Shown here: in pieces, positions 1-64,000 of the stretch | Numbering within the stretch: the stretch's first letter is position 1 | Layout: each line of letters starts with the position of its first letter | Assembly: GCF_030519655.1 (NCBI RefSeq) | Contig: NZ_JAUMIT010000002.1 | Coordinates: 124,001-188,000, forward strand | Reading direction: 5' to 3' | From: Wenyingzhuangia gilva | GTDB lineage: Bacteria; Bacteroidota; Bacteroidia; Flavobacteriales; Flavobacteriaceae | Length of the DNA: 64,000 nt | Position numbers and translations under genes: made by a program | The notes under the pieces: model-generated | The model's input: only the letters and a program-made list of their open reading frames with translations | What the model was told of the DNA's origin: nothing | The model's database searches: none

Positions 1-726
1 AATGTGTAAGGTTTTTCCACCTGCTCCAGCACAAGTATCTACCACTCTCATTCCAGGTTCTATTTCTAGGAATTCTGCTACTAATTGAGATGAAGCATCT
101 TGCATTTCAAACATTCCACTTTTAAAAGCTTGAGTAACAAAAACATTTTTACGCTCATCTAGTTCTAAGGCATATGGATATCCTTTAATAGGTTTTGTAA
201 CAATGTCATCTTTAGCCAGTAAATCTTGTAATTGTTTTTTAGTACCTCTTAAAGTATTAACTCTTAAAATGGCAGAAGCAGGAATGTTTTGCGCTTTTAA
301 TTCCGCTGTCCATTTCTTTTCTCCCAATTCTTTTAAACACAGTTCATCCATCCAATCTGGAATAGATTGAGAGATGGCTCTATTACTTTGTAGTTCATCA
401 AACTTTCCTTTGATTCTTCTTACTGGTGTGTCTTCAAAATATTTCCAATCTGGCAATTCAATTCCACGTAATACTGCCCAAACAGCAAAAATTTTCCAAA
501 GATTTTCTCTAGAATAATGATCTTTTGTTCCTGCAATTTCGTTGTACAAACGTTTCCATCGTACAATTTCATAAAAGGTTTCGGCAACAAATTTTCTATC
601 TCTTGCTCCCCAACGCAAGTCTTTTTTTAAGGCTTTTTGTATTACTTTATCAGCGTATTCTTTTTCGTTAAAAACATCCTCTAAAGAATCTATAACGGTA
701 AATACTAAATTTCTATGAAGTCTCAT
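1..726 (-). CDS. RsmB/NOP2-type rRNA cytosine-C5 methyltransferase, 3' part missing
   Basis: The first 242 codons of a minus-strand gene run off the left edge. The translation starts MRLHRNLVF and has an N-terminal helical region like the NusB-like domain of RsmB. It ends in the SAM-binding motif around DTCAGAGGKT, where the family usually has D-A/T-C-A-A/G-P/A-G-G-K-T. The catalytic Cys motifs (PC and TC) would lie beyond the window, so activity cannot be judged. The family methylates cytosine in 16S rRNA in the cytoplasm. The start at 726 is preceded by a good TAACTTTG promoter element. The gene is divergent from recG with about 160 bases between them. Confidence 0.85.
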   Translation of the reverse strand, partial: MRLHRNLVFTVIDSLEDVFNEKEYADKVIQKALKKDLRWGARDRKFVAETFYEIVRWKRLYNEIAGTKDHYSRENLWKIFAVWAVLRGIELPDWKYFEDTPVRRIKGKFDELQSNRAISQSIPDWMDELCLKELGEKKWTAELKAQNIPASAILRVNTLRGTKKQLQDLLAKDDIVTKPIKGYPYALELDERKNVFVTQAFKSGMFEMQDASSQLVAEFLEIEPGMRVVDTCAGAGGKTLHI

Positions 727-747
727 GTATTGTGAACTATTTGGCAG

Positions 748-780
748 CAAAGTTACGTGTTTTTTACCTAGTGCATCAAA
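748..780 (-). promoter_or_regulatory. Bacteroidota-type promoter for the rsmB-like gene
   Basis: Read on the minus strand, TTTG (780-777), 21 bases and TAACTTTG (755-748) match the Bacteroidota -33/-7 consensus TTTG-N19-21-TAnnTTTG. The start codon of the methyltransferase follows about 20 bases downstream. Confidence 0.55.
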
Positions 781-889
781 GAAATTTAATTTCTGTTGGT
801 AAAGTCCATAATTTTCACTTCACGTCTTTTTTCTTTGATGTAAAAAGCGGTATAAACACTGTTTTAGCTTTGTTTAAAATAGTAGATTT

Positions 890-2998
890 GTGAAACCTAT
901 GTTTGATTTTGAGACTAATATTACCTACTTAACAGGAATTGGACCTGCCAAAGCATTGATGCTCCAAAAAGAAATGGGGATTTTTAATGCAAATCAGTTA
1001 TTGAATCTATTTCCAAACAGATATGTAGATAAATCTAAGATGTTTACCATTCGTGAATTGCAGGCAGGAAACACCGAAGTACAGATCAAAGGAATTGTGA
1101 CAGATTTAAAAGAAGTTAAGCAAAAGAGAGGTTCTCGTTTGGTAGCTACTTTTAAAGATGAAACTGGTAGTATGGAGTTGATTTGGTTTAGAGTCACCAA
1201 ATGGTTAAAATCAGGAATTAAAATTAATGAGCCCTATGTGATTTTTGGGAAACTTAATTTTTTTAATGGAAATTTTAGTATGCCTCATCCAGATATGGAG
1301 TTGGAGGTTAACTATAAGAAAAACTTTATAGTTGGCTTACAGGCTATTTATCCATCTACCGAAAAAATGAGTGCTAAAGGCTTTAATAACAAAGTCATGT
1401 CTAAGGCTATTCAGCATTTAATTAAAGAAGCTTATCCGTTTATTCAAGAAACGTTGTCTGATGAAATTATTCAAGAGTATGGTTTATTGAGTAAAAAAGA
1501 AGCCTTATTGCATATTCATTTTCCTAAAAATCAAGAATATTTAACCAAAGCACAAAAACGATTAAAATTTGAAGAATTTTTCTTTATTCAGACCCAACTC
1601 ATCAGAAATAAATTGGTGCGAAAAGACAAAATAAAAGGATTTGTGTTTGGACAGGTAGGTGATTATTTTAATGATTTTTACAAATCAGGTTTAAAGTTTG
1701 ATTTGACCAATGCTCAAAAAAGAGTGTTGAAAGAAATTAGAGCCGATATGGCTAGTGGAGCGCATATGAACCGATTGTTACAAGGAGATGTGGGGGCAGG
1801 AAAAACCATTGTGGCCTTGTTAACCATTTTAATTGCCTTGGATAATAACTTTCAAACAGCCATGTTGGCTCCTACAGAGATTTTGGCTTCGCAACATTTT
1901 CAGGCGATTTCAGAGCTGGTTGCTCCTTTTGACATCTCTGTAAAATTGTTAACGGGTTCTACTAGAACCAAAGAACGTAGAATTATTCATGAAGGTTTAG
2001 AAGATGGTTCTTTGCAAATTTTAATAGGGACACATGCTATTCTAGAAGATAAAGTAGTGTTTAAAAATTTAGGATTGGCCATTATTGATGAACAACATAG
2101 ATTTGGAGTAGCACAACGTTCTAAAATGTGGATGAAAAACTCTCTGCCACCACATGTATTAATCATGACAGCAACGCCTATTCCGAGAACTTTAGCCATG
2201 AGTGCTTATGGTGATTTAGATGTTTCTATGATTGATGAATTGCCACCAGGAAGAAAACCTATTCAAACAGTGCATAGATTTGATAGTGCTCGTTTACGAG
2301 TGTTTAAATTTATGCGTGATGAAATTGAAAAAGGAAGACAGATTTACGTAGTGTATCCTTTGATAGAAGAATCAGAAGCCATGGATTATAAAGATTTACA
2401 AGATGGATATGAAAGTATTCAACGTGAATTTCCATTGCCAAAATATAAAATCAGTATTGTACATGGAAAAATGAAACCTGCAGATAAAGAATTTGAGATG
2501 CAGCGTTTTGTAAAAGGAGAAACACAAATAATGGTGGCTACTACTGTGATAGAAGTAGGGGTAAATGTGCCCAATGCTTCGGTAATGATTATAGAAAGCG
2601 CTGAACGTTTTGGTTTGTCGCAATTACATCAACTTAGAGGACGAGTAGGACGTGGGGCCGATCAGAGTTATTGTATTTTAATGTCAGGCGTAAAATTATC
2701 TAACGATTCTAAAACTCGTTTAGAAACCATGGTGAGAACCAGCGATGGTTTTGAAATTGCTGAGGTAGATTTAAAACTCCGTGGTCCTGGAAACTTAATG
2801 GGAACGCAACAAAGTGGTGTCTTAAATTTAAAAATCGCTGATTTGGTTAGAGATTCAAAAGAATTACACATGGCAAGAAATACAGCCTTAGAAGTATTGA
2901 GAGAAGATCCTAATTTGGCTTTAGCAAAGAATCTTCCTATTAAAAGAGCTTATCAACAAATTCATAAAAGAACTAGTATTTGGGCGAATATTAGTTAA
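890..2998 (+). CDS. recG: ATP-dependent DNA helicase RecG
   Basis: RecG is a superfamily 2 helicase that reverses stalled replication forks and branch-migrates recombination intermediates. The 702 residues are the usual length. In order are an N-terminal OB-fold wedge domain (about 10-180), the first helicase domain with Walker A GDVGAGKT and the DEQH box (IDEQHRFGVAQR), and the second helicase domain with the VGVNVPNASVM and QLRGRVGRG motifs. All core motifs look intact. The first possible start is GTG at 890; ATG at 899 (MFDFETN) is equally plausible and would shorten the protein by three residues. The gene stands alone, followed by about 310 bases of non-coding DNA. Confidence 0.95.
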   Translation: MKPMFDFETNITYLTGIGPAKALMLQKEMGIFNANQLLNLFPNRYVDKSKMFTIRELQAGNTEVQIKGIVTDLKEVKQKRGSRLVATFKDETGSMELIWFRVTKWLKSGIKINEPYVIFGKLNFFNGNFSMPHPDMELEVNYKKNFIVGLQAIYPSTEKMSAKGFNNKVMSKAIQHLIKEAYPFIQETLSDEIIQEYGLLSKKEALLHIHFPKNQEYLTKAQKRLKFEEFFFIQTQLIRNKLVRKDKIKGFVFGQVGDYFNDFYKSGLKFDLTNAQKRVLKEIRADMASGAHMNRLLQGDVGAGKTIVALLTILIALDNNFQTAMLAPTEILASQHFQAISELVAPFDISVKLLTGSTRTKERRIIHEGLEDGSLQILIGTHAILEDKVVFKNLGLAIIDEQHRFGVAQRSKMWMKNSLPPHVLIMTATPIPRTLAMSAYGDLDVSMIDELPPGRKPIQTVHRFDSARLRVFKFMRDEIEKGRQIYVVYPLIEESEAMDYKDLQDGYESIQREFPLPKYKISIVHGKMKPADKEFEMQRFVKGETQIMVATTVIEVGVNVPNASVMIIESAERFGLSQLHQLRGRVGRGADQSYCILMSGVKLSNDSKTRLETMVRTSDGFEIAEVDLKLRGPGNLMGTQQSGVLNLKIADLVRDSKELHMARNTALEVLREDPNLALAKNLPIKRAYQQIHKRTSIWANIS

Positions 2999-3308
2999 GT
3001 TTTAGCTATCCTCTCCCGAAATTTCGATACGCTAGAATCCAATAAACAAATGTGCTTTAGATGAATTGTGGAGTTTGAAGAACTGGTATTAATATTTATT
3101 AACCTTGTACAGGTTCGCAACTCAATCATTTTGGTCTTCGAGCGGAGTTGGGATGTTTTCTTTAAAACAAATAATTTTCGGTTTAGTTATTTTTTACTCA
3201 ATTCACCAAAGTCACACACTTTTAAATTTCAATAGTCATCCACATTACTTAAGTCTTTAATTCATGTTTTCATTCCCTAAATAATTCTTATTTTTAGCCT
3301 ACTTAAAA
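2999..3308. other. Non-coding intergenic stretch between recG and uvrD
   Basis: About 310 bases without a convincing reading frame on either strand. Fragments such as TTTCGATACGCTAGAATCC and CTTCGAGCGGAGTTGGGA resemble the degenerate TCGAG/CTCGA-containing intergenic repeats that are common in flavobacterial genomes. The uvrD promoter should lie in the last 100 bases, but no clear TAnnTTTG element is visible. Confidence 0.45.
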
Positions 3309-5666
3309 ATGAATAGCCAAGTGTCAGATTATTTAGAAGGATTAAACCCGCCACAACGCGCTGCCGTTGAGCAAATGGAAGGGCCAATGATTATTATTGC
3401 CGGTGCAGGATCTGGAAAAACAAGAGTGTTAACCTATAGAATTGCTCATTTGTTAAAAAATGGGGTAGATTCTTTTCAGATACTTTCTTTAACTTTTACC
3501 AACAAAGCCGCTAGAGAAATGAAAGAGCGTATTGGGAAAGTAGTGGGGCAAAGTGAAGCTAAAAATCTTTGGATGGGAACATTTCACTCCGTATTTGCTA
3601 GAATTTTACGTTCCGAGGCTGATAAATTAGGATATCCATCAAGTTTTACCATATATGATTCTCAGGACACCGTTCGTTTGATGAATTCCATTATTAAAGA
3701 AATGGGATTGAGTAAAGATCAGTACAAATCAAAAGCTATTTTAAGTAGAATTTCTCAGTTTAAAAACAACTTAATTACCGTAAAAGCCTATAGAAATAAT
3801 CCTGAGTTGATTGAAGCCGATACCATGGCCATGAGACCACAAATGGGAGCTGTTTACAAAGAATATGTAGATAGATGTTTTAAGGCAGGTGCCATGGATT
3901 TTGATGATTTACTGTTGCGTACCAACGAATTGTTGGTTCGTTTTCCAGATGTATTGTCAAAGTATCAAGATAGGTTTCGTTATGTGATGGTAGATGAGTA
4001 TCAAGATACCAACCATTCACAATATTTAATTGTTCGTGCTTTGGCTGATAGGTTTCAGAATATTTGTGTGGTAGGAGATGATTCACAATCCATTTATGCC
4101 TTCCGTGGGGCCAATATCAATAATATTTTAAACTTTCAAAAAGATTATCCTGATGTAAAAACATTCAAATTAGAGCAAAACTACAGATCTACTAGTAATA
4201 TTGTAGAAGCAGCTAATAGTTTGATTGAGAAAAACAAAACAAGATTAGATAAAACCATTTTTACGTCCAATGATGCTGGTGGTAAAATAAAAATAATGAG
4301 AACTCTTTCTGATGGGGAAGAAGGACGTTGGGTGGCCAATTCTATTTTTGAAAACGCCATGAATCTTCAAAAAACTTATGACGATTTTGCCATTTTATAC
4401 AGAACCAATGCACAATCTCGTGCTATGGAAGATGCTTTGCGTAAAAAGGGAATTAAGTATAAAATTTTTGGAGGCTTGTCTTTTTATCAACGCAAAGAAA
4501 TTAAAGATTTACTTGCGTATTTGCGAGTGTTGATCAATCCAAATGATGAAGAAGCTTTAAAAAGAATCATCAATTATCCGGCAAGAGGAATCGGAGAAAC
4601 TACCATGGATAAATTATCGGTGGCTGCCAATCATTATAACAAATCTTTGTTTGAGATTATTTCAGATTTAGAAAGTACCGATATTAAAATTCAAGGGCCT
4701 ACTAAAACCAAGTTGAATAATTTTGCAACCTTAATCCAGAGTTTACAAATAACAGCTCAAGGAAACAATGCTTTTCAGGTTGCTGACGAAGTAGTGAAAA
4801 GAGTAGGGCTAATTAAAGATTTACAAGTGGATGGAACGCCAGAAGCGGTAAATAGAGTAGAAAACGTTCAGGAATTGCTGAACGGAATGAAAGATTTTAT
4901 TGAAGAAAGAAAAGAGCAAGATTTAGATAGTAGTTTAACAGCCTTTTTAGAAGATGTTGCTTTGGCTTCTACCTTTGACAATAAAGATGAAGATGATACA
5001 CCAATGGTGTCTTTAATGACTATTCACTTGGCAAAAGGATTGGAGTTCCCGTATGTGTATATTGTGGGAATGGAAGAGACATTGTTTCCATCTGCCATGA
5101 GTGTTAATACACGTAGTGAGTTAGAAGAAGAAAGACGTTTGTTTTACGTGGCGTTAACCAGAGCAGAAACACAATGTTATTTAAGTTTTGCCCACACGCG
5201 TTATCGATGGGGAAAATTAATAGATTGTGAACCTAGTAGATTTTTAGAGGAAATTGATGAGCGCTATATCGAACATTTAGCACCACAACGTAATAAAGTA
5301 GTGGCCAATCGTTTTGTAGATAGTGGTTTGTTTGATGATGATGACATTCCTAGAGATAAAATTCGTTTTAGAAAACCAGTAACACGTTCGGTTAGAAATC
5401 AAGAAACACCAGAAAAGAAAACACCGTTTAAGCAACCTCAAAACCTAAGAAAAGTAACGCCTCAATTGGCACAGCAAATGAATACGAGTAAACCTGCTCA
5501 AAAATTAGCAGCAGGAAACAAAGTAAGTCATGCTAAGTTTGGAGTGGGACAAGTAATTAGTGTAGAAGGTGCTGGCGTAAATGTTAAAGCTGAGGTAAAG
5601 TTTGAGAATGTTGGAACCAAAAAAATATTACTTCAATTTGCCAAGTTGAATATTTTGGAATCATAA
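3309..5666 (+). CDS. uvrD: UvrD/PcrA-type ATP-dependent DNA helicase
   Basis: A superfamily 1A 3'-to-5' helicase that acts in nucleotide excision and mismatch repair and in removing RecA or RNA polymerase from DNA. The 785 residues show the family motifs in order: Q-motif region LNPPQRAAVEQ, Walker A AGAGSGKT near residue 32, TFTNKAAREMKER (Ia), VDEYQDTN (II), GDDSQSIYAFRGA (III), LEQNYRST (IV), MTIHLAKGLEFPYVYIVG (V) and EEERRLFYVALTRA (VI). A Lys/Gln-rich linker near 700-745 leads to a small C-terminal beta domain (KVSHAKFGVGQVISVEG), as in PcrA, where this region contacts RNA polymerase. The gene is complete. PcrA and UvrD cannot be told apart by eye. Confidence 0.94.
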   Translation: MNSQVSDYLEGLNPPQRAAVEQMEGPMIIIAGAGSGKTRVLTYRIAHLLKNGVDSFQILSLTFTNKAAREMKERIGKVVGQSEAKNLWMGTFHSVFARILRSEADKLGYPSSFTIYDSQDTVRLMNSIIKEMGLSKDQYKSKAILSRISQFKNNLITVKAYRNNPELIEADTMAMRPQMGAVYKEYVDRCFKAGAMDFDDLLLRTNELLVRFPDVLSKYQDRFRYVMVDEYQDTNHSQYLIVRALADRFQNICVVGDDSQSIYAFRGANINNILNFQKDYPDVKTFKLEQNYRSTSNIVEAANSLIEKNKTRLDKTIFTSNDAGGKIKIMRTLSDGEEGRWVANSIFENAMNLQKTYDDFAILYRTNAQSRAMEDALRKKGIKYKIFGGLSFYQRKEIKDLLAYLRVLINPNDEEALKRIINYPARGIGETTMDKLSVAANHYNKSLFEIISDLESTDIKIQGPTKTKLNNFATLIQSLQITAQGNNAFQVADEVVKRVGLIKDLQVDGTPEAVNRVENVQELLNGMKDFIEERKEQDLDSSLTAFLEDVALASTFDNKDEDDTPMVSLMTIHLAKGLEFPYVYIVGMEETLFPSAMSVNTRSELEEERRLFYVALTRAETQCYLSFAHTRYRWGKLIDCEPSRFLEEIDERYIEHLAPQRNKVVANRFVDSGLFDDDDIPRDKIRFRKPVTRSVRNQETPEKKTPFKQPQNLRKVTPQLAQQMNTSKPAQKLAAGNKVSHAKFGVGQVISVEGAGVNVKAEVKFENVGTKKILLQFAKLNILES

Positions 5667-5801
5667 ATCTTTATTAAATAAAACTAACTATAAATATATT
5701 TTCCTTTTAAAGGAAATAATTGTTTATTGTAAGACCAATTGTTGTAAAGGTCTATTCGTCTGAATTCACAAAAAACAACAAGTAAATACTTAAATAAAAC
5801 T

Positions 5802-6473
5802 ATGGGTTTTGATTTAGAATATAATTCTGAAAGAAGCACTTTGATTATTCCAGAATATGGAAGACACGTACAAAAGTTAGTAGATCATTGTGTTGCATTA
5901 GAAGATAAAGAAGAAAGAGAAAAAATGGCTTATGCCATTATAGATGTCATGGGGAATTTACAACCCCACTTAAGAGATGTACCAGATTTTAAACACAAAT
6001 TATGGGATCAATTATTCATCATGTCTAAGTTTCAATTAGAGGTAGATCCACCTTATGAAAAATTGACAGTTGAAGAAGTGAATGCCAAACCAGAACGCTT
6101 AAATTATCCTAAATCTGCAAGTAAGTATCGTTTTTACGGAAACAATATTCAAACCATGATTGATGTGGCGTTGAGTTGGGAAGAAGGAGAGTTAAGAGAA
6201 GCTCTAATCTTAAATATCGCTAATCATATGAAAAAGTGCTATTTAAATTGGAACAAGGATACGGTTGAAGATGGTGTGATTTACAATCATTTAAATGAAC
6301 TTTCTAAAGGTAAGATAGATTTAAGAGGCTCTGAGGAAGAGTTGGCTCAAAGTACAACTTTGCTACGTAAGAGTAATTCTGGTAGAATGAATGTTCAGCA
6401 AACGAAGACCCCCAATAACAACCGAAACAACGGTAGAAAACATAATAATAACAATCACAAAAACCGTAAATAA
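5802..6473 (+). CDS. DUF4290 family protein
   Basis: This 223-residue protein matches the Bacteroidota-specific DUF4290 family, with the conserved opening FDLEYNSER followed by IIPEYGRHVQKLVDHC and the block GNLQPHLRDVPDFKHKLWDQLF. No catalytic motif, signal peptide or membrane segment is visible, so it is probably cytoplasmic. The last 40 residues are a low-complexity Asn/Lys/Arg/Gln-rich tail that may be disordered or bind nucleic acid. It ends 9 bases before murA, so the two genes are probably co-transcribed. The function is unknown. Confidence 0.85.
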   Translation: MGFDLEYNSERSTLIIPEYGRHVQKLVDHCVALEDKEEREKMAYAIIDVMGNLQPHLRDVPDFKHKLWDQLFIMSKFQLEVDPPYEKLTVEEVNAKPERLNYPKSASKYRFYGNNIQTMIDVALSWEEGELREALILNIANHMKKCYLNWNKDTVEDGVIYNHLNELSKGKIDLRGSEEELAQSTTLLRKSNSGRMNVQQTKTPNNNRNNGRKHNNNNHKNRK

Positions 6474-6482
6474 TTTTACTAC

Positions 6483-7793
6483 ATGGCAACATTTAAAGTA
6501 GAAGGAGGTCACCAGTTAAGAGGTGAAATTACCCCACAAGGAGCAAAGAATGAAGCATTACAAATATTATGTGCTGTATTGTTAACTCCAGAAAAAGTAA
6601 CCATTGAAAACATTCCAAATATTATTGATGTTAACAAGTTAATTGCCATTCTAGGAGATTTAGGAGTTAAGGTAAATCAACTAGATGAATCTACTTATGA
6701 ATTTCAAGCAGATGAAGTTAATATTGATTATTTAAGTTCAGAAGCTTTTAAAGAAGATGGTAAAAAGTTACGTGGTTCTATTATGGTTGTTGGTCCTTTG
6801 TTGGCTCGTTTTGGTAAAGGATTTATTCCTAAACCAGGAGGAGATAAAATAGGACGTAGAAGATTAGACACGCATTTTGAAGGATTTATTAACCTTGGTG
6901 CAAAATTCCGTTACAACAAAGAAGAGCATTTTTATGGTGTAGAAGCGACTCGTTTAAAAGGAGCTGATATGTTGTTAGATGAGGCTTCTGTAACTGGAAC
7001 AGCAAATATTGTGATGGCTGCAGTTTTAGCAGAAGGAATAACGACTATATACAATGCTGCATGTGAGCCTTATTTACAGCAGTTGTGTAATATGTTAAAC
7101 AGAATGGGGGCCAAAATTACTGGTGTTGGTTCTAACTTATTAACCATTGAAGGGGTTGAAAAACTAGGAGGAACAAATCACCGTATATTGCCAGACATGA
7201 TTGAAATTGGATCATGGATTGGAATGGCTGCTATGACCAGATCGGCTCTGACAATAAAAGATGTTTCTTGGAAAGATTTAGGGCAAATTCCACGTGTATT
7301 TAGAAAGTTGGGAATTCAATTAGAAAAAAGAGGAGATGATATTTATATTCCTACTCAGGATTCATACGAAATAGAAGATTATATTGATGGTTCTTTATTA
7401 ACTGTTTCTGATGCTCCTTGGCCTGGATTTACACCAGATTTATTGAGTATTGTTTTGGTGGTGGCAACACAAGCAAAAGGAACAGTATTGATTCATCAAA
7501 AAATGTTTGAAAGCCGTTTGTTCTTTGTCGATAAATTAATTGACATGGGAGCTAAGGTGATTTTATGTGATCCACACAGAGCAAATGTTGTAGGGATGAA
7601 TCACAAACATAGTTTAAAAGCAACAACGATGAGTTCTCCTGATATTAGAGCGGGAATTGCATTATTAATTGCTGCTCTGTCTGCCAAAGGAACTTCTATT
7701 ATTCACAACGTAGAACAAATAGATAGAGGGTACCAAAACATTGTAGAAAGATTACAAGCTGTTGGTGCTAAGATTGAAAGAATTATAGATTAA
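6483..7793 (+). CDS. murA: UDP-N-acetylglucosamine 1-carboxyvinyltransferase (MurA), Cys-to-Asp type
   Basis: MurA adds enolpyruvate from PEP to UDP-GlcNAc, the first committed step of peptidoglycan synthesis, in the cytoplasm. The 436 residues show the EPSP-synthase-like fold, including GAKNEALQ at the start and the catalytic loop. In E. coli that loop carries Cys115, the residue fosfomycin alkylates; here it reads PGGDKIGRRRLDTH, with Asp121 at that position. Asp in this place is known from naturally fosfomycin-resistant MurA enzymes such as those of Mycobacterium and Chlamydia, so the enzyme should be active but insensitive to the drug. It follows DUF4290 closely and is followed by a strong bidirectional terminator. 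Confidence 0.95.
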   Translation: MATFKVEGGHQLRGEITPQGAKNEALQILCAVLLTPEKVTIENIPNIIDVNKLIAILGDLGVKVNQLDESTYEFQADEVNIDYLSSEAFKEDGKKLRGSIMVVGPLLARFGKGFIPKPGGDKIGRRRLDTHFEGFINLGAKFRYNKEEHFYGVEATRLKGADMLLDEASVTGTANIVMAAVLAEGITTIYNAACEPYLQQLCNMLNRMGAKITGVGSNLLTIEGVEKLGGTNHRILPDMIEIGSWIGMAAMTRSALTIKDVSWKDLGQIPRVFRKLGIQLEKRGDDIYIPTQDSYEIEDYIDGSLLTVSDAPWPGFTPDLLSIVLVVATQAKGTVLIHQKMFESRLFFVDKLIDMGAKVILCDPHRANVVGMNHKHSLKATTMSSPDIRAGIALLIAALSAKGTSIIHNVEQIDRGYQNIVERLQAVGAKIERIID

Positions 7794-7821
7794 ATGTAGA
7801 GATTGACTGAATAATTTAACT

Positions 7822-7865
7822 CAACAAAAAAGCGTAATTCTAAATTGAATTACGCTTTTTTGTTG
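7822..7865. terminator. Bidirectional terminator between murA and aroC
   Basis: A perfect 19-bp inverted repeat (CAACAAAAAAGCGTAATTC, 6-base loop, and its complement) with A-runs and T-runs on both sides. It sits between two convergent genes and can serve both. Confidence 0.9.
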
Positions 7866-7901
7866 TTAACAACTCATAGCCATTGGTTAAGGGCTGAATA
7901 A

Positions 7902-8963
7902 CTATATTCTTCTTGCTTTGTCTAACATAATATTATCAACAATCACCATGGCAGCTAAAGCTTCAACAATAGGAATAGCTCTTGGTACTACACAAGGATC
8001 ATGACGACCTTTTCCCATCATTTTTACAATATTTCCATCTTTATCAATGGTGTCTTGCTCTTGAATAACAGTGGCAACTGGTTTAAAAGCTACTTTAAAG
8101 TAAATGTCCATCCCGTTGCTAATTCCACCTTGAATTCCTCCAGAGTAGTTTGTTTTGGTAGAACCATCAGCATTAAAAATATCGTTATGTTGGCTACCTG
8201 TCATGGCTGCACCTTCAAAACCACTACCAAACTCAAAACCTTTTACAGCATTTATTGATAACATGGCTTTTCCTAATTGCGCATGTAACTTATCAAAAAT
8301 AGGTTCTCCCAATCCAACAGGTACATTTTGAATGACACAAGTAACGACACCACCAACAGTATCTCCTTGTTTTTTTATTTGACCAATATAGTCAATCATT
8401 TCCTCAGCTTTTTTAGCATCAGGACAACGAGCGATGTTGCTTTCAATCAAAGAAAAATCTAATTCTTGATAAGGAGTCTCTAAATGAATATTCCCAACAG
8501 AAGAAGTAAAAGCATTGATTTTAATTTCAGGAATGGCTTGTTTGGCAATAGCACCCCCCACTACCCAGTTGGCAGTTTCTCTAGCAGAAGTTCTTCCTCC
8601 TCCTTTATAATCTCTATGTCCATATTTTTGGCTATAGGTATAATCAGCATGAGAAGGACGATATTGGTCTTTGATGTGTGAGTAATCCTGAGATTTTTGA
8701 TTGGTATTTACAATCCTAAAACCAATAGAAGCTCCAGTAGTAATTCCTTCAAATATTCCAGCCATAAATTCAACTGTATCAGGTTCTTTACGTTGTGTTA
8801 CAATTTTAGATTGACCAGGTTTTCTTCTGTCCAATTCTTTCTGAATTGCATCAAAATCTAATTCTATCCCAGCAGGACATCCGTCGATTACACCTCCAAT
8901 AGCAGGTCCGTGAGATTCACCAAATGTGGTGATGGTAAATAGCTTTCCAAATTTATTTGCCAT
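7902..8963 (-). CDS. aroC: Chorismate synthase
   Basis: Chorismate synthase converts 5-enolpyruvylshikimate 3-phosphate to chorismate with reduced FMN, the last step of the shikimate pathway. The 353 residues match the family length. Signatures are the N-terminal [24 protein letters not shown], the central [31 protein letters not shown] block with its FMN-binding region, and the C-terminal [17 protein letters not shown]. It is complete, stands alone on the minus strand and shares a terminator with murA. Confidence 0.96.
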
Positions 8964-9129
8964 AAAAAAATAAGTTTTTGCGAATTTACGGAAATTTGAA
9001 AGATTGTTGTTTGAATAATTAAATAAATAAAATGAAGATTTTTGTATGTTTTAAAAAACTTGTTTTGATTGATAATGAATGTTTTATAAAAGGAATATAT
9101 TCAAGTAATAAAAAAACTCTATTATTTTT

Positions 9130-9159
9130 TTGTGAGAATGTAGATAAATGATATATTTG
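9130..9159 (+). promoter_or_regulatory. Bacteroidota-type promoter for tRNA-Ser
   Basis: TTG at 9130-9132 and TATATTTG at 9152-9159 are separated by exactly 19 bases, matching the Bacteroidota consensus. The tRNA begins 31 bases downstream. Confidence 0.75.
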
Positions 9160-9190
9160 CACTCGCAAACGAGAAATCGTGAGACGCTCA

Positions 9191-9275
9191 GGAGAAATGG
9201 CAGAGTGGTCGAATGCGGCAGTCTTGAAAACTGTTGACTGTAACAGGTCCGGGGGTTCGAATCCCTCTTTCTCCG
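9191..9275 (+). tRNA. tRNA-Ser (anticodon UGA)
   Basis: The 85-base class II tRNA has a complete cloverleaf. The acceptor stem GGAGAAA pairs with TTTCTCC (9268-9274), followed by discriminator G. The anticodon stem is GCAGT/ACTGT around the loop CTTGAAA, giving anticodon TGA at 9225-9227. A long variable arm follows, then a T arm with TTCGAAT. CCA is not encoded. A terminator-like hairpin follows. Confidence 0.97.
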
Positions 9276-9300
9276 CAACTATTTATACCAACAAATAGCA

Positions 9301-9336
9301 AAACCTTATAAACTGTATGTTTATAAGGTTTTTTTA
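9301..9336 (+). terminator. Terminator after tRNA-Ser
   Basis: AAACCTTATAAAC, a 5-base loop and GTTTATAAGGTTT form a 13-bp stem followed by a T-run. Confidence 0.8.
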
Positions 9337-9390
9337 TTTGTGTTGATTTGAATGAAAACCAAAATATTGGATCATGCCTAATTATTGTGT

Positions 9391-10058
9391 TTAAGCAAAA
9401 ATATTAGTCAATCTAAAGAGGAGTATTCTAGAATTTTTACCCCTCTGAACTGAACTCTAAAGGCTTTTATTTTGGCATTGAAAGATTCAGCAGAAGCATT
9501 AGTACTTCTGTTTTTGAAGTAATTTAGGATGGCTCTGTAGTTTAGTTGTATTGTATTAGCAATTGTTTTCTAGTATCTCCATTTTCAAAAGATTCAGGAA
9601 TAAAGGCTATCTTTTTCTGTTTCCATTGTTTAAACTCACTTAAATAGTCTCTATATTGTCTTTGTAGTTTCTTACCATTAAGCTTATAGAAGCTTAATGG
9701 TATGACAATCATTTGCTTTAGTATCTTTAATTTCTTTTAAAAAAGTTGCGAATTCGTTGGTCATACGAGTTCCTTTAGCTATTAGATTCCAGTCTCTTTG
9801 TATAATTTGATTGTTACTTTTATTTAACCATCTTCTACGTTTTATATGTAGGTATACAGTATTACCTCTAATAGGAAAGTCTTGTACGGTTATTTCTTTA
9901 TGAAAACCATGAGCAATGATTATTAGATTGGCAAATTCTTTAGGAGCTGTTATTTTCTCTTCAAAATATAGATGAAGAGTTTGGTTAGCTTTCGTATGCT
10001 TTACTAAATCGAAGTTGTCGATTAAGAATTCAGGAAGTATAAGATTTAAAAGGTCTAA
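9391..10058 (-). pseudogene. Decayed ISAon1-type transposase
   Basis: Three collinear pieces of an ISAon1-family transposase can be read on the minus strand. An N-terminal domain (about 10045-9695) reads LPEFLIDNFDLVKHTK, then FPIRGNTVYLHIKRRRW and KGTRMTNEFATFLKEIK. A short middle piece (KLNGKKLQRQYRDYLSEFKQW, then ENGDTRKQLL) is missing most of the catalytic core. The C-terminal end (NYFKNRSTNASAESFNAKIK, then FRVQFRGV) shifts frame before LFRLTNIFA and a stop at 9391-9393. Stops, frameshifts and large internal deletions make it non-functional. No terminal inverted repeats were identified. The family assignment is from memory of conserved family sequence. Confidence 0.82.
9673..9702. repeat. 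Perfect 13-bp palindrome inside the transposase relic
   Basis: TACCATTAAGCTT, ATAG, then AAGCTTAATGGTA. It lies where the transposase frame breaks (around KLNGKK) and looks like a template-switch or quasipalindrome-correction scar rather than a terminator, because no T-run follows. Confidence 0.6.
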
Positions 10059-10137
10059 AGTAAGTTACAATACCAATAAATTTAAAACTCAAAAATAAAA
10101 CCATCTTAATTCAAACACAACTTTTGAACTTAATCCT

Positions 10138-12690
10138 TTAATTATTCATTTTATTAAATCTGTACAATCCATCTGTAGATTGTAGTAATTTGTTTTTTAG
10201 TGTTGGATTTAATTTAGGATGTTCTTTTAAAAATGTTTCAACAATTTTAAAAGCCTCTTTTGATGAATAATTACCTACGGAGCTATTTAACCAGTTTTTA
10301 GGAAAGAAAATATCACCCGTTAACTGTATTTCTTCTAACAAATCTAAACATAAACGAAGATGTTTTATAGCTGATTTTTGTCGTAGAGGATGATGTATAT
10401 TATCTAAAGCCAATAACGTCCAATATTCTTTTTCCCTGTTTGCAGGGCTTGATAAAGAAGTCATAAAAGCATCTCTAATAGATTCATCATTTGATAGTGA
10501 TGGTAACATAAAATCAAACTCTTTTTGTCTGTCTATGTTTGTGATGTCGGATTTTGCTTTCTCTAAAATTTCATCAACTTTATGATGATTATAAATGGCT
10601 AGTTTGGTAGCTATGTTTGTATAATCAACTTCGTTTAAGTTTAGGTTGATTAACTTTTTAGACTTGTTCCATATGGCATATAAATAATCTTTTCCTTTTT
10701 CTGAATATGCTATGTTTTTATAGAGATTAAATATGGTTTTCTTTATTCCAGGTGTTAAATCTTTATGGAGGGAATTTCTTAGCGATTTTTCAAAAGATGG
10801 TAAAATGTTGTCTCGCTGTTCATTGGAGAAACATTTCCAAAACACATTGGATATTTCATTTACAATCAATCTAATAATAAGTTCATTCTTTTCATTTTTA
10901 AGTCCTTCTAAGAGCTCATTAAATGTTGCTTGTGGAGAAATGTTGTTGTTTAACATATTCTCATATAAATTGATAAAAGCATACCCTCGAGCAACATCAT
11001 TATGAATTTGAGAGATCTTTGAATCTGAGTTTTTTAATGGGAAAATACCATAACCAATTCCATTATAATTATAAATAATTGCCTTTGGTTTAGGTAACCC
11101 AATAAGGGACTTTATGTTGGTCTTTCGATCTTTTAGTTGAATACTAGTAATGTGTAAAGAATCCTTATAAACCAAACCAATATCAAAAGATTGAGGCCAG
11201 ATATTGTTACTACCATCTTCAGCTTTTTGACTGATTTGAAACGAAGTAATTTTACCATCAAAATATTCGATGTTATCAGTTATTATCGGGCGACCAGATT
11301 TATTAACCCATACAGAACTCCATTGTTTTAAATCAATATCTGTTTCTTTATCTAACAACACTACCAAATCATTCCAGGTAGCATTATCGTTAGCGTAAGT
11401 TTTTATGTAATTTCTAATTCCTTTTTTAAATCCATCTTCTCCTACAACAGCTTCTAGCTGACGCATCATAATAGGTGCTTTGTCATAAATAATTGCTCCA
11501 TATAATGATCCTGCATTTTTTAAATTGTCTAATTTTTGACGAATTGGATTGGTTCCTTTTGTTCTATCTTCATTATAGGCACTAGGGTAATGGGTAACCA
11601 TAAACTGTAAGTCATGATTGACATTAGGGAAAGAAGGTTTTGCAATTTTATCTGCTATAAAATTGGCAAATACTTCTTTTAACCAAACATCATTAAACCA
11701 CTCCATCGTAACCAAGTTACCAAACCACATGTGTGAAGTTTCATGAGCAATTAATTTTACTCTGTTTAATTTTTGACTTTGTGTCGCGGTTGAATCTAAA
11801 AAAAGGGAAGCTTCTCTATATTGAATAGCTCCTACGTGTTCCATACCTCCGTATTGAAACCCTGGAATACTAACAAAATCTATTTTTTGAAAAGGAAATT
11901 TCTGTTGGGTGTAATCTTCTAAGAAATCAATAGACTGTTGATGTAATTTAAAAATCTCATTCAAACTTGCATTGATTTTACTTTTATTATTTTCTCTGTA
12001 TAATAATTTCATTTCCATGGTTCCTGGTTTACAAACACTTTCTTCAAATACACCAGAAACAAAAGAAAATAAATAGGTACTCATCCTATCAGACGGTTTA
12101 TATAAATGTCTGATATAATCCCCTTGGTTTTCTTCTAACTGTAACGGAGCTCCGCATAAGACTTTCCAGTCTTTGGGAGCTGTAATGTCTAATGTGTAAG
12201 TTGCTTTAAGATTTGGCTGATCAAAACAAGGGAATAATGTACTTGCTCTGTCAGGAACCAATAAAGTATATAAATAATCACCACTTCTATTCAGAGACAA
12301 TTCTCCAGCATTAAATTTAATAGTGATGGTATTTGTTCCCTTTTTTAGATAGTCTTTATCTATAATTAGATGTTCTTTTTGATGATTGATTAAAATAATA
12401 TCTCCATTCACTAACACTTTTTTTAGAAGAGATGTATCTTCATTAAAATCTAGATATAGTGGATGTTCAAAATCATGTACTTCTAAATTAATTTTGAGTT
12501 CAGATAAGATAGGAATTTCCTTTTTTAAGGGAATATTAAACTTTAAGTGATAAACAATATTGGATATTTGTTTTTTTCTGTATAAAGCTAGGTCAGTAGA
12601 AATACCATCTTCTAATAATACATTTTGTTGTGGTTTAGTATGACAAGAAAAAATACTCATCAAAATTAGAATAGAAACTATTTTTTTCAT
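10138..12690 (-). CDS. M1 family aminopeptidase, lipoprotein
   Basis: A zinc aminopeptidase of family M1 (gluzincin) that trims N-terminal residues from peptides. The signal peptide ends in a lipobox (SIFSC, Cys16), so it is probably a periplasmic or outer-membrane lipoprotein. Seen in the 850 residues are the exopeptidase motif GGMEH (281-285; GAMEN in the classical enzymes), the zinc motif HETSH (316-320) and the third zinc ligand Glu339 in WLKEVFANF, so the active site looks complete. A helical C-terminal region of about 350 residues follows, as in ERAP and PepN-like members. It lies downstream of the GH128 gene, separated by a terminator. Codon use looks like that of its neighbours. Confidence 0.92.
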   Translation of the reverse strand: MKKIVSILILMSIFSCHTKPQQNVLLEDGISTDLALYRKKQISNIVYHLKFNIPLKKEIPILSELKINLEVHDFEHPLYLDFNEDTSLLKKVLVNGDIILINHQKEHLIIDKDYLKKGTNTITIKFNAGELSLNRSGDYLYTLLVPDRASTLFPCFDQPNLKATYTLDITAPKDWKVLCGAPLQLEENQGDYIRHLYKPSDRMSTYLFSFVSGVFEESVCKPGTMEMKLLYRENNKSKINASLNEIFKLHQQSIDFLEDYTQQKFPFQKIDFVSIPGFQYGGMEHVGAIQYREASLFLDSTATQSQKLNRVKLIAHETSHMWFGNLVTMEWFNDVWLKEVFANFIADKIAKPSFPNVNHDLQFMVTHYPSAYNEDRTKGTNPIRQKLDNLKNAGSLYGAIIYDKAPIMMRQLEAVVGEDGFKKGIRNYIKTYANDNATWNDLVVLLDKETDIDLKQWSSVWVNKSGRPIITDNIEYFDGKITSFQISQKAEDGSNNIWPQSFDIGLVYKDSLHITSIQLKDRKTNIKSLIGLPKPKAIIYNYNGIGYGIFPLKNSDSKISQIHNDVARGYAFINLYENMLNNNISPQATFNELLEGLKNEKNELIIRLIVNEISNVFWKCFSNEQRDNILPSFEKSLRNSLHKDLTPGIKKTIFNLYKNIAYSEKGKDYLYAIWNKSKKLINLNLNEVDYTNIATKLAIYNHHKVDEILEKAKSDITNIDRQKEFDFMLPSLSNDESIRDAFMTSLSSPANREKEYWTLLALDNIHHPLRQKSAIKHLRLCLDLLEEIQLTGDIFFPKNWLNSSVGNYSSKEAFKIVETFLKEHPKLNPTLKNKLLQSTDGLYRFNKMNN

Positions 12691-12789
12691 GTTAAATATT
12701 GAATAAAAGGCAAGAGATCGGTTCTGATTTTACTTTAAGGTTAATAAATATTTTCATTTTGTATTTATGATAACCTATGTTTTGTGTAT

Positions 12790-12828
12790 AAAAAAAGCCC
12801 TTAATATTCACTTTAAGGGCTTTTTTTA
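12790..12828 (-). terminator. Terminator after the GH128 gene
   Basis: AAAAAAAGCCCTTAA, a short loop, then TTAAGGGCTTTTTTT. It lies 30 bases past the stop of the minus-strand glycoside hydrolase gene; A/T tracts on both sides make it effective in that direction. Confidence 0.82.
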
Positions 12829-12860
12829 TTGTTGTTATTATTATAAAACGGCGTACATTA

Positions 12861-15800
12861 TTATAATTTTATGACTTTTATAATTTTTGTAGATTGATAT
12901 TTGTCAGTGATTTTTAACAAGTATACTCCTGCCTTTAAATTACTTAAATTTAATCTATTGTTTTGATTTTGTAAACTGGTTTGCATTACTAACTTTCCAG
13001 TTAGATTAAATATATTAACCTTGTATCCAAAATAATCACCTTCAAAGCTAATATTTAGGTAATCATTAACTGGATTTGGGTGTACTTTAATTTCATCTGT
13101 GATTTTTTTATTTGATAACCCGTCAGCTTCAATTATTTTAAATTCAGTAATACTAGACCAATCTCCAGAGTATCCTGATGCACCCGTTATTGTAAATCTG
13201 GCATATCTTGCGGTTACTTTATCGAAGTCATCAGAAATTGGCTGCGTAGTACTAGTATTTGTACTGCGATCTACTATGTATGAATTTGTGAAATATAAAT
13301 TGTCAGATAATTCAATAGTGTATTGATAAGCTCTATTTTGAAAGGTTGAGATTCTAGTTCCAATAATAGATTTGTTTTCTCCATAGTCAATAACAGCAGT
13401 CTGAGGAAAGCCGTTAGCAGACCATCTAAAGTCATCAGCGGTATTACCATCAAGTAGATTTTTTGCTGGATTTCCAGCTTCTTCATCAGAGGCAGATATG
13501 ATTATTGGATATGTTGGGTTAGGTTCACAGCTGGCCGGATATCCACCAGTAATTGTTATATAATCTATATTCCCTAAACCTTTATCAGTAGTTGCTTCTA
13601 TTCTAAGGTCTGCCATTCCAATAGACGATTGAATGTTGATAGAAACTTCTGAATAAGTATCAAAACTACCTGTAGAAAGACAAGGTGCGGTAGCAACTAT
13701 AGAACCATTTATTAAAATATTAGCAGGGCAATCAACAGGGGAAGCATATCTTATAGTTAATGTTTCTATTCGGTCAGACATAAAGTTGATTTTATAATCA
13801 ATACCACTTCCTATTGCATTTGTAGTGTTCGAAAACCCTGTACCTGTATGAGGGTAGTTACTGTCTATACTACCATCTAATGCACAAAAACCAGGTTCGT
13901 TTTCTTGAATTGTTTTTGTTGATACAGTGTTATAGAAGTCTTCAGTATAAGCCATTGTAGATACCTGATCACGATATGCAACTCCTGCAGGGTATAATTC
14001 TCCGTTTCCGGAGTTTGTCATTCTTAACGTTTCATTACATCCATCCCACACATAATATCTTTCTACAAATGGAGCGTCTTCTAGCATTTTTATAAATTCT
14101 TGAATAACCTGTCCGTTTTTTTCTGCGGTAGGAGCATTACCATTATATGTCCAGTTACAGCCATTGTTGAATTCAGTAATCCAAATAGGTCTTCCTGTTC
14201 TGTTATGCACAGCAAGTAATTGATTGTATAGCTGTTGAGCAGTATTATTAGCTCTATAGAAATGCCAAGGAACAAAGTCTACTCTATATCCTAATGCATC
14301 ACATCTATCAATAAATTCATATGTCCAATTTAAACCACCATCAGTTGTTCCAGGGGCTCCTAATCTTAATCCTGATTCCATCATTTTTGGCCATTCTCTT
14401 ATAGCGTCATCTACCGAGCTAAAACCATCATCTACTGAATTATCAGGCTCATTATAACCTAAGGCATGAGTACTACTGAATTTGTCCATAAAATTCCCAT
14501 AGCTGTTCCAGTTAGGATTATGTCTCATCGGAACATATTCTATATCAAGCGTACCATAATCTGCATTGTTGTAATCATAACTAGAACCAGCATTAAATCT
14601 AGAGCCTCCACTAGAACTACCTCTCCATCCTTTCTTTGTAGTCCATCTCCATTGTCTTACTACTACCATAGATATACTGTTCGATAAGCCTTCAGGCATT
14701 TCATCTATAATTAAATCTGTATCATCAGCTATATATACTCTACTTCCTCCTGTACCATTTTCATTAACAGCAAATGTAGCCATGTAACCTCTTTTTAATA
14801 TAAAGGACTCAATGTTATCTTCCATATCATTAAGTTCACTAGCTCTGTAGTGTTTATTAATTGAAAAATCCATTGATGTTCCTTTTTGATTGGTTTTATC
14901 AAACGCAGTAAGGGCAGTATATGTACTTGAATGTGCCATAACCATAGCACCTTTTAAGTAATTGGTAACTCTAATGTTAGAACCAATTACTGCTTCTTGA
15001 GTATTAACAGTAATACTAGATAAGTATGTGCTTGCTACTTCTGAAGGAAGTGTGTTTTGGAAATAAATCCAAGTATCTGGTGTTGCTATATCAATGGCAC
15101 TGTCCATAATAGGGTTAGTCGATGATGTGATTGTTATTTGACCTTTACCTGTTAATTTGATGTTTTGGTTGTTAAGTGATGTGTAGGTCGCTGTATGATT
15201 ATTGTAAGTAACAAGATTAGCCTCGAAAATAGAAGTATGTACTGCTTCAATAGCTAAACTTAAATTGTCTTCACCAGTTAAAATAGCTTCCGCATTAGCT
15301 GCTTGATCATCAAGGGTAGCTTGTTCATTAGTAATGGCTGTTTGCAAATCTGAATAAACTGTAGATCCATTAGGTACAGGTTTTGGTGTTGCAATCATGA
15401 CCTTTGCTGAATCTATCAGTTTTTGTAGGTTTACCTTAGTAACAGGATGGCTGATAAGTTTGATATAATCAACAAATACTCTTGCGTTTGAACCGGTACC
15501 AGAATTTGCTCCTCTGACACCTACGTGAACACTACCAGTAGTTTCTGAGGGAAGTCTCAAGGGAATGATAGATGTGTTCCATGTTCCTAATGTTTGGCTG
15601 TTTGTAAAAGCAGAAAACACCGAATTGCCGTCGTTTCCGACCCATCCAGTTAAGTTTGCTTGAATAGTATTATTACCCTCAAATGCACTACTGACTTCTA
15701 TTGAGTATAAACCAGCAGGAAGAGTCGCTTGTTGTTGATAGATAAGATCTCCACTCCATCCTACATTAATTCCAAGAGCTCCTTGTTCTGATCCACTTAA

Positions 15801-16166
15801 TCCATTAGTATCTGTTGCAGGTAAAGAACTCCCATTAAAACTTCCGTTCCAACCAAATTCAAATGTAGATGCAGCTCCCCAGCCTTTATTTTCAACATCG
15901 GACAATGTCCATCCGTAAACTTCAGTAGTGTTAGGTGGTCCTGCTGATGAAATAGTTTCGCTTCCACCTGTTAAATAGTTACAGTTAATATCAAACCCTG
16001 CGTTATTTAGATGCGTTTGGGTTATATCTACATCTTGAGCCTGAGCCTGAATATTAAAAGCTATGTAAAAAAGCAAAAAAACTTTAGATATGTGTTTAGG
16101 TTTGCTATTTATTGTTGTAAGATTTATTCCAAAGAAGAAAAGTACTTTAGGTAGTTTGTTAGTCAT
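12861..16166 (-). CDS. Large secreted GH128-type glycoside hydrolase with carbohydrate-binding domains and T9SS tail
   Basis: 1101 residues. A hydrophobic signal segment (about 27-42) is followed by a beta-rich N-terminal domain (50-240), a short Ala/Asp-rich helical part (245-315) and a linker domain. The catalytic TIM barrel (about 495-735) resembles GH128/asl1-like hydrolases, with YNEPDN (Glu573, putative acid/base) and WITEFNN (Glu665, putative nucleophile). GH128 members characterised so far cleave beta-1,3-glucans. After the barrel come a CBM6/35-like domain (760-880), an F5/8 type C (discoidin) domain (885-1015) and a type A T9SS sorting domain (about 1025-1101) with HPNPVNDYLNISFEGD and LKAGVYLLKI. 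The protein should be exported and cell-surface attached or released. It lies next to the pectin locus but is transcribed separately; whether it acts on pectin is unknown. Confidence 0.83.
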   Translation of the reverse strand: MTNKLPKVLFFFGINLTTINSKPKHISKVFLLFYIAFNIQAQAQDVDITQTHLNNAGFDINCNYLTGGSETISSAGPPNTTEVYGWTLSDVENKGWGAASTFEFGWNGSFNGSSLPATDTNGLSGSEQGALGINVGWSGDLIYQQQATLPAGLYSIEVSSAFEGNNTIQANLTGWVGNDGNSVFSAFTNSQTLGTWNTSIIPLRLPSETTGSVHVGVRGANSGTGSNARVFVDYIKLISHPVTKVNLQKLIDSAKVMIATPKPVPNGSTVYSDLQTAITNEQATLDDQAANAEAILTGEDNLSLAIEAVHTSIFEANLVTYNNHTATYTSLNNQNIKLTGKGQITITSSTNPIMDSAIDIATPDTWIYFQNTLPSEVASTYLSSITVNTQEAVIGSNIRVTNYLKGAMVMAHSSTYTALTAFDKTNQKGTSMDFSINKHYRASELNDMEDNIESFILKRGYMATFAVNENGTGGSRVYIADDTDLIIDEMPEGLSNSISMVVVRQWRWTTKKGWRGSSSGGSRFNAGSSYDYNNADYGTLDIEYVPMRHNPNWNSYGNFMDKFSSTHALGYNEPDNSVDDGFSSVDDAIREWPKMMESGLRLGAPGTTDGGLNWTYEFIDRCDALGYRVDFVPWHFYRANNTAQQLYNQLLAVHNRTGRPIWITEFNNGCNWTYNGNAPTAEKNGQVIQEFIKMLEDAPFVERYYVWDGCNETLRMTNSGNGELYPAGVAYRDQVSTMAYTEDFYNTVSTKTIQENEPGFCALDGSIDSNYPHTGTGFSNTTNAIGSGIDYKINFMSDRIETLTIRYASPVDCPANILINGSIVATAPCLSTGSFDTYSEVSINIQSSIGMADLRIEATTDKGLGNIDYITITGGYPASCEPNPTYPIIISASDEEAGNPAKNLLDGNTADDFRWSANGFPQTAVIDYGENKSIIGTRISTFQNRAYQYTIELSDNLYFTNSYIVDRSTNTSTTQPISDDFDKVTARYARFTITGASGYSGDWSSITEFKIIEADGLSNKKITDEIKVHPNPVNDYLNISFEGDYFGYKVNIFNLTGKLVMQTSLQNQNNRLNLSNLKAGVYLLKITDKYQSTKIIKVIKL

Positions 16167-16504
16167 CGATTTTAGTTATAATAATCAGTTAATAAATGTT
16201 TTTTCGAATATAAACATGATATTTTTATTTCCTAGGGGGTAAATTTGTTAAAAATGAGGGGTAAATCAGTCGTGTTTTAAAGGTTTGATAGTTTTGGCTA
16301 TCGACAGTCGTAATTTGTGATAAAAGGACCTTGTTTTTAGTTAAGAATATTGTGGGGTTAAGAGCGGCATTTATCGGTAATTTCTTTGTTGTTTTTAGTT
16401 GATTATTACTTATATCAATTTTTTTTTAATATAATAAGTAAAAGAAATAGTATATGTAAATAACGGATTGATATTATTTTTTCATATGAGGTGAATAGAT
16501 AAGG
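16167..16504. other. AT-rich promoter region upstream of the GH128 gene
   Basis: Holds no gene. It must contain the promoter of the minus-strand GH128 gene and the 3' end of the LacI-type regulator transcript. The notable structure is a 9-base direct repeat at 16236-16266. Confidence 0.55.
16236..16266. promoter_or_regulatory. Direct repeat GGGGTAAAT, possible regulator site
   Basis: GGGGTAAAT occurs at 16236-16244 and again at 16258-16266, 22 bases apart start to start, close to two helical turns. It lies about 70-100 bases upstream of the GH128 start. Tandem sites spaced like this suit AraC-type or hybrid two-component regulators. This is inference; no such regulator is visible nearby. Confidence 0.35.
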
Positions 16505-17536
16505 TTATTTAGAAGGGTTTTGCTTAGAAGATGATTTCCTAATAATTAATTTAGGTTCTAATACTACTTTTTGTTCAACATGCTTTTCTTTATTTTTTAT
16601 TTGTTGAATAAAAACACGTGCTGTCGTTTTTCCCATTTCTACAGGAGATTGGTCTATGGAACTAATTGAAAGTTCCATGAATTTAGTAAATGGTTCGTTA
16701 CTAAAACCAACCACACATACTTCTTGTGGTATTTTAATTCCCTGAGATTTTAATTCTTGAATAGCTCCTAAAGCACTAAAATCACTTGAAGAAAAAATAG
16801 CATCTGGAGGGTTTTGTAGTTTTAGTAATTTCTTGGTGGCTTCTTTTCCTGCTTCAATATTACTTTTTGTCTCAATAACCAAGCTTTCATCAAAAGGAAT
16901 GTTATTATCGCTTAAGGCTTGTTTGTATCCTAAAAAACGATCCCTAAAAATCTCAAAATTTCTATCAACAGATAAGTGAGAAATTCTTTTGCATCCTTCA
17001 TCAATCAAATGCTGTGTAGCTTTATAACCAGCAGAAAAATCATCAATAGTAATAGAACTAATTCCGGGAATGGATTTTTTTCTATCAAAAAATAATAAAG
17101 GAATTTTTTTGTTTAACAACTTTTTAAACATAATGTTTTTATCAATGTTTATATTGGAAATAGACATTAAAATTCCATCAACTTGAGCATTTAATAAGGT
17201 GTTTATATTTTCTGCTTCCATTTTCTCATTATTATTTGTTTGACAAATAATAACATGGTAACCATGGTTAAATAACTCTTCTTCTATTCCTCTAATAATA
17301 GATGCAAAAAAGTTTGAGTCAATTCGTGAAACAATGACACCTACATTATAACTTTTTCCATTTTTTAAGGCTTGAGCAAGTTTATTTTGCTCATAGTTCA
17401 TTTCTGTAGCAGTTTTTAAAACCAACTCTTTTGTTGCATCGCTAATTTTAGGATTTTTATTTAAGGCTCTAGAAACTGTTGCCGCAGTAATATTTAGTTT
17501 TTTAGCAATGTCATATATTGTTGTTTTTTTTGTCAT
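16505..17536 (-). CDS. LacI family transcriptional regulator of the pectin locus
   Basis: 343 residues from the ATG at 17536, which directly precedes the HTH (MTKKTTIYDIAKKLNITAAT); the frame extends to 17560 but adds only eight residues. The LacI HTH (VSRALN) is followed by a hinge helix and a type I periplasmic-binding-like sensor domain (VGVIVSRIDSNFFASIIRG to the C terminus). It is divergent from the GH28 gene with about 275 bases between them, and two sites containing TGTAATCGAT lie in that gap. The arrangement suggests it controls the pectin operon and itself, probably sensing a galacturonate-derived sugar. The effector is not visible from sequence. A paralogue lies at 54530. Confidence 0.9.
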   Translation of the reverse strand: MTKKTTIYDIAKKLNITAATVSRALNKNPKISDATKELVLKTATEMNYEQNKLAQALKNGKSYNVGVIVSRIDSNFFASIIRGIEEELFNHGYHVIICQTNNNEKMEAENINTLLNAQVDGILMSISNINIDKNIMFKKLLNKKIPLLFFDRKKSIPGISSITIDDFSAGYKATQHLIDEGCKRISHLSVDRNFEIFRDRFLGYKQALSDNNIPFDESLVIETKSNIEAGKEATKKLLKLQNPPDAIFSSSDFSALGAIQELKSQGIKIPQEVCVVGFSNEPFTKFMELSISSIDQSPVEMGKTTARVFIQQIKNKEKHVEQKVVLEPKLIIRKSSSKQNPSK

Positions 17537-17603
17537 TCTAGAGGTTTTAATGTAACGCAAATATACTCCGATTATGGATCAAATAAATAATATTTACACT
17601 TAG

Positions 17604-17617
17604 TGTAATCGATGATA
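17604..17617. promoter_or_regulatory. Putative LacI-family operator, half-conserved copy
   Basis: TGTAATCGATGATA shares the 10-mer TGTAATCGAT with the site at 17753. It overlaps the palindrome TTACACT-T-AGTGTAA (17594-17608). It lies 68 bases upstream of the lacI-type start, so it may mediate autoregulation. Central CG with TGTAA flanks is typical of LacI/CcpA/PurR-family operators. Confidence 0.45.
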
Positions 17618-17752
17618 ATTGCTAAAAATATAGAATATTTCTTTAATTTTATAAGTATTTAATAAATCTGTAGTGTTATTTTGTTAAATAATTAGAAATT
17701 ATTGAATATTGTTGACGATATCCTTGTGATTGTTAACAATATTTTATATAAT

Positions 17753-17768
17753 TGTAATCGATTGCACA
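17753..17768. promoter_or_regulatory. Putative LacI-family operator upstream of GH28
   Basis: TGTAATCGATTGCACA is a near-palindrome around a central CG, as in LacI-family operators. It lies about 45 bases upstream of the GH28 start and shares AATCGATTG with the operator at 58576. The distance of 149 bases from the copy at 17604 is about 14 helical turns. Confidence 0.55.
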
Positions 17769-17811
17769 GTGTGTTGCAGTGATTTAATTCTAACAAGTAT
17801 TATTTATTCAT

Positions 17812-19251
17812 ATGAAAAGAGAATTGGTTTTAAAGTTTTTTAGAAAAGTGCCGTTATTGTCAACTGTTCTTTTGTTGTCTATAGTGTCATGTAAGGAGGT
17901 TTCTAAAAAGAAAGAAAATACTCCTTGGGATAAGATGACAGAGATTATAAAAAACGTTAAAGAGCCTATTTTTTTAGATAAAACATATAGCGTTGTAGAT
18001 TTTGGAGCTGTTCCTGATGGAGAGGTTAAAAATACAGAGGCTTTTAAAAAGGCAATTACCACCTGTTCTGAAAATGGAGGAGGCGTTGTTTTGGTTCCTA
18101 AAGGAAAATATTTAACAGGACCAATTCATTTAGAAAATGATGTGAATTTACATTTGGAAGAAGGAGCTGAAATTCTTTTTAGTACTGATGTAGAAGATTA
18201 TCCAATAGTGATGACTTCTTATGAAGGTGTTGAGGTTATGAATTATTCTCCATTAATTTATGCAAAGGACAAAAAAAACATTGCTGTTACAGGTAAAGGG
18301 GTGTTAAATGGACAAGGGAGTAATAAATATTGGTGGTCTTGGTGTGGAAGTAAAAAATACGGATGGGAAGAAGGGATGCCAAGACAAAAAGATAGTTTAG
18401 GAATTCCTATGTTGATGGACTTATCAGATAGAGGGGTTCCTGTTGTAGAAAGAATTTTTGGAGATGGACATTATTTAAGACCAACATTTTTTGAGCCTTT
18501 TAACTGTGAAACGGTTATGATTCAAGGAGTAAAAATAATAAATGCCCCATTTTGGGTAATACATCCAACAAGATCTACTAATGTTATTGTAGATGGTGTT
18601 ACGGTAAATAGCCATGGGCCTAACAACGATGGTTGTGATCCAGAATATTCTAAAAATGTAATCATTAAAAATTGCGTATTTAACACAGGAGATGATTGTA
18701 TTGCTATTAAAGCGGGGAGAGATGCAGATGGACGAAGAGTGGCTATTAAAAGTGAGAATATTGTTGTTCAAAACTGTAAAATGATTGATGGTCACGGAGG
18801 AGTTGTGATAGGAAGTGAAATGTCTGCAGGAGTAACCAATGTATTTGTAGAAGACTGTGAAATGAATAGTCCTAATTTAGATAGAGCCATCAGAATTAAA
18901 ACGAATACAAGAAGAGGTGGTGTTGTAGATGGTGTTTATGTTAGAAATCTTAAAGTGGGTCAAGTAAGAGAGGCTGTCTTAAAATTAAATATGCACTATG
19001 CTATTTATGGTGATCAAAAAGGAGATTTTATGCCAACCATTCAGAATGTATTGTTAGAAAACATAGAAGTAGAAAATGGAGGTAAATATGGTATTTTAGC
19101 AAAAGGGTATGAGGAATCTCCAATTAAAAATATCACACTCAATAATGTCAACATTAAAAAAGTTGATGAAATTAGCTCTATCGAACATGTAGTAGGTTTA
19201 AAATATATAAATACATATATCAATGGTTCTTTAATGGAGAATCCAAAATAA
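17812..19251 (+). CDS. GH28 family polygalacturonase, lipoprotein
   Basis: GH28 enzymes are inverting hydrolases of galacturonosyl or rhamnogalacturonan linkages on a right-handed beta-helix. The 479 residues begin with a lipoprotein signal (SIVSC, Cys27). The GH28 catalytic signatures are present: NNDGCD (Asp273 and Asp276 region), the paired GDD (Asp294, Asp295), GHGG (His328) and RIK (361-363). Binding and catalytic residues therefore look complete. The long loop with WWSW near residues 174-177 is typical of exo-acting bacterial members, so release of monogalacturonate is plausible but unproven. It is the first gene of the pectin operon, divergent from the LacI regulator, and is followed by a hairpin before the next gene. 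Confidence 0.92.
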   Translation: MKRELVLKFFRKVPLLSTVLLLSIVSCKEVSKKKENTPWDKMTEIIKNVKEPIFLDKTYSVVDFGAVPDGEVKNTEAFKKAITTCSENGGGVVLVPKGKYLTGPIHLENDVNLHLEEGAEILFSTDVEDYPIVMTSYEGVEVMNYSPLIYAKDKKNIAVTGKGVLNGQGSNKYWWSWCGSKKYGWEEGMPRQKDSLGIPMLMDLSDRGVPVVERIFGDGHYLRPTFFEPFNCETVMIQGVKIINAPFWVIHPTRSTNVIVDGVTVNSHGPNNDGCDPEYSKNVIIKNCVFNTGDDCIAIKAGRDADGRRVAIKSENIVVQNCKMIDGHGGVVIGSEMSAGVTNVFVEDCEMNSPNLDRAIRIKTNTRRGGVVDGVYVRNLKVGQVREAVLKLNMHYAIYGDQKGDFMPTIQNVLLENIEVENGGKYGILAKGYEESPIKNITLNNVNIKKVDEISSIEHVVGLKYINTYINGSLMENPK

Positions 19252-19294
19252 TATAAAAAAGTGTTTCTAGTTTTTATAGTTTAAGTTAGTTAGT

Positions 19295-19329
19295 AAAGTA
19301 GGTCTTGTTTTTAACAGACCTACTTTTTA
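19295..19329 (+). terminator. Hairpin between GH28 and the rest of the pectin cluster
   Basis: AAAGTAGGTCT, a 10-base loop and AGACCTACTTT with a short T-run. It could terminate or attenuate transcription, or protect the 3' end of the GH28 transcript, so GH28 may be expressed differently from the downstream genes. Confidence 0.65.
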
Positions 19330-19346
19330 AATAACCCTAATCATTT

Positions 19347-20297
19347 ATGATGTCTGTTTTAAAATGTTTTTTTTCTTGTTTTTTTCTTTTAAATATGGTT
19401 TTTACAGAAACTGTATTAGGGCAAGAGGTTAAAAAAGATACGGCGTTTACGGTTTATAGTACTTTTATAAAAGAAAGAAAAAAATATCCAGAAATATCTA
19501 TAGTAAAATTAAAAGAGTATAAAAATGTAATGGTAAAAAAAGCTATTGTTTATAAAAGTATAGACAATAGAAATTTACTGTTAGACGCTTTTTACAATAC
19601 CTCAAAATTAAATCCAGCAGTTATACTAATACACGGTGGAGGTTGGAAGTCTGGAAGTAAAGAACACATGCAGCCCATGGCGGCTAAAATAGCATCAAAA
19701 GGATATGCTTGTTTTGCAGTTGAATATCGTTTGTCTGATGAAGCGACATATCCAGCAGGAATTATTGATGTTAAAAATGCCATTCAATTTATAAAATCAA
19801 ATGCTAAAAAATATCATATAGATACTACGAAAATAGCTGTTTTAGGATGTTCTTCTGGGGGGCAAATGGCAGCATTGGTTGGAACGACTAATGGACATCA
19901 AAAATTAGAAACTACTAAAAAAGGAATACCATCAGCATCAGTACAAGCAATTATTGATATTGATGGTGTTTTGGCATTTAAACATCCAGAATCCAAAGAA
20001 GGTGATATGGCCAGTTGGTGGTTGGGAGGAACGTATGAGGAGATTCCAGAAATATGGAATCAAGCTTCAGCATTATATCAAACAGATAAAAACACCCCGC
20101 CTATTTTGTTTATCAATAGTCAGTATCCTCGTTTTCATGCAGGTAGAGATGATATGATTAAAATACTAGATGAATACAAGATTTATAGTGAAATAAAAAA
20201 CATACCAAATTCTCCTCATCCATTTTGGTTGTTGCATCCGTGGTTTGAGACCACTACAAACTATATTATTAAATTTTTAGACAGAACTTTTAAATAA
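19347..20297 (+). CDS. Secreted alpha/beta hydrolase, probable carbohydrate esterase
   Basis: 316 residues with an N-terminal hydrophobic signal peptide. The esterase/lipase family signatures are the oxyanion motif HGGGW near residue 96, the nucleophile elbow GCSSGG, an acidic residue in the DIDG/SQYPRFHAGRDD region and the C-terminal His in SPHPFW. The layout resembles BD-FAE-like or acetyl-xylan-esterase-like proteins found in polysaccharide loci. Its place between GH28 and DUF4861 suggests deacetylation or removal of another ester from pectin. The exact substrate is not visible. Confidence 0.82.
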   Translation: MMSVLKCFFSCFFLLNMVFTETVLGQEVKKDTAFTVYSTFIKERKKYPEISIVKLKEYKNVMVKKAIVYKSIDNRNLLLDAFYNTSKLNPAVILIHGGGWKSGSKEHMQPMAAKIASKGYACFAVEYRLSDEATYPAGIIDVKNAIQFIKSNAKKYHIDTTKIAVLGCSSGGQMAALVGTTNGHQKLETTKKGIPSASVQAIIDIDGVLAFKHPESKEGDMASWWLGGTYEEIPEIWNQASALYQTDKNTPPILFINSQYPRFHAGRDDMIKILDEYKIYSEIKNIPNSPHPFWLLHPWFETTTNYIIKFLDRTFK

Positions 20298-20308
20298 AAT
20301 AAATAAAA

Positions 20309-21304
20309 ATGAAAAGAATAAAAGTAGCTCTTAGTTTTGCAATTTTAGCATCAGCAATGATTGCTTGTAAATCGAAAAAAATATCCGAGGTTACAAAAGA
20401 AACTCATAATAAAACATATGCCGAAATTTCCATTGCAGAAGGTGGAAAATGGATAGATGGATCAAGAGGACATAAAGAATATGATGGAGGGACATCATTT
20501 AAAAATGTAACGTCATTAAAAGTACCAGAAGAACATACAGATCACTCTTGGTATATTAGATACGAAGGTCCAGGTTGGGAAAGTAATAAAGTTGGGTACA
20601 GATTGTATTTAGATTGGAGAAATGCCATTGATATTTTCGGGAAAACAACAGATAGTTTGGTGTTGTCAAAAGTTGGTCAAGATGGTTTTGATTCATACCA
20701 TGAAAAACAATCATGGGGTTCAGATATTTTAAAAGTAGGAAAAGGATTAGGTATTGGATCTATAGGAAGAGAAATAGATCATAAAATGTTTCACTTTAAA
20801 GAAGTTGATTCAACCTTTGCTTCTGTAAAAAACACTACTAAAAGTTCATCTGTTTTGGTGAATTATTACGGTTGGAAGACAGCTGGTGAAAAAGTAGATT
20901 TAACATCAGAGTTGGAAATCTATCCTGATAAAAGATATACAAAACACACCATTCAAACATCAAAAGAATTTGAAGGAATTTGTACTGGAATTGTAAATCA
21001 CGGTGTAGAATATTTTGAAAAAGATAGTGAAAACAACAAATGGGGATATATTGCTACTTATGGAGTGCAAACTTTAGTTCCAGATAATTTAGGAATGGCA
21101 ATTTTTTATGAAAAGGCTACAGCAGAGGTTAAAGAAGGAGCATATGATTATTTGGTAAAGTTTAAACCAACAAAAAATCCTGTTACATTTTATTTCTTAG
21201 GAGCTTGGGAGCAAGAAAAAGATGGAATTAAAACTCAAGAAGAATTTTTAAAGTATTTAGACAATCAATTAGAGATTTTAAATAACAACAACGTTTTAAA
21301 TTAA
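20309..21304 (+). CDS. DUF4861 family lipoprotein, first copy
   Basis: 331 residues with a lipobox at AMIAC (Cys20), so exported and lipid-anchored. The body is beta-rich and matches DUF4861, including the C-terminal block FYFLGAWEQEKDGIKTQEEF. The family recurs in pectin and other uronate-polysaccharide loci of Bacteroidota, but I know of no assigned reaction. It lies 11 bases after the esterase and 21 bases before GH105, so it is part of the operon. A second DUF4861 gene sits beside kduI/kduD at 60319. A role on uronate-containing oligosaccharides is inference. Confidence 0.8.
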   Translation: MKRIKVALSFAILASAMIACKSKKISEVTKETHNKTYAEISIAEGGKWIDGSRGHKEYDGGTSFKNVTSLKVPEEHTDHSWYIRYEGPGWESNKVGYRLYLDWRNAIDIFGKTTDSLVLSKVGQDGFDSYHEKQSWGSDILKVGKGLGIGSIGREIDHKMFHFKEVDSTFASVKNTTKSSSVLVNYYGWKTAGEKVDLTSELEIYPDKRYTKHTIQTSKEFEGICTGIVNHGVEYFEKDSENNKWGYIATYGVQTLVPDNLGMAIFYEKATAEVKEGAYDYLVKFKPTKNPVTFYFLGAWEQEKDGIKTQEEFLKYLDNQLEILNNNNVLN

Positions 21305-21325
21305 AAAATACAACTATAAACAAGC

Positions 21326-22558
21326 ATGACTAAATTAAAAACCATCGCAAAAGCATCTGCAGGATTATTAATTGTTTTAGGAACAGTTAGCAGTTGTAAA
21401 TCAGAAAAGAAAAAAGAAGAAAAAACAGAAGTCGTTAAAGAAATGGCTATTCCGGCTAGTTTAAAATGGTCAGAAAGATTGGCTTTAACTTTAATGAAAC
21501 GTCATCCTGAATCTTTTCAAATAGATGATAGAGATACTCCAAAATGGGATTATGTTCACGGATTGGTATTAACGTCTATTGAAAAATTATACGAAAAAAC
21601 AAAAGATGAAAAATATTACGATTATGTAAAAGGTTACGCAGATGCTACCATTGAAGAAGATGGTACAGTTCCAACTTATAAGTTTGAAAAGTATAATATT
21701 GACATGGTTGTAGCAGGAAATATTTTATTTAAATTATATGATAGAACCAAAGAAGAGAAGTATTTAAAAGTACTTCAGTTAATTAGAAAACAATTAGCAG
21801 AACAACCAAGAACGCCACAAGGAGGATTTTGGCATAAAAAAATATATCCAAATCAAATGTGGTTAGATGGTTTGTATATGGGAGAACCTTTTTATGCACA
21901 TTACACCACCAAATTTGAAAATGGAGAAAATTTAAACGATGTAGCTAAGCAATTTCAATTAATTCAAGAGCACGCTCGTGATGAAAATACTGGATTGTTA
22001 TACCACGGTTGGGATGCCAGTAAAAAAATGGACTGGGCAGATAAAAAAACAGGAACTTCTCCTAATTTTTGGTCTCGTTCTTTAGGTTGGTATGCAATGG
22101 CTTTGGTTGATGTTTTAGATTATTTTCCAAAAGATCATCCTAAACAAAAAGAATTGGTTGGATATTTAAATCAACTAGCAGAAGCTTTGGTAAAACAACA
22201 AGATGCATCAGGATTGTGGTATCAAGTTACCGATATGGGGGATAAAGAAGGAAATTATTTAGAAGCTTCTGGAACGGCAATGTTTGCTTATTCTCTGGCA
22301 AAAGGAGTGAACAAAGGATATTTACCAGAAAAATATAAAGAAGTGGCGTTAAAAGCGTTTGATGGAATGACCAGAGATTTGGTAAAAGTTACTGATGATG
22401 GAGAAGTGGTAATTACACAAGCTTGTGCGGTAGCTGGTTTAGGAGGAAATCCTTACAGAGATGGATCTTTTGAATATTACGTAAACGAACGTAAAAAAGA
22501 CAACGATCCAAAAGCAACAGGGCCTTTTATTTTAGCTGCTTTAGAGTTAAATAAATAG
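21326..22558 (+). CDS. GH105 unsaturated rhamnogalacturonyl hydrolase, lipoprotein
   Basis: GH105 (YteR/YesR-like) removes the 4,5-unsaturated galacturonate left at the non-reducing end by pectate and rhamnogalacturonan lyases, by hydration of the double bond. The 410 residues have a lipobox at VSSC (Cys24), a strongly charged Lys/Glu linker and an (alpha/alpha)6 barrel. The family signatures are MWLDGLYMGEPF (catalytic-type Asp181), WSRSLGWYAMALVDVLDYFP and the C-terminal GGNPYRDGSFEYYV. It sits between DUF4861 and PL9 and would act after the two lyases encoded next to it, releasing the monomer that KdgF, KduI and KduD process. Confidence 0.92.
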   Translation: MTKLKTIAKASAGLLIVLGTVSSCKSEKKKEEKTEVVKEMAIPASLKWSERLALTLMKRHPESFQIDDRDTPKWDYVHGLVLTSIEKLYEKTKDEKYYDYVKGYADATIEEDGTVPTYKFEKYNIDMVVAGNILFKLYDRTKEEKYLKVLQLIRKQLAEQPRTPQGGFWHKKIYPNQMWLDGLYMGEPFYAHYTTKFENGENLNDVAKQFQLIQEHARDENTGLLYHGWDASKKMDWADKKTGTSPNFWSRSLGWYAMALVDVLDYFPKDHPKQKELVGYLNQLAEALVKQQDASGLWYQVTDMGDKEGNYLEASGTAMFAYSLAKGVNKGYLPEKYKEVALKAFDGMTRDLVKVTDDGEVVITQACAVAGLGGNPYRDGSFEYYVNERKKDNDPKATGPFILAALELNK

Positions 22559-22599
22559 TATATAGTCCAGTTGACTAAATTCATAAAATATAAGTACAG

Positions 22600-24060
22600 A
22601 TGAAATTTTTTAGACTAAATTATTTATTACTTTCCTTGTTTTTTTTGGCGTGTTCAAAAGACAGTGTTGGAGAAGATATTAAGGAAGTTGAGGTATTGGT
22701 AACAACTGTTAATATTACAGGTGCTGATATTACTGAAGGTACAACTAGCCAAATGAATGCGGTTGTAATTCCTGAAAATGCTACAAATAAGTCTATTTCA
22801 TGGAGTATCTCAGATACTTCCATAGCAGAAATTTCCTCGGGAGGTTTAATCACAGCAAAAAAAAATGGAACGATTACAGTAACAGCAACTGCATTAGATA
22901 AAGGAACTGTAAAAGGAACCAAAGAGATAGTAATATCTAGTTTTACTCCAGAAGAAAATTTAATAGAAAATGTTACACAGTTAAAAAGTGCATTATCGTC
23001 AGTAAAAGCAGGAGAAACGATTTTAGTAAAAGGAGGAACATATGTTATGAATTCTAAAATTACTTTAAGTGTATCTGGAACTGAGAATAATAAAATAGAA
23101 TTATTAGCAAAAGAAGGAACGGGAAGAGTAAAGTTAGATTTTTCTTCAATGTCAGAAAATTCATCTAACCAAGGAATTGTATTAAATGCAGATTATTGGT
23201 ACGTTAAAGGAATCGATATTTTCAAAGCAGGTGATAATGGATTACAGGTAAGAGGGAGTAATAATCTGATTGAATTTTGTTCTTTTTCTGAGTGTTCTGA
23301 TACAGGTTTACAAATAGATAATGGAGGAGCAAATAATACTATTTTAAATTGTGATTCATTTTATAATGCAGATTCTACCAACGAAAATGCAGATGGATTT
23401 GCGTGTAAATTAACTGCTGGAACCGGAAAAAAATTTATTGGTTGTAGAGCTTGGCAAAATTTAGATGACGGTTGGGATGGTTATTTAAGAGGAGTTGATA
23501 ATATTTTAACAACCTATGAAAATTGTTGGGCTATAAAAAATGGATATAACAAACAAGGAGTTGTTGGTATTGGTGATGGAAATGGTTTTAAAACCGGAGG
23601 AAGTGATGATAAAAAATTAAAGCACAATGCAAAGTATACTAATTGTATTGCAGTAGGAAATACTGCTGATGGTTTTGATCATAACAGCAATAGAGGAACT
23701 GTTACTATTTATAACTGTTCTGCTTATGACAATGGAAGAAATTATAACTTTAGCGGTAGCAGTAATCCATTAGAGAAATTAATTATAAAAAACTGTAATT
23801 ATTTAGGTTCTTATGGAAGTACTAATGCAACTACAACCGATATTACTAATAATAGTTGGCAAAATGGAATTACAACTACTCAAGAAGATTTTGTAAGTAT
23901 AGATTATCTTCAATTATTAAACGAGAGAAAGGTAGATGGTAGCTTACCTGATGTTACATTTTTTCACTTAAATGCTGGAAGTGATTTAATAGATGCGGGA
24001 GTTGATGTTGCTTTGCCTTTTAATGGAACAGCACCAGATTTAGGTGCTTTTGAGTTGTAG
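22600..24060 (+). CDS. PL9 family pectate lyase with N-terminal Ig-like domain, lipoprotein
   Basis: PL9 lyases cleave polygalacturonate (some members thiopeptidoglycan) by beta-elimination on a long right-handed beta-helix. The 486 residues carry a lipobox (FLACSKD, Cys18) and a bacterial Ig-like domain of the Big_2 type (about 35-112). The helix (about 118-486) has the hallmark NADGFACKLTAGTGKKFIGC and QNLDDGWDGYL; Lys270 aligns by motif with the catalytic Lys of Pel9A, and the Asp cluster would bind calcium. It is complete and sits between GH105 and PL10 in the operon. The Ig-like domain probably serves as a spacer from the membrane. Confidence 0.9.
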   Translation: MKFFRLNYLLLSLFFLACSKDSVGEDIKEVEVLVTTVNITGADITEGTTSQMNAVVIPENATNKSISWSISDTSIAEISSGGLITAKKNGTITVTATALDKGTVKGTKEIVISSFTPEENLIENVTQLKSALSSVKAGETILVKGGTYVMNSKITLSVSGTENNKIELLAKEGTGRVKLDFSSMSENSSNQGIVLNADYWYVKGIDIFKAGDNGLQVRGSNNLIEFCSFSECSDTGLQIDNGGANNTILNCDSFYNADSTNENADGFACKLTAGTGKKFIGCRAWQNLDDGWDGYLRGVDNILTTYENCWAIKNGYNKQGVVGIGDGNGFKTGGSDDKKLKHNAKYTNCIAVGNTADGFDHNSNRGTVTIYNCSAYDNGRNYNFSGSSNPLEKLIIKNCNYLGSYGSTNATTTDITNNSWQNGITTTQEDFVSIDYLQLLNERKVDGSLPDVTFFHLNAGSDLIDAGVDVALPFNGTAPDLGAFEL

Positions 24061-24095
24061 AATACAACTCTTAATTACACAATAAAATATAAAAT

Positions 24096-25199
24096 ATGAA
24101 GTATTTTAAACAATTATCAATCATTACATTTTCTATCTTATTCTTTGTGTCTTCATTGATGTCTGCACAAGTTTTGAATAAGTCTTGGCAAAAGATAACA
24201 AGAATGGATGATGGCGAATGGTTTGCCTCAGATGAAGCCAAAGCAGTTGCAGAAAATGTACTGCTTTATCAAAGAGAAATTGGAGGATGGCCTAAAAATA
24301 TTCAAATGCAAAAGCCTCTTTCGACAGAGGAAAAGCAAGAATTACAAGCTTTAAAATCTACAGGAAAAGGAGCAACAACAGATAATGGAGCTACCATCCA
24401 GGAAATGGTTTTTTTGTCTAAAATGTACAGACAAACTAAAAATGAAACTTATAAAAAAGCTTTTTTAAAAGGAGTAGATTATGTGTTAGAAGCACAGTAC
24501 GATAATGGAGGATGGCCTCAGTTTTATCCTCTAAAAAAAGGATATTATACGCATATCACTTATAATGATAATTCAATGGTTAATATCATGGAGTTGTTAA
24601 AAGAACTTAGAGATGATTCTGGAGTATATGCTATCAAACCAGATTCAAAGACTATAGAAAAAATCAAAGTTGCTTTTGACAAAGGAGTGGATTGTATTAT
24701 TAAAACACAATACAAGCAAAACGGTGTATTAACAGCATGGTGTGCACAACACGATGAAAATACTTTTGAACCTGCCAAGGCTAGAGCTTATGAATTACCA
24801 TCGTTAAGTGGTGCGGAATCTGCTAAAATAGTATTGTTATTAATGTCCATTGAAAATCCATCAGAAGAAGTAATCATTGCTGTAAATGCAGCTCATGCTT
24901 GGTTTAAAAAAGTAATGATTACTGGTTTAAGAGAAGATAGAGAATATAATGACAAAGGAAAGGTTAGTAAAAAAACAATGGTTAAAGATCCTGATGCAAA
25001 ACCTATTTGGGCTCGTTTTATGGAATTGGACGACAATAAACCTTTCTTTTGTGATAGAGATGGAATTAAAAAATATGATATTTCAGAAATTGGAGAAGAA
25101 CGTAGAAACGGATATGCTTGGTATGTAAATGAGCCAAAAGAGGTGATGAAAAAATACGATAGATGGAGTGATAAGTACAACGTAAAAAAAAAAGACTAA
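24096..25199 (+). CDS. PL10 family pectate lyase, ends in a frame break before CE8
   Basis: PL10 lyases cleave polygalacturonate by beta-elimination in an (alpha/alpha)3 toroid. The 367 residues begin with a signal peptide (cleavage near MSAQ, no lipobox), so the protein is exported. Family blocks are present: GGWPKNIQMQKPL, TTDNGATIQEM, YDNGGWPQFYPL, HITYNDNSMVNIM and the C-terminal RFMELDDNKPFFCDRDG, then RRNGYAWY. The frame ends KYNVKKKD-stop right after ten A residues (25184-25193). With one extra A the frame would continue as KKKRLKPIDEYNVVVAKDG into the CE8 domain, giving a PL10-CE8 fusion of about 673 residues. The lyase domain itself is complete either way. Confidence 0.92.
   Translation: MKYFKQLSIITFSILFFVSSLMSAQVLNKSWQKITRMDDGEWFASDEAKAVAENVLLYQREIGGWPKNIQMQKPLSTEEKQELQALKSTGKGATTDNGATIQEMVFLSKMYRQTKNETYKKAFLKGVDYVLEAQYDNGGWPQFYPLKKGYYTHITYNDNSMVNIMELLKELRDDSGVYAIKPDSKTIEKIKVAFDKGVDCIIKTQYKQNGVLTAWCAQHDENTFEPAKARAYELPSLSGAESAKIVLLLMSIENPSEEVIIAVNAAHAWFKKVMITGLREDREYNDKGKVSKKTMVKDPDAKPIWARFMELDDNKPFFCDRDGIKKYDISEIGEERRNGYAWYVNEPKEVMKKYDRWSDKYNVKKKD
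25184..25193 (+). other. A10 run at the PL10/CE8 junction, candidate slippage site
   Basis: Ten consecutive A residues followed by GAC-TAA in the PL10 frame. One A gained by RNA polymerase slippage, or a -1 ribosomal slip on AAA-AAA, bypasses the stop and enters the CE8 frame. That frame is open from 25175 (upstream stop TAA at 25172-25174), so the switch has to occur within about 22 bases, and this run is the only slippery sequence there. A sequencing error in the homopolymer or a real mutation cannot be excluded. Confidence 0.6.
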
Positions 25200-25207
25200 A
25201 ACCAATT

Positions 25208-26116
25208 GATGAGTACAATGTAGTTGTTGCTAAAGATGGTAGTGGTGATTATACGAGTATTCAAGAAGCCATTAATCATTCAAAATCTTTTCCATATCAA
25301 AGAGTTGTGATTTCTGTTAAAAACGGTGTGTATCACGAAAAGATAAAAGTACACGAATGGAATACAAAAATCACTTTAATAGGGGAGGATAAAGACAAAA
25401 CTATTATTACTCACAATGATTTCTTTGGAAAGATAGATTTAGGTAGAAATAGTACTTTTTTTACATGGACGATGTTGGTAGAGGCTAATGATTTTGTGAT
25501 GAAAAATATAACGGTAGAAAATTCATCAGGAAATGTAGGGCAAGCCATTGCGCTATCTGTGGTGTCTGACAGAGTCGCTATAGTGAATTGTAAATTATTA
25601 GGAAATCAGGATACTTTATACGCTTCAGGAGAAGGAAAACAATATTATAAAGATTGTTATATAGAAGGAACTACTGATTATATTTTTGGAGAAGCCACAG
25701 CTCTTTTTGAAAATTGTGAAATTTATAGTAAAAGCAATTCTTATGCAACTGCTGCTTCTACAACACAAGATTCTAATTATGGTTTTGTATTTAAGAACTG
25801 TAAGTTAACAGCGGCCAAAGAGGTTACAAAAATGTATTTGGGGAGACCTTGGAGAGTATACGCTAAAACTGTTTTTATCAATTGTGAATTGGGAAAACAT
25901 ATTTTACCAGAAGGTTGGCATAATTGGTCTAAAAAAGAAGCCGAACAGACTACTTTTTATGGGGAGTATAAAAATACAGGCGAAGGGGCACAACCTGGAA
26001 AAAGAGTAAGTTGGTCTCATCAATTAAAAAAATCAGCAGCTAAAAAATATAGTATAGAAAATATTTTAGGAGAGCATAAAAAATCAATAAATCATAAATG
26101 GTATGAAAATTTATAA
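25208..26116 (+). CDS. CE8 pectin methylesterase domain, without its own start; likely C-terminal half of a PL10-CE8 protein
   Basis: CE8 enzymes remove methyl esters from homogalacturonan on a right-handed beta-helix. Homology starts at DEYNVVVAKDGSGDYTSIQ (from 25208), the usual N-terminal strand of the family. Catalytic signatures follow: GNQDTLYA and GTTDYIFGEA with the two catalytic Asp residues, and YLGRPWR with the binding Arg. No ATG exists in this frame before the domain, and GTG at 25307 would cut off the first strand and about 34 conserved residues. There is also no signal peptide. Both facts suggest translation as an extension of PL10 through the A10 run. The coordinates given mark the start of homology, not a start codon. 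The stop overlaps the CE12 start by 14 bases. Confidence 0.85.
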   Translation, partial: DEYNVVVAKDGSGDYTSIQEAINHSKSFPYQRVVISVKNGVYHEKIKVHEWNTKITLIGEDKDKTIITHNDFFGKIDLGRNSTFFTWTMLVEANDFVMKNITVENSSGNVGQAIALSVVSDRVAIVNCKLLGNQDTLYASGEGKQYYKDCYIEGTTDYIFGEATALFENCEIYSKSNSYATAASTTQDSNYGFVFKNCKLTAAKEVTKMYLGRPWRVYAKTVFINCELGKHILPEGWHNWSKKEAEQTTFYGEYKNTGEGAQPGKRVSWSHQLKKSAAKKYSIENILGEHKKSINHKWYENL

Positions 26117-26879
26117 AATTTGTTTAATAGCATGTTTCATTGTTTTACAATCGTGTAAAAAATCAGAGGAAACCAAATCAGAAAATAAAGAAACTTCACA
26201 CATTACAATCTATGGAATTGGAGATTCTACCATGGCTGATAAAAAGAACCCTGAAACCAACCCTGAACATGGTTGGATGCAAGTATTGCCTACGTTTTTT
26301 AATGACAATGTAACAATTGAAAATCATGCCGTGAACGGAAGAAGTTCTCGTAGTTTTATTGGTGAAAAAAGATGGGAGAAAGTTTATACTAAATTAAAAG
26401 AAGGAGATTATGTGGTGATTGAATTTGGACACAACGATCAAAAATTTAAATCTCCAGATCGTTATACAAATCCCTATACAGGATATAGACACAATTTGAT
26501 AAAGTTTGTAGAAGAAACTAGAAAAAAAGGGGCACATCCTATTCTATTAACTTCTATTGTAAGAAGAAACTTTAATGAATATGGAACGTTAATCGATACT
26601 CACGGAAATTATCCTTTAGTTGTGCGTTTGGTAGCACAAGAGTATAATGTTCCTTTGGTAGATTTGCAATATTTAACAGAAGTTTTAGAAGAGTCTTATG
26701 GAGTAGAAGATTCTGAAAAATTACATTTACATTTTGAGCCTGGAGAAGTAGATTATTATCCAAATGGAAAATCAGATGACACACATTTGTCAAAATTAGG
26801 AGCTACAGAGGTTAGTAAATTATTTGTACAAGATATTAAAAGTAAAAACTTGCCTTTGGCAAAGTATATTAAGGAATAA
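26103..26879 (+). CDS. CE12 rhamnogalacturonan acetylesterase, SGNH hydrolase lipoprotein
   Basis: CE12 enzymes remove acetyl groups from rhamnogalacturonan or other pectic chains. The 258 residues have a lipobox (LQSC, Cys18) and the SGNH blocks: GDSTMA with the nucleophile Ser42, VNGRSSRSF, GHNDQKF with the block III Asn, and the C-terminal DDTHLSKLGA with the catalytic Asp and His. The start codon lies inside the 3' end of the CE8 frame, a 14-base overlap that points to translational coupling. It is the last enzyme gene of the pectin operon. Confidence 0.9.
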   Translation: MKIYKICLIACFIVLQSCKKSEETKSENKETSHITIYGIGDSTMADKKNPETNPEHGWMQVLPTFFNDNVTIENHAVNGRSSRSFIGEKRWEKVYTKLKEGDYVVIEFGHNDQKFKSPDRYTNPYTGYRHNLIKFVEETRKKGAHPILLTSIVRRNFNEYGTLIDTHGNYPLVVRLVAQEYNVPLVDLQYLTEVLEESYGVEDSEKLHLHFEPGEVDYYPNGKSDDTHLSKLGATEVSKLFVQDIKSKNLPLAKYIKE

Positions 26880-26952
26880 TTTTTTTAAAACATTGTATTA
26901 ACTTATTTTTTTTGGTTCGAAAGTTGTATTGAAAATCATGAATTAAATAATA

Positions 26953-27267
26953 ATGTTTATGAAAAAAATTACTTTATTGATAGCTGTTTTGTTTATCACT
27001 ACATATATAAATGCACAAAGTAGTCAATACAATATTGACGAAAATAAAGTGGAGAATGTTCAAGAAAATCCAAAAAGTAACAATGCTAAAATTCCAGGAG
27101 CTAAAGTTAGTGTAGTGAATGGAGGGGTAAAGGTAGAAGGAGCTAGTTTGTTGGCTATATATAATGTTGTTGGGCAAGAGGTTAAAAATAGAGATTTGGC
27201 TTCAGGCGTTTATATTGTAAGGATTTTTAAAGATGATATAATAGCATTGGTAAAAATAGCAATCTAA
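26953..27267 (+). CDS. Tiny secreted protein with a T9SS-like C-terminal domain
   Basis: 104 residues from the first ATG; the ATG at 26959 (MKKITLL) is the more usual start. A clear signal peptide ends near INAQS. A polar stretch rich in Asn, Glu and Lys (about 22-45) is followed by IYNVVGQEVKNRDLASGVYIVRIF, which looks like the end of a type A T9SS sorting domain. Almost no cargo domain is present. It sits 73 bases after CE12 and before a strong terminator, so it may be the last gene of the pectin operon. It could be a remnant of a larger secreted enzyme or a real small secreted protein. Confidence 0.65.
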   Translation: MFMKKITLLIAVLFITTYINAQSSQYNIDENKVENVQENPKSNNAKIPGAKVSVVNGGVKVEGASLLAIYNVVGQEVKNRDLASGVYIVRIFKDDIIALVKIAI

Positions 27268-27294
27268 AATATTGATTGTATATACATAAAGAAG

Positions 27295-27333
27295 AAAAGG
27301 CTTTCATAAATTCATGAAAGCCTTTTGTTTTTT
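27295..27333 (+). terminator. Terminator at the end of the pectin locus
   Basis: AAAAGGCTTTCAT, a 6-base loop and ATGAAAGCCTTTT, followed by T-rich sequence. The A-rich left side may also serve the convergent DoxX gene. Confidence 0.88.
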
Positions 27334-27381
27334 GTGCTTATTAGTTTTTAAAATGATATTTAAAACTATTTAAAAGTTTAA

Positions 27382-28344
27382 TTATAATTGAATTTTATCA
27401 ATCTTTTTCCAGTTTTCTTTAGCGGTAACGGTAGCGTTTTCTATAACCAAAATTCCAGGGTTGGCTCTTACCATCGTTTTTAAAGTAGTAGCATCGCAGA
27501 ATAATATTTCGAAGGGTAGTTTATGGTCTTTTATCGTTTTTTTTACCAAAACTGAACTACTGCTTGAGATTCCATAAACCAAATATCCTTTTTCTTTGGC
27601 TTTATTGGCCAACTCAATAATACTTGACCATGATTCTTTATCAGTTTGTTCTAATTTATTAGCAATTATCAAAAGAGCTTTTGGAGCGTTTAAAATGGTT
27701 TCAGATAACTCATCGGTATCTGATTCTAAATAAAAATCATGTACAGGAGGAATATCTCCATCTTCGTTATATTTCATTCCTTCTTTGATGTTTTTTCCAA
27801 CAGCATAAGGTCTAAAATCAATAAGCGGTAAATAAGTTAGTACGTGATAAACCACATACAACGATGAAAAAACAGACAAAAATACCAACCACTGATTGAT
27901 GTTTTTACCAAACAAAGGTTTGATATGTTTTTGAGTAAATAACATCCAAAGAATTAAAGTGATAAATACTACATTTTTATAAAAGGTTTCCCAAGGTGTT
28001 AGTTTTACAGCATCTCCAAAACAACCACAATCGGTGACTTTATCATAAAAAGCAGAATACCAAGTTAGGAATAGAAATAAGGTGGTAATTCCTAATAAAC
28101 TCCACAGTGTGATTCTAGTTTTGTAACCAAGTAATAAAGCAACTCCTAGTACCAGCTCTACAATAATTAGTAAAATGGCAAAAGGCAATGCAAATGGAAT
28201 TAAAAATTCTAAGTTTAAAACATCAGACCCAAAATATTCTTCAAATTTATAGGCAGAACCTAATGGATCTACCAATTTTACAAAGCCTGAAAAAATAAAC
28301 AAGGCTCCTGTAAAAAGTCTAAAAAGCTGGGTGATGAATTTCAT
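27382..28344 (-). CDS. DoxX family membrane protein with thioredoxin-like C-terminal part (BT_3928-type)
   Basis: 320 residues. The N-terminal half holds several membrane segments of the DoxX type (FRLFTGALFIFSGFVKLVDPLGSA, then LPFAILLIIVELVLGVALLLGYK, then LFLFLTWYSAFYDK) and the conserved CGCFGDAVKLTPWETF block. The C-terminal half (about 200-320) resembles a thioredoxin-like fold without a CXXC pair. The match is to a conserved Bacteroidota family whose biochemical role is not established; redox or quinone-linked function is often suggested for DoxX. It starts 4 bases after the DUF1599 stop, so the two form an operon. Confidence 0.82.
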   Translation of the reverse strand: MKFITQLFRLFTGALFIFSGFVKLVDPLGSAYKFEEYFGSDVLNLEFLIPFALPFAILLIIVELVLGVALLLGYKTRITLWSLLGITTLFLFLTWYSAFYDKVTDCGCFGDAVKLTPWETFYKNVVFITLILWMLFTQKHIKPLFGKNINQWLVFLSVFSSLYVVYHVLTYLPLIDFRPYAVGKNIKEGMKYNEDGDIPPVHDFYLESDTDELSETILNAPKALLIIANKLEQTDKESWSSIIELANKAKEKGYLVYGISSSSSVLVKKTIKDHKLPFEILFCDATTLKTMVRANPGILVIENATVTAKENWKKIDKIQL

Positions 28345-28348
28345 AATG

Positions 28349-28885
28349 TTATAAAGTTAGGTGAATTAAAGCAAAAACGGCATAATTAATCATGTCTTGG
28401 TAGTTGGCATCAATTCCTTCTGAAACCAAAGTTTTTCCTTTGTTGTTTTCTATTTGTTTTACACGTAACAATTTTTGTAAAATTAAATCTGTTAAAGAAC
28501 TCACACGCATATCTCTCCATGCTTCACCATAATCATGATTTTTATTCATCATTAATTCTTTGGTAATTTTGATGTGCTTTTCGTATAATTCAACCGCTTC
28601 TTTGGTGTTTACATCTGGCTGATCTGCAATTCCTTTTTCTATCTGAATTAAAGCCATCACACAATAGTTAATAATTCCAATAAACTCAGAAATCTCTCCT
28701 TCATCAACCTTGCGAATTTCGTTTTCTTGTAGTTGTCTAATGCGTTGCGCTTTGATAAAAATTTGATCTGTTAAGCTCGGTAATCTTAAAATTCGCCATG
28801 CACTACCGTAATCACTCATTTTTTTAGTGAATAAACTTTGGCAGGTTACTATTATTTTATCGTATTCTTTGGCTGTGTTAGACAT
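28349..28885 (-). CDS. DUF1599 family protein with two tandem repeats
   Basis: 178 residues from the ATG at 28885 (MSNTAKEYDK); the frame extends to 28939 but the extra 18 residues are not family-like. It holds two copies of the DUF1599 unit. The first has KKMSDYGSAWRILRLPSLTDQIFIKAQRI, the second MNKNHDYGEAWRDMRVSSLTDLILQKLLR, both followed by a conserved IxxINYxVxALI helix. The repeated DYG-W-R pattern resembles MazG-like all-alpha pyrophosphatases, but the metal-binding residues cannot be confirmed by eye. It is divergent from folP, a neighbourhood conserved in Bacteroidota. Confidence 0.84.
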   Translation of the reverse strand: MSNTAKEYDKIIVTCQSLFTKKMSDYGSAWRILRLPSLTDQIFIKAQRIRQLQENEIRKVDEGEISEFIGIINYCVMALIQIEKGIADQPDVNTKEAVELYEKHIKITKELMMNKNHDYGEAWRDMRVSSLTDLILQKLLRVKQIENNKGKTLVSEGIDANYQDMINYAVFALIHLTL

Positions 28886-28976
28886 TGTGGGTATTTTTTT
28901 TTCAGTATTTTCGATATCGAAAACGAATTTAATAAACAATTACGAATCTTAACGATTATATAAACATAAAAGTATT

Positions 28977-29831
28977 TTGAAAATCAAAACTAGCATTAAT
29001 TGTAAAGGACATCTTATCGATTTATCTACTCCAAAAGTCATGGGGATTTTAAATATCACTCCTGATTCTTTTTTTGATGGAGGGAAATACAAAGATGAAA
29101 AAGCCATTTTATTACAGGTAGGCAACATGTTAAAAGATGGGGCTACTTTTGTGGATGTTGGAGCGTATTCTTCTAGACCAGGAGCCAAACATATTTCCGA
29201 AGAAGAAGAATTGAGTAGAATTATTCCTGTGGTTGAATTGTTGGTTGCTCATTTTCCAGATATTTTAATTTCTATTGATACGTTTCGCAGTCAAGTAGCC
29301 AAAAAATGTATTGAAGCTGGAGCGGCATTGATTAATGATATTGCTGGAGGAGATTTGGATGATAAAATGTTTGATGTAGTTGCTAATTTACAAGTGCCTT
29401 ATATTGTGATGCACATGCAAGGGAATCCACAAAACATGCAAGAAGCTCCAAAGTATGAAAATATAGTGACCGAAGTTTTTTATGAACTGTCTAAGAAAGT
29501 AGAAAAATTAAATACTTTACATGTACATGATGTTATTTTAGATGTAGGTTTTGGTTTTGGAAAATCAGTAGCACATAATTATGAATTGCTAAAGAATCTA
29601 GATTATTTTCAGCAAATGGAATTGCCTGTTTTAACAGGAGTTTCAAGAAAATCTATGTTGTATAAACCTTTGGATATTACATCACAAGAAGCGTTGAATG
29701 CGACCACAATTGTAAATACAATTGCATTACAAAAAGGAACACAAATTTTAAGGGTTCACGATGTAAAGGAAGCAGTAGAAGCTGTGAAGATTTTTGGGTT
29801 GATGAATGCTGGTTCTGAATTAGATAAGTAG
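28977..29831 (+). CDS. folP: Dihydropteroate synthase
   Basis: FolP condenses p-aminobenzoate with the pterin pyrophosphate in folate synthesis and is the sulfonamide target. The 284 residues carry GILNITPDSFFDGG, the pterin loop DVGAYSSRPGA, SIDTFRSQVAK, NDIAGG, MHMQGNP and the C-terminal VTGVSRKSM-like block (TGVSRKSMLY). The only start that keeps the N-terminal strand is TTG at 28977; the next ATG is at the catalytic region and too late. It is complete and divergent from DUF1599. Confidence 0.95.
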   Translation: MKIKTSINCKGHLIDLSTPKVMGILNITPDSFFDGGKYKDEKAILLQVGNMLKDGATFVDVGAYSSRPGAKHISEEEELSRIIPVVELLVAHFPDILISIDTFRSQVAKKCIEAGAALINDIAGGDLDDKMFDVVANLQVPYIVMHMQGNPQNMQEAPKYENIVTEVFYELSKKVEKLNTLHVHDVILDVGFGFGKSVAHNYELLKNLDYFQQMELPVLTGVSRKSMLYKPLDITSQEALNATTIVNTIALQKGTQILRVHDVKEAVEAVKIFGLMNAGSELDK

Positions 29832-29850
29832 GTAAATATAAAATATTTAT

Positions 29851-29893
29851 AAAAAAAATCGAGAATGTTTATATAAACATCCTCGATTTTTTT
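29851..29893. terminator. Bidirectional terminator between folP and the M13 peptidase
   Basis: AAAAAAAATCGAG and GATGTTTATATAAACAT-like inner arms close into CTCGATTTTTTT. It lies between convergent genes with A and T runs on both sides; the stem has a small internal mismatch. Confidence 0.8.
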
Positions 29894-29914
29894 GTTGTAG
29901 TAAGTTGTTAATTA

Positions 29915-31969
29915 TCACCAAATTTTAACTCTCTTATCTATAGGTAAATACATACTATCTTTCTCAGTAATATTAAAAGCATTGTAAAATGCATCAATAT
30001 TTAATAAAGGTTGAGTAGCTCTATACATTCCAGGTGAATGTGGATCGGTTTTTACTCTTGTTTTTAATGCATCATTTCTCATTTTAGTTCTCCAAACATT
30101 TGACCAACTCATGAAAAAACGCTGATTTTGAGTGTATCCATCAATTTTACCTAGTGCTCCGTGTTTTTGTAAGTGAATTTGTAGAGCATCAAAAGCTGCA
30201 TTTACGCCTCCTAAGTCACCAATGTTTTCTCCCAAAGTAAATTTACCGTTGATAAAAGTTTCGGGTAAAACTTCAATAGCACTAAATTGTTCTGCTAATT
30301 GATCTCCTAAAGCATTAAATTGCTCTAAATCTTTGTCTGTCCACCAATTAATCAAGTTTCCATCAGCATCAAAATCAGCACCGCTATCATCAAATCCGTG
30401 AGAAATTTCGTGACCAATTACGGCACCTATTCCTCCATAGTTAATAGCGGGATCTGCATTAAAATCAAAGAAAGGTTTTTGTAATATAGCAGCAGGAAAT
30501 ACAATTTCGTTATATGGTGGGTTATAGTAGGCGTTAACTACTTGTGGAGCCATATACCAAGTACTTTTATCAACAGGCTTGTTTAATTTTAATAGATCTT
30601 CTTTAAAATTCCACTCGGTAATATTTTGAATGTTGGTGTAAAAATCTCCTTCTTGCTCTGGTGATTTTACTTCCACTTGGCTATAGTCCTTCCATTTATT
30701 AGGATATCCTATTTTAATAGTTACTTTTTCTAACTTTTCTTTTGCTTTCTCTTTCGTAGTATCATCCATCCAAGTCAAAGCATCAATTCTAATCTTATAT
30801 GCTTCAATTAATGTTTGAATCATCTCTTCAGTAATCTTTTTCGCTGCTGGAGGGAAATATTCTTTAACATAAAGTTTACCTAATGCTTCTCCTATAGAAT
30901 TGTTAATTACTCTTACAGCTGTTTTTTCTTTAGGTTCTTGTTTTACAGCTCCGTTAAGTGTTTTGCTATAAAAATTCCAGTTTTCTTTCTCTATTTTTTC
31001 AGATAATTTTGAAGCAGCATTTCTTAAGATAAGCCATTGTGAATAAGCTTTCCAGCTATCAATTTGGTTCTTATTTAAAAGGGTAGTTAAATCTTTTAAG
31101 TACTGAACGTCTGAAACAACAACTGAATCTAATTTTTGAATACCAACTTTTTTAAAATGTTCGCTCCAATTGATTGATGGAGACAATTTTTGAAGATCTG
31201 TAACACTCATAGGATTATATGTTTTTTTAGGATCTCTACGCGCTACTTTGTCTAATCTTGCAGCAGCCATTTCAGTTTCAAGTGCTACGACATTTGCAGC
31301 CATTATTTGTGCTTCATTATTTTCAATATCTAAAAATTGAAGCATTTTAGCAATATGAGATTCGTATTTGACTTTTTTGTTTTTAGAATCTTTTTCTTCA
31401 GAAATATAATAGTCTCTATCTGGCAATCCTAATTGTCCAGGACTAATATATAGCACGTTTTTGTTACTGTCTTTTGCATCAGCATCCACATAAATAGAAA
31501 AAAAATTAGAAGAACCTTTTACTTGTGATTCGGAAATATAGTTTTGTAAACTTTTTAAATCTTTAATTTCATAAGTTCTTTTAATATTTTCTGAAATGGG
31601 TTTAATGCCTAACTTGTTTCTAGCATCTGTATCTATAATTGTTTTATATAGATTAATGGCTTTTGCTTCATCAGAAGTAGGGTTTAAAGTATCTAAATCA
31701 ATGGCTTTTTTTATGACTGACAATACATTTTTATCGGTCTGTTCTCCTAATTCGTTAAATCCTCCCCAAACTGTTTTGTCATCGGGAATAGTAACACTGT
31801 CTAGCCATTTTCCATTTACAAATCGGAAAAAATTTTGGTTGGGACTTATGGTAGAATCAACATAAATTAAATTAATATCAGCGTATTGTTTTTCTAAAGT
31901 CTGTTTTTGTTTACAGGAGATACTTAGAGCAACGGTGACAAGACTTAGTAGTTTTACTTTATACTTCAT
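29915..31969 (-). CDS. M13 family (neprilysin/PepO-like) metallopeptidase, lipoprotein
   Basis: A zinc endopeptidase of family M13. The 684 residues begin with a lipoprotein signal (SISC, Cys19). An N-terminal helical cap domain is followed by NAYYNPPYNEIVFPAAILQKPFF, the zinc motif VIGHEISHGFDD (HEISH 520-524), the third ligand region GENIGDLGG and a C-terminal PMYRA-like end (SPGMYRATQPLLN) that shapes the S1' pocket. All catalytic blocks are present. In Bacteroidota such enzymes are thought to degrade extracellular or periplasmic peptides. It is followed downstream by the folP terminator; the BNR-repeat gene upstream is on the same strand. Confidence 0.94.
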   Translation of the reverse strand: MKYKVKLLSLVTVALSISCKQKQTLEKQYADINLIYVDSTISPNQNFFRFVNGKWLDSVTIPDDKTVWGGFNELGEQTDKNVLSVIKKAIDLDTLNPTSDEAKAINLYKTIIDTDARNKLGIKPISENIKRTYEIKDLKSLQNYISESQVKGSSNFFSIYVDADAKDSNKNVLYISPGQLGLPDRDYYISEEKDSKNKKVKYESHIAKMLQFLDIENNEAQIMAANVVALETEMAAARLDKVARRDPKKTYNPMSVTDLQKLSPSINWSEHFKKVGIQKLDSVVVSDVQYLKDLTTLLNKNQIDSWKAYSQWLILRNAASKLSEKIEKENWNFYSKTLNGAVKQEPKEKTAVRVINNSIGEALGKLYVKEYFPPAAKKITEEMIQTLIEAYKIRIDALTWMDDTTKEKAKEKLEKVTIKIGYPNKWKDYSQVEVKSPEQEGDFYTNIQNITEWNFKEDLLKLNKPVDKSTWYMAPQVVNAYYNPPYNEIVFPAAILQKPFFDFNADPAINYGGIGAVIGHEISHGFDDSGADFDADGNLINWWTDKDLEQFNALGDQLAEQFSAIEVLPETFINGKFTLGENIGDLGGVNAAFDALQIHLQKHGALGKIDGYTQNQRFFMSWSNVWRTKMRNDALKTRVKTDPHSPGMYRATQPLLNIDAFYNAFNITEKDSMYLPIDKRVKIW

Positions 31970-32007
31970 AGATAGGTTGTTTTATGATAAATATATTGAT
32001 GGTTTTT

Positions 32008-33051
32008 TTATTCTTTAAAAGTAAGTTTTGAAATTCTTCCTGCTCCTGAAGCATAGGCAGTGGTATCATTTAAAAAACGAATGGTATAAAAACTTTCATC
32101 ACTTATGTGTTTCCAAGATTCCCCAGCATCATTGCTAAAATCAATTCCGTTAAAACCAATAGCAACCAATTCTTTTCCTTTTTTGTTTGGTATGTATTGC
32201 ACGCAACTTCTAAAATTGGGTGTTTCATTTTTAGCTACCAAATTCCAAGTTCTTCCTCCGTCTGTTGTTTTTATTTTGTTAAAACTGTTGTCTTTTGGTT
32301 TAGTGTAATCTCCACCAATAGCAAATCCGTTATTTTCATCATAAAAATCAATGCTATAAATGCCTTCTGTTTCTTTATTTTGAATGATAGGGGTTTTTAC
32401 AACCTGCCAAGAAACCCCTTTGTTTTCGGAATAATATACATTACCATTTGAAGTAGCAATCCATGTTTTATTTCCGATGGTTTTAATATTGGTGTTGCTG
32501 GCAGCAAAAGCATTTTCGTTGGTTTCTGATTCAGGTAAATTTTCACAAGCTATTTTTTTCCAGGTTTGTCCACCATCCCTAGTAATAATAATAGATAAAC
32601 ACCCGTTCATACTATCTCCAACCGCAATCCCTTCGTTGTCATTCCAAAAAGTCATAGCATCATAAAAAACATCTTTGCTTTCTTCCTTGTACACTAATTC
32701 CATGTTTTCTGTGTCTGTAGACTTAAATAACAAAGCAGGATTTTCAATGGTAATCATAAAAAAATCTTTATTCGTATGAGCGATGGCTCTAAAATGTAGA
32801 TTTAGGGAATTGTATTTTTGAATAGTTGTATCCCATATTTTTGTTTTGGGGTTATAAAATCCATAAGCACTATTATTGGCAGCAAAAGCTACATTTTTGT
32901 TGTCTAATATTTCAATTGCTCTAATGCTTAATAAAGAATCTTGTAAAATATTTTCTACTTCTACTTTATTAAAATTTCTAATTTTTTCTTGATTTTTATT
33001 ACCGCAGGAAAATAGCAAAACAGAAATGGTTACAAATAAAATATATTTCAT
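32008..33051 (-). CDS. BNR/Ycf48-like beta-propeller lipoprotein
   Basis: 347 residues with a lipobox (LFSC, Cys16). At least three repeats carry the Asp-box-like pattern TxDGGxTWxxV/I: TRDGGQTWKKI, SENKGVSWQVV, TTDGGRTWNLV and SNDAGESWKHI. These are typical of BNR and Ycf48/photosystem-stability-like propellers, often annotated as oxidoreductase-like in Bacteroidota. No catalytic residues can be named. It is probably an exported binding or scaffold protein and lies upstream of the M13 peptidase on the same strand with a 38-base gap, so the two may be co-transcribed. Confidence 0.82.
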   Translation of the reverse strand: MKYILFVTISVLLFSCGNKNQEKIRNFNKVEVENILQDSLLSIRAIEILDNKNVAFAANNSAYGFYNPKTKIWDTTIQKYNSLNLHFRAIAHTNKDFFMITIENPALLFKSTDTENMELVYKEESKDVFYDAMTFWNDNEGIAVGDSMNGCLSIIITRDGGQTWKKIACENLPESETNENAFAASNTNIKTIGNKTWIATSNGNVYYSENKGVSWQVVKTPIIQNKETEGIYSIDFYDENNGFAIGGDYTKPKDNSFNKIKTTDGGRTWNLVAKNETPNFRSCVQYIPNKKGKELVAIGFNGIDFSNDAGESWKHISDESFYTIRFLNDTTAYASGAGRISKLTFKE

Positions 33052-33222
33052 GGGGAGGTTGATTTATAGCCAAATATACTAATAGTGTTTTTTATAGATA
33101 GTGTAAAAACTTTGTTGATATGCTGCGATATGTTTGTTTTGATGTTTTATGTGATAGTTAACTGAATCTTTCTATATTTGTTGATAAGGAATTATTTTTT
33201 ATTGAAAAACAATAAATAATTA

Positions 33223-33252
33223 TTGTTTTGTGGTTTTTTGTTAGTATGTTTG
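33223..33252 (+). promoter_or_regulatory. Bacteroidota-type promoter for the DUF2975 gene
   Basis: TTG at 33223-33225, 19 bases, and TATGTTTG at 33245-33252. The start codon follows 24 bases further on. Confidence 0.72.
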
Positions 33253-33276
33253 TGGTACTAAAAAAACTAAATTGTT

Positions 33277-33888
33277 ATGAAAAAGAACACACTCCTTAGT
33301 ATTGCTATCGTTATTTGTAAATTTATTCGCGTATTATATGTTTTGATATTTTTAATTTTTGCAGGATTCTTTGTGCATTTGCAAATAAACCCATCATATT
33401 ACAATAAAATAGGTTTAAGTAATAAGTTGGATTTTAAGAATAATTCCTTTGTAACTTCATATAAGGTTTCTAATGGGATACATATAAATACACGTAGAAC
33501 TTATAAATATGAAGGAGAGCAAAAAGATTCTGACGTGTTTACATTAGACCAGTTAAAGAAAACTTCTCTATATTTTAGTTTTATTAAATACTCTGTCGTA
33601 TTATTTCTTGGTTTTTTATGTTTCGGTGAATTTCAAAAAGTGATGGAATCTGTTAAGGAGGTAAAAACATTTCAAGAAAATAATGTATTGTCATTTAGAA
33701 GAATAGGCAAGTATTTGTTAATTATTTGTGTATTAACATCCTTTTATTATCATGCATTTCAAAGAGGTGGAATTAATGGAGTTAACATTACTCCAAATCT
33801 TTTAATTCTATCTTTACTGGCATATATTATGGCTGAAGTTTTTAAAGAAGGAAATAATTTAGAGGAAGAAAACAAATTAACTGTATAA
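33277..33888 (+). CDS. DUF2975 family membrane protein
   Basis: 203 residues with four predicted membrane segments (about 12-32, 95-113, 143-160 and 168-186) and a polar extracytoplasmic loop of about 60 residues between the first two. The layout and the partner gene match DUF2975, which is regularly encoded directly before a small YozG/Xre-like HTH protein. The function is unknown; the pairing suggests a membrane sensor or toxin-like protein controlled by its HTH partner. Only two bases separate it from the next gene. Confidence 0.78.
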   Translation: MKKNTLLSIAIVICKFIRVLYVLIFLIFAGFFVHLQINPSYYNKIGLSNKLDFKNNSFVTSYKVSNGIHINTRRTYKYEGEQKDSDVFTLDQLKKTSLYFSFIKYSVVLFLGFLCFGEFQKVMESVKEVKTFQENNVLSFRRIGKYLLIICVLTSFYYHAFQRGGINGVNITPNLLILSLLAYIMAEVFKEGNNLEEENKLTV

Positions 33889-33890
33889 CG

Positions 33891-34097
33891 ATGGCAATTA
33901 TTGTAAACTTAGATGTAATGATGGCAAAGAGAAAAATCTCTTTGTCTGAACTTGCAGAAAAAGTAGGAATTACCTTGGCAAACTTATCCATTTTAAAAAC
34001 CAACAAAGCCAAAGCCATTCGTTTTTCTACTTTGGAAGCAATTTGTGAAGCTTTAGATTGCCAGCCAGCAGATATATTAGAGTATGGTAAAGATTAA
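33891..34097 (+). CDS. Small Xre/Cro-family HTH regulator (YozG-like)
   Basis: 68 residues made almost entirely of one HTH domain: MMAKRKISLSELAEKVGITLANLSILK, then AIRFSTLEAICEALDCQPADILEY, the typical ending of the YozG/Cro-CI type. It starts two bases after DUF2975, so translation is probably coupled. It likely represses the operon promoter at 33223, but no operator palindrome stands out. Confidence 0.9.
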   Translation: MAIIVNLDVMMAKRKISLSELAEKVGITLANLSILKTNKAKAIRFSTLEAICEALDCQPADILEYGKD

Positions 34098-34406
34098 TTT
34101 GTTAGAACGTTGTCAATTCGAGTGAATTTTAGAAGCGTAGCGGATAAAATTTGTATCGAGAATGTGTTAGCGATTGAAAGGGTGATCTCTTTTCTTGTGG
34201 TGTTAAATTAGTTTTCATAACGACAGGAAAAGCGAGTGCTGAAAACATGATTATCCAGAGCTTTCGTGAAGGGAAACACTCTAAATATTTAAAATAAAAT
34301 AGATTTTTTTTTGTAAAGTGTACAAAGAAAAAAAATCACAAACCCTAATTCGTAATTCTCAATTGAGAGTTGTAAATTTGCGCACTTAAAACAGAATTTT
34401 AAACAG
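34098..34406. other. Non-coding stretch before pheT with a degenerate intergenic repeat
   Basis: About 309 bases without a gene. The part 34117-34163 starts TTCGAGTGAATTTTAGAAGC and ends GTATCGAGAA, an imperfect inverted repeat of the kind scattered between genes in flavobacteria. A pheT -7 element, TAAATTTG, lies at 34373-34380. No leader peptide or T-box is evident. Confidence 0.55.
34117..34163. repeat. Imperfect inverted intergenic repeat (TCGAG...CTCGA type)
   Basis: The left arm TCGAGTGAATTTTA and the right arm TAAAATTTGTATCGA pair with a few mismatches around a GC-containing loop. Similar fragments occur at about 3010-3150. Repeats of this type are common in flavobacterial intergenic DNA. 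Confidence 0.45.
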
Positions 34407-36833
34407 ATGAAAATATCATACAATTGGTTAAAACAATTTATTAAGATTGACTGGGAAGCTGAAAAGACGGGTGAATTGTTAACTGATCTAGGTTTAGAAG
34501 TAGAAGGAATAGAAAAGGTAGAATCTATCAAAGGAAGCTTGGAAGGAGTTGTTGTTGGAGAGGTTTTGACTTGTGAAAAACACCCTAATGCTGATAAACT
34601 GAGTGTTACTACTGTAAATGTTGGAGGAGAATCTCCTATTCAAGTTGTTTGTGGTGCTCCTAATGTAGCAGCGGGTCAAAAAGTGCCTGTTGCGACCGTT
34701 GGAACTACCTTGTATGATGAAAAAGGAGAAGGGTTTAAAATTAAGAAAGGAAAAATTAGAGGTGAAGAAAGCCATGGAATGATTTGTGCCGAAGACGAGT
34801 TAGGTTTAGGGAAAGGTCATGATGGGATTATGGTTTTAGCCGAAGATTTGGTTCCTGGAACTCCAGTTGCTGAGGTATTTAATATTGAGGTAGATGAAGT
34901 TTTTGAAATAGGATTAACGCCTAACAGAGCCGATGCCATGAGTCACTTAGGAGTGGCAAGAGACTTACGTGCCGGATTGATGCAACAAGGGATTCAGAAA
35001 GAATTGGTTACGCCATCAGTGAGTGATTTTCACGTGTATGAAAGAGCTTTAAAATTTGACATACATGTAAAGAATTTTGAGTTGGCTCCTAAATATGCAG
35101 GAGTTGCTATTAAAGATGTAAAAATTGGAGATTCTCCAGAATGGTTGCAAAACAGATTAAAAGCTATTGGAGTAAAACCTATTAATAATGTAGTAGATGT
35201 TACCAATTATGTATTACATGAATTAGGACAGCCATTGCACGCTTTTGATGCTAATAAGATTTCAGGGGGAAAAGTAGTGATAACTACGTTAGAAGAAGGA
35301 ACTAAGTTTACCACACTAGATGGTGTTGAGAGAACTTTAAGTGAAGAAGATTTAATGATATGTGATGCTGATGAAAATCCATTGTGTATTGCAGGTGTGT
35401 TTGGAGGTGCAGAATCTGGCGTTACAGAAAATACAACTGCTATCTTTTTAGAATCGGCTTATTTTAATCCAGTGTCTATTCGTAAAACAGCCAAAAGACA
35501 CGGTTTAAATACCGATGCTTCTTTCCGTTTTGAAAGAGGAATTGATCCCAATGGAACAAAATACGCGTTGATTAGAGCTGCTTTGTTAATAGAAGAAATT
35601 ACAGGAGGAAAAGCTGTTTCTGATGTGGATGTCGTATATCCAAATAAGATTGAAGATTTTGAAGTTTTTATGTCTTATGAAAATGTAGCAAGAATCATAG
35701 GTCAAAGATTACCGAATGATACTATTAAAAATATTTTAGCTTCTTTAGAAATTAAAATCAATAGTGAGACCGAAGGTGGTTTAGGATTGGTAGTGCCTGC
35801 TTACCGAGTAGATGTACAAAGAGAAGCGGATATTGTAGAAGAAATTTTACGCGTATACGGATACAATAATATTGAGTTTTCACACAAACTAAATACTTCT
35901 ATTGAACCTTCAAAGTTCGATGGTGTAAAAACTGAAAATACCATTGCAGAGCAATTAAGAGTTCAGGGTTTTAATGAAACCATGGCAAACTCTTTAACCA
36001 AGCCTTCTTATGTTGAATTGTCAGAGAATTTAAACCCTGAGAACAATGTAGAAATGTTAAATCCTTTGAGTGGTGATTTGGCAGTAATGAGACAGTCTTT
36101 GTTGTTTAGTGGTTTAGAATCTGTAAGTTATAACATCAATAGAAAAAACAACGATATTAAGTTTTACGAGTTTGGTAAAACCTATCATAAATACAATGAT
36201 AAGTACGAAGAGAAAAAACACTTGACTTTATTTGTTTCAGGAAATAGAGATAAAGAAGCATGGAATGCTCCAAAAAAAATCACAGATTTTTATTATATCA
36301 AAGCCCTTGTTAATGGTGTTTTAGAAAGATTGGGACATAAAAACGTTAAAGTAACGCCAACCAAAAACGATGTGTTTTCTGAAGGAATTACTTTTGCTTT
36401 AGGAAAAATGAAATTGGTAGATGTGGGAATGGTAAGTCCTAAAATATTAAAAGAATTCGGAATCAAACAAGAGGTTTTTTATGCCGATTTTGATTGGGAT
36501 ACTATTTTAAAAATATCACAAAACAATAAATTAAAAGTAACGGCATTACCAAAATATCCTTTGGTAAAAAGAGATTTGGCTTTGTTATTAAACAAAGAAG
36601 TTGCTTTTAAAGATTTATACAATGCTGCTTTTCAATCGGAAAAACAATTGTTAAAAGAAGTAGATTTATTTGATGTGTACGAAGGAGATAAATTACCAGA
36701 AGGTAAAAAATCTTATGCGTTAAGTTTTGTATTACAAGACGAAAACAAAACTTTAGAAGACAAACAAATAGAAAAAATTATGACCAAGCTTCAAAACTCG
36801 TTTGAAAAACAGTTTGACGCTTCATTAAGATAA
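34407..36833 (+). CDS. pheT: Phenylalanine--tRNA ligase beta subunit
   Basis: PheT pairs with PheS to charge tRNA-Phe. The 808 residues are the full bacterial length. In order are an N-terminal EMAP/tRNA-binding domain (about 40-155, with HPNADKLSV and VVCGAPNVAAGQ), the B3/B4 editing domain (with GVKPINNVVDVTNYVLHELGQPLHAFD), the B5 domain, the catalytic-like core and the C-terminal ferredoxin-fold anticodon-binding domain (KYPLVKRDLALLLNKEV to the end). pheS is not in the window. It is followed by a terminator. Confidence 0.97.
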   Translation: MKISYNWLKQFIKIDWEAEKTGELLTDLGLEVEGIEKVESIKGSLEGVVVGEVLTCEKHPNADKLSVTTVNVGGESPIQVVCGAPNVAAGQKVPVATVGTTLYDEKGEGFKIKKGKIRGEESHGMICAEDELGLGKGHDGIMVLAEDLVPGTPVAEVFNIEVDEVFEIGLTPNRADAMSHLGVARDLRAGLMQQGIQKELVTPSVSDFHVYERALKFDIHVKNFELAPKYAGVAIKDVKIGDSPEWLQNRLKAIGVKPINNVVDVTNYVLHELGQPLHAFDANKISGGKVVITTLEEGTKFTTLDGVERTLSEEDLMICDADENPLCIAGVFGGAESGVTENTTAIFLESAYFNPVSIRKTAKRHGLNTDASFRFERGIDPNGTKYALIRAALLIEEITGGKAVSDVDVVYPNKIEDFEVFMSYENVARIIGQRLPNDTIKNILASLEIKINSETEGGLGLVVPAYRVDVQREADIVEEILRVYGYNNIEFSHKLNTSIEPSKFDGVKTENTIAEQLRVQGFNETMANSLTKPSYVELSENLNPENNVEMLNPLSGDLAVMRQSLLFSGLESVSYNINRKNNDIKFYEFGKTYHKYNDKYEEKKHLTLFVSGNRDKEAWNAPKKITDFYYIKALVNGVLERLGHKNVKVTPTKNDVFSEGITFALGKMKLVDVGMVSPKILKEFGIKQEVFYADFDWDTILKISQNNKLKVTALPKYPLVKRDLALLLNKEVAFKDLYNAAFQSEKQLLKEVDLFDVYEGDKLPEGKKSYALSFVLQDENKTLEDKQIEKIMTKLQNSFEKQFDASLR

Positions 36834-36836
36834 TCT

Positions 36837-36868
36837 AAAAGCCTTTGAATTTTCAAAGGCTTTTTTTT
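36837..36868 (+). terminator. Terminator after pheT
   Basis: AAAAGCCTTTGAA and TTCAAAGGC pair around a very short loop, followed by eight T residues. Confidence 0.85.
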
Positions 36869-36937
36869 GAGATTCGTTTCACATAGCGAATGAAATAAAG
36901 TTCGTAAATTTGCGACCAACAAACAAAGACAAAAACT

Positions 36938-37978
36938 ATGAGTCTATACAAGGCTGTTATCCGTCCCATCTTCTTTCAATTCGATCCAGAAAAAGTACAT
37001 TATTTTACTTTTGATATGATTAAATTCATGTCTAAAATTCCAGGAGTTTCTGCTTTGACAAGAAGTGTTTTTAAAGTTGAAGATAGAAGATTAGAGAGAA
37101 ATTTGTTTGGCATTACTTTTCCAAATCCAGTAGGATTGGCAGCGGGGTTTGATAAAAATGCAGTGTTGTTTAATGAATTGGCAGATTATGGTTTTGGATT
37201 TATAGAAATTGGAACGGTAACACCAAAAGCACAGGCTGGAAATCCTAAAAAAAGATTGTTTAGGTTAAAAGATGATCAAGGAATTATCAATAGAATGGGA
37301 TTCAATAACAATGGAATTGAAGCAGCTATTGAGAATTTAAAAAAGAATAAGGGGAAAGTAATTGTTGGGGGAAATATTGGGAAAAATACAGATATTCCTA
37401 CCGAACAATATACACAAGATTATTGTGAAGTTTTTGAAGCTTTACATCCTCATGTAGATTATTTTGTACTGAATGTAAGTTGTCCTAATGTTAGTAGTCA
37501 TGCCAAGTTAGGAGATAAAGACTATTTGTTGGAGTTAATTGCTGCGGTACAAAAGTTAAATAGTGACAAAAAAGAGTTAAGGCCTATTTTATTAAAAATT
37601 GCTCCAGACTTAAACTCACATCAATTAGATGAAATTATAGAGATTGTTGCAGAAACAAAGATTGATGGAGTTATTGCTTCAAACACTTCTGTAAACAGAG
37701 AAGGGTTAAAAGTAACAGAGGAAAGATTGGCTGAAATTGGAAATGGGGGATTGAGTGGAAAACCTATTAAAGATAGAAGTACCGCTACCATTCAATATTT
37801 GGCAGACAAATCAAATAAAGCCTTTCCAATTATTGGAGTAGGAGGAATTCATTCTGCTGAAGATGCTTTGGAAAAAATAGCGGCAGGAGCAGATTTGGTT
37901 CAGGTGTATACCGGATTTATTTATGAAGGACCTTCGTTGGTTAAAAAAATCAACAAAGCGATTTTACAATCTTCTTAA
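36938..37978 (+). CDS. pyrD: Dihydroorotate dehydrogenase (quinone), class 2
   Basis: PyrD oxidises dihydroorotate to orotate in pyrimidine synthesis and passes electrons to quinone at the inner membrane. The 346 residues have the class 2 N-terminal helical extension ([23 protein letters not shown]), which contacts the membrane. They also have [28 protein letters not shown], the NxxNxxC catalytic region [12 protein letters not shown] (Ser base), and the FMN phosphate-binding [27 protein letters not shown]. It is complete. A glycosyltransferase gene follows 9 bases later. Confidence 0.96.
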
Positions 37979-37987
37979 AGAGCCATT

Positions 37988-38935
37988 ATGTTTTCTTTTA
38001 TCATTCCTTTATACAATCGTCCAGAAGAAATTGATGAATTATTGTTTAGTTTAACCAAACAAAATTATCCCAAACCTTTTGAGATTGTTATTGTAGAAGA
38101 CGGATCTGATAACAATGCTAAAGAGATTGTAGAAAGCTATAGAGATCGTTTAAATATACAATACTTTTTAACGCATAACAGAGGAGCTGGAATGGCCAGA
38201 AATTATGGAATGTCTCAAGCTAAAGGAGATTATTTCATTGTGTTAGACTCCGATGTTTTGGTGCCTGCGAATTATTTAAAAAAAGTTAAAAAAGCCTTAC
38301 AAGCCAATTATACCGATGCTTTTGGAGGTCCCGATGCAGCGCATCCTAGTTTTACATCTTTACAAAAAGCCATTAATTTTTCTATGACTTCTATGATGAC
38401 CACTGGAGGTATTAGAGGAAAGAAAAAAGGTGTTGGAAAATTTCAGCCTAGAAGTTTTAATCTTGGAATTTCAAAAAAAGCATTTGAAAGTACAGGAGGA
38501 TTCTCTTCTATGAAAATTGGGGAAGATATTGATTTGTCTTTTAGACTTTGGGAACACGGATTTGAGACTCAGTTGATAGAAAAAGCTTTTGTGTATCATA
38601 AACGTAGAACCTCTATTGAAGCTTTTTACAAACAAACTTTTAAGTTTGGAAGTGCAAGACCTGTATTGAACAAAAAATATCCTGGATCGGCTAAGCTTAC
38701 CTATTGGTTTCCTAGTGTGTTTATCACAGGATTTATAGTGTCTTCTATTCTTTTTATGTTGGGGAGTTGGGAATTGATAACCCTTTATTACTTATACTTT
38801 ATGTTGTTGTTTATGTCTTCTTTAATCGTGAACAAAAACATTACCGTAGCATTTTTGTCTATCATTACTACTTTGGTACAAATGACAGGTTACGGTTTTG
38901 GTTTTTTAAAATCGATGTTTTTTAAAAACTGTTGA
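37988..38935 (+). CDS. Glycosyltransferase family 2 protein
   Basis: 315 residues with the GT-A fold motifs of GT2: an N-terminal FSFIIPLYNRPEEIDELL, EDGSDNN, the DxD-like VLDSDVLV (metal and nucleotide binding), and the acceptor-site GEDIDLSFRLWEHG. Two membrane segments at the C terminus (about 233-255 and 258-300) anchor it in the inner membrane. The donor and acceptor are not visible. It is 9 bases after pyrD, so co-transcription is likely though the functions are not obviously related. Confidence 0.87.
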   Translation: MFSFIIPLYNRPEEIDELLFSLTKQNYPKPFEIVIVEDGSDNNAKEIVESYRDRLNIQYFLTHNRGAGMARNYGMSQAKGDYFIVLDSDVLVPANYLKKVKKALQANYTDAFGGPDAAHPSFTSLQKAINFSMTSMMTTGGIRGKKKGVGKFQPRSFNLGISKKAFESTGGFSSMKIGEDIDLSFRLWEHGFETQLIEKAFVYHKRRTSIEAFYKQTFKFGSARPVLNKKYPGSAKLTYWFPSVFITGFIVSSILFMLGSWELITLYYLYFMLLFMSSLIVNKNITVAFLSIITTLVQMTGYGFGFLKSMFFKNC

Positions 38936-38989
38936 GAAGTTTAGTTGTTTAGCTGTTGAATTGCAGATTCGATTTTTGGATTTTACTCA

Positions 38990-39532
38990 CTACTCAAGAA
39001 TCCTGGTTTCAAAACCATCAATACTCACAGTGTTTTTTTCTTCCCAATAAGTTTCAATTTTTTCTTGACCTTGTTTTTGAGCCCAATCTTTTAAAACAGT
39101 TCTGTCTTCTTTGTAATCCATAAAAGGAACTGCATAACCGCAAGAGGTTTGTACCAAATCTACTTCCATTTCAATCACTTGTCTAGAACCTGGTGTTTCA
39201 GGAAATAAGTCAATAAAATTTTGATATTCTTGATCTCTAGGATGATAAATTTTAGCAGTACCATACAATCTTAAAATCATAGGTTTTCCTTCAAAAGCAC
39301 AAAACATAATGGTCATTCGGTTGTTTTTTAACAAATGAGCAGCAGTTTCATTTCCGCTTCCTGTAAGGTTTAGCCAAATTATTTTGTTTTTATTTATGAC
39401 TCTAAAAGAATCCATTCCTTTGGGAGAAACATTTACATTTCCTGTTTCTGCAGCTGTACCCACAAAAAAAATCTTTTGTTCTTTGATGAATTCCTGTAGC
39501 TCAGGAGCTATTTCTGTGAATTTTTTCCCCAT
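38990..39532 (-). CDS. Pyridoxamine 5'-phosphate oxidase-like FMN-binding protein
   Basis: 180 residues of the split-barrel flavin-binding superfamily (putative PNPOx). Typical features are FVGTAAETGNVNVSPKGMDSF, the flavin-phosphate-side NNRMTIMFCAFEGKPMILRLYGTAK and the C-terminal SCGYAVPFMDYKEDR, which marks a subfamily commonly annotated as pyridoxamine 5'-phosphate oxidase family. The reaction is unknown; some relatives bind F420 or heme instead. It is convergent with the glycosyltransferase gene. Confidence 0.85.
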   Translation of the reverse strand: MGKKFTEIAPELQEFIKEQKIFFVGTAAETGNVNVSPKGMDSFRVINKNKIIWLNLTGSGNETAAHLLKNNRMTIMFCAFEGKPMILRLYGTAKIYHPRDQEYQNFIDLFPETPGSRQVIEMEVDLVQTSCGYAVPFMDYKEDRTVLKDWAQKQGQEKIETYWEEKNTVSIDGFETRILE

Positions 39533-39602
39533 AATGATGATTAAGAGGTTTAAAAGTACAAAATCTTTATAAAAAAGATAAGTGTTTTATGTCCTATGAA
39601 TT

Positions 39603-41018
39603 TTAGCCAAGTTTGTAAGCAGTTTTTATTTGTCCTGAAATATTTAGAGGCAAAGTGAATTTAAAATCACTTCCTTTTCCTTCTTCACTTTCAACCCAAA
39701 TATGTCCCCCAAGTTTTTTAACAAATTCTTTACAAAGCACTAAACCTAATCCAGAACCTTTTTCGTTCTCTGTACCTGGAGATGATACATGATTGGATAA
39801 GTTGAAAATAGTATGAACTATTTTTTCGTTCATGCCAACACCATTATCGGAAATAGAAATTTCAAGATGATCTTGATTGATAGTTGTTAAAATCTTAATT
39901 TGTCCTCCTTGGTTTGTAAACTTTATCGCATTAGAAATTAGGTTTCGTAGGATGGTTCCTAAGATATTCTCATCTGTATATAATTCTAGATCATCTGTAG
40001 GAGAATAATGAATGGTTATGTTTTTAGCTTTTGCCACAGAAGTTTTTAGTGCTATCGTTTCGTGTATAATTTTTGATAGCATGATTCTTTCTAAATTTAA
40101 ACTTAGCTCTTCTGTTTGAGCTCTTGCCCAACACAACAAGTTGTCAAGTAATATAAGTGTGTTTTGAGCTGTGGTGTTAATAATATTTAGATATTCTTCA
40201 GATGCTGAAGGAAATGATTTGCTTCCATTTTTTAGCAATAATTCAGAAAGTCCTAATATATTATTAAAAGGACTTCTTAAGTCATGTGCAATTATTGAAA
40301 ACAACTTGTTTTGGGTTTGATTTAATTTTTCTAGTTTAAGCTGATTCTGTTGAATGATTAAATTTTTTTTAAGAATTGTTTTTTGATCTATTTCTTTCAA
40401 CAGCATGATGAAACCTATGTTCGTAGCACTGATGACAAAAGTGGAAATAATGAGTAACCAATTATTCATTGTAGAAACCTCGAGTATACTGTGGTTAGCA
40501 CCTGTTTGGTATATGTTTAAAGCACGAATGAGTTGAAATAATGAATATATTAAAAGAACCACACCTAAGAGGGTTGAAAACTTATATTTGTCTTTGTGAT
40601 GATACAGATAAAATCCCCCAATTCCATAGAAAAATGAGCAGGAAATTACCCTTATCGTAGTAACTAATACAGGGTTTTGTTCAGTTATCAAAATAGCGGA
40701 AAAAAAAAGAAAAACAAAACCTGAGAGAAGCCACAAAAGATTTTTTCGGACTTTGCCATCAAAAGAAATAAGACCAATAGAGGCTATGGCAAAACTTGAA
40801 ATCATCAACAAGTTGTTAATTCTTAATTTATATAAGTCAGATAAAATATCGTGATTACTGTACAGAAAGATGGCAATTGTTTGTAAAAAAATAGAGAAAG
40901 TAAGTAGCAACAAATACCAATGTTTGTGATGGTAAAAATATTGATAGACAAACAGAACAATAATAAATAAATTATTAATCGCTAAAAAAAAGAATATAGA
41001 AGCGTAATCTAAAGTCAT
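39603..41018 (-). CDS. Membrane sensor histidine kinase, orphan
   Basis: 471 residues. The first 210 are hydrophobic, with about seven membrane segments. A short coiled-coil stretch (KEIDQKTILKKNLIIQQNQLKLE) leads to the HisKA domain with the phospho-acceptor His in FSIIAHDLRSPFNNILG. The HATPase domain carries the N box (ILRNLISNAIKF), G1 (ISDNGVGM) and G2 (KGSGLGLVLCKEFV). All kinase motifs are intact. No response regulator gene lies beside it, so its partner must be elsewhere. The sensor domain is not a recognisable ligand-binding fold, so the signal is unknown. Confidence 0.88.
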   Translation of the reverse strand: MTLDYASIFFFLAINNLFIIVLFVYQYFYHHKHWYLLLLTFSIFLQTIAIFLYSNHDILSDLYKLRINNLLMISSFAIASIGLISFDGKVRKNLLWLLSGFVFLFFSAILITEQNPVLVTTIRVISCSFFYGIGGFYLYHHKDKYKFSTLLGVVLLIYSLFQLIRALNIYQTGANHSILEVSTMNNWLLIISTFVISATNIGFIMLLKEIDQKTILKKNLIIQQNQLKLEKLNQTQNKLFSIIAHDLRSPFNNILGLSELLLKNGSKSFPSASEEYLNIINTTAQNTLILLDNLLCWARAQTEELSLNLERIMLSKIIHETIALKTSVAKAKNITIHYSPTDDLELYTDENILGTILRNLISNAIKFTNQGGQIKILTTINQDHLEISISDNGVGMNEKIVHTIFNLSNHVSSPGTENEKGSGLGLVLCKEFVKKLGGHIWVESEEGKGSDFKFTLPLNISGQIKTAYKLG

Positions 41019-41208
41019 ATTTATCCTTCTTTATTAGTTTTAACTTATTTATTGAGAGCTATTCTGAATCTTTCCAAAAAAAATCAGTACTTAGTAAAGA
41101 TACGTAAAATAGTGTAGTGAGGAAATAGTTTTTATAAACTTTAGAAAGTGTTTATACTGTGTTTAGATTTGGTTTTGCTTATGAATTAAGAATTTTCATA
41201 TAATAGTT

Positions 41209-41334
41209 TTAGTTATCTCTCTGTTCAAAATCTTCTTTGCCTTTGTTTTGAATTCGTTTGATAATTAAGTAAATAATAATCACAACGGTAAAAATTAAAA
41301 AAGTAATATATAGACAAAGCATTAAAGACCCCAT
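41209..41334 (-). CDS. Small single-pass membrane protein, 41 residues
   Basis: An open frame on the minus strand from ATG at 41334 to TAA at 41209, just 10 bases after the stop of the YbjQ-like gene. The product starts MGSLMLCLYITFLIFTVVII, continues with a short hydrophobic stretch and YLIIKR, then has a charged tail ending FEQRDN. It is one membrane helix with a cytoplasmic basic/acidic tail. I do not recognise a family. The close spacing suggests co-transcription with the YbjQ-like gene. It is too short to be certain that it is translated. Confidence 0.5.
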   Translation of the reverse strand: MGSLMLCLYITFLIFTVVIIIYLIIKRIQNKGKEDFEQRDN

Positions 41335-41344
41335 ATTTTCCGTT

Positions 41345-41659
41345 TTATTTTAATTTAACAGCTGTTCCGTAAGCTAGTATTTCTGAAGCTCCTTGAGTAA
41401 TGGTAGAAGTGGTAAGTCTAATGTTTACAATGGCATCTGCTCCCAGTTTTTGAGCATCTTGAGTCATTCTTTGCAAGGCCTGTTCTCTAGCTTGAGCTTG
41501 TAGTTTTGTATATTCATCAAGTTCTCCTCCAACAAAGTTTTTTAAACCCGCCATAAAATCACTGGCTACGCTTTTTGCTCTCACAGTACTTCCTCTCGCA
41601 ATTCCTAAAATCTCTGTAATTTCTCTATTTGGAATGTTTTCAGTGGTGGTAATAATCAT
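41345..41659 (-). CDS. YbjQ/UPF0145 family protein
   Basis: 104 residues, the normal family length. Conserved features are MIITTTENIPNREITEILGI, the VRAKSVASDF block, and the second half with RMTQDAQKLGADAIVNIRLTTSTI and AYGTAVKL. The family forms small pentameric beta-rich shells and has been annotated as heavy-metal-binding, but no function is established. The gene lies downstream of a membrane kinase and upstream of a small membrane protein. Confidence 0.92.
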   Translation of the reverse strand: MIITTTENIPNREITEILGIARGSTVRAKSVASDFMAGLKNFVGGELDEYTKLQAQAREQALQRMTQDAQKLGADAIVNIRLTTSTITQGASEILAYGTAVKLK

Positions 41660-41696
41660 GTTGTCTGTTTTAAATTAATAACATTTAAATATAAAC

Positions 41697-41726
41697 AAAA
41701 AAGCCTCTTCTATAATGAAGAGGCTA
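41697..41726 (-). terminator. Terminator after dnaB
   Basis: GCCTCTTC, loop ATTATA, GAAGAGGC (minus strand), followed on the minus strand by a run of six or more T residues. It lies about 35 bases past the dnaB stop. Confidence 0.88.
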
Positions 41727-41760
41727 ACTGTGTGTTTACTCAGTTATATTTATATGTTTT

Positions 41761-43275
41761 TTAAAAAGGGACATCGTCATCATCTGGTTGTACAGGAGCA
41801 TCAAAGGCATCTGCTGGGTTGATGTTTCCAGACAAGTCATTAAAGTTCATTGACGATTCTAATTGACCACCGAAGTCATCTTCTAAATCTGAGAATTTAG
41901 CCAAGTGACCTGTAAATTTCAATCTAATATTATCCAATCCACCGTTACGATGTTTGGCAACAATAAATTCTCCTTGTCCTTCACATGGTGTGTGGTCATC
42001 ATCATCCCATTCTGTCATTCCGTAATATTCCGGACGGAAAATAAATGATACAATATCGGCATCTTGCTCAATCGCTCCAGATTCACGTAAATCAGAAAGT
42101 AAAGGACGTTTACTACCTCCACGAGTTTCTACCGAACGAGATAACTGAGAAAGTGCAATGACAGGAATGTGTAATTCTTTTGCCAAGGCTTTTAAGTTAC
42201 GAGAAATCATAGAAATTTCTTGTTCACGGTTTCCTCCAGCTGCTCCACCCGCAGTCATTAACTGCAAGTAGTCAATTACTATAATTTTAATATCGTGTTG
42301 AGATTTTAACCTACGAGCTTTTGCACGTAAATCAAAAATAGAAAGTGAGGGTGTATCATCAATAAAAATAGGAGCTTCCGATAAGTTTTTTACTTTTACG
42401 TTTAGCTGTTCCCATTCATGAGGTTCTAATGTTCCTTTTCTTAATTTTTCTGATGACAATCCTGTTTCCGAAGAAATCATACGGGTAATTAACTGTACCG
42501 ATGACATCTCTAGAGAGAATACAGCAACACCGTGGTTAAAATCAATGGCCATGTTTTTAGCCATAGAAATTACAAAGGCTGTTTTACCCATACCCGGACG
42601 TGCCGCAATAATAATTAAATCCGAAGGTTGCCAACCAGAAGTTAAGGCATCTAGCTTTGTAAAACCAGTAGCATATCCAGACATTCCCTCTCTACCTCCT
42701 AATTCTTCAATCTTTTTTAAGGCCTGTCTTACCAAAGAATCTGAAGTTTCAGAACTCTTTTTTAAGTTTCCTTGTGTTACTTCAAAGAATTTGGTTTCTG
42801 CCATGTCTAACAAATCAAATACATCGGCAGTTTCATCATAAGATTGTTCAATAATTTCACTAGAAATACTAATCAATTGTCGTTGAATGTATTTTTGTAA
42901 AATAATACGAGCATGGAACTCAATATGGGCAGAAGATGAAACTTTTTGGGTTAACCCAATCAAGTAAAAATCTCCTCCAACCATGTTTAGTTTTCCGTCC
43001 TTTTTTAATTGGTTGGATACTGTTAATAAGTCGGTTGGTTCAGAATTTTGGAACAAAGTATGTATGGCGGCATAAATAGCTTGATGTTGCTCTCTGTAAA
43101 AAGCATCAGCATGTAAAATATCAATAACGGTATCAATCCCTTTTTTATCAATCATCATGGCTCCTAGTACGGCTTCCTCCATATCCACTGCTTGTGGTGG
43201 GATTTTTCCATGTGCCAAATTGATGATTTTACTCTTGTCAATTTTTTTTCCCGAAAAGCTTTTAGTTTGTTCCAT
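41761..43275 (-). CDS. dnaB: Replicative DNA helicase DnaB
   Basis: DnaB unwinds the chromosome ahead of the replication fork as a hexameric ring. The 504 residues have the N-terminal collar domain (PPQAVDMEEAVLGAMMIDK), the linker and the RecA-like domain with Walker A ARPGMGKTAF, Walker B (IIVIDYLQLM), RNLKALAKELHIPVIALSQLSR and DLRESGAIEQDADIV. The acidic C-terminal tail with DDDDVPF is typical of Bacteroidota. No intein or insertion is present. A weak TAAATTTG element lies upstream at 43283-43290. Confidence 0.97.
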   Translation of the reverse strand: MEQTKSFSGKKIDKSKIINLAHGKIPPQAVDMEEAVLGAMMIDKKGIDTVIDILHADAFYREQHQAIYAAIHTLFQNSEPTDLLTVSNQLKKDGKLNMVGGDFYLIGLTQKVSSSAHIEFHARIILQKYIQRQLISISSEIIEQSYDETADVFDLLDMAETKFFEVTQGNLKKSSETSDSLVRQALKKIEELGGREGMSGYATGFTKLDALTSGWQPSDLIIIAARPGMGKTAFVISMAKNMAIDFNHGVAVFSLEMSSVQLITRMISSETGLSSEKLRKGTLEPHEWEQLNVKVKNLSEAPIFIDDTPSLSIFDLRAKARRLKSQHDIKIIVIDYLQLMTAGGAAGGNREQEISMISRNLKALAKELHIPVIALSQLSRSVETRGGSKRPLLSDLRESGAIEQDADIVSFIFRPEYYGMTEWDDDDHTPCEGQGEFIVAKHRNGGLDNIRLKFTGHLAKFSDLEDDFGGQLESSMNFNDLSGNINPADAFDAPVQPDDDDVPF

Positions 43276-43508
43276 AGAAAGGCAAATTTAATCGATATTC
43301 TGATTTTTTAATAAAAAAATAGAAGTTAATTTTTCTACAAAAACTGTTAACAACTTTTATTTTGTTGATAAGTATTTTGGAAATCTAGCAAGAGTGCTTT
43401 CTTTGACGTTTTTCTTTGTTAGAATCTTATTTTTAATGAATTTATATTGGCTAGGGTGACGAAAGGCAAAAGTGTACCTTTGCATTGTGAAACATAAAGC
43501 AACAAAAC

Positions 43509-44312
43509 ATGGATTTATCTAAAGTAAAACTGATTGTAACAGACATGGACGGAACCTTATTAAACTCCGAACACAACGTAAGCAATTTGTTTTTTGAACA
43601 ATTTGAAATCTTAAAAGCAAAAAACATAAAGTTTGTGGCTGCCAGTGGAAGACAATACCACAGTATTTTAGACAAGCTAAAAAGTATTAAGGAACACATT
43701 ACCATTGTTGCCGAAAATGGAGCTTATGTGGTAGAAAATGAAACAGAACTTTATGTAAACGCTATTCATAAAAAAGATATAAAGATTTTAATAAAAATAG
43801 CGCAGCAAATTCCAGATACACATATAATTCTTTGTGGTAAAAAGAAAGCTTACTTTTTAAAAGATTCTGGAGAGTTTAAAAATATTGTTATAGAATATTA
43901 TAGTGAGTATGAATTGATAGATTCTTTTGAAGAGCTGCCAGAAGATGATTTTTTTAAGATTACTTTGTGTAATTTCGAAAGTTCTGAAAAAAACATTTAT
44001 CCTTATTTAAAAGATATTGATGGAGATTGGCAAATAAAAGTATCAGCTAAACAGTGGGTGGATGTTGCTTTGCCATCCAACCATAAAGGAAACGCTTTGA
44101 CTCGTATACAGGAACAATATGGTATTTCTGATGAAGAAACTATGGTTTTTGGAGACTATCAAAACGACATAGAAATGTTAAAAAAAGCAAAATTTAGTTT
44201 TGCAATGGAAAATGCCCACAAAGATGTTCAAGAAGTGGCAAACTATAAAACATTGTCTAATGATAATTTGGGGGTAGAAACAATTATAGGGAAGTTAATC
44301 GATAGGTTTTAG
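43509..44312 (+). CDS. Cof-type HAD superfamily hydrolase
   Basis: 267 residues of the HAD IIB (Cof) type, which hydrolyse sugar phosphates, FMN or PLP. Motif I is DMDGTLLNSEHNVS, motif II AASGRQYHS, motif III the Lys in the NHKGNALTRI region and motif IV GDYQNDIEMLKKAKFSFAMENA. The variable cap domain lies between about 85 and 195. All four catalytic blocks are present; the substrate is unknown. A TACCTTTG -7 element lies at 43475-43482. Confidence 0.91.
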   Translation: MDLSKVKLIVTDMDGTLLNSEHNVSNLFFEQFEILKAKNIKFVAASGRQYHSILDKLKSIKEHITIVAENGAYVVENETELYVNAIHKKDIKILIKIAQQIPDTHIILCGKKKAYFLKDSGEFKNIVIEYYSEYELIDSFEELPEDDFFKITLCNFESSEKNIYPYLKDIDGDWQIKVSAKQWVDVALPSNHKGNALTRIQEQYGISDEETMVFGDYQNDIEMLKKAKFSFAMENAHKDVQEVANYKTLSNDNLGVETIIGKLIDRF

Positions 44313-44941
44313 AGATATTGATGAATTAAAAAATGAAAAATATTTTCGTTACTATTGTAGGTGTTTTTTAAATGATTCCAAGTAGTATTTCCAAATTCAA
44401 ATTTGTTTCCAGAGCTATCACTATAAACCCATTTGTTTTGAAAATTTTTACTTAGAGTAGCTTTTTTATTTTTAGAGATGTATTCTAAAGCTCCGCTTAA
44501 GTTTGTTTTTATAGATGTTTTTACTTCATTGTTTACTTCTTCATAAGTATTGTTTCCAAAAATATCTTTTCCTGTTTCTATTTTATTATTTCTATTGTCT
44601 TTAATAATTTCATTATTAAAAATGTCAATGGAATAAGAAATAGTATAGTTTGCTTCTTTTTTATATTCACAAATTAAATGTTTAAAAAACTGTCGTTTAT
44701 GGTTTTCGTTATTTAAAACTTCGGGAAATTTTAAGTCAAGATATTTTTTTTCAAAAGTGACTTTGTTTTTATAACTATCTGTAAAAACAAGATCCTTAAA
44801 AATATTTTGTTCTAATGTTGCTTTATAGTTGTTTTTACGTGATTCGTAGTTTAGGTTGTTAAAAATATCAAGTTCTATATGTTGTGCGTTTGTTTGGAAA
44901 TAGAAAAACGCAAGCAATAAGTAAATAATTTTATTTTTCAT
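44309..44941 (-). CDS. Hypothetical secreted protein
   Basis: 210 residues from the ATG at 44941 (MKNKIIYLLLAFFYFQTNAQ), which directly begins a signal peptide; the frame is open to 45049, but the extra residues are not signal-like and would overlap the next gene. After the signal peptide the protein is polar, Asn/Lys-rich and mostly beta-predicted, with a repeated pattern of DIFNN and related phrases (ELDIFNNLN, SIDIFNNEI, GKDIFGNNTYEE). I do not recognise a family. It is convergent with the HAD gene, overlapping by four bases, and divergent from the SPOUT methyltransferase. Confidence 0.6.
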   Translation of the reverse strand: MKNKIIYLLLAFFYFQTNAQHIELDIFNNLNYESRKNNYKATLEQNIFKDLVFTDSYKNKVTFEKKYLDLKFPEVLNNENHKRQFFKHLICEYKKEANYTISYSIDIFNNEIIKDNRNNKIETGKDIFGNNTYEEVNNEVKTSIKTNLSGALEYISKNKKATLSKNFQNKWVYSDSSGNKFEFGNTTWNHLKNTYNSNENIFHFLIHQYL

Positions 44942-45037
44942 AGTCATTTTTAATAGGGCTTCTTCAAAAAGCAAACCAAAGAGATCAAACCTATTAAAAA
45001 ATAGTATTTTTGATTCTTTAAAATAGTTAATAAAAAA

Positions 45038-45835
45038 ATGCACAAACAAATAAGCAGTGTTCAGAACGGAATCATTAAATCTTTGGTGGTTCTTGGTGAA
45101 AAATCAAAAGCACGAAAACAATCTGGAACTTTTATTGTTGAAGGTAGAAGAGAGTTAGGGTTGGCTATGCAGGGAGGCTATAAAATTCAGGAAGTTTTTT
45201 ATTATCCAGAATTATTACCTCCTAATTTTGACATCACTCAATTTGCTGCAGATAGTTATATTGAAGTCAGTAAAGAAGTGTATGAGAAAATTGCCTACAG
45301 AACTACTACCGAAGGAGTTTTGGCAGTGGTAAAAGACAAATCAATGCAATTGAGTGATTTGCAATTCAACACCAAAACACCCTTGATTTTGGTAGCAGAA
45401 GCTCCTGAGAAACCAGGAAACATTGGTGCGATGTTAAGAACTGCTGATGCCGCAAATGTAGATGCTGTTTTGATTGCCAATCCTAAAACAGATATGTATA
45501 ACCCTAACATCATCCGTTCTAGTGTAGGTTGTTTGTTTACTACACAAATTGCTACAGGAACTACGCAAGAAATATTAGCCTATTTAAAAGAAAACAATAT
45601 TGTTACTTATGCTGCTGCTTTAAAAGAAGATTCAGAATATTACCATGAACAAGATTTTACCAAAGGAACAGCCTTAGTAGTAGGTACAGAAGCAGTGGGA
45701 CTTTCTGATGAGTGGCTAAATAAAGCCAATAAAAAAATCATCATTCCTATGTTAGGGAAAATAGATTCTATGAATGTATCTGTAGCGGCAGGAATTTTAA
45801 TGTACGAGGCCAAAAGACAACGTAGTTTTAAGTAA
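45038..45835 (+). CDS. TrmH/SpoU family RNA 2'-O-methyltransferase
   Basis: 265 residues. An N-terminal substrate-binding domain (SSVQNGIIKSLVVLGEKSKARKQ, FIVEGRRELGLAMQ) precedes the SPOUT methyltransferase domain with motif 1 (APEKPGNIGAMLRTADAANVDAVLI), motif 2 (ALVVGTEAVGLSDEWL) and motif 3 (IPMLGKIDSMNVSVAAGILMYEA). The knot and SAM site are complete. Such enzymes methylate ribose in rRNA or tRNA; RlmB- and TrmH-like members cannot be separated by eye. Confidence 0.9.
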   Translation: MHKQISSVQNGIIKSLVVLGEKSKARKQSGTFIVEGRRELGLAMQGGYKIQEVFYYPELLPPNFDITQFAADSYIEVSKEVYEKIAYRTTTEGVLAVVKDKSMQLSDLQFNTKTPLILVAEAPEKPGNIGAMLRTADAANVDAVLIANPKTDMYNPNIIRSSVGCLFTTQIATGTTQEILAYLKENNIVTYAAALKEDSEYYHEQDFTKGTALVVGTEAVGLSDEWLNKANKKIIIPMLGKIDSMNVSVAAGILMYEAKRQRSFK

Positions 45836-45906
45836 TTAGTAATGAGTACAGAGTATCAAGTAAAACAAGTAAAAGTATTTATTTGATTTAACCAATAACC
45901 AAAAAC

Positions 45907-47139
45907 ATGACAGGAACCCTTTTATTTACCATCATCATCGCTTTAATTGTCATCAATTTTATTAAAGATGAAATCATTAGTTATGTAAACGCTTTACATT
46001 TTAACGACCCTATTCCAAAGGAACTGAAAGATGTTTATGATGCGGAAGCTTATGAAAAATCTCAAGCTTATAAAATGGAAAATTATAAATTTTCAACCCT
46101 ATCAGGCTTGTTTAGTTTTGTCATCACATTGTTGTTTTTTCTTTTAGATGGAGTTGCGTTGGTAGAAAAATGGTCTTTACAAATTACTTCAAATTCCATT
46201 TTACAAACCTTGGTGTTTTTTGGAATTATAGGTTTGGTGAGTTCTATCATTCAGATTCCATTTGGATATTATCACACTTTTGTAATTGAAGAAAAATTTG
46301 GTTTTAACAAAAGCACCAAAAAATTATTTGTGATTGATAAAATCAAAGGACTTTTAATGACTTTGGTTTTAGGAGGAGGGTTGTTACTATTGATTACTTG
46401 GTTGTATAGTAAAATGGAACAAAATTTTTGGTGGTACGCTTGGCTGGTTTTTGCAGTATTTACCCTTTTTTTAACGATGTTTTACTCGAGTTTAATCGTC
46501 CCTCTATTCAACAAGCAAACGCCTTTAGAAGAAGGAACTTTAAAAGATCAATTAAAAGCCTATGCAGCAGGACAAGGTTTTAAGTTAGATAATATTTTTG
46601 TGATTGATGGCTCTAAACGATCTACCAAAGCCAATGCTTATTTTACGGGTTTTGGACCTAAAAAAAGAATTGTGTTATATGATACTTTGGTCAATGATTT
46701 AAGCGAAGAAGAAATTGTAGCAGTATTTGCACATGAAGTAGGGCATTACAAGAGGAAGCATACTATTTTTAATATGATTGCTTCTTTGTGTTTAACAGGT
46801 TTCACTTTGTTTATTTTAGGAAGATTGTTGGGGAATCCTTTATTGGCAGATGCATTTGGAGTAGAAAACAGTAGTTTTCATATAGGAATGTTGGCTTTTG
46901 GAATTTTATACAGTCCTATTTCAGAAATTACAGGAGTGATTATGAATTTTATTTCCAGAAAGTTTGAATATCAAGCAGATGATTTTGCCAAAGAAACTTA
47001 CGAGTCAAAGTATTTAATTTCATCACTTAAAAAACTATCTAAAAACAGTTTAAGTAATTTAACACCTCACAAATGGAATGTGTTTTTTCACTATTCACAT
47101 CCCACCTTATTGCAACGAGTATTGAATTTGAAAAAATAG
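45907..47139 (+). CDS. M48 family metallopeptidase (Ste24/CAAX-type)
   Basis: 410 residues of the Ste24 type. Several membrane segments surround the N-terminal and central parts, which match the CAAX prenyl protease N-terminal five-helix domain. The zinc motif is HEVGH in AVFAHEVGHYKRKH, and the third ligand is the Glu of the FEYQADDFA segment near residue 357. In bacteria these act in membrane-protein quality control rather than on prenylated proteins. The active site looks intact. Confidence 0.93.
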   Translation: MTGTLLFTIIIALIVINFIKDEIISYVNALHFNDPIPKELKDVYDAEAYEKSQAYKMENYKFSTLSGLFSFVITLLFFLLDGVALVEKWSLQITSNSILQTLVFFGIIGLVSSIIQIPFGYYHTFVIEEKFGFNKSTKKLFVIDKIKGLLMTLVLGGGLLLLITWLYSKMEQNFWWYAWLVFAVFTLFLTMFYSSLIVPLFNKQTPLEEGTLKDQLKAYAAGQGFKLDNIFVIDGSKRSTKANAYFTGFGPKKRIVLYDTLVNDLSEEEIVAVFAHEVGHYKRKHTIFNMIASLCLTGFTLFILGRLLGNPLLADAFGVENSSFHIGMLAFGILYSPISEITGVIMNFISRKFEYQADDFAKETYESKYLISSLKKLSKNSLSNLTPHKWNVFFHYSHPTLLQRVLNLKK

Positions 47140-47246
47140 TCGTTTATCGTAGAAAAAATAGTATATTTATTAAGAAGATACATAGCAATTTACTGGTGGC
47201 ATTTTAAAAATGGCATCGGTATTTTTGTTTTAAAAAGAATCGGTTT

Positions 47247-49451
47247 ATGGGCTATATAATTGATGCAGAAGCGGAAAACAAAGAAATTACGCGTAGGTAT
47301 AAAGACCTTTTGAAAGACAGCTATCAGTATTTGTCAGATGATGATAAAAAACTGATACGTAAAGCTTTTGATGTTGCTGTTGAGGCACATAGTGAGCAAA
47401 GAAGAAAAACAGGAGAGCCTTATATTTATCACCCTATTGCTGTAGCTAAATTGGTGGCAGTAGAGATTGGATTGGGAGCCATTTCCATCGCATCGGCTTT
47501 GTTACACGATGTTGTAGAAGATACCGATTATACCATAGAAGATATGGAACGCTTGTTTGGTGAAAAAGTAGCCAAAATTGTAAACGGATTGACCAAGATT
47601 TCTAGAATGAGTAAAGACCAAATGGCCTCTATTCAAGCAGAGAACTTCCGTAAGATGTTACTGACTTTAAATGATGATGTACGTGTTATTTTAATAAAAA
47701 TTGCAGATCGTTTACACAATATGCAAACGATGGATGCTATGCCTCCACACAAGCAAGTAAAGATTGCCTCAGAGACTTTGTATATTTATGCTCCTCTAGC
47801 TCATCGTTTAGGTTTGTTTAATATCAAAAGCGAATTAGAAGATTTAGGATTAAAGTATACAGAACCTGAAGTTTATAATTCTATAGAGAAAAAGATTATA
47901 GCCAATAAAGATAATCAGTTAGACTACATTGAAAACTTTTCTTCAAAAATCAGTCAAGCACTAGAAAAACAAGGATTTAAGTTTGAAATTAAAGGAAGAA
48001 CCAAGTCTATTTTTTCTATCCGTAAAAAAATGCTTTCGCAAGGAGTAAAGTACGAAGAGGTGTATGATAAATTTGCCATTCGTATTATTTATGACTCCGA
48101 AGGAGAAAACGAAAAGTTTGATGCTTGGAAAATATACTCCATTGTTACAGATAATTATAGACCTAACCCTAGTCGTTTAAGAGATTGGATTTCTCAACCC
48201 AAATCTACTGGTTACGAAGCCTTACATATTACGGTAATGGGACCAGAAGGACGTTGGGTAGAAGTGCAAGTTCGTTCTAAAAGAATGAATGAAATTGCCG
48301 AAAAAGGATATGCAGCTCACTTTAAATACAAACAAGGAGAGGTTAACGAGAGTGGTTTAGAATCTTGGTTAAACAGATTAAAAGACACTTTAGAAAATCA
48401 CAGTATGAACGCTGTAGATTTTGTGGAGGATTTTAAATTGAACCTATATTCTAAGGAAATATTTATTTTCACCCCTAAGGGAGATATTAAATCTTTGCCT
48501 AAAGGAGCTTCTGCTTTAGATTTTGCTTTTAGCATTCATACCGATATTGGTTTAAAATGCAGAGGAGTAAAAGTCAATGGGAAATTAACACCTTTAGATC
48601 GAGTTTTAGAAAGTGGAGATCAGGTAGAGGTGATTACTTCAGAAAACCAAAAACCATCAGAAAGGTGGCTGACTTTTGTGGTAACAGCAAGAGCAAGAGC
48701 AAAAATTCGTCAAGCTTTAAAAGAAGAAGAACGCAAAGTTGCTGCAGATGGAAAAGAGTTGTTAAGAAGAAAATTACGCCATTTAAAAATCGAACCTTCT
48801 GATAAAAACTTAGGGGCGATGATTTCTTATTTTAAGTTGAAAACTACTTTCGATTTGTTTTATAGAGTAGGAGTTGGAACGATAGATAACACTCAAATAA
48901 GAAATTTTGCCAATCAGCAAACTAGTACTTTTGCCAAATTGTTCCGTAGAACAAAATCAGATCCATCTAAAATTGAAAAGAAAGAAGAACTTTCTACCAA
49001 TTATGATTTGCTTTTGTTTGGAAATGATAATGAAAGGTTAGAGTATACATTATCTAAATGCTGTAATCCTATTCCGGGAGATAAAGTGTTTGGTTTTTTA
49101 ACGGTGAACGAAGGAATTAAAGTACATAAAACCAATTGTCCAAATGCCATTAGTATGCAATCTAACTATGCATACAGAATTATGAAGGCACATTGGGTAG
49201 ATTCAACCAAGCAAGAATTTAAAGTAACCCTAAGTATTACAGGAGAAGATAGTTCTGGAATGTTAGGAAATATAACAAGAGTGATTTCTAATAATAATCA
49301 CGTCAATATAAATAGTCTGAATATTTCTGGAGATGGTAGTTTGTTCGAAGGAAAATTTACGATTACTATTAATAATAAGAGTAAACTAAAAAAAATAACA
49401 CAGCAGTTACAAGGTGTTAAAGGGGTGAAGCGCATAAAACGTATTATTTAA
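47247..49451 (+). CDS. Bifunctional (p)ppGpp synthetase/hydrolase (RelA/SpoT, Rel)
   Basis: A Rel-type enzyme that makes and destroys (p)ppGpp, the starvation alarmone. The 734 residues show the HD hydrolase domain (HPIAVAKLVAVEIG, LLHDVVEDT), the RelA/SpoT synthetase domain (VYDKFAIRIIYD, PKSTGYEALHITVMGPEGRWVEVQVRS), a TGS domain (EIFIFTPKGDIKSLPKGA), a helical region, a zinc-finger-like CCNPIPGD segment and a C-terminal ACT domain. Both catalytic sites keep their family motifs, so it should be bifunctional. It is the only such gene in the window. Confidence 0.95.
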   Translation: MGYIIDAEAENKEITRRYKDLLKDSYQYLSDDDKKLIRKAFDVAVEAHSEQRRKTGEPYIYHPIAVAKLVAVEIGLGAISIASALLHDVVEDTDYTIEDMERLFGEKVAKIVNGLTKISRMSKDQMASIQAENFRKMLLTLNDDVRVILIKIADRLHNMQTMDAMPPHKQVKIASETLYIYAPLAHRLGLFNIKSELEDLGLKYTEPEVYNSIEKKIIANKDNQLDYIENFSSKISQALEKQGFKFEIKGRTKSIFSIRKKMLSQGVKYEEVYDKFAIRIIYDSEGENEKFDAWKIYSIVTDNYRPNPSRLRDWISQPKSTGYEALHITVMGPEGRWVEVQVRSKRMNEIAEKGYAAHFKYKQGEVNESGLESWLNRLKDTLENHSMNAVDFVEDFKLNLYSKEIFIFTPKGDIKSLPKGASALDFAFSIHTDIGLKCRGVKVNGKLTPLDRVLESGDQVEVITSENQKPSERWLTFVVTARARAKIRQALKEEERKVAADGKELLRRKLRHLKIEPSDKNLGAMISYFKLKTTFDLFYRVGVGTIDNTQIRNFANQQTSTFAKLFRRTKSDPSKIEKKEELSTNYDLLLFGNDNERLEYTLSKCCNPIPGDKVFGFLTVNEGIKVHKTNCPNAISMQSNYAYRIMKAHWVDSTKQEFKVTLSITGEDSSGMLGNITRVISNNNHVNINSLNISGDGSLFEGKFTITINNKSKLKKITQQLQGVKGVKRIKRII

Positions 49452-49532
49452 AAAAAAGCCCTTTTTTTTAACTAGATAAAACAAATAAAAGTATAAATTT
49501 GCATCTTGCTGTTTTTAAACAACAACCCAGTC

Positions 49533-49973
49533 ATGGATACTAAAGAAAAGAATCAAGAAATCGTTAAAAATGTGTTTGTTAAGTTTTTAGAGACTAACAA
49601 ACATCGTAAAACGCCTGAGCGTTTTGCCATTTTACAGGAAATTTATGATTTAGAAGAGCATTTTGATATTGAGTCATTATATATCAACATGAAAAACAAA
49701 AAGTATCGAGTAAGTAGAGCTACCCTTTACAATACTATAGAATTGTTGTTAGAATGTGGTTTGGTAAGAAGACATCAATTTGGACAAAACCAAGCACATT
49801 ACGAAAAAAGTTTTTTTGATAAACAGCACGATCATTTGATTTTAGATAGTGGAGAAGTAGTTGAGTTTTGCGACCCAAGAATACAAACCATTAAGAAAAC
49901 AATAGAAGACGTATTTGGTGTAGAGATTCATAAACACTCTTTATATTTTTACGGAACTAAGAAAGAAAATTAG
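49533..49973 (+). CDS. Fur family transcriptional regulator
   Basis: 146 residues from ATG at 49533 ([13 protein letters not shown]); the frame starts upstream at a TTG without family-like residues. The N-terminal winged helix ([33 protein letters not shown]) is followed by the dimerisation domain with the regulatory metal motif [19 protein letters not shown]. The CXXC pairs of a structural zinc site are absent, as usual in Bacteroidota Fur. It may respond to iron, zinc or peroxide; the sequence does not settle this. A TAAATTTG element precedes it at 49494-49501, and purA follows after 22 bases. Confidence 0.9.
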
Positions 49974-49995
49974 AATTATACATTTATAAAGCAAA

Positions 49996-51267
49996 ATGGC
50001 GGTAGATTTATTATTAGGATTGCAGTGGGGTGATGAAGGTAAAGGAAAAATAGTTGATGTTTTAACTCAAAATTACAACTTAATATCTCGTTTTCAAGGA
50101 GGTCCAAATGCTGGGCATACTTTAATCTTTGACGGACACAAACATGTTTTACACACAATTCCTTCTGGAATTTTTCATAAAGATGCTGTAAACGTTGTAG
50201 GTAACGGAGTGGTTATAGACCCTGTTATTTTTAACAAAGAAATTGAAAACTTATCTCAGTTTGATATTGACTTTAAAAATGTGTTGTTAATTTCTAGAAA
50301 AGCACACTTAATTTTACCAACCCACCGTTTGTTAGATGCTGCATCTGAAAAAGCGAAAGGAAAAGATAAAATTGGTTCTACTTTAAAAGGTATTGGTCCA
50401 ACTTATATGGATAAAACAGGACGTAATGGAATGCGTGTTGGAGATTTAGAGTTAGACAACTGGAAAGAAATTTTTGAAACGTTGACTCAAAAGCACATCA
50501 ATATGTTAGATTTCTACAAAGTAGATTTAGACTATGATTTAGATGCTTTAAGAGAAGAGTTTTTTGCAAGTGTTGCAGAGTTAAGAAAATTAACTTTTAT
50601 AGATAGTGAGGAGTATTTACACACCGCTATTAGAAATAAAAAAACCATTTTAGCAGAAGGAGCACAAGGTTCTTTGTTAGATGTTGATTTTGGAACTTAT
50701 CCATTTGTTACTTCATCTAATACTACAGCTGCTGGAGCTTGTACAGGTTTGGGTATTGCACCAAACCAAATTGGAGAAGTTTTTGGAATATTTAAAGCTT
50801 ACACTACTCGTGTAGGTTCTGGACCTTTCCCAACTGAATTGTTTGATGAAGATGGAGCAACTATGGCTAAAGTAGGTCATGAGTTTGGAGCAACAACTGG
50901 ACGTGCACGTAGATGTGGGTGGTTAGATATGGTAGCTTTAAAATATGCTTGTCAAGTAAACGGTGTTACTCAATTAAATATGATGAAAGCTGATGTGTTA
51001 TCAGGTTTTAAAACTTTAAAAGTGTGTACTGCTTATGAATATAAAGGAGAAGTAATCACACATTTCCCATATAACATCGAACCAGAAAATGTAAAACCAA
51101 TTTATACTGAATTACCAGGTTGGAATGAGGATTTAACTGGAATGACTTCTGAAGATCAATTACCACAAGCTTTATTAGATTATATTGCTTTTATAGAAAA
51201 AGAAACAGGTATTAAAATTACAATTGTTTCTGTAGGACCAGATAGAAAACAAACTATTGAAAGATAG
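49996..51267 (+). CDS. purA: Adenylosuccinate synthetase
   Basis: PurA joins IMP and aspartate using GTP, the first committed step to AMP. The 423 residues are typical. Visible motifs are the P-loop GDEGKGK with the preceding QW, FQGGPNAGHTL, STLKGIGPTYMDKTGRNGMR, AEGAQGSLLDVDFGTYPFVTSSNT, GRARRCGWLD and the C-terminal VSVGPDRKQTI. It is complete and probably co-transcribed with fur. Confidence 0.97.
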   Translation: MAVDLLLGLQWGDEGKGKIVDVLTQNYNLISRFQGGPNAGHTLIFDGHKHVLHTIPSGIFHKDAVNVVGNGVVIDPVIFNKEIENLSQFDIDFKNVLLISRKAHLILPTHRLLDAASEKAKGKDKIGSTLKGIGPTYMDKTGRNGMRVGDLELDNWKEIFETLTQKHINMLDFYKVDLDYDLDALREEFFASVAELRKLTFIDSEEYLHTAIRNKKTILAEGAQGSLLDVDFGTYPFVTSSNTTAAGACTGLGIAPNQIGEVFGIFKAYTTRVGSGPFPTELFDEDGATMAKVGHEFGATTGRARRCGWLDMVALKYACQVNGVTQLNMMKADVLSGFKTLKVCTAYEYKGEVITHFPYNIEPENVKPIYTELPGWNEDLTGMTSEDQLPQALLDYIAFIEKETGIKITIVSVGPDRKQTIER

Positions 51268-51286
51268 TTTACTACTGATATAAAAC

Positions 51287-51317
51287 AAAAACCTCATCAA
51301 TCTGATGAGGTTTTTTT
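51287..51317 (+). terminator. Terminator after purA
   Basis: AAAAACCTCATCA, a 3-base loop and TGATGAGGTTTTTTT. The A-run on the left also allows termination of the convergent cupin gene. Confidence 0.9.
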
Positions 51318-51334
51318 ATGGGTTAAAAATAAGA

Positions 51335-51673
51335 CTAGCTTAAAAAATCTTCTCTAATAGGAGAAAAACTATCTATTAATTTTACGTATTCCGTTAAGGT
51401 TTGAATTCCGTGCTTTAAGTTAGAAGCTACTTTAAAAGTATCTCCTTCGTTTAACAAATATTCTCTGTCTTCAATAAATAGTTTTACAGATCCAGCTGCG
51501 ATGTAAGTGATTTGTTCATGTGGATGACTGTGAGGAACTTCAGGTTCTGCCATAGGTCCATTAGAAATTTCTATCACCGTAACCATTAAAGTGTCTAAGT
51601 GAATAATTTTTCTTTGCGCATTTGGATTGTTAGGAATTGGTTGGTATGATTCGCTTTTTTTTGTGATTTCCAT
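51335..51673 (-). CDS. kdgF: KdgF-like cupin, probable unsaturated-uronate ring-opening enzyme
   Basis: 112 residues from the ATG at 51673 (MEITKKSES); the frame is open to 51703. It is a single cupin with the metal motif HSHPHEQ and a second His in VASNLKHGIQ, and ends in DSFSPIREDFLS, closely matching the KdgF family ending. KdgF converts 4,5-unsaturated galacturonate (and the alginate equivalent) to the linear keto form that KduI accepts. It fits the GH105 product at 21326 and the kduI/kduD genes at 58646, although it lies alone between purA and an OstA-like gene. No AATCGATT site is visible before it. Other small cupins share the fold, so the assignment rests on the C-terminal motif and the context. 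Confidence 0.72.
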   Translation of the reverse strand: MEITKKSESYQPIPNNPNAQRKIIHLDTLMVTVIEISNGPMAEPEVPHSHPHEQITYIAAGSVKLFIEDREYLLNEGDTFKVASNLKHGIQTLTEYVKLIDSFSPIREDFLS

Positions 51674-51804
51674 GTGATTTTTTGTTTTTATAAAATTAAG
51701 CAAATTTTATAGGAGAACCGCTCTTTTTATGGCATACTCATTGCTCATTCAATTGTTTTATAAAGGTTTCAAAAATTCACTTAATAAAGTATCTTTGCTA
51801 GCGT

Positions 51805-53310
51805 ATGAAAATATTAATGAAACACAGTTTATTGTTTTTGCTCATTCCTTTTTTAGGAATGTCTCAAGCTAGTAAAATAAAAATATTACACGCCAATCAA
51901 ACCTATGCAGATCAAAAGCAATACCCTAAAGCTTTGGTGTTGAATGGAGATGTTCGTGTATCGCATCAAGGTGCTTTAATGACCTGTAAAAAAGCATTGT
52001 ATTATAAGCTAGACAATAGATTGTATGCTTATGGTGATGTGGTCATTAATCAAGGAGATACTATTAAGCAATATAGCGATCATTTACAATATGATGGAGA
52101 TTCTCAAAAAGCATTGTCCTGGGGTAAGGTAAAAGTAAATGACAAAGACATGATATTAACTACCGATACCCTTCATTTTAACAGAGTCACTCAAGTATTA
52201 AGTTATGATTGTTTTGGTAAAATTGTTAACAAAGAAAATACTTTAACAAGTCAAATTGGGGAGTATTTTGCCAATGATAAAAAATTAACAGCCAGACAAA
52301 ATGTTAAAGTAGTAAATCCAGATATGGATTTAAAAACAGGTCATTTAGATTATTATACAGAAACGGGAAAAACTTATTTGTATGGTCCTTCGACTATCAA
52401 AAATAAAGAGAGTGATTTATACACAGAGAGAGGAATTTATGATACTCGACTTTCTTTAGGGTATTTATTAAAAAATTCAGTCATTTATCATGAAGATAAT
52501 GAGATTCAAGGAGATAGTTTATACTACAATCAGAAGAATGATTTTGCTTCGGGTACAGGGAATTTAATCATTACAGATACCGTTAACAAAATAGTAGTCA
52601 AAGGAGATTATGGAGAAATTTATCGAAGAAAAGACTCCATGATTGTCTCAAAAAGACCTATTGCTATTTCTATTGTTGATAAAGATTCTATGTACATTCA
52701 TGGAGATACAATCTCTGTGACTGGAGTGGATAAAAACAAATTGATGAAAGTATATCATCATGTAAAGTTTTTTAAATCAGATTTAAGTGGAAAGTGTGAT
52801 TCTTTGGTTACTCGACAAGAAGAAGGAGTAACAGAATTGTTTAGAAATCCAATTTTATGGTCAGGTGAAAATCAAATTACTGGAGATAGTATTCGTTTGA
52901 TTAGTGACAAAGTCACACAAAAGTTAGATTCTTTAAAGATTGTTAAAAATGCTTTTATTATTCAAAAAGATAGTATTGAAGGGTACAATCAAATTAAGGG
53001 AAAAGACATGTTTGGTAAGTTTATAGAACAAAGGCTTTCCACCTTGTTAGTAAAAGGAAATGGAGCAGTAATTAATTATGGTAGGAGTGATGATACCAAA
53101 GAATTAATTAGTATTGAGAAAATGGAATGTAGTAATATACTTTTTACATTGAAAGAGAATAAAATGCAAACCATTAGGTTTTTAAAAATGCCTGAAGGAA
53201 AAATGTATCCACCCTCCCAGTTTCCAAAAGATCAGGCCTTGTTAAAAGGATTTATATGGCGGGGTGATGAACGTCCATTAACAAAAGAAGATATTTTTAT
53301 CCATGACTAA
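51805..53310 (+). CDS. OstA/LptA-like outer-membrane biogenesis protein
   Basis: 501 residues with a signal peptide (MKILMKHSLLFLLIPFLGMS). The N-terminal part has the beta-strand repeat of the OstA/LptA family (VLNGDVRVSHQGALMTCKKA, YAYGDVVINQGDTIKQYSD), and similar short repeats (LNGDV, LYAYGDV, IHGDTI) continue along most of the chain. In Bacteroidota such proteins are annotated as OstA-like and are thought to help move lipopolysaccharide across the periplasm. It overlaps the next gene by 8 bases. A TATCTTTG element lies at 51790-51797. Confidence 0.85.
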   Translation: MKILMKHSLLFLLIPFLGMSQASKIKILHANQTYADQKQYPKALVLNGDVRVSHQGALMTCKKALYYKLDNRLYAYGDVVINQGDTIKQYSDHLQYDGDSQKALSWGKVKVNDKDMILTTDTLHFNRVTQVLSYDCFGKIVNKENTLTSQIGEYFANDKKLTARQNVKVVNPDMDLKTGHLDYYTETGKTYLYGPSTIKNKESDLYTERGIYDTRLSLGYLLKNSVIYHEDNEIQGDSLYYNQKNDFASGTGNLIITDTVNKIVVKGDYGEIYRRKDSMIVSKRPIAISIVDKDSMYIHGDTISVTGVDKNKLMKVYHHVKFFKSDLSGKCDSLVTRQEEGVTELFRNPILWSGENQITGDSIRLISDKVTQKLDSLKIVKNAFIIQKDSIEGYNQIKGKDMFGKFIEQRLSTLLVKGNGAVINYGRSDDTKELISIEKMECSNILFTLKENKMQTIRFLKMPEGKMYPPSQFPKDQALLKGFIWRGDERPLTKEDIFIHD

Positions 53311-54493
53311 TTTAAGAGAAGATTTTTTTAAACATCAAGCACAAACCTCTCCTCATCCGTTGATTATTGAGGTTGCTAGTGCTAAAGGATCTTATGTGTA
53401 CGATGTACAAGGCAAGGCTTATTTAGATTTTATTGCAGGGGTTTCAGCCAATAGCTTGGGACACAATCACCCAAAAGTTTCTCAAGCAATTAAAGATCAG
53501 GTAGATGCTTATAGTCACGTGATGGTTTATGGAGAATTTGTTCAACAGCCACAAACAGAGTTGTGTAAGTTGTTGGCAGATTTATTACCAGAAAATTTAA
53601 ACACAGTGTATTTGGTGAATTCTGGAACCGAGGCGACAGAAGGAGCTTTAAAATTGGCCAAAAGAGTCACCAAAAGATTTGAAATTGTTGCTGCAAAACA
53701 CGCATATCATGGTAATACTCAGGGTTCTATGAGTGTTTGTGGTACAGAAATACAAAATAGAGCCTTTAGACCCTTAATTCCGGGGACAAAGTTTATTACT
53801 TATAATGATATAGAAGATTTGTCTAAAATTACCACAGAAACCGCTGCCGTGATTTTAGAAACCATTCAAGGAGGTGCTGGTTTTATTGTGTCTCAAAATG
53901 GATATTTAGAAAAAGTACGTAAAAAGTGTGATGAGGTTGGAGCGCTGTTAATTTTAGATGAAATTCAATCAGGAGTAGGACGTACAGGAAAATTTTTCGG
54001 TTTTGAACATTATAACTGTATTCCAGATATTGTAATTACAGGAAAAGGTTTAGGAGGTGGAATGCCAATTGGAGCTTTTATTAGTAGCTATGAAAACATG
54101 AGTCTGTTAAAAGAAAATCCAAAGTTGGGGCATGTGACTACTTTTGGCGGGCACCCTGTAATTGCAGCAGCAGCTTTGGCTACTGTAAAAGAAATTACCG
54201 AAACCAACTTAATGAAAGAAGCTTTACGCAAAGAACAGTTGATTAAAGATTGTTTGCAGCATCCGGCTATTAAAGAAATTAGAGGGAAAGGATTGATGTT
54301 GGCTTTGATCATGGAAAATGCTGATGTAGCGGCTGACGTTGTTCTAAAATGTATGGATGATGGGTTGTTGTTGTTCTTTTTATTATTTGAAAAAAGAGCT
54401 GTAAGAATTAGTCCACCATTGACCATTTCTGATGAAGAAATCAGAATAGGATGTGCAAAAATATTAAAAGTGATTGATAAGGTTACTGCATAA
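53303..54493 (+). CDS. Class III PLP-dependent aminotransferase (acetylornithine-aminotransferase-like)
   Basis: 396 residues of the aspartate aminotransferase fold type I, class III. Typical motifs are the cofactor-binding NSGTEATEGALKLAKRVT, DEIQSGVGRTG, and the PLP Lys in VITGKGLGGGMPIGAF. The similarity is to acetylornithine/ornithine and 4-aminobutyrate aminotransferases; the substrate is not settled. It overlaps the OstA-like gene, so it is translated with it. A strong terminator follows. Confidence 0.93.
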   Translation: MTNLREDFFKHQAQTSPHPLIIEVASAKGSYVYDVQGKAYLDFIAGVSANSLGHNHPKVSQAIKDQVDAYSHVMVYGEFVQQPQTELCKLLADLLPENLNTVYLVNSGTEATEGALKLAKRVTKRFEIVAAKHAYHGNTQGSMSVCGTEIQNRAFRPLIPGTKFITYNDIEDLSKITTETAAVILETIQGGAGFIVSQNGYLEKVRKKCDEVGALLILDEIQSGVGRTGKFFGFEHYNCIPDIVITGKGLGGGMPIGAFISSYENMSLLKENPKLGHVTTFGGHPVIAAAALATVKEITETNLMKEALRKEQLIKDCLQHPAIKEIRGKGLMLALIMENADVAADVVLKCMDDGLLLFFLLFEKRAVRISPPLTISDEEIRIGCAKILKVIDKVTA

Positions 54494-54527
54494 AAAAAGA
54501 GGATGATAATTCATCCTCTTTTTTTAT
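54492..54527. terminator. Bidirectional terminator before the LacI-type regulator
   Basis: AAAAAAAGAGGATGA, TAA/T loop, TCATCCTCTTTTTTT. Its GAGGATGA stem is identical to that of the terminator at 61518-61553, which closes the kdu operon. Confidence 0.9.
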
Positions 54528-54529
54528 TG

Positions 54530-55546
54530 TTATGATTTTTGAGAGGACTGTCTAATAATTAATTCAGTCCCTAAAGTTTTTGAATGTTCTGATGGTGACT
54601 CAATTGTTTTTTTGATGAGTTCAATCAATAATGAAGATGCAATAATTCCCATTTCAACATCTGGTTGATTTACGGTAGTTAAACCAGGTTCTATAACAGC
54701 AGAAATAGAATCGTTATTAAAACCTACAATAGCAATGTCATCAGGAATTTTTAAGCCATTCTTTTTAAAGTATTGCATGGCACTAATGGCTGCTGTATCA
54801 TTAGAGGAATAAATTCCATCAACCTTGGGTAAGGAAATTACTTTTTTTGCCAGTTCTATACCATCTGCTTCGGAAAGTTGAGATTCTAAAATGTATTCTG
54901 GTCTAACAGGTATGTTATTGTCTGTTAAAGCAGCAACATAACCTTGCATTCTTCTTTTGTAGAGTTCTATTTTTTGAAAACCTGAAAAATGGACAATGTT
55001 TTTACATCCATTTTCTATCAGATGTTGTGTAGCATTATAACTAGCTTCGTAATCATCAATAGTAATACTAGGAATGTTTGGCATGGTCATAGGTCTATCA
55101 AAAAAAACGATTGGACCTCCATTGGTTTTAAAATTTGAAAGGTGATTGTAATTTGTAGTTCCCATAGAAACTGAAATTAATAAGCCATCTACACGGTTAG
55201 AAAGTAAAGTAGAAACTAATTCTTGTTCTCTTTCAAGACTTTCTAAGGATTGCCCAATAACTACATTATAACCAGCTCTGTATGCAGTTTCTTCAATTCC
55301 AGAAATTACAGAAGAAAAGAAGTTTCTTGAAATTCTAGGAACAATAATACCAATGGTATTGGTTTTGTTAGTTCGTAAATTTGAAGCTAAAATGTTTTTT
55401 TGATAACCTAATTCAACAGCTTTTTTTTGGATTAAGTCTTTTGTTTTTTGTGAAACTCTAGGACTATTATTCAAAGCTCTAGAGACCGTAGAGCTGTTGA
55501 TCTTTAGTGCTTTAGAAATATCATGAATAGTAGTCTTTTTTTTCAT
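54530..55546 (-). CDS. LacI family transcriptional regulator of the TRAP/kdu locus
   Basis: 338 residues from the ATG at 55546 (MKKKTTIHDI); five extra residues upstream are unlikely. The LacI HTH (ISKALKINSSTVSRALNNSPR) is followed by the hinge and a sugar-binding-like sensor domain with IGIIVPRISRNFFSSVISG. It is a paralogue of the regulator at 16505, with a recognition helix that differs mainly at two positions. It lies downstream of the TRAP genes and upstream of a bidirectional terminator. The operator candidate at 58576 is its likely target. The effector may be a keto-deoxy uronate, which is inference. Confidence 0.9.
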   Translation of the reverse strand: MKKKTTIHDISKALKINSSTVSRALNNSPRVSQKTKDLIQKKAVELGYQKNILASNLRTNKTNTIGIIVPRISRNFFSSVISGIEETAYRAGYNVVIGQSLESLEREQELVSTLLSNRVDGLLISVSMGTTNYNHLSNFKTNGGPIVFFDRPMTMPNIPSITIDDYEASYNATQHLIENGCKNIVHFSGFQKIELYKRRMQGYVAALTDNNIPVRPEYILESQLSEADGIELAKKVISLPKVDGIYSSNDTAAISAMQYFKKNGLKIPDDIAIVGFNNDSISAVIEPGLTTVNQPDVEMGIIASSLLIELIKKTIESPSEHSKTLGTELIIRQSSQKS

Positions 55547-55575
55547 TTTATAAAGAATCATCTTATAGATAAATA

Positions 55576-55610
55576 AAACTGAAGATTATATGATTACAAC
55601 CTTCAGTTTT
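55576..55610 (-). terminator. Terminator between the TRAP genes and the LacI gene
   Basis: AAAACTGAAG and CTTCAGTTTT form a 10-bp stem with a 15-base loop; on the minus strand a T-rich stretch follows. The regulator may thus have its own transcript. Confidence 0.6.
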
Positions 55611-55635
55611 ACTTTTATATAGATAAAATGTGATG

Positions 55636-56937
55636 TTAATTTAATAAACCAAATACCCCTGGCAACCATAAACTTAGTGAAGGGAAATAAGTTACAAGAA
55701 ACAGAGAAACAATCATTGCTAAGAACAATGGTAGTAATGGTTTGATAACCTTATCAATAGTTGTATTTGCCACTCCAATTCCAACAAATAGTACAGATCC
55801 TACTGGAGGAGTACACAGTCCAATACTTAAGTTTAACACCATAATCATTCCGAAGTGAATTGGATCCATTCCAAGAGAAGTTACCACTGGTAAGAAAATA
55901 GGTGTAAAGATTAATACCGCAGGAGTCATGTCCATAAATACTCCAACAAATAATAGTAATAAGTTAATGATAATTAAAATTACAATCTTGTTATCACTAA
56001 TTCCCAATAATACATTACTAATATCTTGAGGAATGTTTTCAAAAGACATTACCCATGACATACTCATAGAAGCACCAATCAATAACATTACAATAGCTGT
56101 TGTACAAGAAGAGTCTAGTAAAATTTCAGGTAAGTTTTTAAAATTTATTTCTTTGTAAACAATTCCTAATAAAAAAGTATATAATACTGCAATTGCAGAA
56201 GCTTCTGTAGCGGTGAAAATACCTACTACAATACCTCCAATTACAATAATAAGTAATAACAAACTAGGAACCGCATCAATAAAAGTTTTAAAAACCTGTT
56301 TTAGAGAACTACGTTCTCCTAATTTATATTTTTTCTTTTTAGCCCAAAAAGAAGCAACAACCATTAATAGCAATCCTGTTAAAATTCCAGGAATATATCC
56401 AGCCAAGAACAAGGCAGCAATAGAAACTCCACCACTGGCTAAAGAATATACAATTAATACGTTACTTGGAGGAATGATTAATCCTGTTGTTGATGAGGTA
56501 ATGTTTACCGCAGCTCCAAATTCTTTAGAATATCCTTCTTTTTCCATTTCAGGTCCTAAGATACTTCCCATGGCTGATGCAGATGCCATTGCAGATCCTG
56601 CAATAGCCCCCATAAGCATGGCTCCAATTACGTTGATAAGAGCTAAACCACCAGGTAAAGATCCTACCAAAGTTTTAGCAAAAGCAATGAGTCGATGGGC
56701 AATTCCTCCTTTATTCATTAACTGTCCTGACAATACAAAGAAAGGAATGGCTAATAATGAGAAACTATCTAATCCTGTTCCCATTCTTTGGGAAACAGTG
56801 GTTAATGCTGGTATAACAGGTATACTTACAAGCATAGTTAATACTGAAGAGATGGCAATACTCCATGCAACAGGTGTTCCTATGGTTAGTAAGATTAAAA
56901 AACTTACTACTAATACTAATTCTGGTAAAAATTCCAT
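55636..56937 (-). CDS. dctM: TRAP transporter large permease (DctM)
   Basis: 433 residues with about 12 membrane segments. It matches the DctM/SiaM large subunit, with the N-terminal GTPVAWSIAISSVL, the GSAMASASAMGSILGPEMEKEGY block and the VGIGVANTTIDKVIKPLLPLFLA region. DctM carries the sodium- or proton-driven transport across the inner membrane. It follows dctQ by 5 bases. As the neighbours are kduI and kduD, the cargo is probably a galacturonate-derived or unsaturated uronate. Confidence 0.93.
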   Translation of the reverse strand: MEFLPELVLVVSFLILLTIGTPVAWSIAISSVLTMLVSIPVIPALTTVSQRMGTGLDSFSLLAIPFFVLSGQLMNKGGIAHRLIAFAKTLVGSLPGGLALINVIGAMLMGAIAGSAMASASAMGSILGPEMEKEGYSKEFGAAVNITSSTTGLIIPPSNVLIVYSLASGGVSIAALFLAGYIPGILTGLLLMVVASFWAKKKKYKLGERSSLKQVFKTFIDAVPSLLLLIIVIGGIVVGIFTATEASAIAVLYTFLLGIVYKEINFKNLPEILLDSSCTTAIVMLLIGASMSMSWVMSFENIPQDISNVLLGISDNKIVILIIINLLLLFVGVFMDMTPAVLIFTPIFLPVVTSLGMDPIHFGMIMVLNLSIGLCTPPVGSVLFVGIGVANTTIDKVIKPLLPLFLAMIVSLFLVTYFPSLSLWLPGVFGLLN

Positions 56938-56942
56938 AATAT

Positions 56943-57401
56943 TTATGCTCTTAAAAGGTCTGTAATTTTATAATAAATAATCAAGATTCCACTCAAAGGA
57001 ATTACTGCGTATACAAAAGCCAATGGAATTTGTAATGCAGGAGAGGTTTGTCCTAGTAAAAAACTAATATAAACCAATCTTAATCCTCCTATAACCATGG
57101 CTGCAAAAGCAAAAAGAATAACCAATGCAAACACCAATATTCTTAGTTTTTTTTGAGTAGCAGGTCCTGTTTTTAAAGGAACTACATCAATGGCAACGTG
57201 CATGTTTCTACCCGAAACATAAGCAGCTCCTAAAATTCCTACCCATATCATTAAATATCTAGATAACTCATCAGTAAAAGAACTTGGAGCTCCTAATACA
57301 AATCTTGAGAATACTTGCCATAATACATTGATTACCATTAAACCCATAATGATGGTTAAGGTTGATCCTAGTATTTTATCTACTTTTTTTCTTAATTCCA
57401 T
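56943..57401 (-). CDS. dctQ: TRAP transporter small permease (DctQ)
   Basis: 152 residues with four membrane segments, typical of DctQ. Conserved is the SSFTDELSRYLMIWVGILGAAYVSGRNMHVAIDVV block. It forms the membrane complex with DctM. It lies between dctM (5 bases downstream) and dctP (1 base upstream), a tight three-gene operon. Confidence 0.92.
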   Translation of the reverse strand: MELRKKVDKILGSTLTIIMGLMVINVLWQVFSRFVLGAPSSFTDELSRYLMIWVGILGAAYVSGRNMHVAIDVVPLKTGPATQKKLRILVFALVILFAFAAMVIGGLRLVYISFLLGQTSPALQIPLAFVYAVIPLSGILIIYYKITDLLRA

Positions 57402-57402
57402 T

Positions 57403-58383
57403 TTACTTCGTATTTCTAATTTGTTGAATCAATTGGTGAACAGCTGGATCTTTTTCTACTTCATCATAGATAGGTTTAACCATATCTGAAAATAAAGTTT
57501 TGTCAGGTCTAATGATTTCAACTCCTGCTTTTTCAACTTCAGTAAGCGCTTCTTCTTCTGCATCTAACCAAAGTTCTCTTTGATATTTAACAGAGTTTTT
57601 TACAGCAATTTTTACCCATTCTTGTTCTTGTTCAGTCAACGAATTCCAAAAATGAGTACTTCCTACTAATACATCAGGAACCACAGTATGTTCGTCTAAA
57701 GTATAGTGCTTACAAACTTCGTAATGTCTAGATAAGTAAAAAGATGGAGGATTGTTTTCAGCTGCATCTACCACTCCTTGTTGTAAAGAAGTATATAATT
57801 CACCCCATGAAATAGGTGTTGGAGAACCTCCAAAACTACGAACCATGTTCATAGCGCTTACGCTCTCCATTACACGTACTTTTAATCCTTTTAAATCTTC
57901 TGGAGTTCTAATCGCTTTGTCTTTACTGTAAAAACTTCTACTACCAGCATCATAATATCCCAAACCTTTTAACCAAAATTTAGTACCATTATCTAATAAT
58001 TCTTGACCAATAGGACCGTCTAACACATTAAAAGAATGTTCACGATCTCTAAATAAATAAGGTAAACCAAGAACTTTCATTTTTGGAGCAAAATTTTCTA
58101 ACACTCCCACAGATACCTTGGTCATTTCTAAACTACCTATTTGAAGTAATTCTAAACATTCTCTTTCAGTTCCTAATTGTTGGCTAGGGTATACATTTAT
58201 TTTTAGCGTACCATTTGATAGTTTATACAAATCATCGCTCATTTTTAGCATGGCAATATGTACAGAGTGTTTGGTGTCTAAACCATGAGCTAACTTGATG
58301 GTTTTTGTTTTTTTTGTTAATTCGTTACATCCATGTAATAATGGAATAAAACATAAACAATATAAGATTGTTTTAAGTCGCAT
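57403..58383 (-). CDS. dctP: TRAP transporter solute-binding protein (DctP), lipoprotein form
   Basis: 326 residues of the DctP family with KLAHGLDTKHSVHIAMLKMSD at the N-terminal lobe and the substrate-Arg region LKGLKVRVMESVSAMNMVRSFGG; PTPISWGELYTSLQQGVVDAAENN is the usual helix. It begins with a signal ending in LLHGC (Cys19), so it is probably a lipoprotein instead of the more common soluble periplasmic form. Uronate-binding DctP proteins such as DctP of galacturonate and glucuronate systems share these blocks, so uronate is plausible. It is the first gene of the TRAP operon, divergent from kduI. Confidence 0.92.
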   Translation of the reverse strand: MRLKTILYCLCFIPLLHGCNELTKKTKTIKLAHGLDTKHSVHIAMLKMSDDLYKLSNGTLKINVYPSQQLGTERECLELLQIGSLEMTKVSVGVLENFAPKMKVLGLPYLFRDREHSFNVLDGPIGQELLDNGTKFWLKGLGYYDAGSRSFYSKDKAIRTPEDLKGLKVRVMESVSAMNMVRSFGGSPTPISWGELYTSLQQGVVDAAENNPPSFYLSRHYEVCKHYTLDEHTVVPDVLVGSTHFWNSLTEQEQEWVKIAVKNSVKYQRELWLDAEEEALTEVEKAGVEIIRPDKTLFSDMVKPIYDEVEKDPAVHQLIQQIRNTK

Positions 58384-58575
58384 GAGTTTTGTCTTATTAA
58401 GGATTTTAATGATGATTTTAAGTAAATTAAGTTCTAAGTAAAGGTGTTAAGGTAATGTTATTTATATTATGTTTTTCTATGATTCAATACTCTTTTTTCT
58501 GATGTATGTGCAAAATTTATGAAAAAAAATTATTGAATTATTAGCGTTAAAGCAAATGTATAATTTTATATTCAT

Positions 58576-58593
58576 AATACAATCGATTGTATT
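58576..58593. promoter_or_regulatory. Putative LacI-family operator between dctP and kduI
   Basis: AATACAATCGATTGTATT is a perfect 18-base palindrome with a central CG, typical of LacI-family operators. It lies 183 bases from the dctP start and 52 bases before kduI, able to control both. It overlaps the putative kduI -33 element, so binding would block the promoter. It shares AATCGATTG with the site upstream of GH28. Confidence 0.75.
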
Positions 58594-58616
58594 GTATTTT
58601 TTTTTTACTACATTTA
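58587..58616 (+). promoter_or_regulatory. Probable kduI promoter, overlapped by the operator
   Basis: TTG at 58587-58589, 19 bases, and TACATTTA at 58609-58616, one base away from TAnnTTTG. The kduI start codon is 30 bases downstream. Confidence 0.45.
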
Positions 58617-58645
58617 CGTAGAATTAAATACTAATACAATATAGC

Positions 58646-59488
58646 ATGAAACAAAATATCGAGACTAGATATGCAGCTTCTCCAAGAGAAGTAAAACAGA
58701 TGGATACCCAACAATTAAGAGATGAGTTTTTAATAGAAGACTTGTTTACTGAAGATCAAGTTAAATTGGTGTATTCTCATTATGATAGATACATTACAGG
58801 AGGTGTTTTACCAGTAAATAAATCTATTACATTAGAAACAATAGATCAATTAAAGTCTACTTATTTTTTAGAAAGAAGAGAATTAGGAGTAATTAATGTT
58901 GGTGAAACGGGAACTGTAAGTGTTGATGGTGAGATATATGAATTAGGACATAAAGAAGCTTTGTATATAGGAAGAGGGAATAAAGAGATTATTTTCTCTA
59001 GTAATTCTTCTTCTAATCCAGCCATATTTTATATCAACTCAACACCTGCGCACAAAGCCTATCCTACTAAAAAAATAGGTTTAGACGATGTTGAGGTTGT
59101 AGAATTAGGGACACCAGAAACTTGTAATGCAAGAACCATTCGTAAATATATAGTTAACAGTGTAGTTGATGTTTGTCAGTTACAAATGGGAATGACTACT
59201 TTAAAATCAGGAAGTGTATGGAACACTATGCCAGCTCACGTACACGACAGAAGAATGGAAGTTTATTTCTATTTAGACGTGCCACAAGATCAAGCAGTTT
59301 CTCATTTTATGGGACAACCAACAGAAACAAGACATGTATGGATGGCCAATCACCAAGCAATTATTTCTCCACCTTGGTCAATTCACTCAGGTGCAGGAAC
59401 TTCTTCTTATACTTTTATTTGGGGTATGGCTGGTGAAAACTTAGACTATGGAGATATGGATGTTTGTAAAATAACAGAATTAAGATAA
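58646..59488 (+). CDS. kduI: 5-dehydro-4-deoxy-D-glucuronate isomerase (KduI)
   Basis: KduI isomerises 5-keto-4-deoxyuronate to 3-deoxy-D-glycero-2,5-hexodiulosonate, the step between the unsaturated uronate and KduD. The 280 residues are the normal length. The metal-binding His/Glu cluster lies in TMPAHVHDRRMEVYFYLD, plus the later ATRHVW and IISPPWSIHSGAGTSSYTFIWGMAGEN. The N-terminal domain begins ETRYAASPREVKQMDT, as in known KduI. It is the first gene of the operon, downstream of the AATCGATT operator. Confidence 0.96.
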   Translation: MKQNIETRYAASPREVKQMDTQQLRDEFLIEDLFTEDQVKLVYSHYDRYITGGVLPVNKSITLETIDQLKSTYFLERRELGVINVGETGTVSVDGEIYELGHKEALYIGRGNKEIIFSSNSSSNPAIFYINSTPAHKAYPTKKIGLDDVEVVELGTPETCNARTIRKYIVNSVVDVCQLQMGMTTLKSGSVWNTMPAHVHDRRMEVYFYLDVPQDQAVSHFMGQPTETRHVWMANHQAIISPPWSIHSGAGTSSYTFIWGMAGENLDYGDMDVCKITELR

Positions 59489-59507
59489 TCTAAAAAAAGA
59501 AATATAC

Positions 59508-60302
59508 ATGTCAACACAATTATTTGACCTATCAGGAAAAATAGCTCTTATTACTGGAGCAACACATGGTTTAGGAATGGCCATGGCTAAAGGTTTAGGT
59601 TTGGCTGGAGCAACAATTGTTGTCAACGGAAATTCATCTCAAGAAAAATTAGACAATGCTGTTGCTGAGTACAAAGCTGCTGGGATCAATGCTTCTGGAT
59701 ACTTGTTTGATGTTACTAATGAAGAACAAGTTGTGGCAAGCATCAAGAAAATAGAATCGGAAGTTGGAGCTATAGACATTCTAATTAACAATGCTGGAAT
59801 TATCAAAAGAACTCCATTGGTAGAAATGGAAGTTGCTGATTTTAAACAAGTAATAGATGTGGATTTGGTTTCGCCTTTTATTGTTTCTAAGGCGGTTGTG
59901 AAAGGAATGATTGAGAGAAGAAATGGAAAGATCATTAATATTTGTTCTATGATGAGTGAATTAGGAAGAAATTCTGTAGGAGCTTATGCGGCAGCAAAAG
60001 GTGGTTTAAAAATGCTTACTCAAAATATGGCTACAGAATGGGCTAAATTTAATATTCAAACCAATGGAATTGGACCAGGATATTTTGCTACAAGTCAAAC
60101 CGCACCTATTAGAGTTGATGGAAACCCTTTTAACGAGTTTATTATTAGTAGAACTCCAGCAGGTGTTTGGGGAGACCCAGATGATTTACAAGGAGCTGCT
60201 ATTTTCTTAAGTTCTAAGGCCAGTAATTTTGTAAATGGTCAGGTACTTTATGTTGATGGAGGAATTTTAGCAACTATTGGAAAACCATCAAACGAAGATT
60301 AA
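59508..60302 (+). CDS. kduD: 2-dehydro-3-deoxy-D-gluconate 5-dehydrogenase (KduD)
   Basis: KduD, a short-chain dehydrogenase, reduces the KduI product to 2-keto-3-deoxygluconate with NADH. The 264 residues carry the Rossmann motif TGATHGLGMAMA, NNAG, the catalytic Ser in ICSMMSELG, and YAAAKGG with the catalytic Tyr and Lys. The C-terminal DDLQGAAIFLSSKASNFVNGQVLYVDGG is typical of the family. It lies 19 bases after kduI. The next enzymes, KdgK and KdgA, are not in the window. Confidence 0.95.
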   Translation: MSTQLFDLSGKIALITGATHGLGMAMAKGLGLAGATIVVNGNSSQEKLDNAVAEYKAAGINASGYLFDVTNEEQVVASIKKIESEVGAIDILINNAGIIKRTPLVEMEVADFKQVIDVDLVSPFIVSKAVVKGMIERRNGKIINICSMMSELGRNSVGAYAAAKGGLKMLTQNMATEWAKFNIQTNGIGPGYFATSQTAPIRVDGNPFNEFIISRTPAGVWGDPDDLQGAAIFLSSKASNFVNGQVLYVDGGILATIGKPSNED

Positions 60303-60318
60303 TCTACAAGAGTAAAAT

Positions 60319-61488
60319 ATGAAATTCCTATTCAATATTACAGCATCAGTAACCATGTTTACTCTGTTGTCTTGTTCAAATACTAGAACTGTTTTTGTAC
60401 AAAATATGTTAGATAAAGAACGTTCTTTTGAAACTGTAACACTTACTAAAGAATTTTTAGAACTTCAAAGTCTTGAAGGTTTAGGTATTAAGAATACAGA
60501 AACCAATGAGTATGAAATTACACAATTAATTGATGTTGATGGAGATGGAATTATGGATGAAATTATATTTCAGCCAACAATAGCTCCTTACGCTAAATCA
60601 ATATACAAAATTGCCAATATTTCTAAAAGTAAAGTACCAAAAGGAGAAAATTTGTGTTATTCTAGATTTGTTCCAGAGCGTACTGATGATTATACTTGGG
60701 AAAATGACAAAGTTGCTTTTAGAGTATATGGGCCTACAGCTCAAAGATTAAATGAAGAAAACGATCCTACAGGAACACTTTCTAGTGGAATTGATGCTTG
60801 GTTAAAAAGAGTAAGTTATCCTATTATCAATAAGTGGTATCAAAAAACAGTTGTTGATAAAACAGGAAGTTATCATGTAGACACTGGTGAAGGATTAGAT
60901 AATTTCCATGTAGGGTCAAGTAGAGGTGTAGGAGGAAGTTCGGTAAAAGTAAATGGTGAGTATTATATATCGAAAAATTATACAGAGTGGAGAACCATTA
61001 CTACAGGACCTTTGAGGACATCGTTTTATTTAAAGTATGCTGATTGGAAAGCTGATGATAAAAATATTAGTGAATACAAGGTGATTACTTTGGATAGAGG
61101 GAGTAATTTATCTAAAATAGAAGATTATATTACAGGAACTGATGTTGTTTCAGTTGGATTGACTTTACACAAACAAGAAGGTGTTGTATATGGTGATAAA
61201 GCCAAAGGATGGATCAGTTATTGGGAACCTTTAGATGATTCTGAAATTGGAACTGCTGTAGTTGCGACAGGAGATTCTTTTATTAACAACAATACTTATA
61301 TTGTAGATAATAAAGATTTGTGTAATGCATTTGTAGATTTAAAAGTAACAAATAACCAAGCTGTTTACTATTCAGGTTTTGGATGGAAAAAAGCAGGTGA
61401 ATTTAAAACTAAAGAAGATTGGTATCATTATTTAAGTGATTTTAAAACCAAAATAGACAATCCATTGATTGTTAAAAGAGTTAAGTAA
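60319..61488 (+). CDS. DUF4861 family lipoprotein, second copy
   Basis: 389 residues with a lipobox (LLSC, Cys19). The N-terminal part has DVDGDGIMDEIIFQ, a segment usual in this family, and the C-terminal part has YYSGFGWKKAGEFKTKEDWYHYL, the conserved ending also visible in the copy at 20309. The large middle part differs from that copy and is about 60 residues longer. It lies 16 bases after kduD in the same operon, separate from any polysaccharide lyase. No reaction is known to me. Its presence in both uronate loci suggests a shared role, for example in oligosaccharide processing, which is inference. Confidence 0.8.
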   Translation: MKFLFNITASVTMFTLLSCSNTRTVFVQNMLDKERSFETVTLTKEFLELQSLEGLGIKNTETNEYEITQLIDVDGDGIMDEIIFQPTIAPYAKSIYKIANISKSKVPKGENLCYSRFVPERTDDYTWENDKVAFRVYGPTAQRLNEENDPTGTLSSGIDAWLKRVSYPIINKWYQKTVVDKTGSYHVDTGEGLDNFHVGSSRGVGGSSVKVNGEYYISKNYTEWRTITTGPLRTSFYLKYADWKADDKNISEYKVITLDRGSNLSKIEDYITGTDVVSVGLTLHKQEGVVYGDKAKGWISYWEPLDDSEIGTAVVATGDSFINNNTYIVDNKDLCNAFVDLKVTNNQAVYYSGFGWKKAGEFKTKEDWYHYLSDFKTKIDNPLIVKRVK

Positions 61489-61517
61489 AAATGATGTTAA
61501 ACATTTTTTAGATTTAC

Positions 61518-61553
61518 AAAAAAAGAGGATGATTACTTCATCCTCTTTTTTTT
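61518..61553. terminator. Bidirectional terminator after the kdu operon
   Basis: GAGGATGA, TTACT loop, TCATCCTC, with A-runs on the left and T-runs on the right. The stem equals that of the terminator at 54492-54527. Convergent genes on both sides share it. Confidence 0.9.
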
Positions 61554-62460
61554 ATGAATCTTCTTTAAAGCAAAGAGCTGCAGCTCCAATAATTCCTGCA
61601 TCATTCCCTAAAGTAGCTAGTCTAATATCCAAATCCTCCAAATAATAATCAGGAAGTCTTTTTTTAAGAGCTTTGTTCATGTTCTTTTTTACTATTTTAA
61701 AGGTTTTGCTTACACCACCTCCAATAAAAATAGTTTTTACATCTAATATTCTAATGGTTGACACTAGGGTTTCTCCTAAAATAGTTCCTACTTTTTTAAA
61801 AACATCAACAGCAATAGGGTCGTCGTTTGTGGCGGCAATAACAATGTCTTTAGCGGTTAGATTTTTTGTAACTAAGCTGGTTTTTTTACCTTTTTTTATT
61901 TTTTTTAAAGCCATGTCAACAATGGCCTTTTTTCCCATGTTTTCTTCAGCAGTTTTTCCATTAGAAGAAATGATATGACCAGCTTCCATGGCATTTCCAT
62001 TTCCTCCTTTAAAAATTTTACCATTTAATACAGCCGCTCCTCCAAGTCCAGTTCCTAAAGTCATAAAAATAAAGTTTTTCGGAACTTTTGTTTTTGCAAA
62101 ATGTAATTCTCCTATAGCAGCAGCATTGGCATCATTTTCTAGATAGAAACTAATTTTAGGATGTTTTTTTTCTAAGATAGGAATTAAAGGAGTGTTGTTG
62201 AATTCAGGTATATTTGCCATGAATACCGTTGATAATCTGTCTTTAGAAATCATACCAGGTACTGCAATTCCAACTCTCTTAATATGTGGATGGGTTTTTA
62301 ATTCCTGTCCAATAATCTTCACAAATTCATTTATAAAATTATCGCTTTCTTGTAATATAGAAGTGGGATATTTTTCTTTTTTTAACAAAAGGCCTTTTTT
62401 GTTTACAATTCCAATTTTGATGTTGGTTCCACCAACATCAATACCTATATATTCTTCCAT
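61552..62460 (-). CDS. ROK family sugar kinase lacking the zinc motif
   Basis: 302 residues of the ROK family. The phosphate-binding start IGIDVGGTNIKIGIV, the substrate-site END (Asn and Asp in FYLENDANAAA) and MTLGTGLGGAAVLNGKI are present, and EAGH (159-162) follows. In most ROK proteins a CxCGxxGCxE zinc motif comes next; here the region 163-180 (IISSNGKTAEENMGKKAI) has no Cys, and the whole protein has only one, near the C terminus. It still has the nucleotide-binding core and could be a glucokinase-like enzyme, though 2-keto-3-deoxygluconate kinases are usually of the PfkB type. It is convergent with the kdu operon. Confidence 0.87.
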   Translation of the reverse strand: MEEYIGIDVGGTNIKIGIVNKKGLLLKKEKYPTSILQESDNFINEFVKIIGQELKTHPHIKRVGIAVPGMISKDRLSTVFMANIPEFNNTPLIPILEKKHPKISFYLENDANAAAIGELHFAKTKVPKNFIFMTLGTGLGGAAVLNGKIFKGGNGNAMEAGHIISSNGKTAEENMGKKAIVDMALKKIKKGKKTSLVTKNLTAKDIVIAATNDDPIAVDVFKKVGTILGETLVSTIRILDVKTIFIGGGVSKTFKIVKKNMNKALKKRLPDYYLEDLDIRLATLGNDAGIIGAAALCFKEDS

Positions 62461-62620
62461 CCTACTTTGTTTTATAAATTAAAATAAGGCTATGTGAGTA
62501 AATATAAGTAAAATCTGTTTTTATGAAGCTATGTAAAGGGATTATGTGGTTTAAATTTAGATTATTTTGCTTTTAAATGCATTTTTTGATGAAATATCAC
62601 TGATTTACAATTCAAAATAA

Positions 62621-62651
62621 TTTGTCCTACATAAATAAAACTGTATTTTTG
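62621..62651 (+). promoter_or_regulatory. Bacteroidota-type promoter for the transketolase gene
   Basis: TTTG at 62621-62624, 19 bases, and TATTTTTG at 62644-62651, an excellent consensus match. The start codon is 19 bases downstream. Confidence 0.78.
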
Positions 62652-62670
62652 CCGCACTAAATTAAATAAA

Positions 62671-63519
62671 ATGGCAAGTATTCAAGAGCTAAAAGATTTT
62701 ACACAACAAGTAAGAAGAGATATTTTACGTATGGTTCATGCTGTAAACTCAGGACATCCAGGAGGTTCTTTAGGGTGTGCAGAGTATATTACAGTGTTGT
62801 ATCAAGAAATTATGAAGCACAATGCTGATGTGTTTGATATGGATGGAAAAGATCAAGATTTGTTCTTTTTGTCTAATGGACATATCTCTCCAGTATTTTA
62901 TAGTGTATTATCTCGTAGTGGATATTTTCCAGTATCTGAGTTAGCAACGTTCCGTTTGTTAGATTCAAGATTGCAAGGGCATCCAACTACTCATGAAGGT
63001 TTGCCAGGAATACGTATCGCTTCTGGCTCTTTAGGACAAGGAATGAGTGTTGCTCTTGGAGCAGCTCAAGCAAAAAAATTAAACGGAGATACTCGTTTGG
63101 TTTATAGTTTACACGGTGATGGTGAGTTACAAGAAGGTCAAAACTGGGAAGCAATTATGTATGCTGCTGCTAAAAAAGTAGATAACTATATTGCTGCGGT
63201 TGATGTTAACTTAAAACAAATTGATGGTACTACTGATCAGGTATTACCAATGGGATCTATTAAAGCTAAGTTTGAAGCTTTTGGATGGGAAGTTTTAGAA
63301 GTTAAAGAAGGAAATGATATTGAGGCTATTATTGCTGGAGTAAAAAAAGCTCAATCTTTAACTGGAAATGGAAAACCTGTTTGTATTTTATTATATACAG
63401 AAATGGGGAACGGAGTTGACTTTATGATGCATACGCATGCTTGGCATGGTAAAGCACCTAATGATGAGCAATTAGAAAACGCATTGTCTCAAAACCCTGC
63501 AACTTTAGGAGATTATTAA
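62671..63519 (+). CDS. Transketolase, N-terminal (TPP-binding) subunit
   Basis: 282 residues corresponding to the N-terminal half of transketolase. Typical are SGHPGGSLGCAEYI, GQGMSVALGAAQAKKLNG and the TPP motif SLHGDGELQEGQNWEA. Split transketolases are common in Bacteroidota, where the C-terminal half is normally the next gene. Here a strong terminator and unrelated sequence follow, so the partner must lie elsewhere. The gene has its own promoter and is complete for a split subunit. Confidence 0.93.
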   Translation: MASIQELKDFTQQVRRDILRMVHAVNSGHPGGSLGCAEYITVLYQEIMKHNADVFDMDGKDQDLFFLSNGHISPVFYSVLSRSGYFPVSELATFRLLDSRLQGHPTTHEGLPGIRIASGSLGQGMSVALGAAQAKKLNGDTRLVYSLHGDGELQEGQNWEAIMYAAAKKVDNYIAAVDVNLKQIDGTTDQVLPMGSIKAKFEAFGWEVLEVKEGNDIEAIIAGVKKAQSLTGNGKPVCILLYTEMGNGVDFMMHTHAWHGKAPNDEQLENALSQNPATLGDY

Positions 63520-63550
63520 GATTATAATTATCTAGTTAAAATATATTAGT

Positions 63551-63583
63551 AAAAAGCGCTGCAACAATACAGCGCTTTTTTTT
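63551..63583 (+). terminator. Terminator after the transketolase subunit
   Basis: AGCGCTG, an 8-base loop and CAGCGCT inside A-runs and T-runs. It ends the transcript only 32 bases after the stop. Confidence 0.88.
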
Positions 63584-63604
63584 ATGATATAAACTTAAGA
63601 GAAT

Positions 63605-63637
63605 AAAAGAGGCTTTCATTAGGAAAGCCTCTTTTTA
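63605..63637. terminator. Second terminator-like hairpin near 63.6 kb
   Basis: AAAGAGGCTTTC, ATTAG loop, GAAAGCCTCTTT with flanking T and A runs. It can act in either direction, ending the relic transcript on the minus strand and backing up the terminator at 63551. Confidence 0.8.
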
Positions 63638-63655
63638 TGTTTTTTAGATGTGATA

Positions 63656-63877
63656 TTATTTTATCTCGTAAATAGCAATGGTACTAGACACTTCGTTGGT
63701 AGCAATCATTAAATAATTTCCAGTAGGGCTATCGGCTTTATCAATTGTAATAATTCCCTCAGTAGCAATATCTTGTGCTCCATATAACCAAGTAATAAAC
63801 TTAAGATTTAAAGGATTCGTAATGTTATAAATAAACACAGCGCTGGTTCTTTCTAAGTCAACAAATAACACGGTTTT
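63656..63877 (-). pseudogene. 3' remnant of a choice-of-anchor I (phytase-like/alkaline-phosphatase-like) protein
   Basis: The minus-strand frame reads VLFVDLERTSAVFIYNITNP, then GAQDIATEGIITI, DKADSPTGNYLMIATNEVSS and TIAIYEIK-stop. It matches the C-terminal end of choice-of-anchor I family proteins, which are usually 500 residues or longer. Upstream the similarity stops about 60 bases from tRNA-Phe, and the computed open frame only continues by reading through the tRNA, so no start or signal peptide exists. The other residues of the protein are absent, and the fragment is best seen as a deletion relic. The family is recognised from memory. Confidence 0.65.
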
Positions 63878-63899
63878 TACAAACGAATATATTAAAAAC

Positions 63900-63930
63900 A
63901 AAAAAACCACAACAATTACGTTGTGGTTTT
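63900..63930 (-). terminator. Terminator after tRNA-Phe
   Basis: On the minus strand AAAACCACAAC, a 6-base loop and GTTGTGGTTTT, followed by T residues. It begins 6 bases after the tRNA end. Confidence 0.8.
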
Positions 63931-63935
63931 TGATG

Positions 63936-64000
63936 TGGTGCCTCCAGGAATCGAACCAGGGACACAAGGATTTTCAGTCCTTTGCTCTACCAACTGAGCT
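63936..64000 (-). tRNA. tRNA-Phe (anticodon GAA), 5' end cut by the window
   Basis: On the minus strand the bases from the D arm (AGCTCAGTTGGTAGAGC) to the acceptor (AGGCACC plus discriminator A) form a tRNA. The anticodon loop is CTGAAAA, with GAA at 63975-63973. The 3' CCA is not encoded. About eight 5' bases lie outside the window. Confidence 0.95.

Follow-up and report, generated by a model that had tools for sequence, protein, structure and literature searches.

Probable RNA polymerase slippage at an A10 run between a pectate lyase and a pectin methylesterase frame in Wenyingzhuangia gilva

Can a run of ten adenines at the end of a pectate lyase gene deliver a pectin methylesterase that has no start codon of its own? 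The question is raised by a locus in the window, the whole 64,000-nucleotide stretch of Wenyingzhuangia gilva DNA analyzed here, in which a PL10 frame stops one codon beyond the run and a CE8 frame continues in the -1 frame. The following features were delimited.

24096..25199, + strand: 367-aa ORF of the PL10 pectate lyase, signal-like at its N-terminus; default product (Pec_lyase E 1.3e-112)
24270..25145, + strand: PL10 catalytic domain, residues 59-350 by Pfam
25175..26116, + strand: CE8 open frame, -1 relative to PL10, behind a stop at 25172-25174
25184..25193, + strand: A10 slippery run, in the PL10 frame GTA AAA AAA AAA GAC TAA
25197..25199, + strand: TAA that ends the short product, one codon past the A10 run
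25217..26068, + strand: CE8 pectin methylesterase domain, residues 15-298 of the open frame (Pectinesterase E 4.5e-80; 1gq8 alignment)
26103..26879, + strand: GDSL esterase, its ATG inside the last 14 bases of CE8

The split locus and the proposed recoding

Both enzymes were recognized by profile. PL10 matched PF09492 (Pec_lyase) over positions 1-291 of 292 (Pfam, E 1.3e-112) and TIGR02474 with 351.9 bits against a cutoff of 189.8, the nearest solved relative was 1gxm (E 1.6e-60), and the whole Pfam match, residues 59-350 of 367, is contained in the short product. CE8 matched PF01095 (Pectinesterase) over positions 1-295 of 298 (Pfam, E 4.5e-80) and carried QAxAL, QDTL, D[FY]IFG, and LGRPW, which we take to be the catalytic motifs of the family; the NCBIfam PemA/PemB equivalogs scored far under their cutoff.

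The first-pass annotation had proposed that PL10 ends after ten A's with GAC-TAA, that the CE8 frame opens at 25175 after a stop at 25172 without start or signal peptide, and that one added A would produce an in-frame bifunctional protein with a single signal peptide. Frame analysis bore this out: the run comprises exactly ten A's at 25184-25193 and is followed by the TAA at 25197-25199, and ahead of the domain the CE8 frame of the window has no ATG, GTG, or TTG and no signal peptide, the earliest of these codons being GTG 25307, already within the domain. One A added at the run gives a 673-aa PL10-CE8 product, and the computed mature masses, 39.7 and 74.4 kDa if cleavage after residue 24 is assumed, agree closely with the predicted 40- and 74-kDa pair. 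The window contained 9 A9 matches, fewer than the mean of 27 in its shuffles.

We interpret the locus, with a probability of roughly 0.78, as one recoded gene in which RNA polymerase slippage at A10 leads to a free lyase (~40 kDa) and a lyase-esterase (~74 kDa). Most transcripts would carry ten A's and give secreted PL10 ending in Lys-Lys-Lys-Asp-stop. In some, the RNA-DNA hybrid would realign over the A run and RNA polymerase would add an extra A, and such an A11 transcript would be translated normally into the -1 frame, yielding the 673-aa secreted PL10-CE8 from one start and with one signal peptide; the efficiency, by analogy with tssM and dnaX, would perhaps be 10-50%. The arrangement is observed, and recoding at PL10-CE8 is very probably real, conserved, and functional; the polymerase rather than the ribosome as the agent, the efficiency, the usefulness of a two-product ratio, and the existence of both proteins are inferred, there being no RNA or transcript, read, or protein data.

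Conservation of the junction among relatives

A homopolymer sequencing error and a fresh frameshift mutation had both been kept as alternatives in the first-pass annotation, and the length of the run in related genomes bears directly on them. In Wenyingzhuangia marina DSM 100572, the junction is CGTAAAAAAAAAAGACTAAAACCAA, identical to that of the window with the same A10 and offset, and both frames are intact. The two CE8 domains are 92% identical, with dN 0.044, dS 0.72, and dN/dS 0.061, and for PL10 dN/dS was 0.079 and dS 0.61. The reads behind the window were not seen and its assembly consists of 33 contigs (3.35 Mb), but the identical run and offset in W. marina, together with a CE8 dN/dS of 0.06, argue that neither an error nor a new mutation is responsible, and 17 more split loci from other genomes, with A9 or A10 and the same offset as in all 19, contradict these alternatives to the point where they are hardly credible. 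ATT 25205 was considered as a rare CE8 start and ruled out, W. marina having ACT there. No match to either PL10 or CE8 was found in five other Wenyingzhuangia genomes searched.

CE8 loci were collected by a family search, a scan of genome contigs, and a Flavobacterium search, one list of CE8 matches comprising the best 80 of 292. Altogether 228 loci were classified and 46 removed as duplicates, leaving 182 non-redundant; the more distant CE8 matches L002-L004 and L010-L020 and matches listed without a locus stand outside the 228. PL10-CE8 fusions, whose presence in Flavobacteriaceae the earlier annotation had suggested looking for, turned out to be the commonest form, with 128 of the 182 loci fused in frame; 35 had CE8 without PL10 directly upstream, and 19 were split. 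The shift required, one added A or -1, was identical in all 19 split loci; none had the other offset, and a same-frame stop between PL10 and CE8 did not occur among the 182 loci. The longest linker A run was A9 (n = 7) or A10 (n = 12) in split loci and ranged from A4 to A10 in in-frame fusions, where it reached at least A9 in 44 of 128 and A7-A8 in 29 of 128. The difference for runs of at least A9 (19/19 split versus 44/128 in frame) gave p 1.7e-8 in a Fisher test with loci taken as independent; the loci are related, and per-locus p-values therefore overstate independence. This comparison lends strong support to the annotated idea that slippage at the A run gives a bifunctional protein with a single signal peptide.

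By genus label, some of the Flavobacterium labels being assumed, the split loci comprise 17 from Flavobacterium and 2 from Wenyingzhuangia, 94 in-frame fusions belong to Flavobacterium, and the split state was absent from all 34 fusion loci of other genera. The split junctions read GTA-A10-GAC-TAA in 2 loci, TGG followed by A9 or A10 in 9, and G-A10-G in 8, so that the run occupies all three codon phases. At least six changes of the split state were needed on the tree, which came from a quick search and has some long branches; three were forced by starred branches, and about six lineages are involved. Conservation and purifying selection on the CE8 of the shifted frame are observed: CE8 dN/dS was 0.035-0.152 at dS 0.48-2.6 over all pairs within four split groups, the four CE8 motifs are present in 19/19 split loci, and run length does not vary inside a group (A9 in 7/7, A10 in 6/6, and A10 in both Wenyingzhuangia). 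In L208, compared with its clade, an upstream A6 has become A5 and a base has been gained downstream of the run with the offset kept, as read from the junctions by eye.

The in-frame locus L190 has TGG-A10, and its sister split group (L101 and relatives) has TGG-A9. Judged from these junctions, polarity may flip between them by one A in the run.

An own start with a signal-like segment was detected by a crude hydrophobicity test in 34 of the 35 CE8 loci without PL10 and in none of the 19 split loci. A separate CE8 start was ruled out, 15 of the 19 split loci having no ATG, GTG, or TTG before or just inside the domain; in the other four (L100, L101, L107, and L118), only GTG or TTG is available in the CE8 frame. 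The lone exception among the 35 PL10-less loci is L201 (G587:C1, CE8 at 1513 of the oriented locus), in which a 51-aa signal-peptide ORF and an A9 run are followed by CE8 at the same offset (-1 frame), and one added nucleotide gives a 357-aa product. From this layout, slippage seems needed in L201 for any CE8 export.

Polymerase, ribosome, and the dnaX control

The window genome provides an internal control, its dnaX (contig C29:327753, L161/L303) being split at the same GTA-A10-G cassette and needing the same added nucleotide. All distinct runs of at least ten A's in the window genome (19) and in W. marina (30) were examined, A9 runs being left out, for two open frames on the A strand, each 100 codons or longer, extending over the run; by this criterion, the only split genes were PL10-CE8 and dnaX, in each of the two genomes. 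Among 55 dnaX matches, 30 junctions were read (L303-L332). The junction GAT GTA AAA AAA AAA GCA GTA ACT TCA/TTA TAA was present in 7/7 Wenyingzhuangia genomes (L303-L309), and GAA AAA AAA AAG, split at A10, in 10/10 Flavobacterium junctions read. In split dnaX, one added nucleotide leads to 553-578 aa and one lost nucleotide to 350-352 aa, and the open frame with the tau end is only 207-252 codons long in all 42 Wenyingzhuangia and Flavobacterium genomes among the dnaX matches. Thirteen genomes of other genera have dnaX in a single frame, with A10 or A11 at the same place in 13/13, and the run was A10 or A11 in all 30 loci read. Cells of the window genus and of Flavobacterium very probably recode at exactly the dnaX A10 cassette, in the same direction; dnaX is presumably needed for growth. 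Two-ORF dnaX with ten A's has already been described (PMC3711429, available in part).

In 29 of 30 dnaX loci, a hairpin abutted the A run or ended at most two bases from it (p<=0.05, shuffling). Covariation of the stem was weak, being reached by 103 of 500 shuffles, and the hairpin could be a by-product since the protein is conserved there. Directly 5' of the run, hairpins occurred in 6 of 19 split loci (the six-locus GCG group) and in 2 of 44 in-frame loci with at least A9 (p<=0.05), and none was found 5' of the run at the window junction. Stem-loop-stimulated slippage is reportedly the subject of Penno 2015. A hairpin in this position is a stimulator of polymerase slippage as described in the accessible part of PMC5009743, and the window site, lacking it, may therefore slip less than dnaX.

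Ribosomal -1 frameshifting on A_AAA_AAA or A_AAA_AAG would make the same two proteins from uniform A10 mRNA, and every junction read has one or the other of these sequences in the PL10 frame. The single shift direction in 19/19 split loci agrees with it, one direction within a cluster being a sign of ribosomal frameshifting for the GeneTack authors (PMC3711429, in the text available); in favor of the polymerase, A's are added in described slippage cases, as far as the available parts of PMC5009743 and PMC4256274 go. Both the window and W. marina have GGAG 19 bases upstream of the run, which would suit a ribosome; over the split junctions, Shine-Dalgarno-like bases lie upstream at scattered places, that of the window at -19. 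Seven A's would do for a ribosome, yet 0/19 split sites have fewer than nine, and A7-A8 is the longest run of 29/128 in-frame linkers. The run falls in all three phases, no downstream RNA structure was found at the 19 split junctions (mean z -0.28, 0/19 below -2), and dnaX holds A10 or A11 in 30/30 loci read, all of which speaks against the ribosome and makes it an unlikely agent, though not an excluded one. A run always of at least nine, independent of phase, with dnaX runs of the same lengths, favors the polymerase, and slippage at nine A's and a hybrid of 9-10 bp fit polymerase slippage (PMC5009743, seen in part). Replication slippage, by which changes in run length would turn CE8 on and off between cells, could draw on the replication-slippery nature of A9-A10 tracts (PMC1088944 and PMC3711429, both in part) and on the A10 of in-frame L190 where its split sister group has A9, but run length is constant within groups (with one genome per species only) and no locus has the other offset. 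dnaX shares the cassette, and a replication gene is, by inference, not expected to phase-vary; such switching is very improbable.

Polymerase slippage would also set the ratio of lyase to lyase-esterase, an inference that leads to the question of whether the run and the ratio are selected. Runs of at least A9 occurred at 4.41 per kb in 147 PL10-CE8 linkers and at 0.038 per kb in the coding DNA of 80 named loci with linkers masked, a density about 116 times higher in linkers. Lys-Lys-Lys (KKK) was encoded by A's alone in 34 of 46 cases in in-frame linkers versus 28.3 expected from codon use (p 0.096), and in 10 of 73 cases in the coding DNA of those 80 loci versus 44.2 expected, which amounts to avoidance; the contrast between linkers and other genes is strong. 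Avoidance of all-A KKK is at least lifted in the linker, and positive selection for the run is not proven because the KKK excess is not significant against plain codon use. Invariant AAA codons were considered as proof of selection and found weak, all-AAA Lys not being unusual by itself; AAA use among conserved Lys columns was 50-79% in split groups. The 44 in-frame A9/A10 linkers comprise 35 from Flavobacterium and 9 from other genera (9 of the 34 fusions there), and the run is therefore not tied to the genera with split dnaX. Of the 44 in-frame fusions with at least A9, 38 reached a stop within 3 codons after one added nucleotide (25.9 expected by codon resampling, loci taken as independent), and 18 did so after one lost nucleotide (14.0 expected by codon resampling).

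A wider proposal, which we consider evenly poised, is that A9-A10 slippage is a general two-product switch in a secreted pectin enzyme of Flavobacteriaceae and works in both polarities, the short form being the default and the long form made on slippage in 2 Wenyingzhuangia and 17 Flavobacterium loci, and the long form being the default and the short form made on slippage in many in-frame A9/A10 fusions with a close stop after one added nucleotide. The lyase to lyase-esterase ratio would then be under selection, the split form would have originated several times, in genera that already rely on such slippage for dnaX, and the GDSL esterase of the window could be coupled too. It competes with tolerated damage, in which linker frameshifts persist since CE8 is rescued by slippage and a free lyase does no harm, the run being tolerated rather than selected and the ratio having no function. 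The slippage mechanism is common to both readings, and only the usefulness of the ratio is in dispute between them. L201, without PL10, still needs slippage and has only the 51-aa signal-peptide ORF as its short product; lifted avoidance would explain the 34/46 all-A KKK in frame against 28.3 expected (p 0.096); and poly-A rescue of an interrupted gene is known (PMC4256274, in the part available). Tolerated damage is harder to reconcile with split groups of 7 and 6 loci that have each kept a single run length over CE8 dS values of about 0.5-2.6, and with the stop within 3 codons after one added nucleotide in 38/44 in-frame fusions with at least A9 (25.9 expected, loci as independent), and we regard it as possible but somewhat doubtful.

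Genomic setting and comparison with known systems

Neighbors of the locus match the GH28, BD-FAE, DUF4861, GH88, Pel9A-like beta helix, and GDSL lipase families, and the neighborhood is probably a pectin-degradation cluster. The window CE8 is not the only one of its genome: another contig gave two more strong CE8 matches, one in a 330-codon open frame with a signal-like N-terminus and one in a 642-codon open frame, and there is a weak match in a long frame. An overlap of CE8 and GDSL esterase similar to that at 26103-26116 of the window is present in W. marina (L005). The GDSL esterase is possibly coupled to CE8 translation, in which case slippage at the A run would raise its translation as well.

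In the papers examined, which were seen in part, programmed bacterial slippage concerns replication, secretion systems, insertion sequences, and endosymbiont genes. No report of slippage in a pectin-degrading or other polysaccharide-degrading enzyme was found in the open literature, searched by titles, abstract starts, and partial lists with most subscription journals outside. If our reading is true, a secreted carbohydrate-degrading enzyme is made in two forms by slippage in about six lineages, and the enzyme class is unexpected. Split genes look broken and could be called a pseudogene or "lyase only," so pectin-degrading capacity would be misread. With dnaX in the same genomes as an unusually good control, the frequency of polymerase slippage in these Bacteroidota and the importance of the ratio are directly testable.

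Among known systems, tssM of Citrobacter rodentium and Yersinia pseudotuberculosis has, as far as PMC4256274 was available, a poly-A close to where the short form ends, and a second form arises from added A's; slippage makes the long form in one of these species and the short one in the other. Both the position of the poly-A and the two polarities resemble PL10-CE8. In the same partial source (PMC4256274), ribosomal frameshift signals are reported absent at tssM1 and the efficiency is 15-25%. tssM1 differs in having 11 A's, in being a type VI secretion gene, and in resting on RNA and protein evidence, PL10-CE8 being a secreted enzyme with A9-A10 and comparative evidence only.

The in-frame PL10-CE8 fusions of Flavobacteriaceae have the same domain order and linker place as the split loci, but a continuous frame, at which slippage would give the lyase alone. 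In E. coli dnaX, the downstream stimulator is a stem-loop. E. coli dnaX, in the portions of the sources at hand, is like PL10-CE8 in its -1 direction on an A-rich slippery sequence and its two C-terminal forms (PMC3711429 and PMC5009743) and differs in its A_AAA_AAG, upstream Shine-Dalgarno-like element, and downstream stimulator, PL10-CE8 being without downstream structure. In Thermus thermophilus dnaX, unlike at PL10-CE8, the long form is the zero frame (PMC5009743, in part). The two-ORF dnaX, whose short form is the zero frame and whose long form needs a -1 shift at A10 (PMC3711429, in the part available), shares this layout with the window locus; it differs in the hairpin against the run, found in 29/30 dnaX loci and absent at the window PL10-CE8, and in being a housekeeping gene, whereas PL10-CE8 is a gene of a pectin cluster that carries the same cassette.
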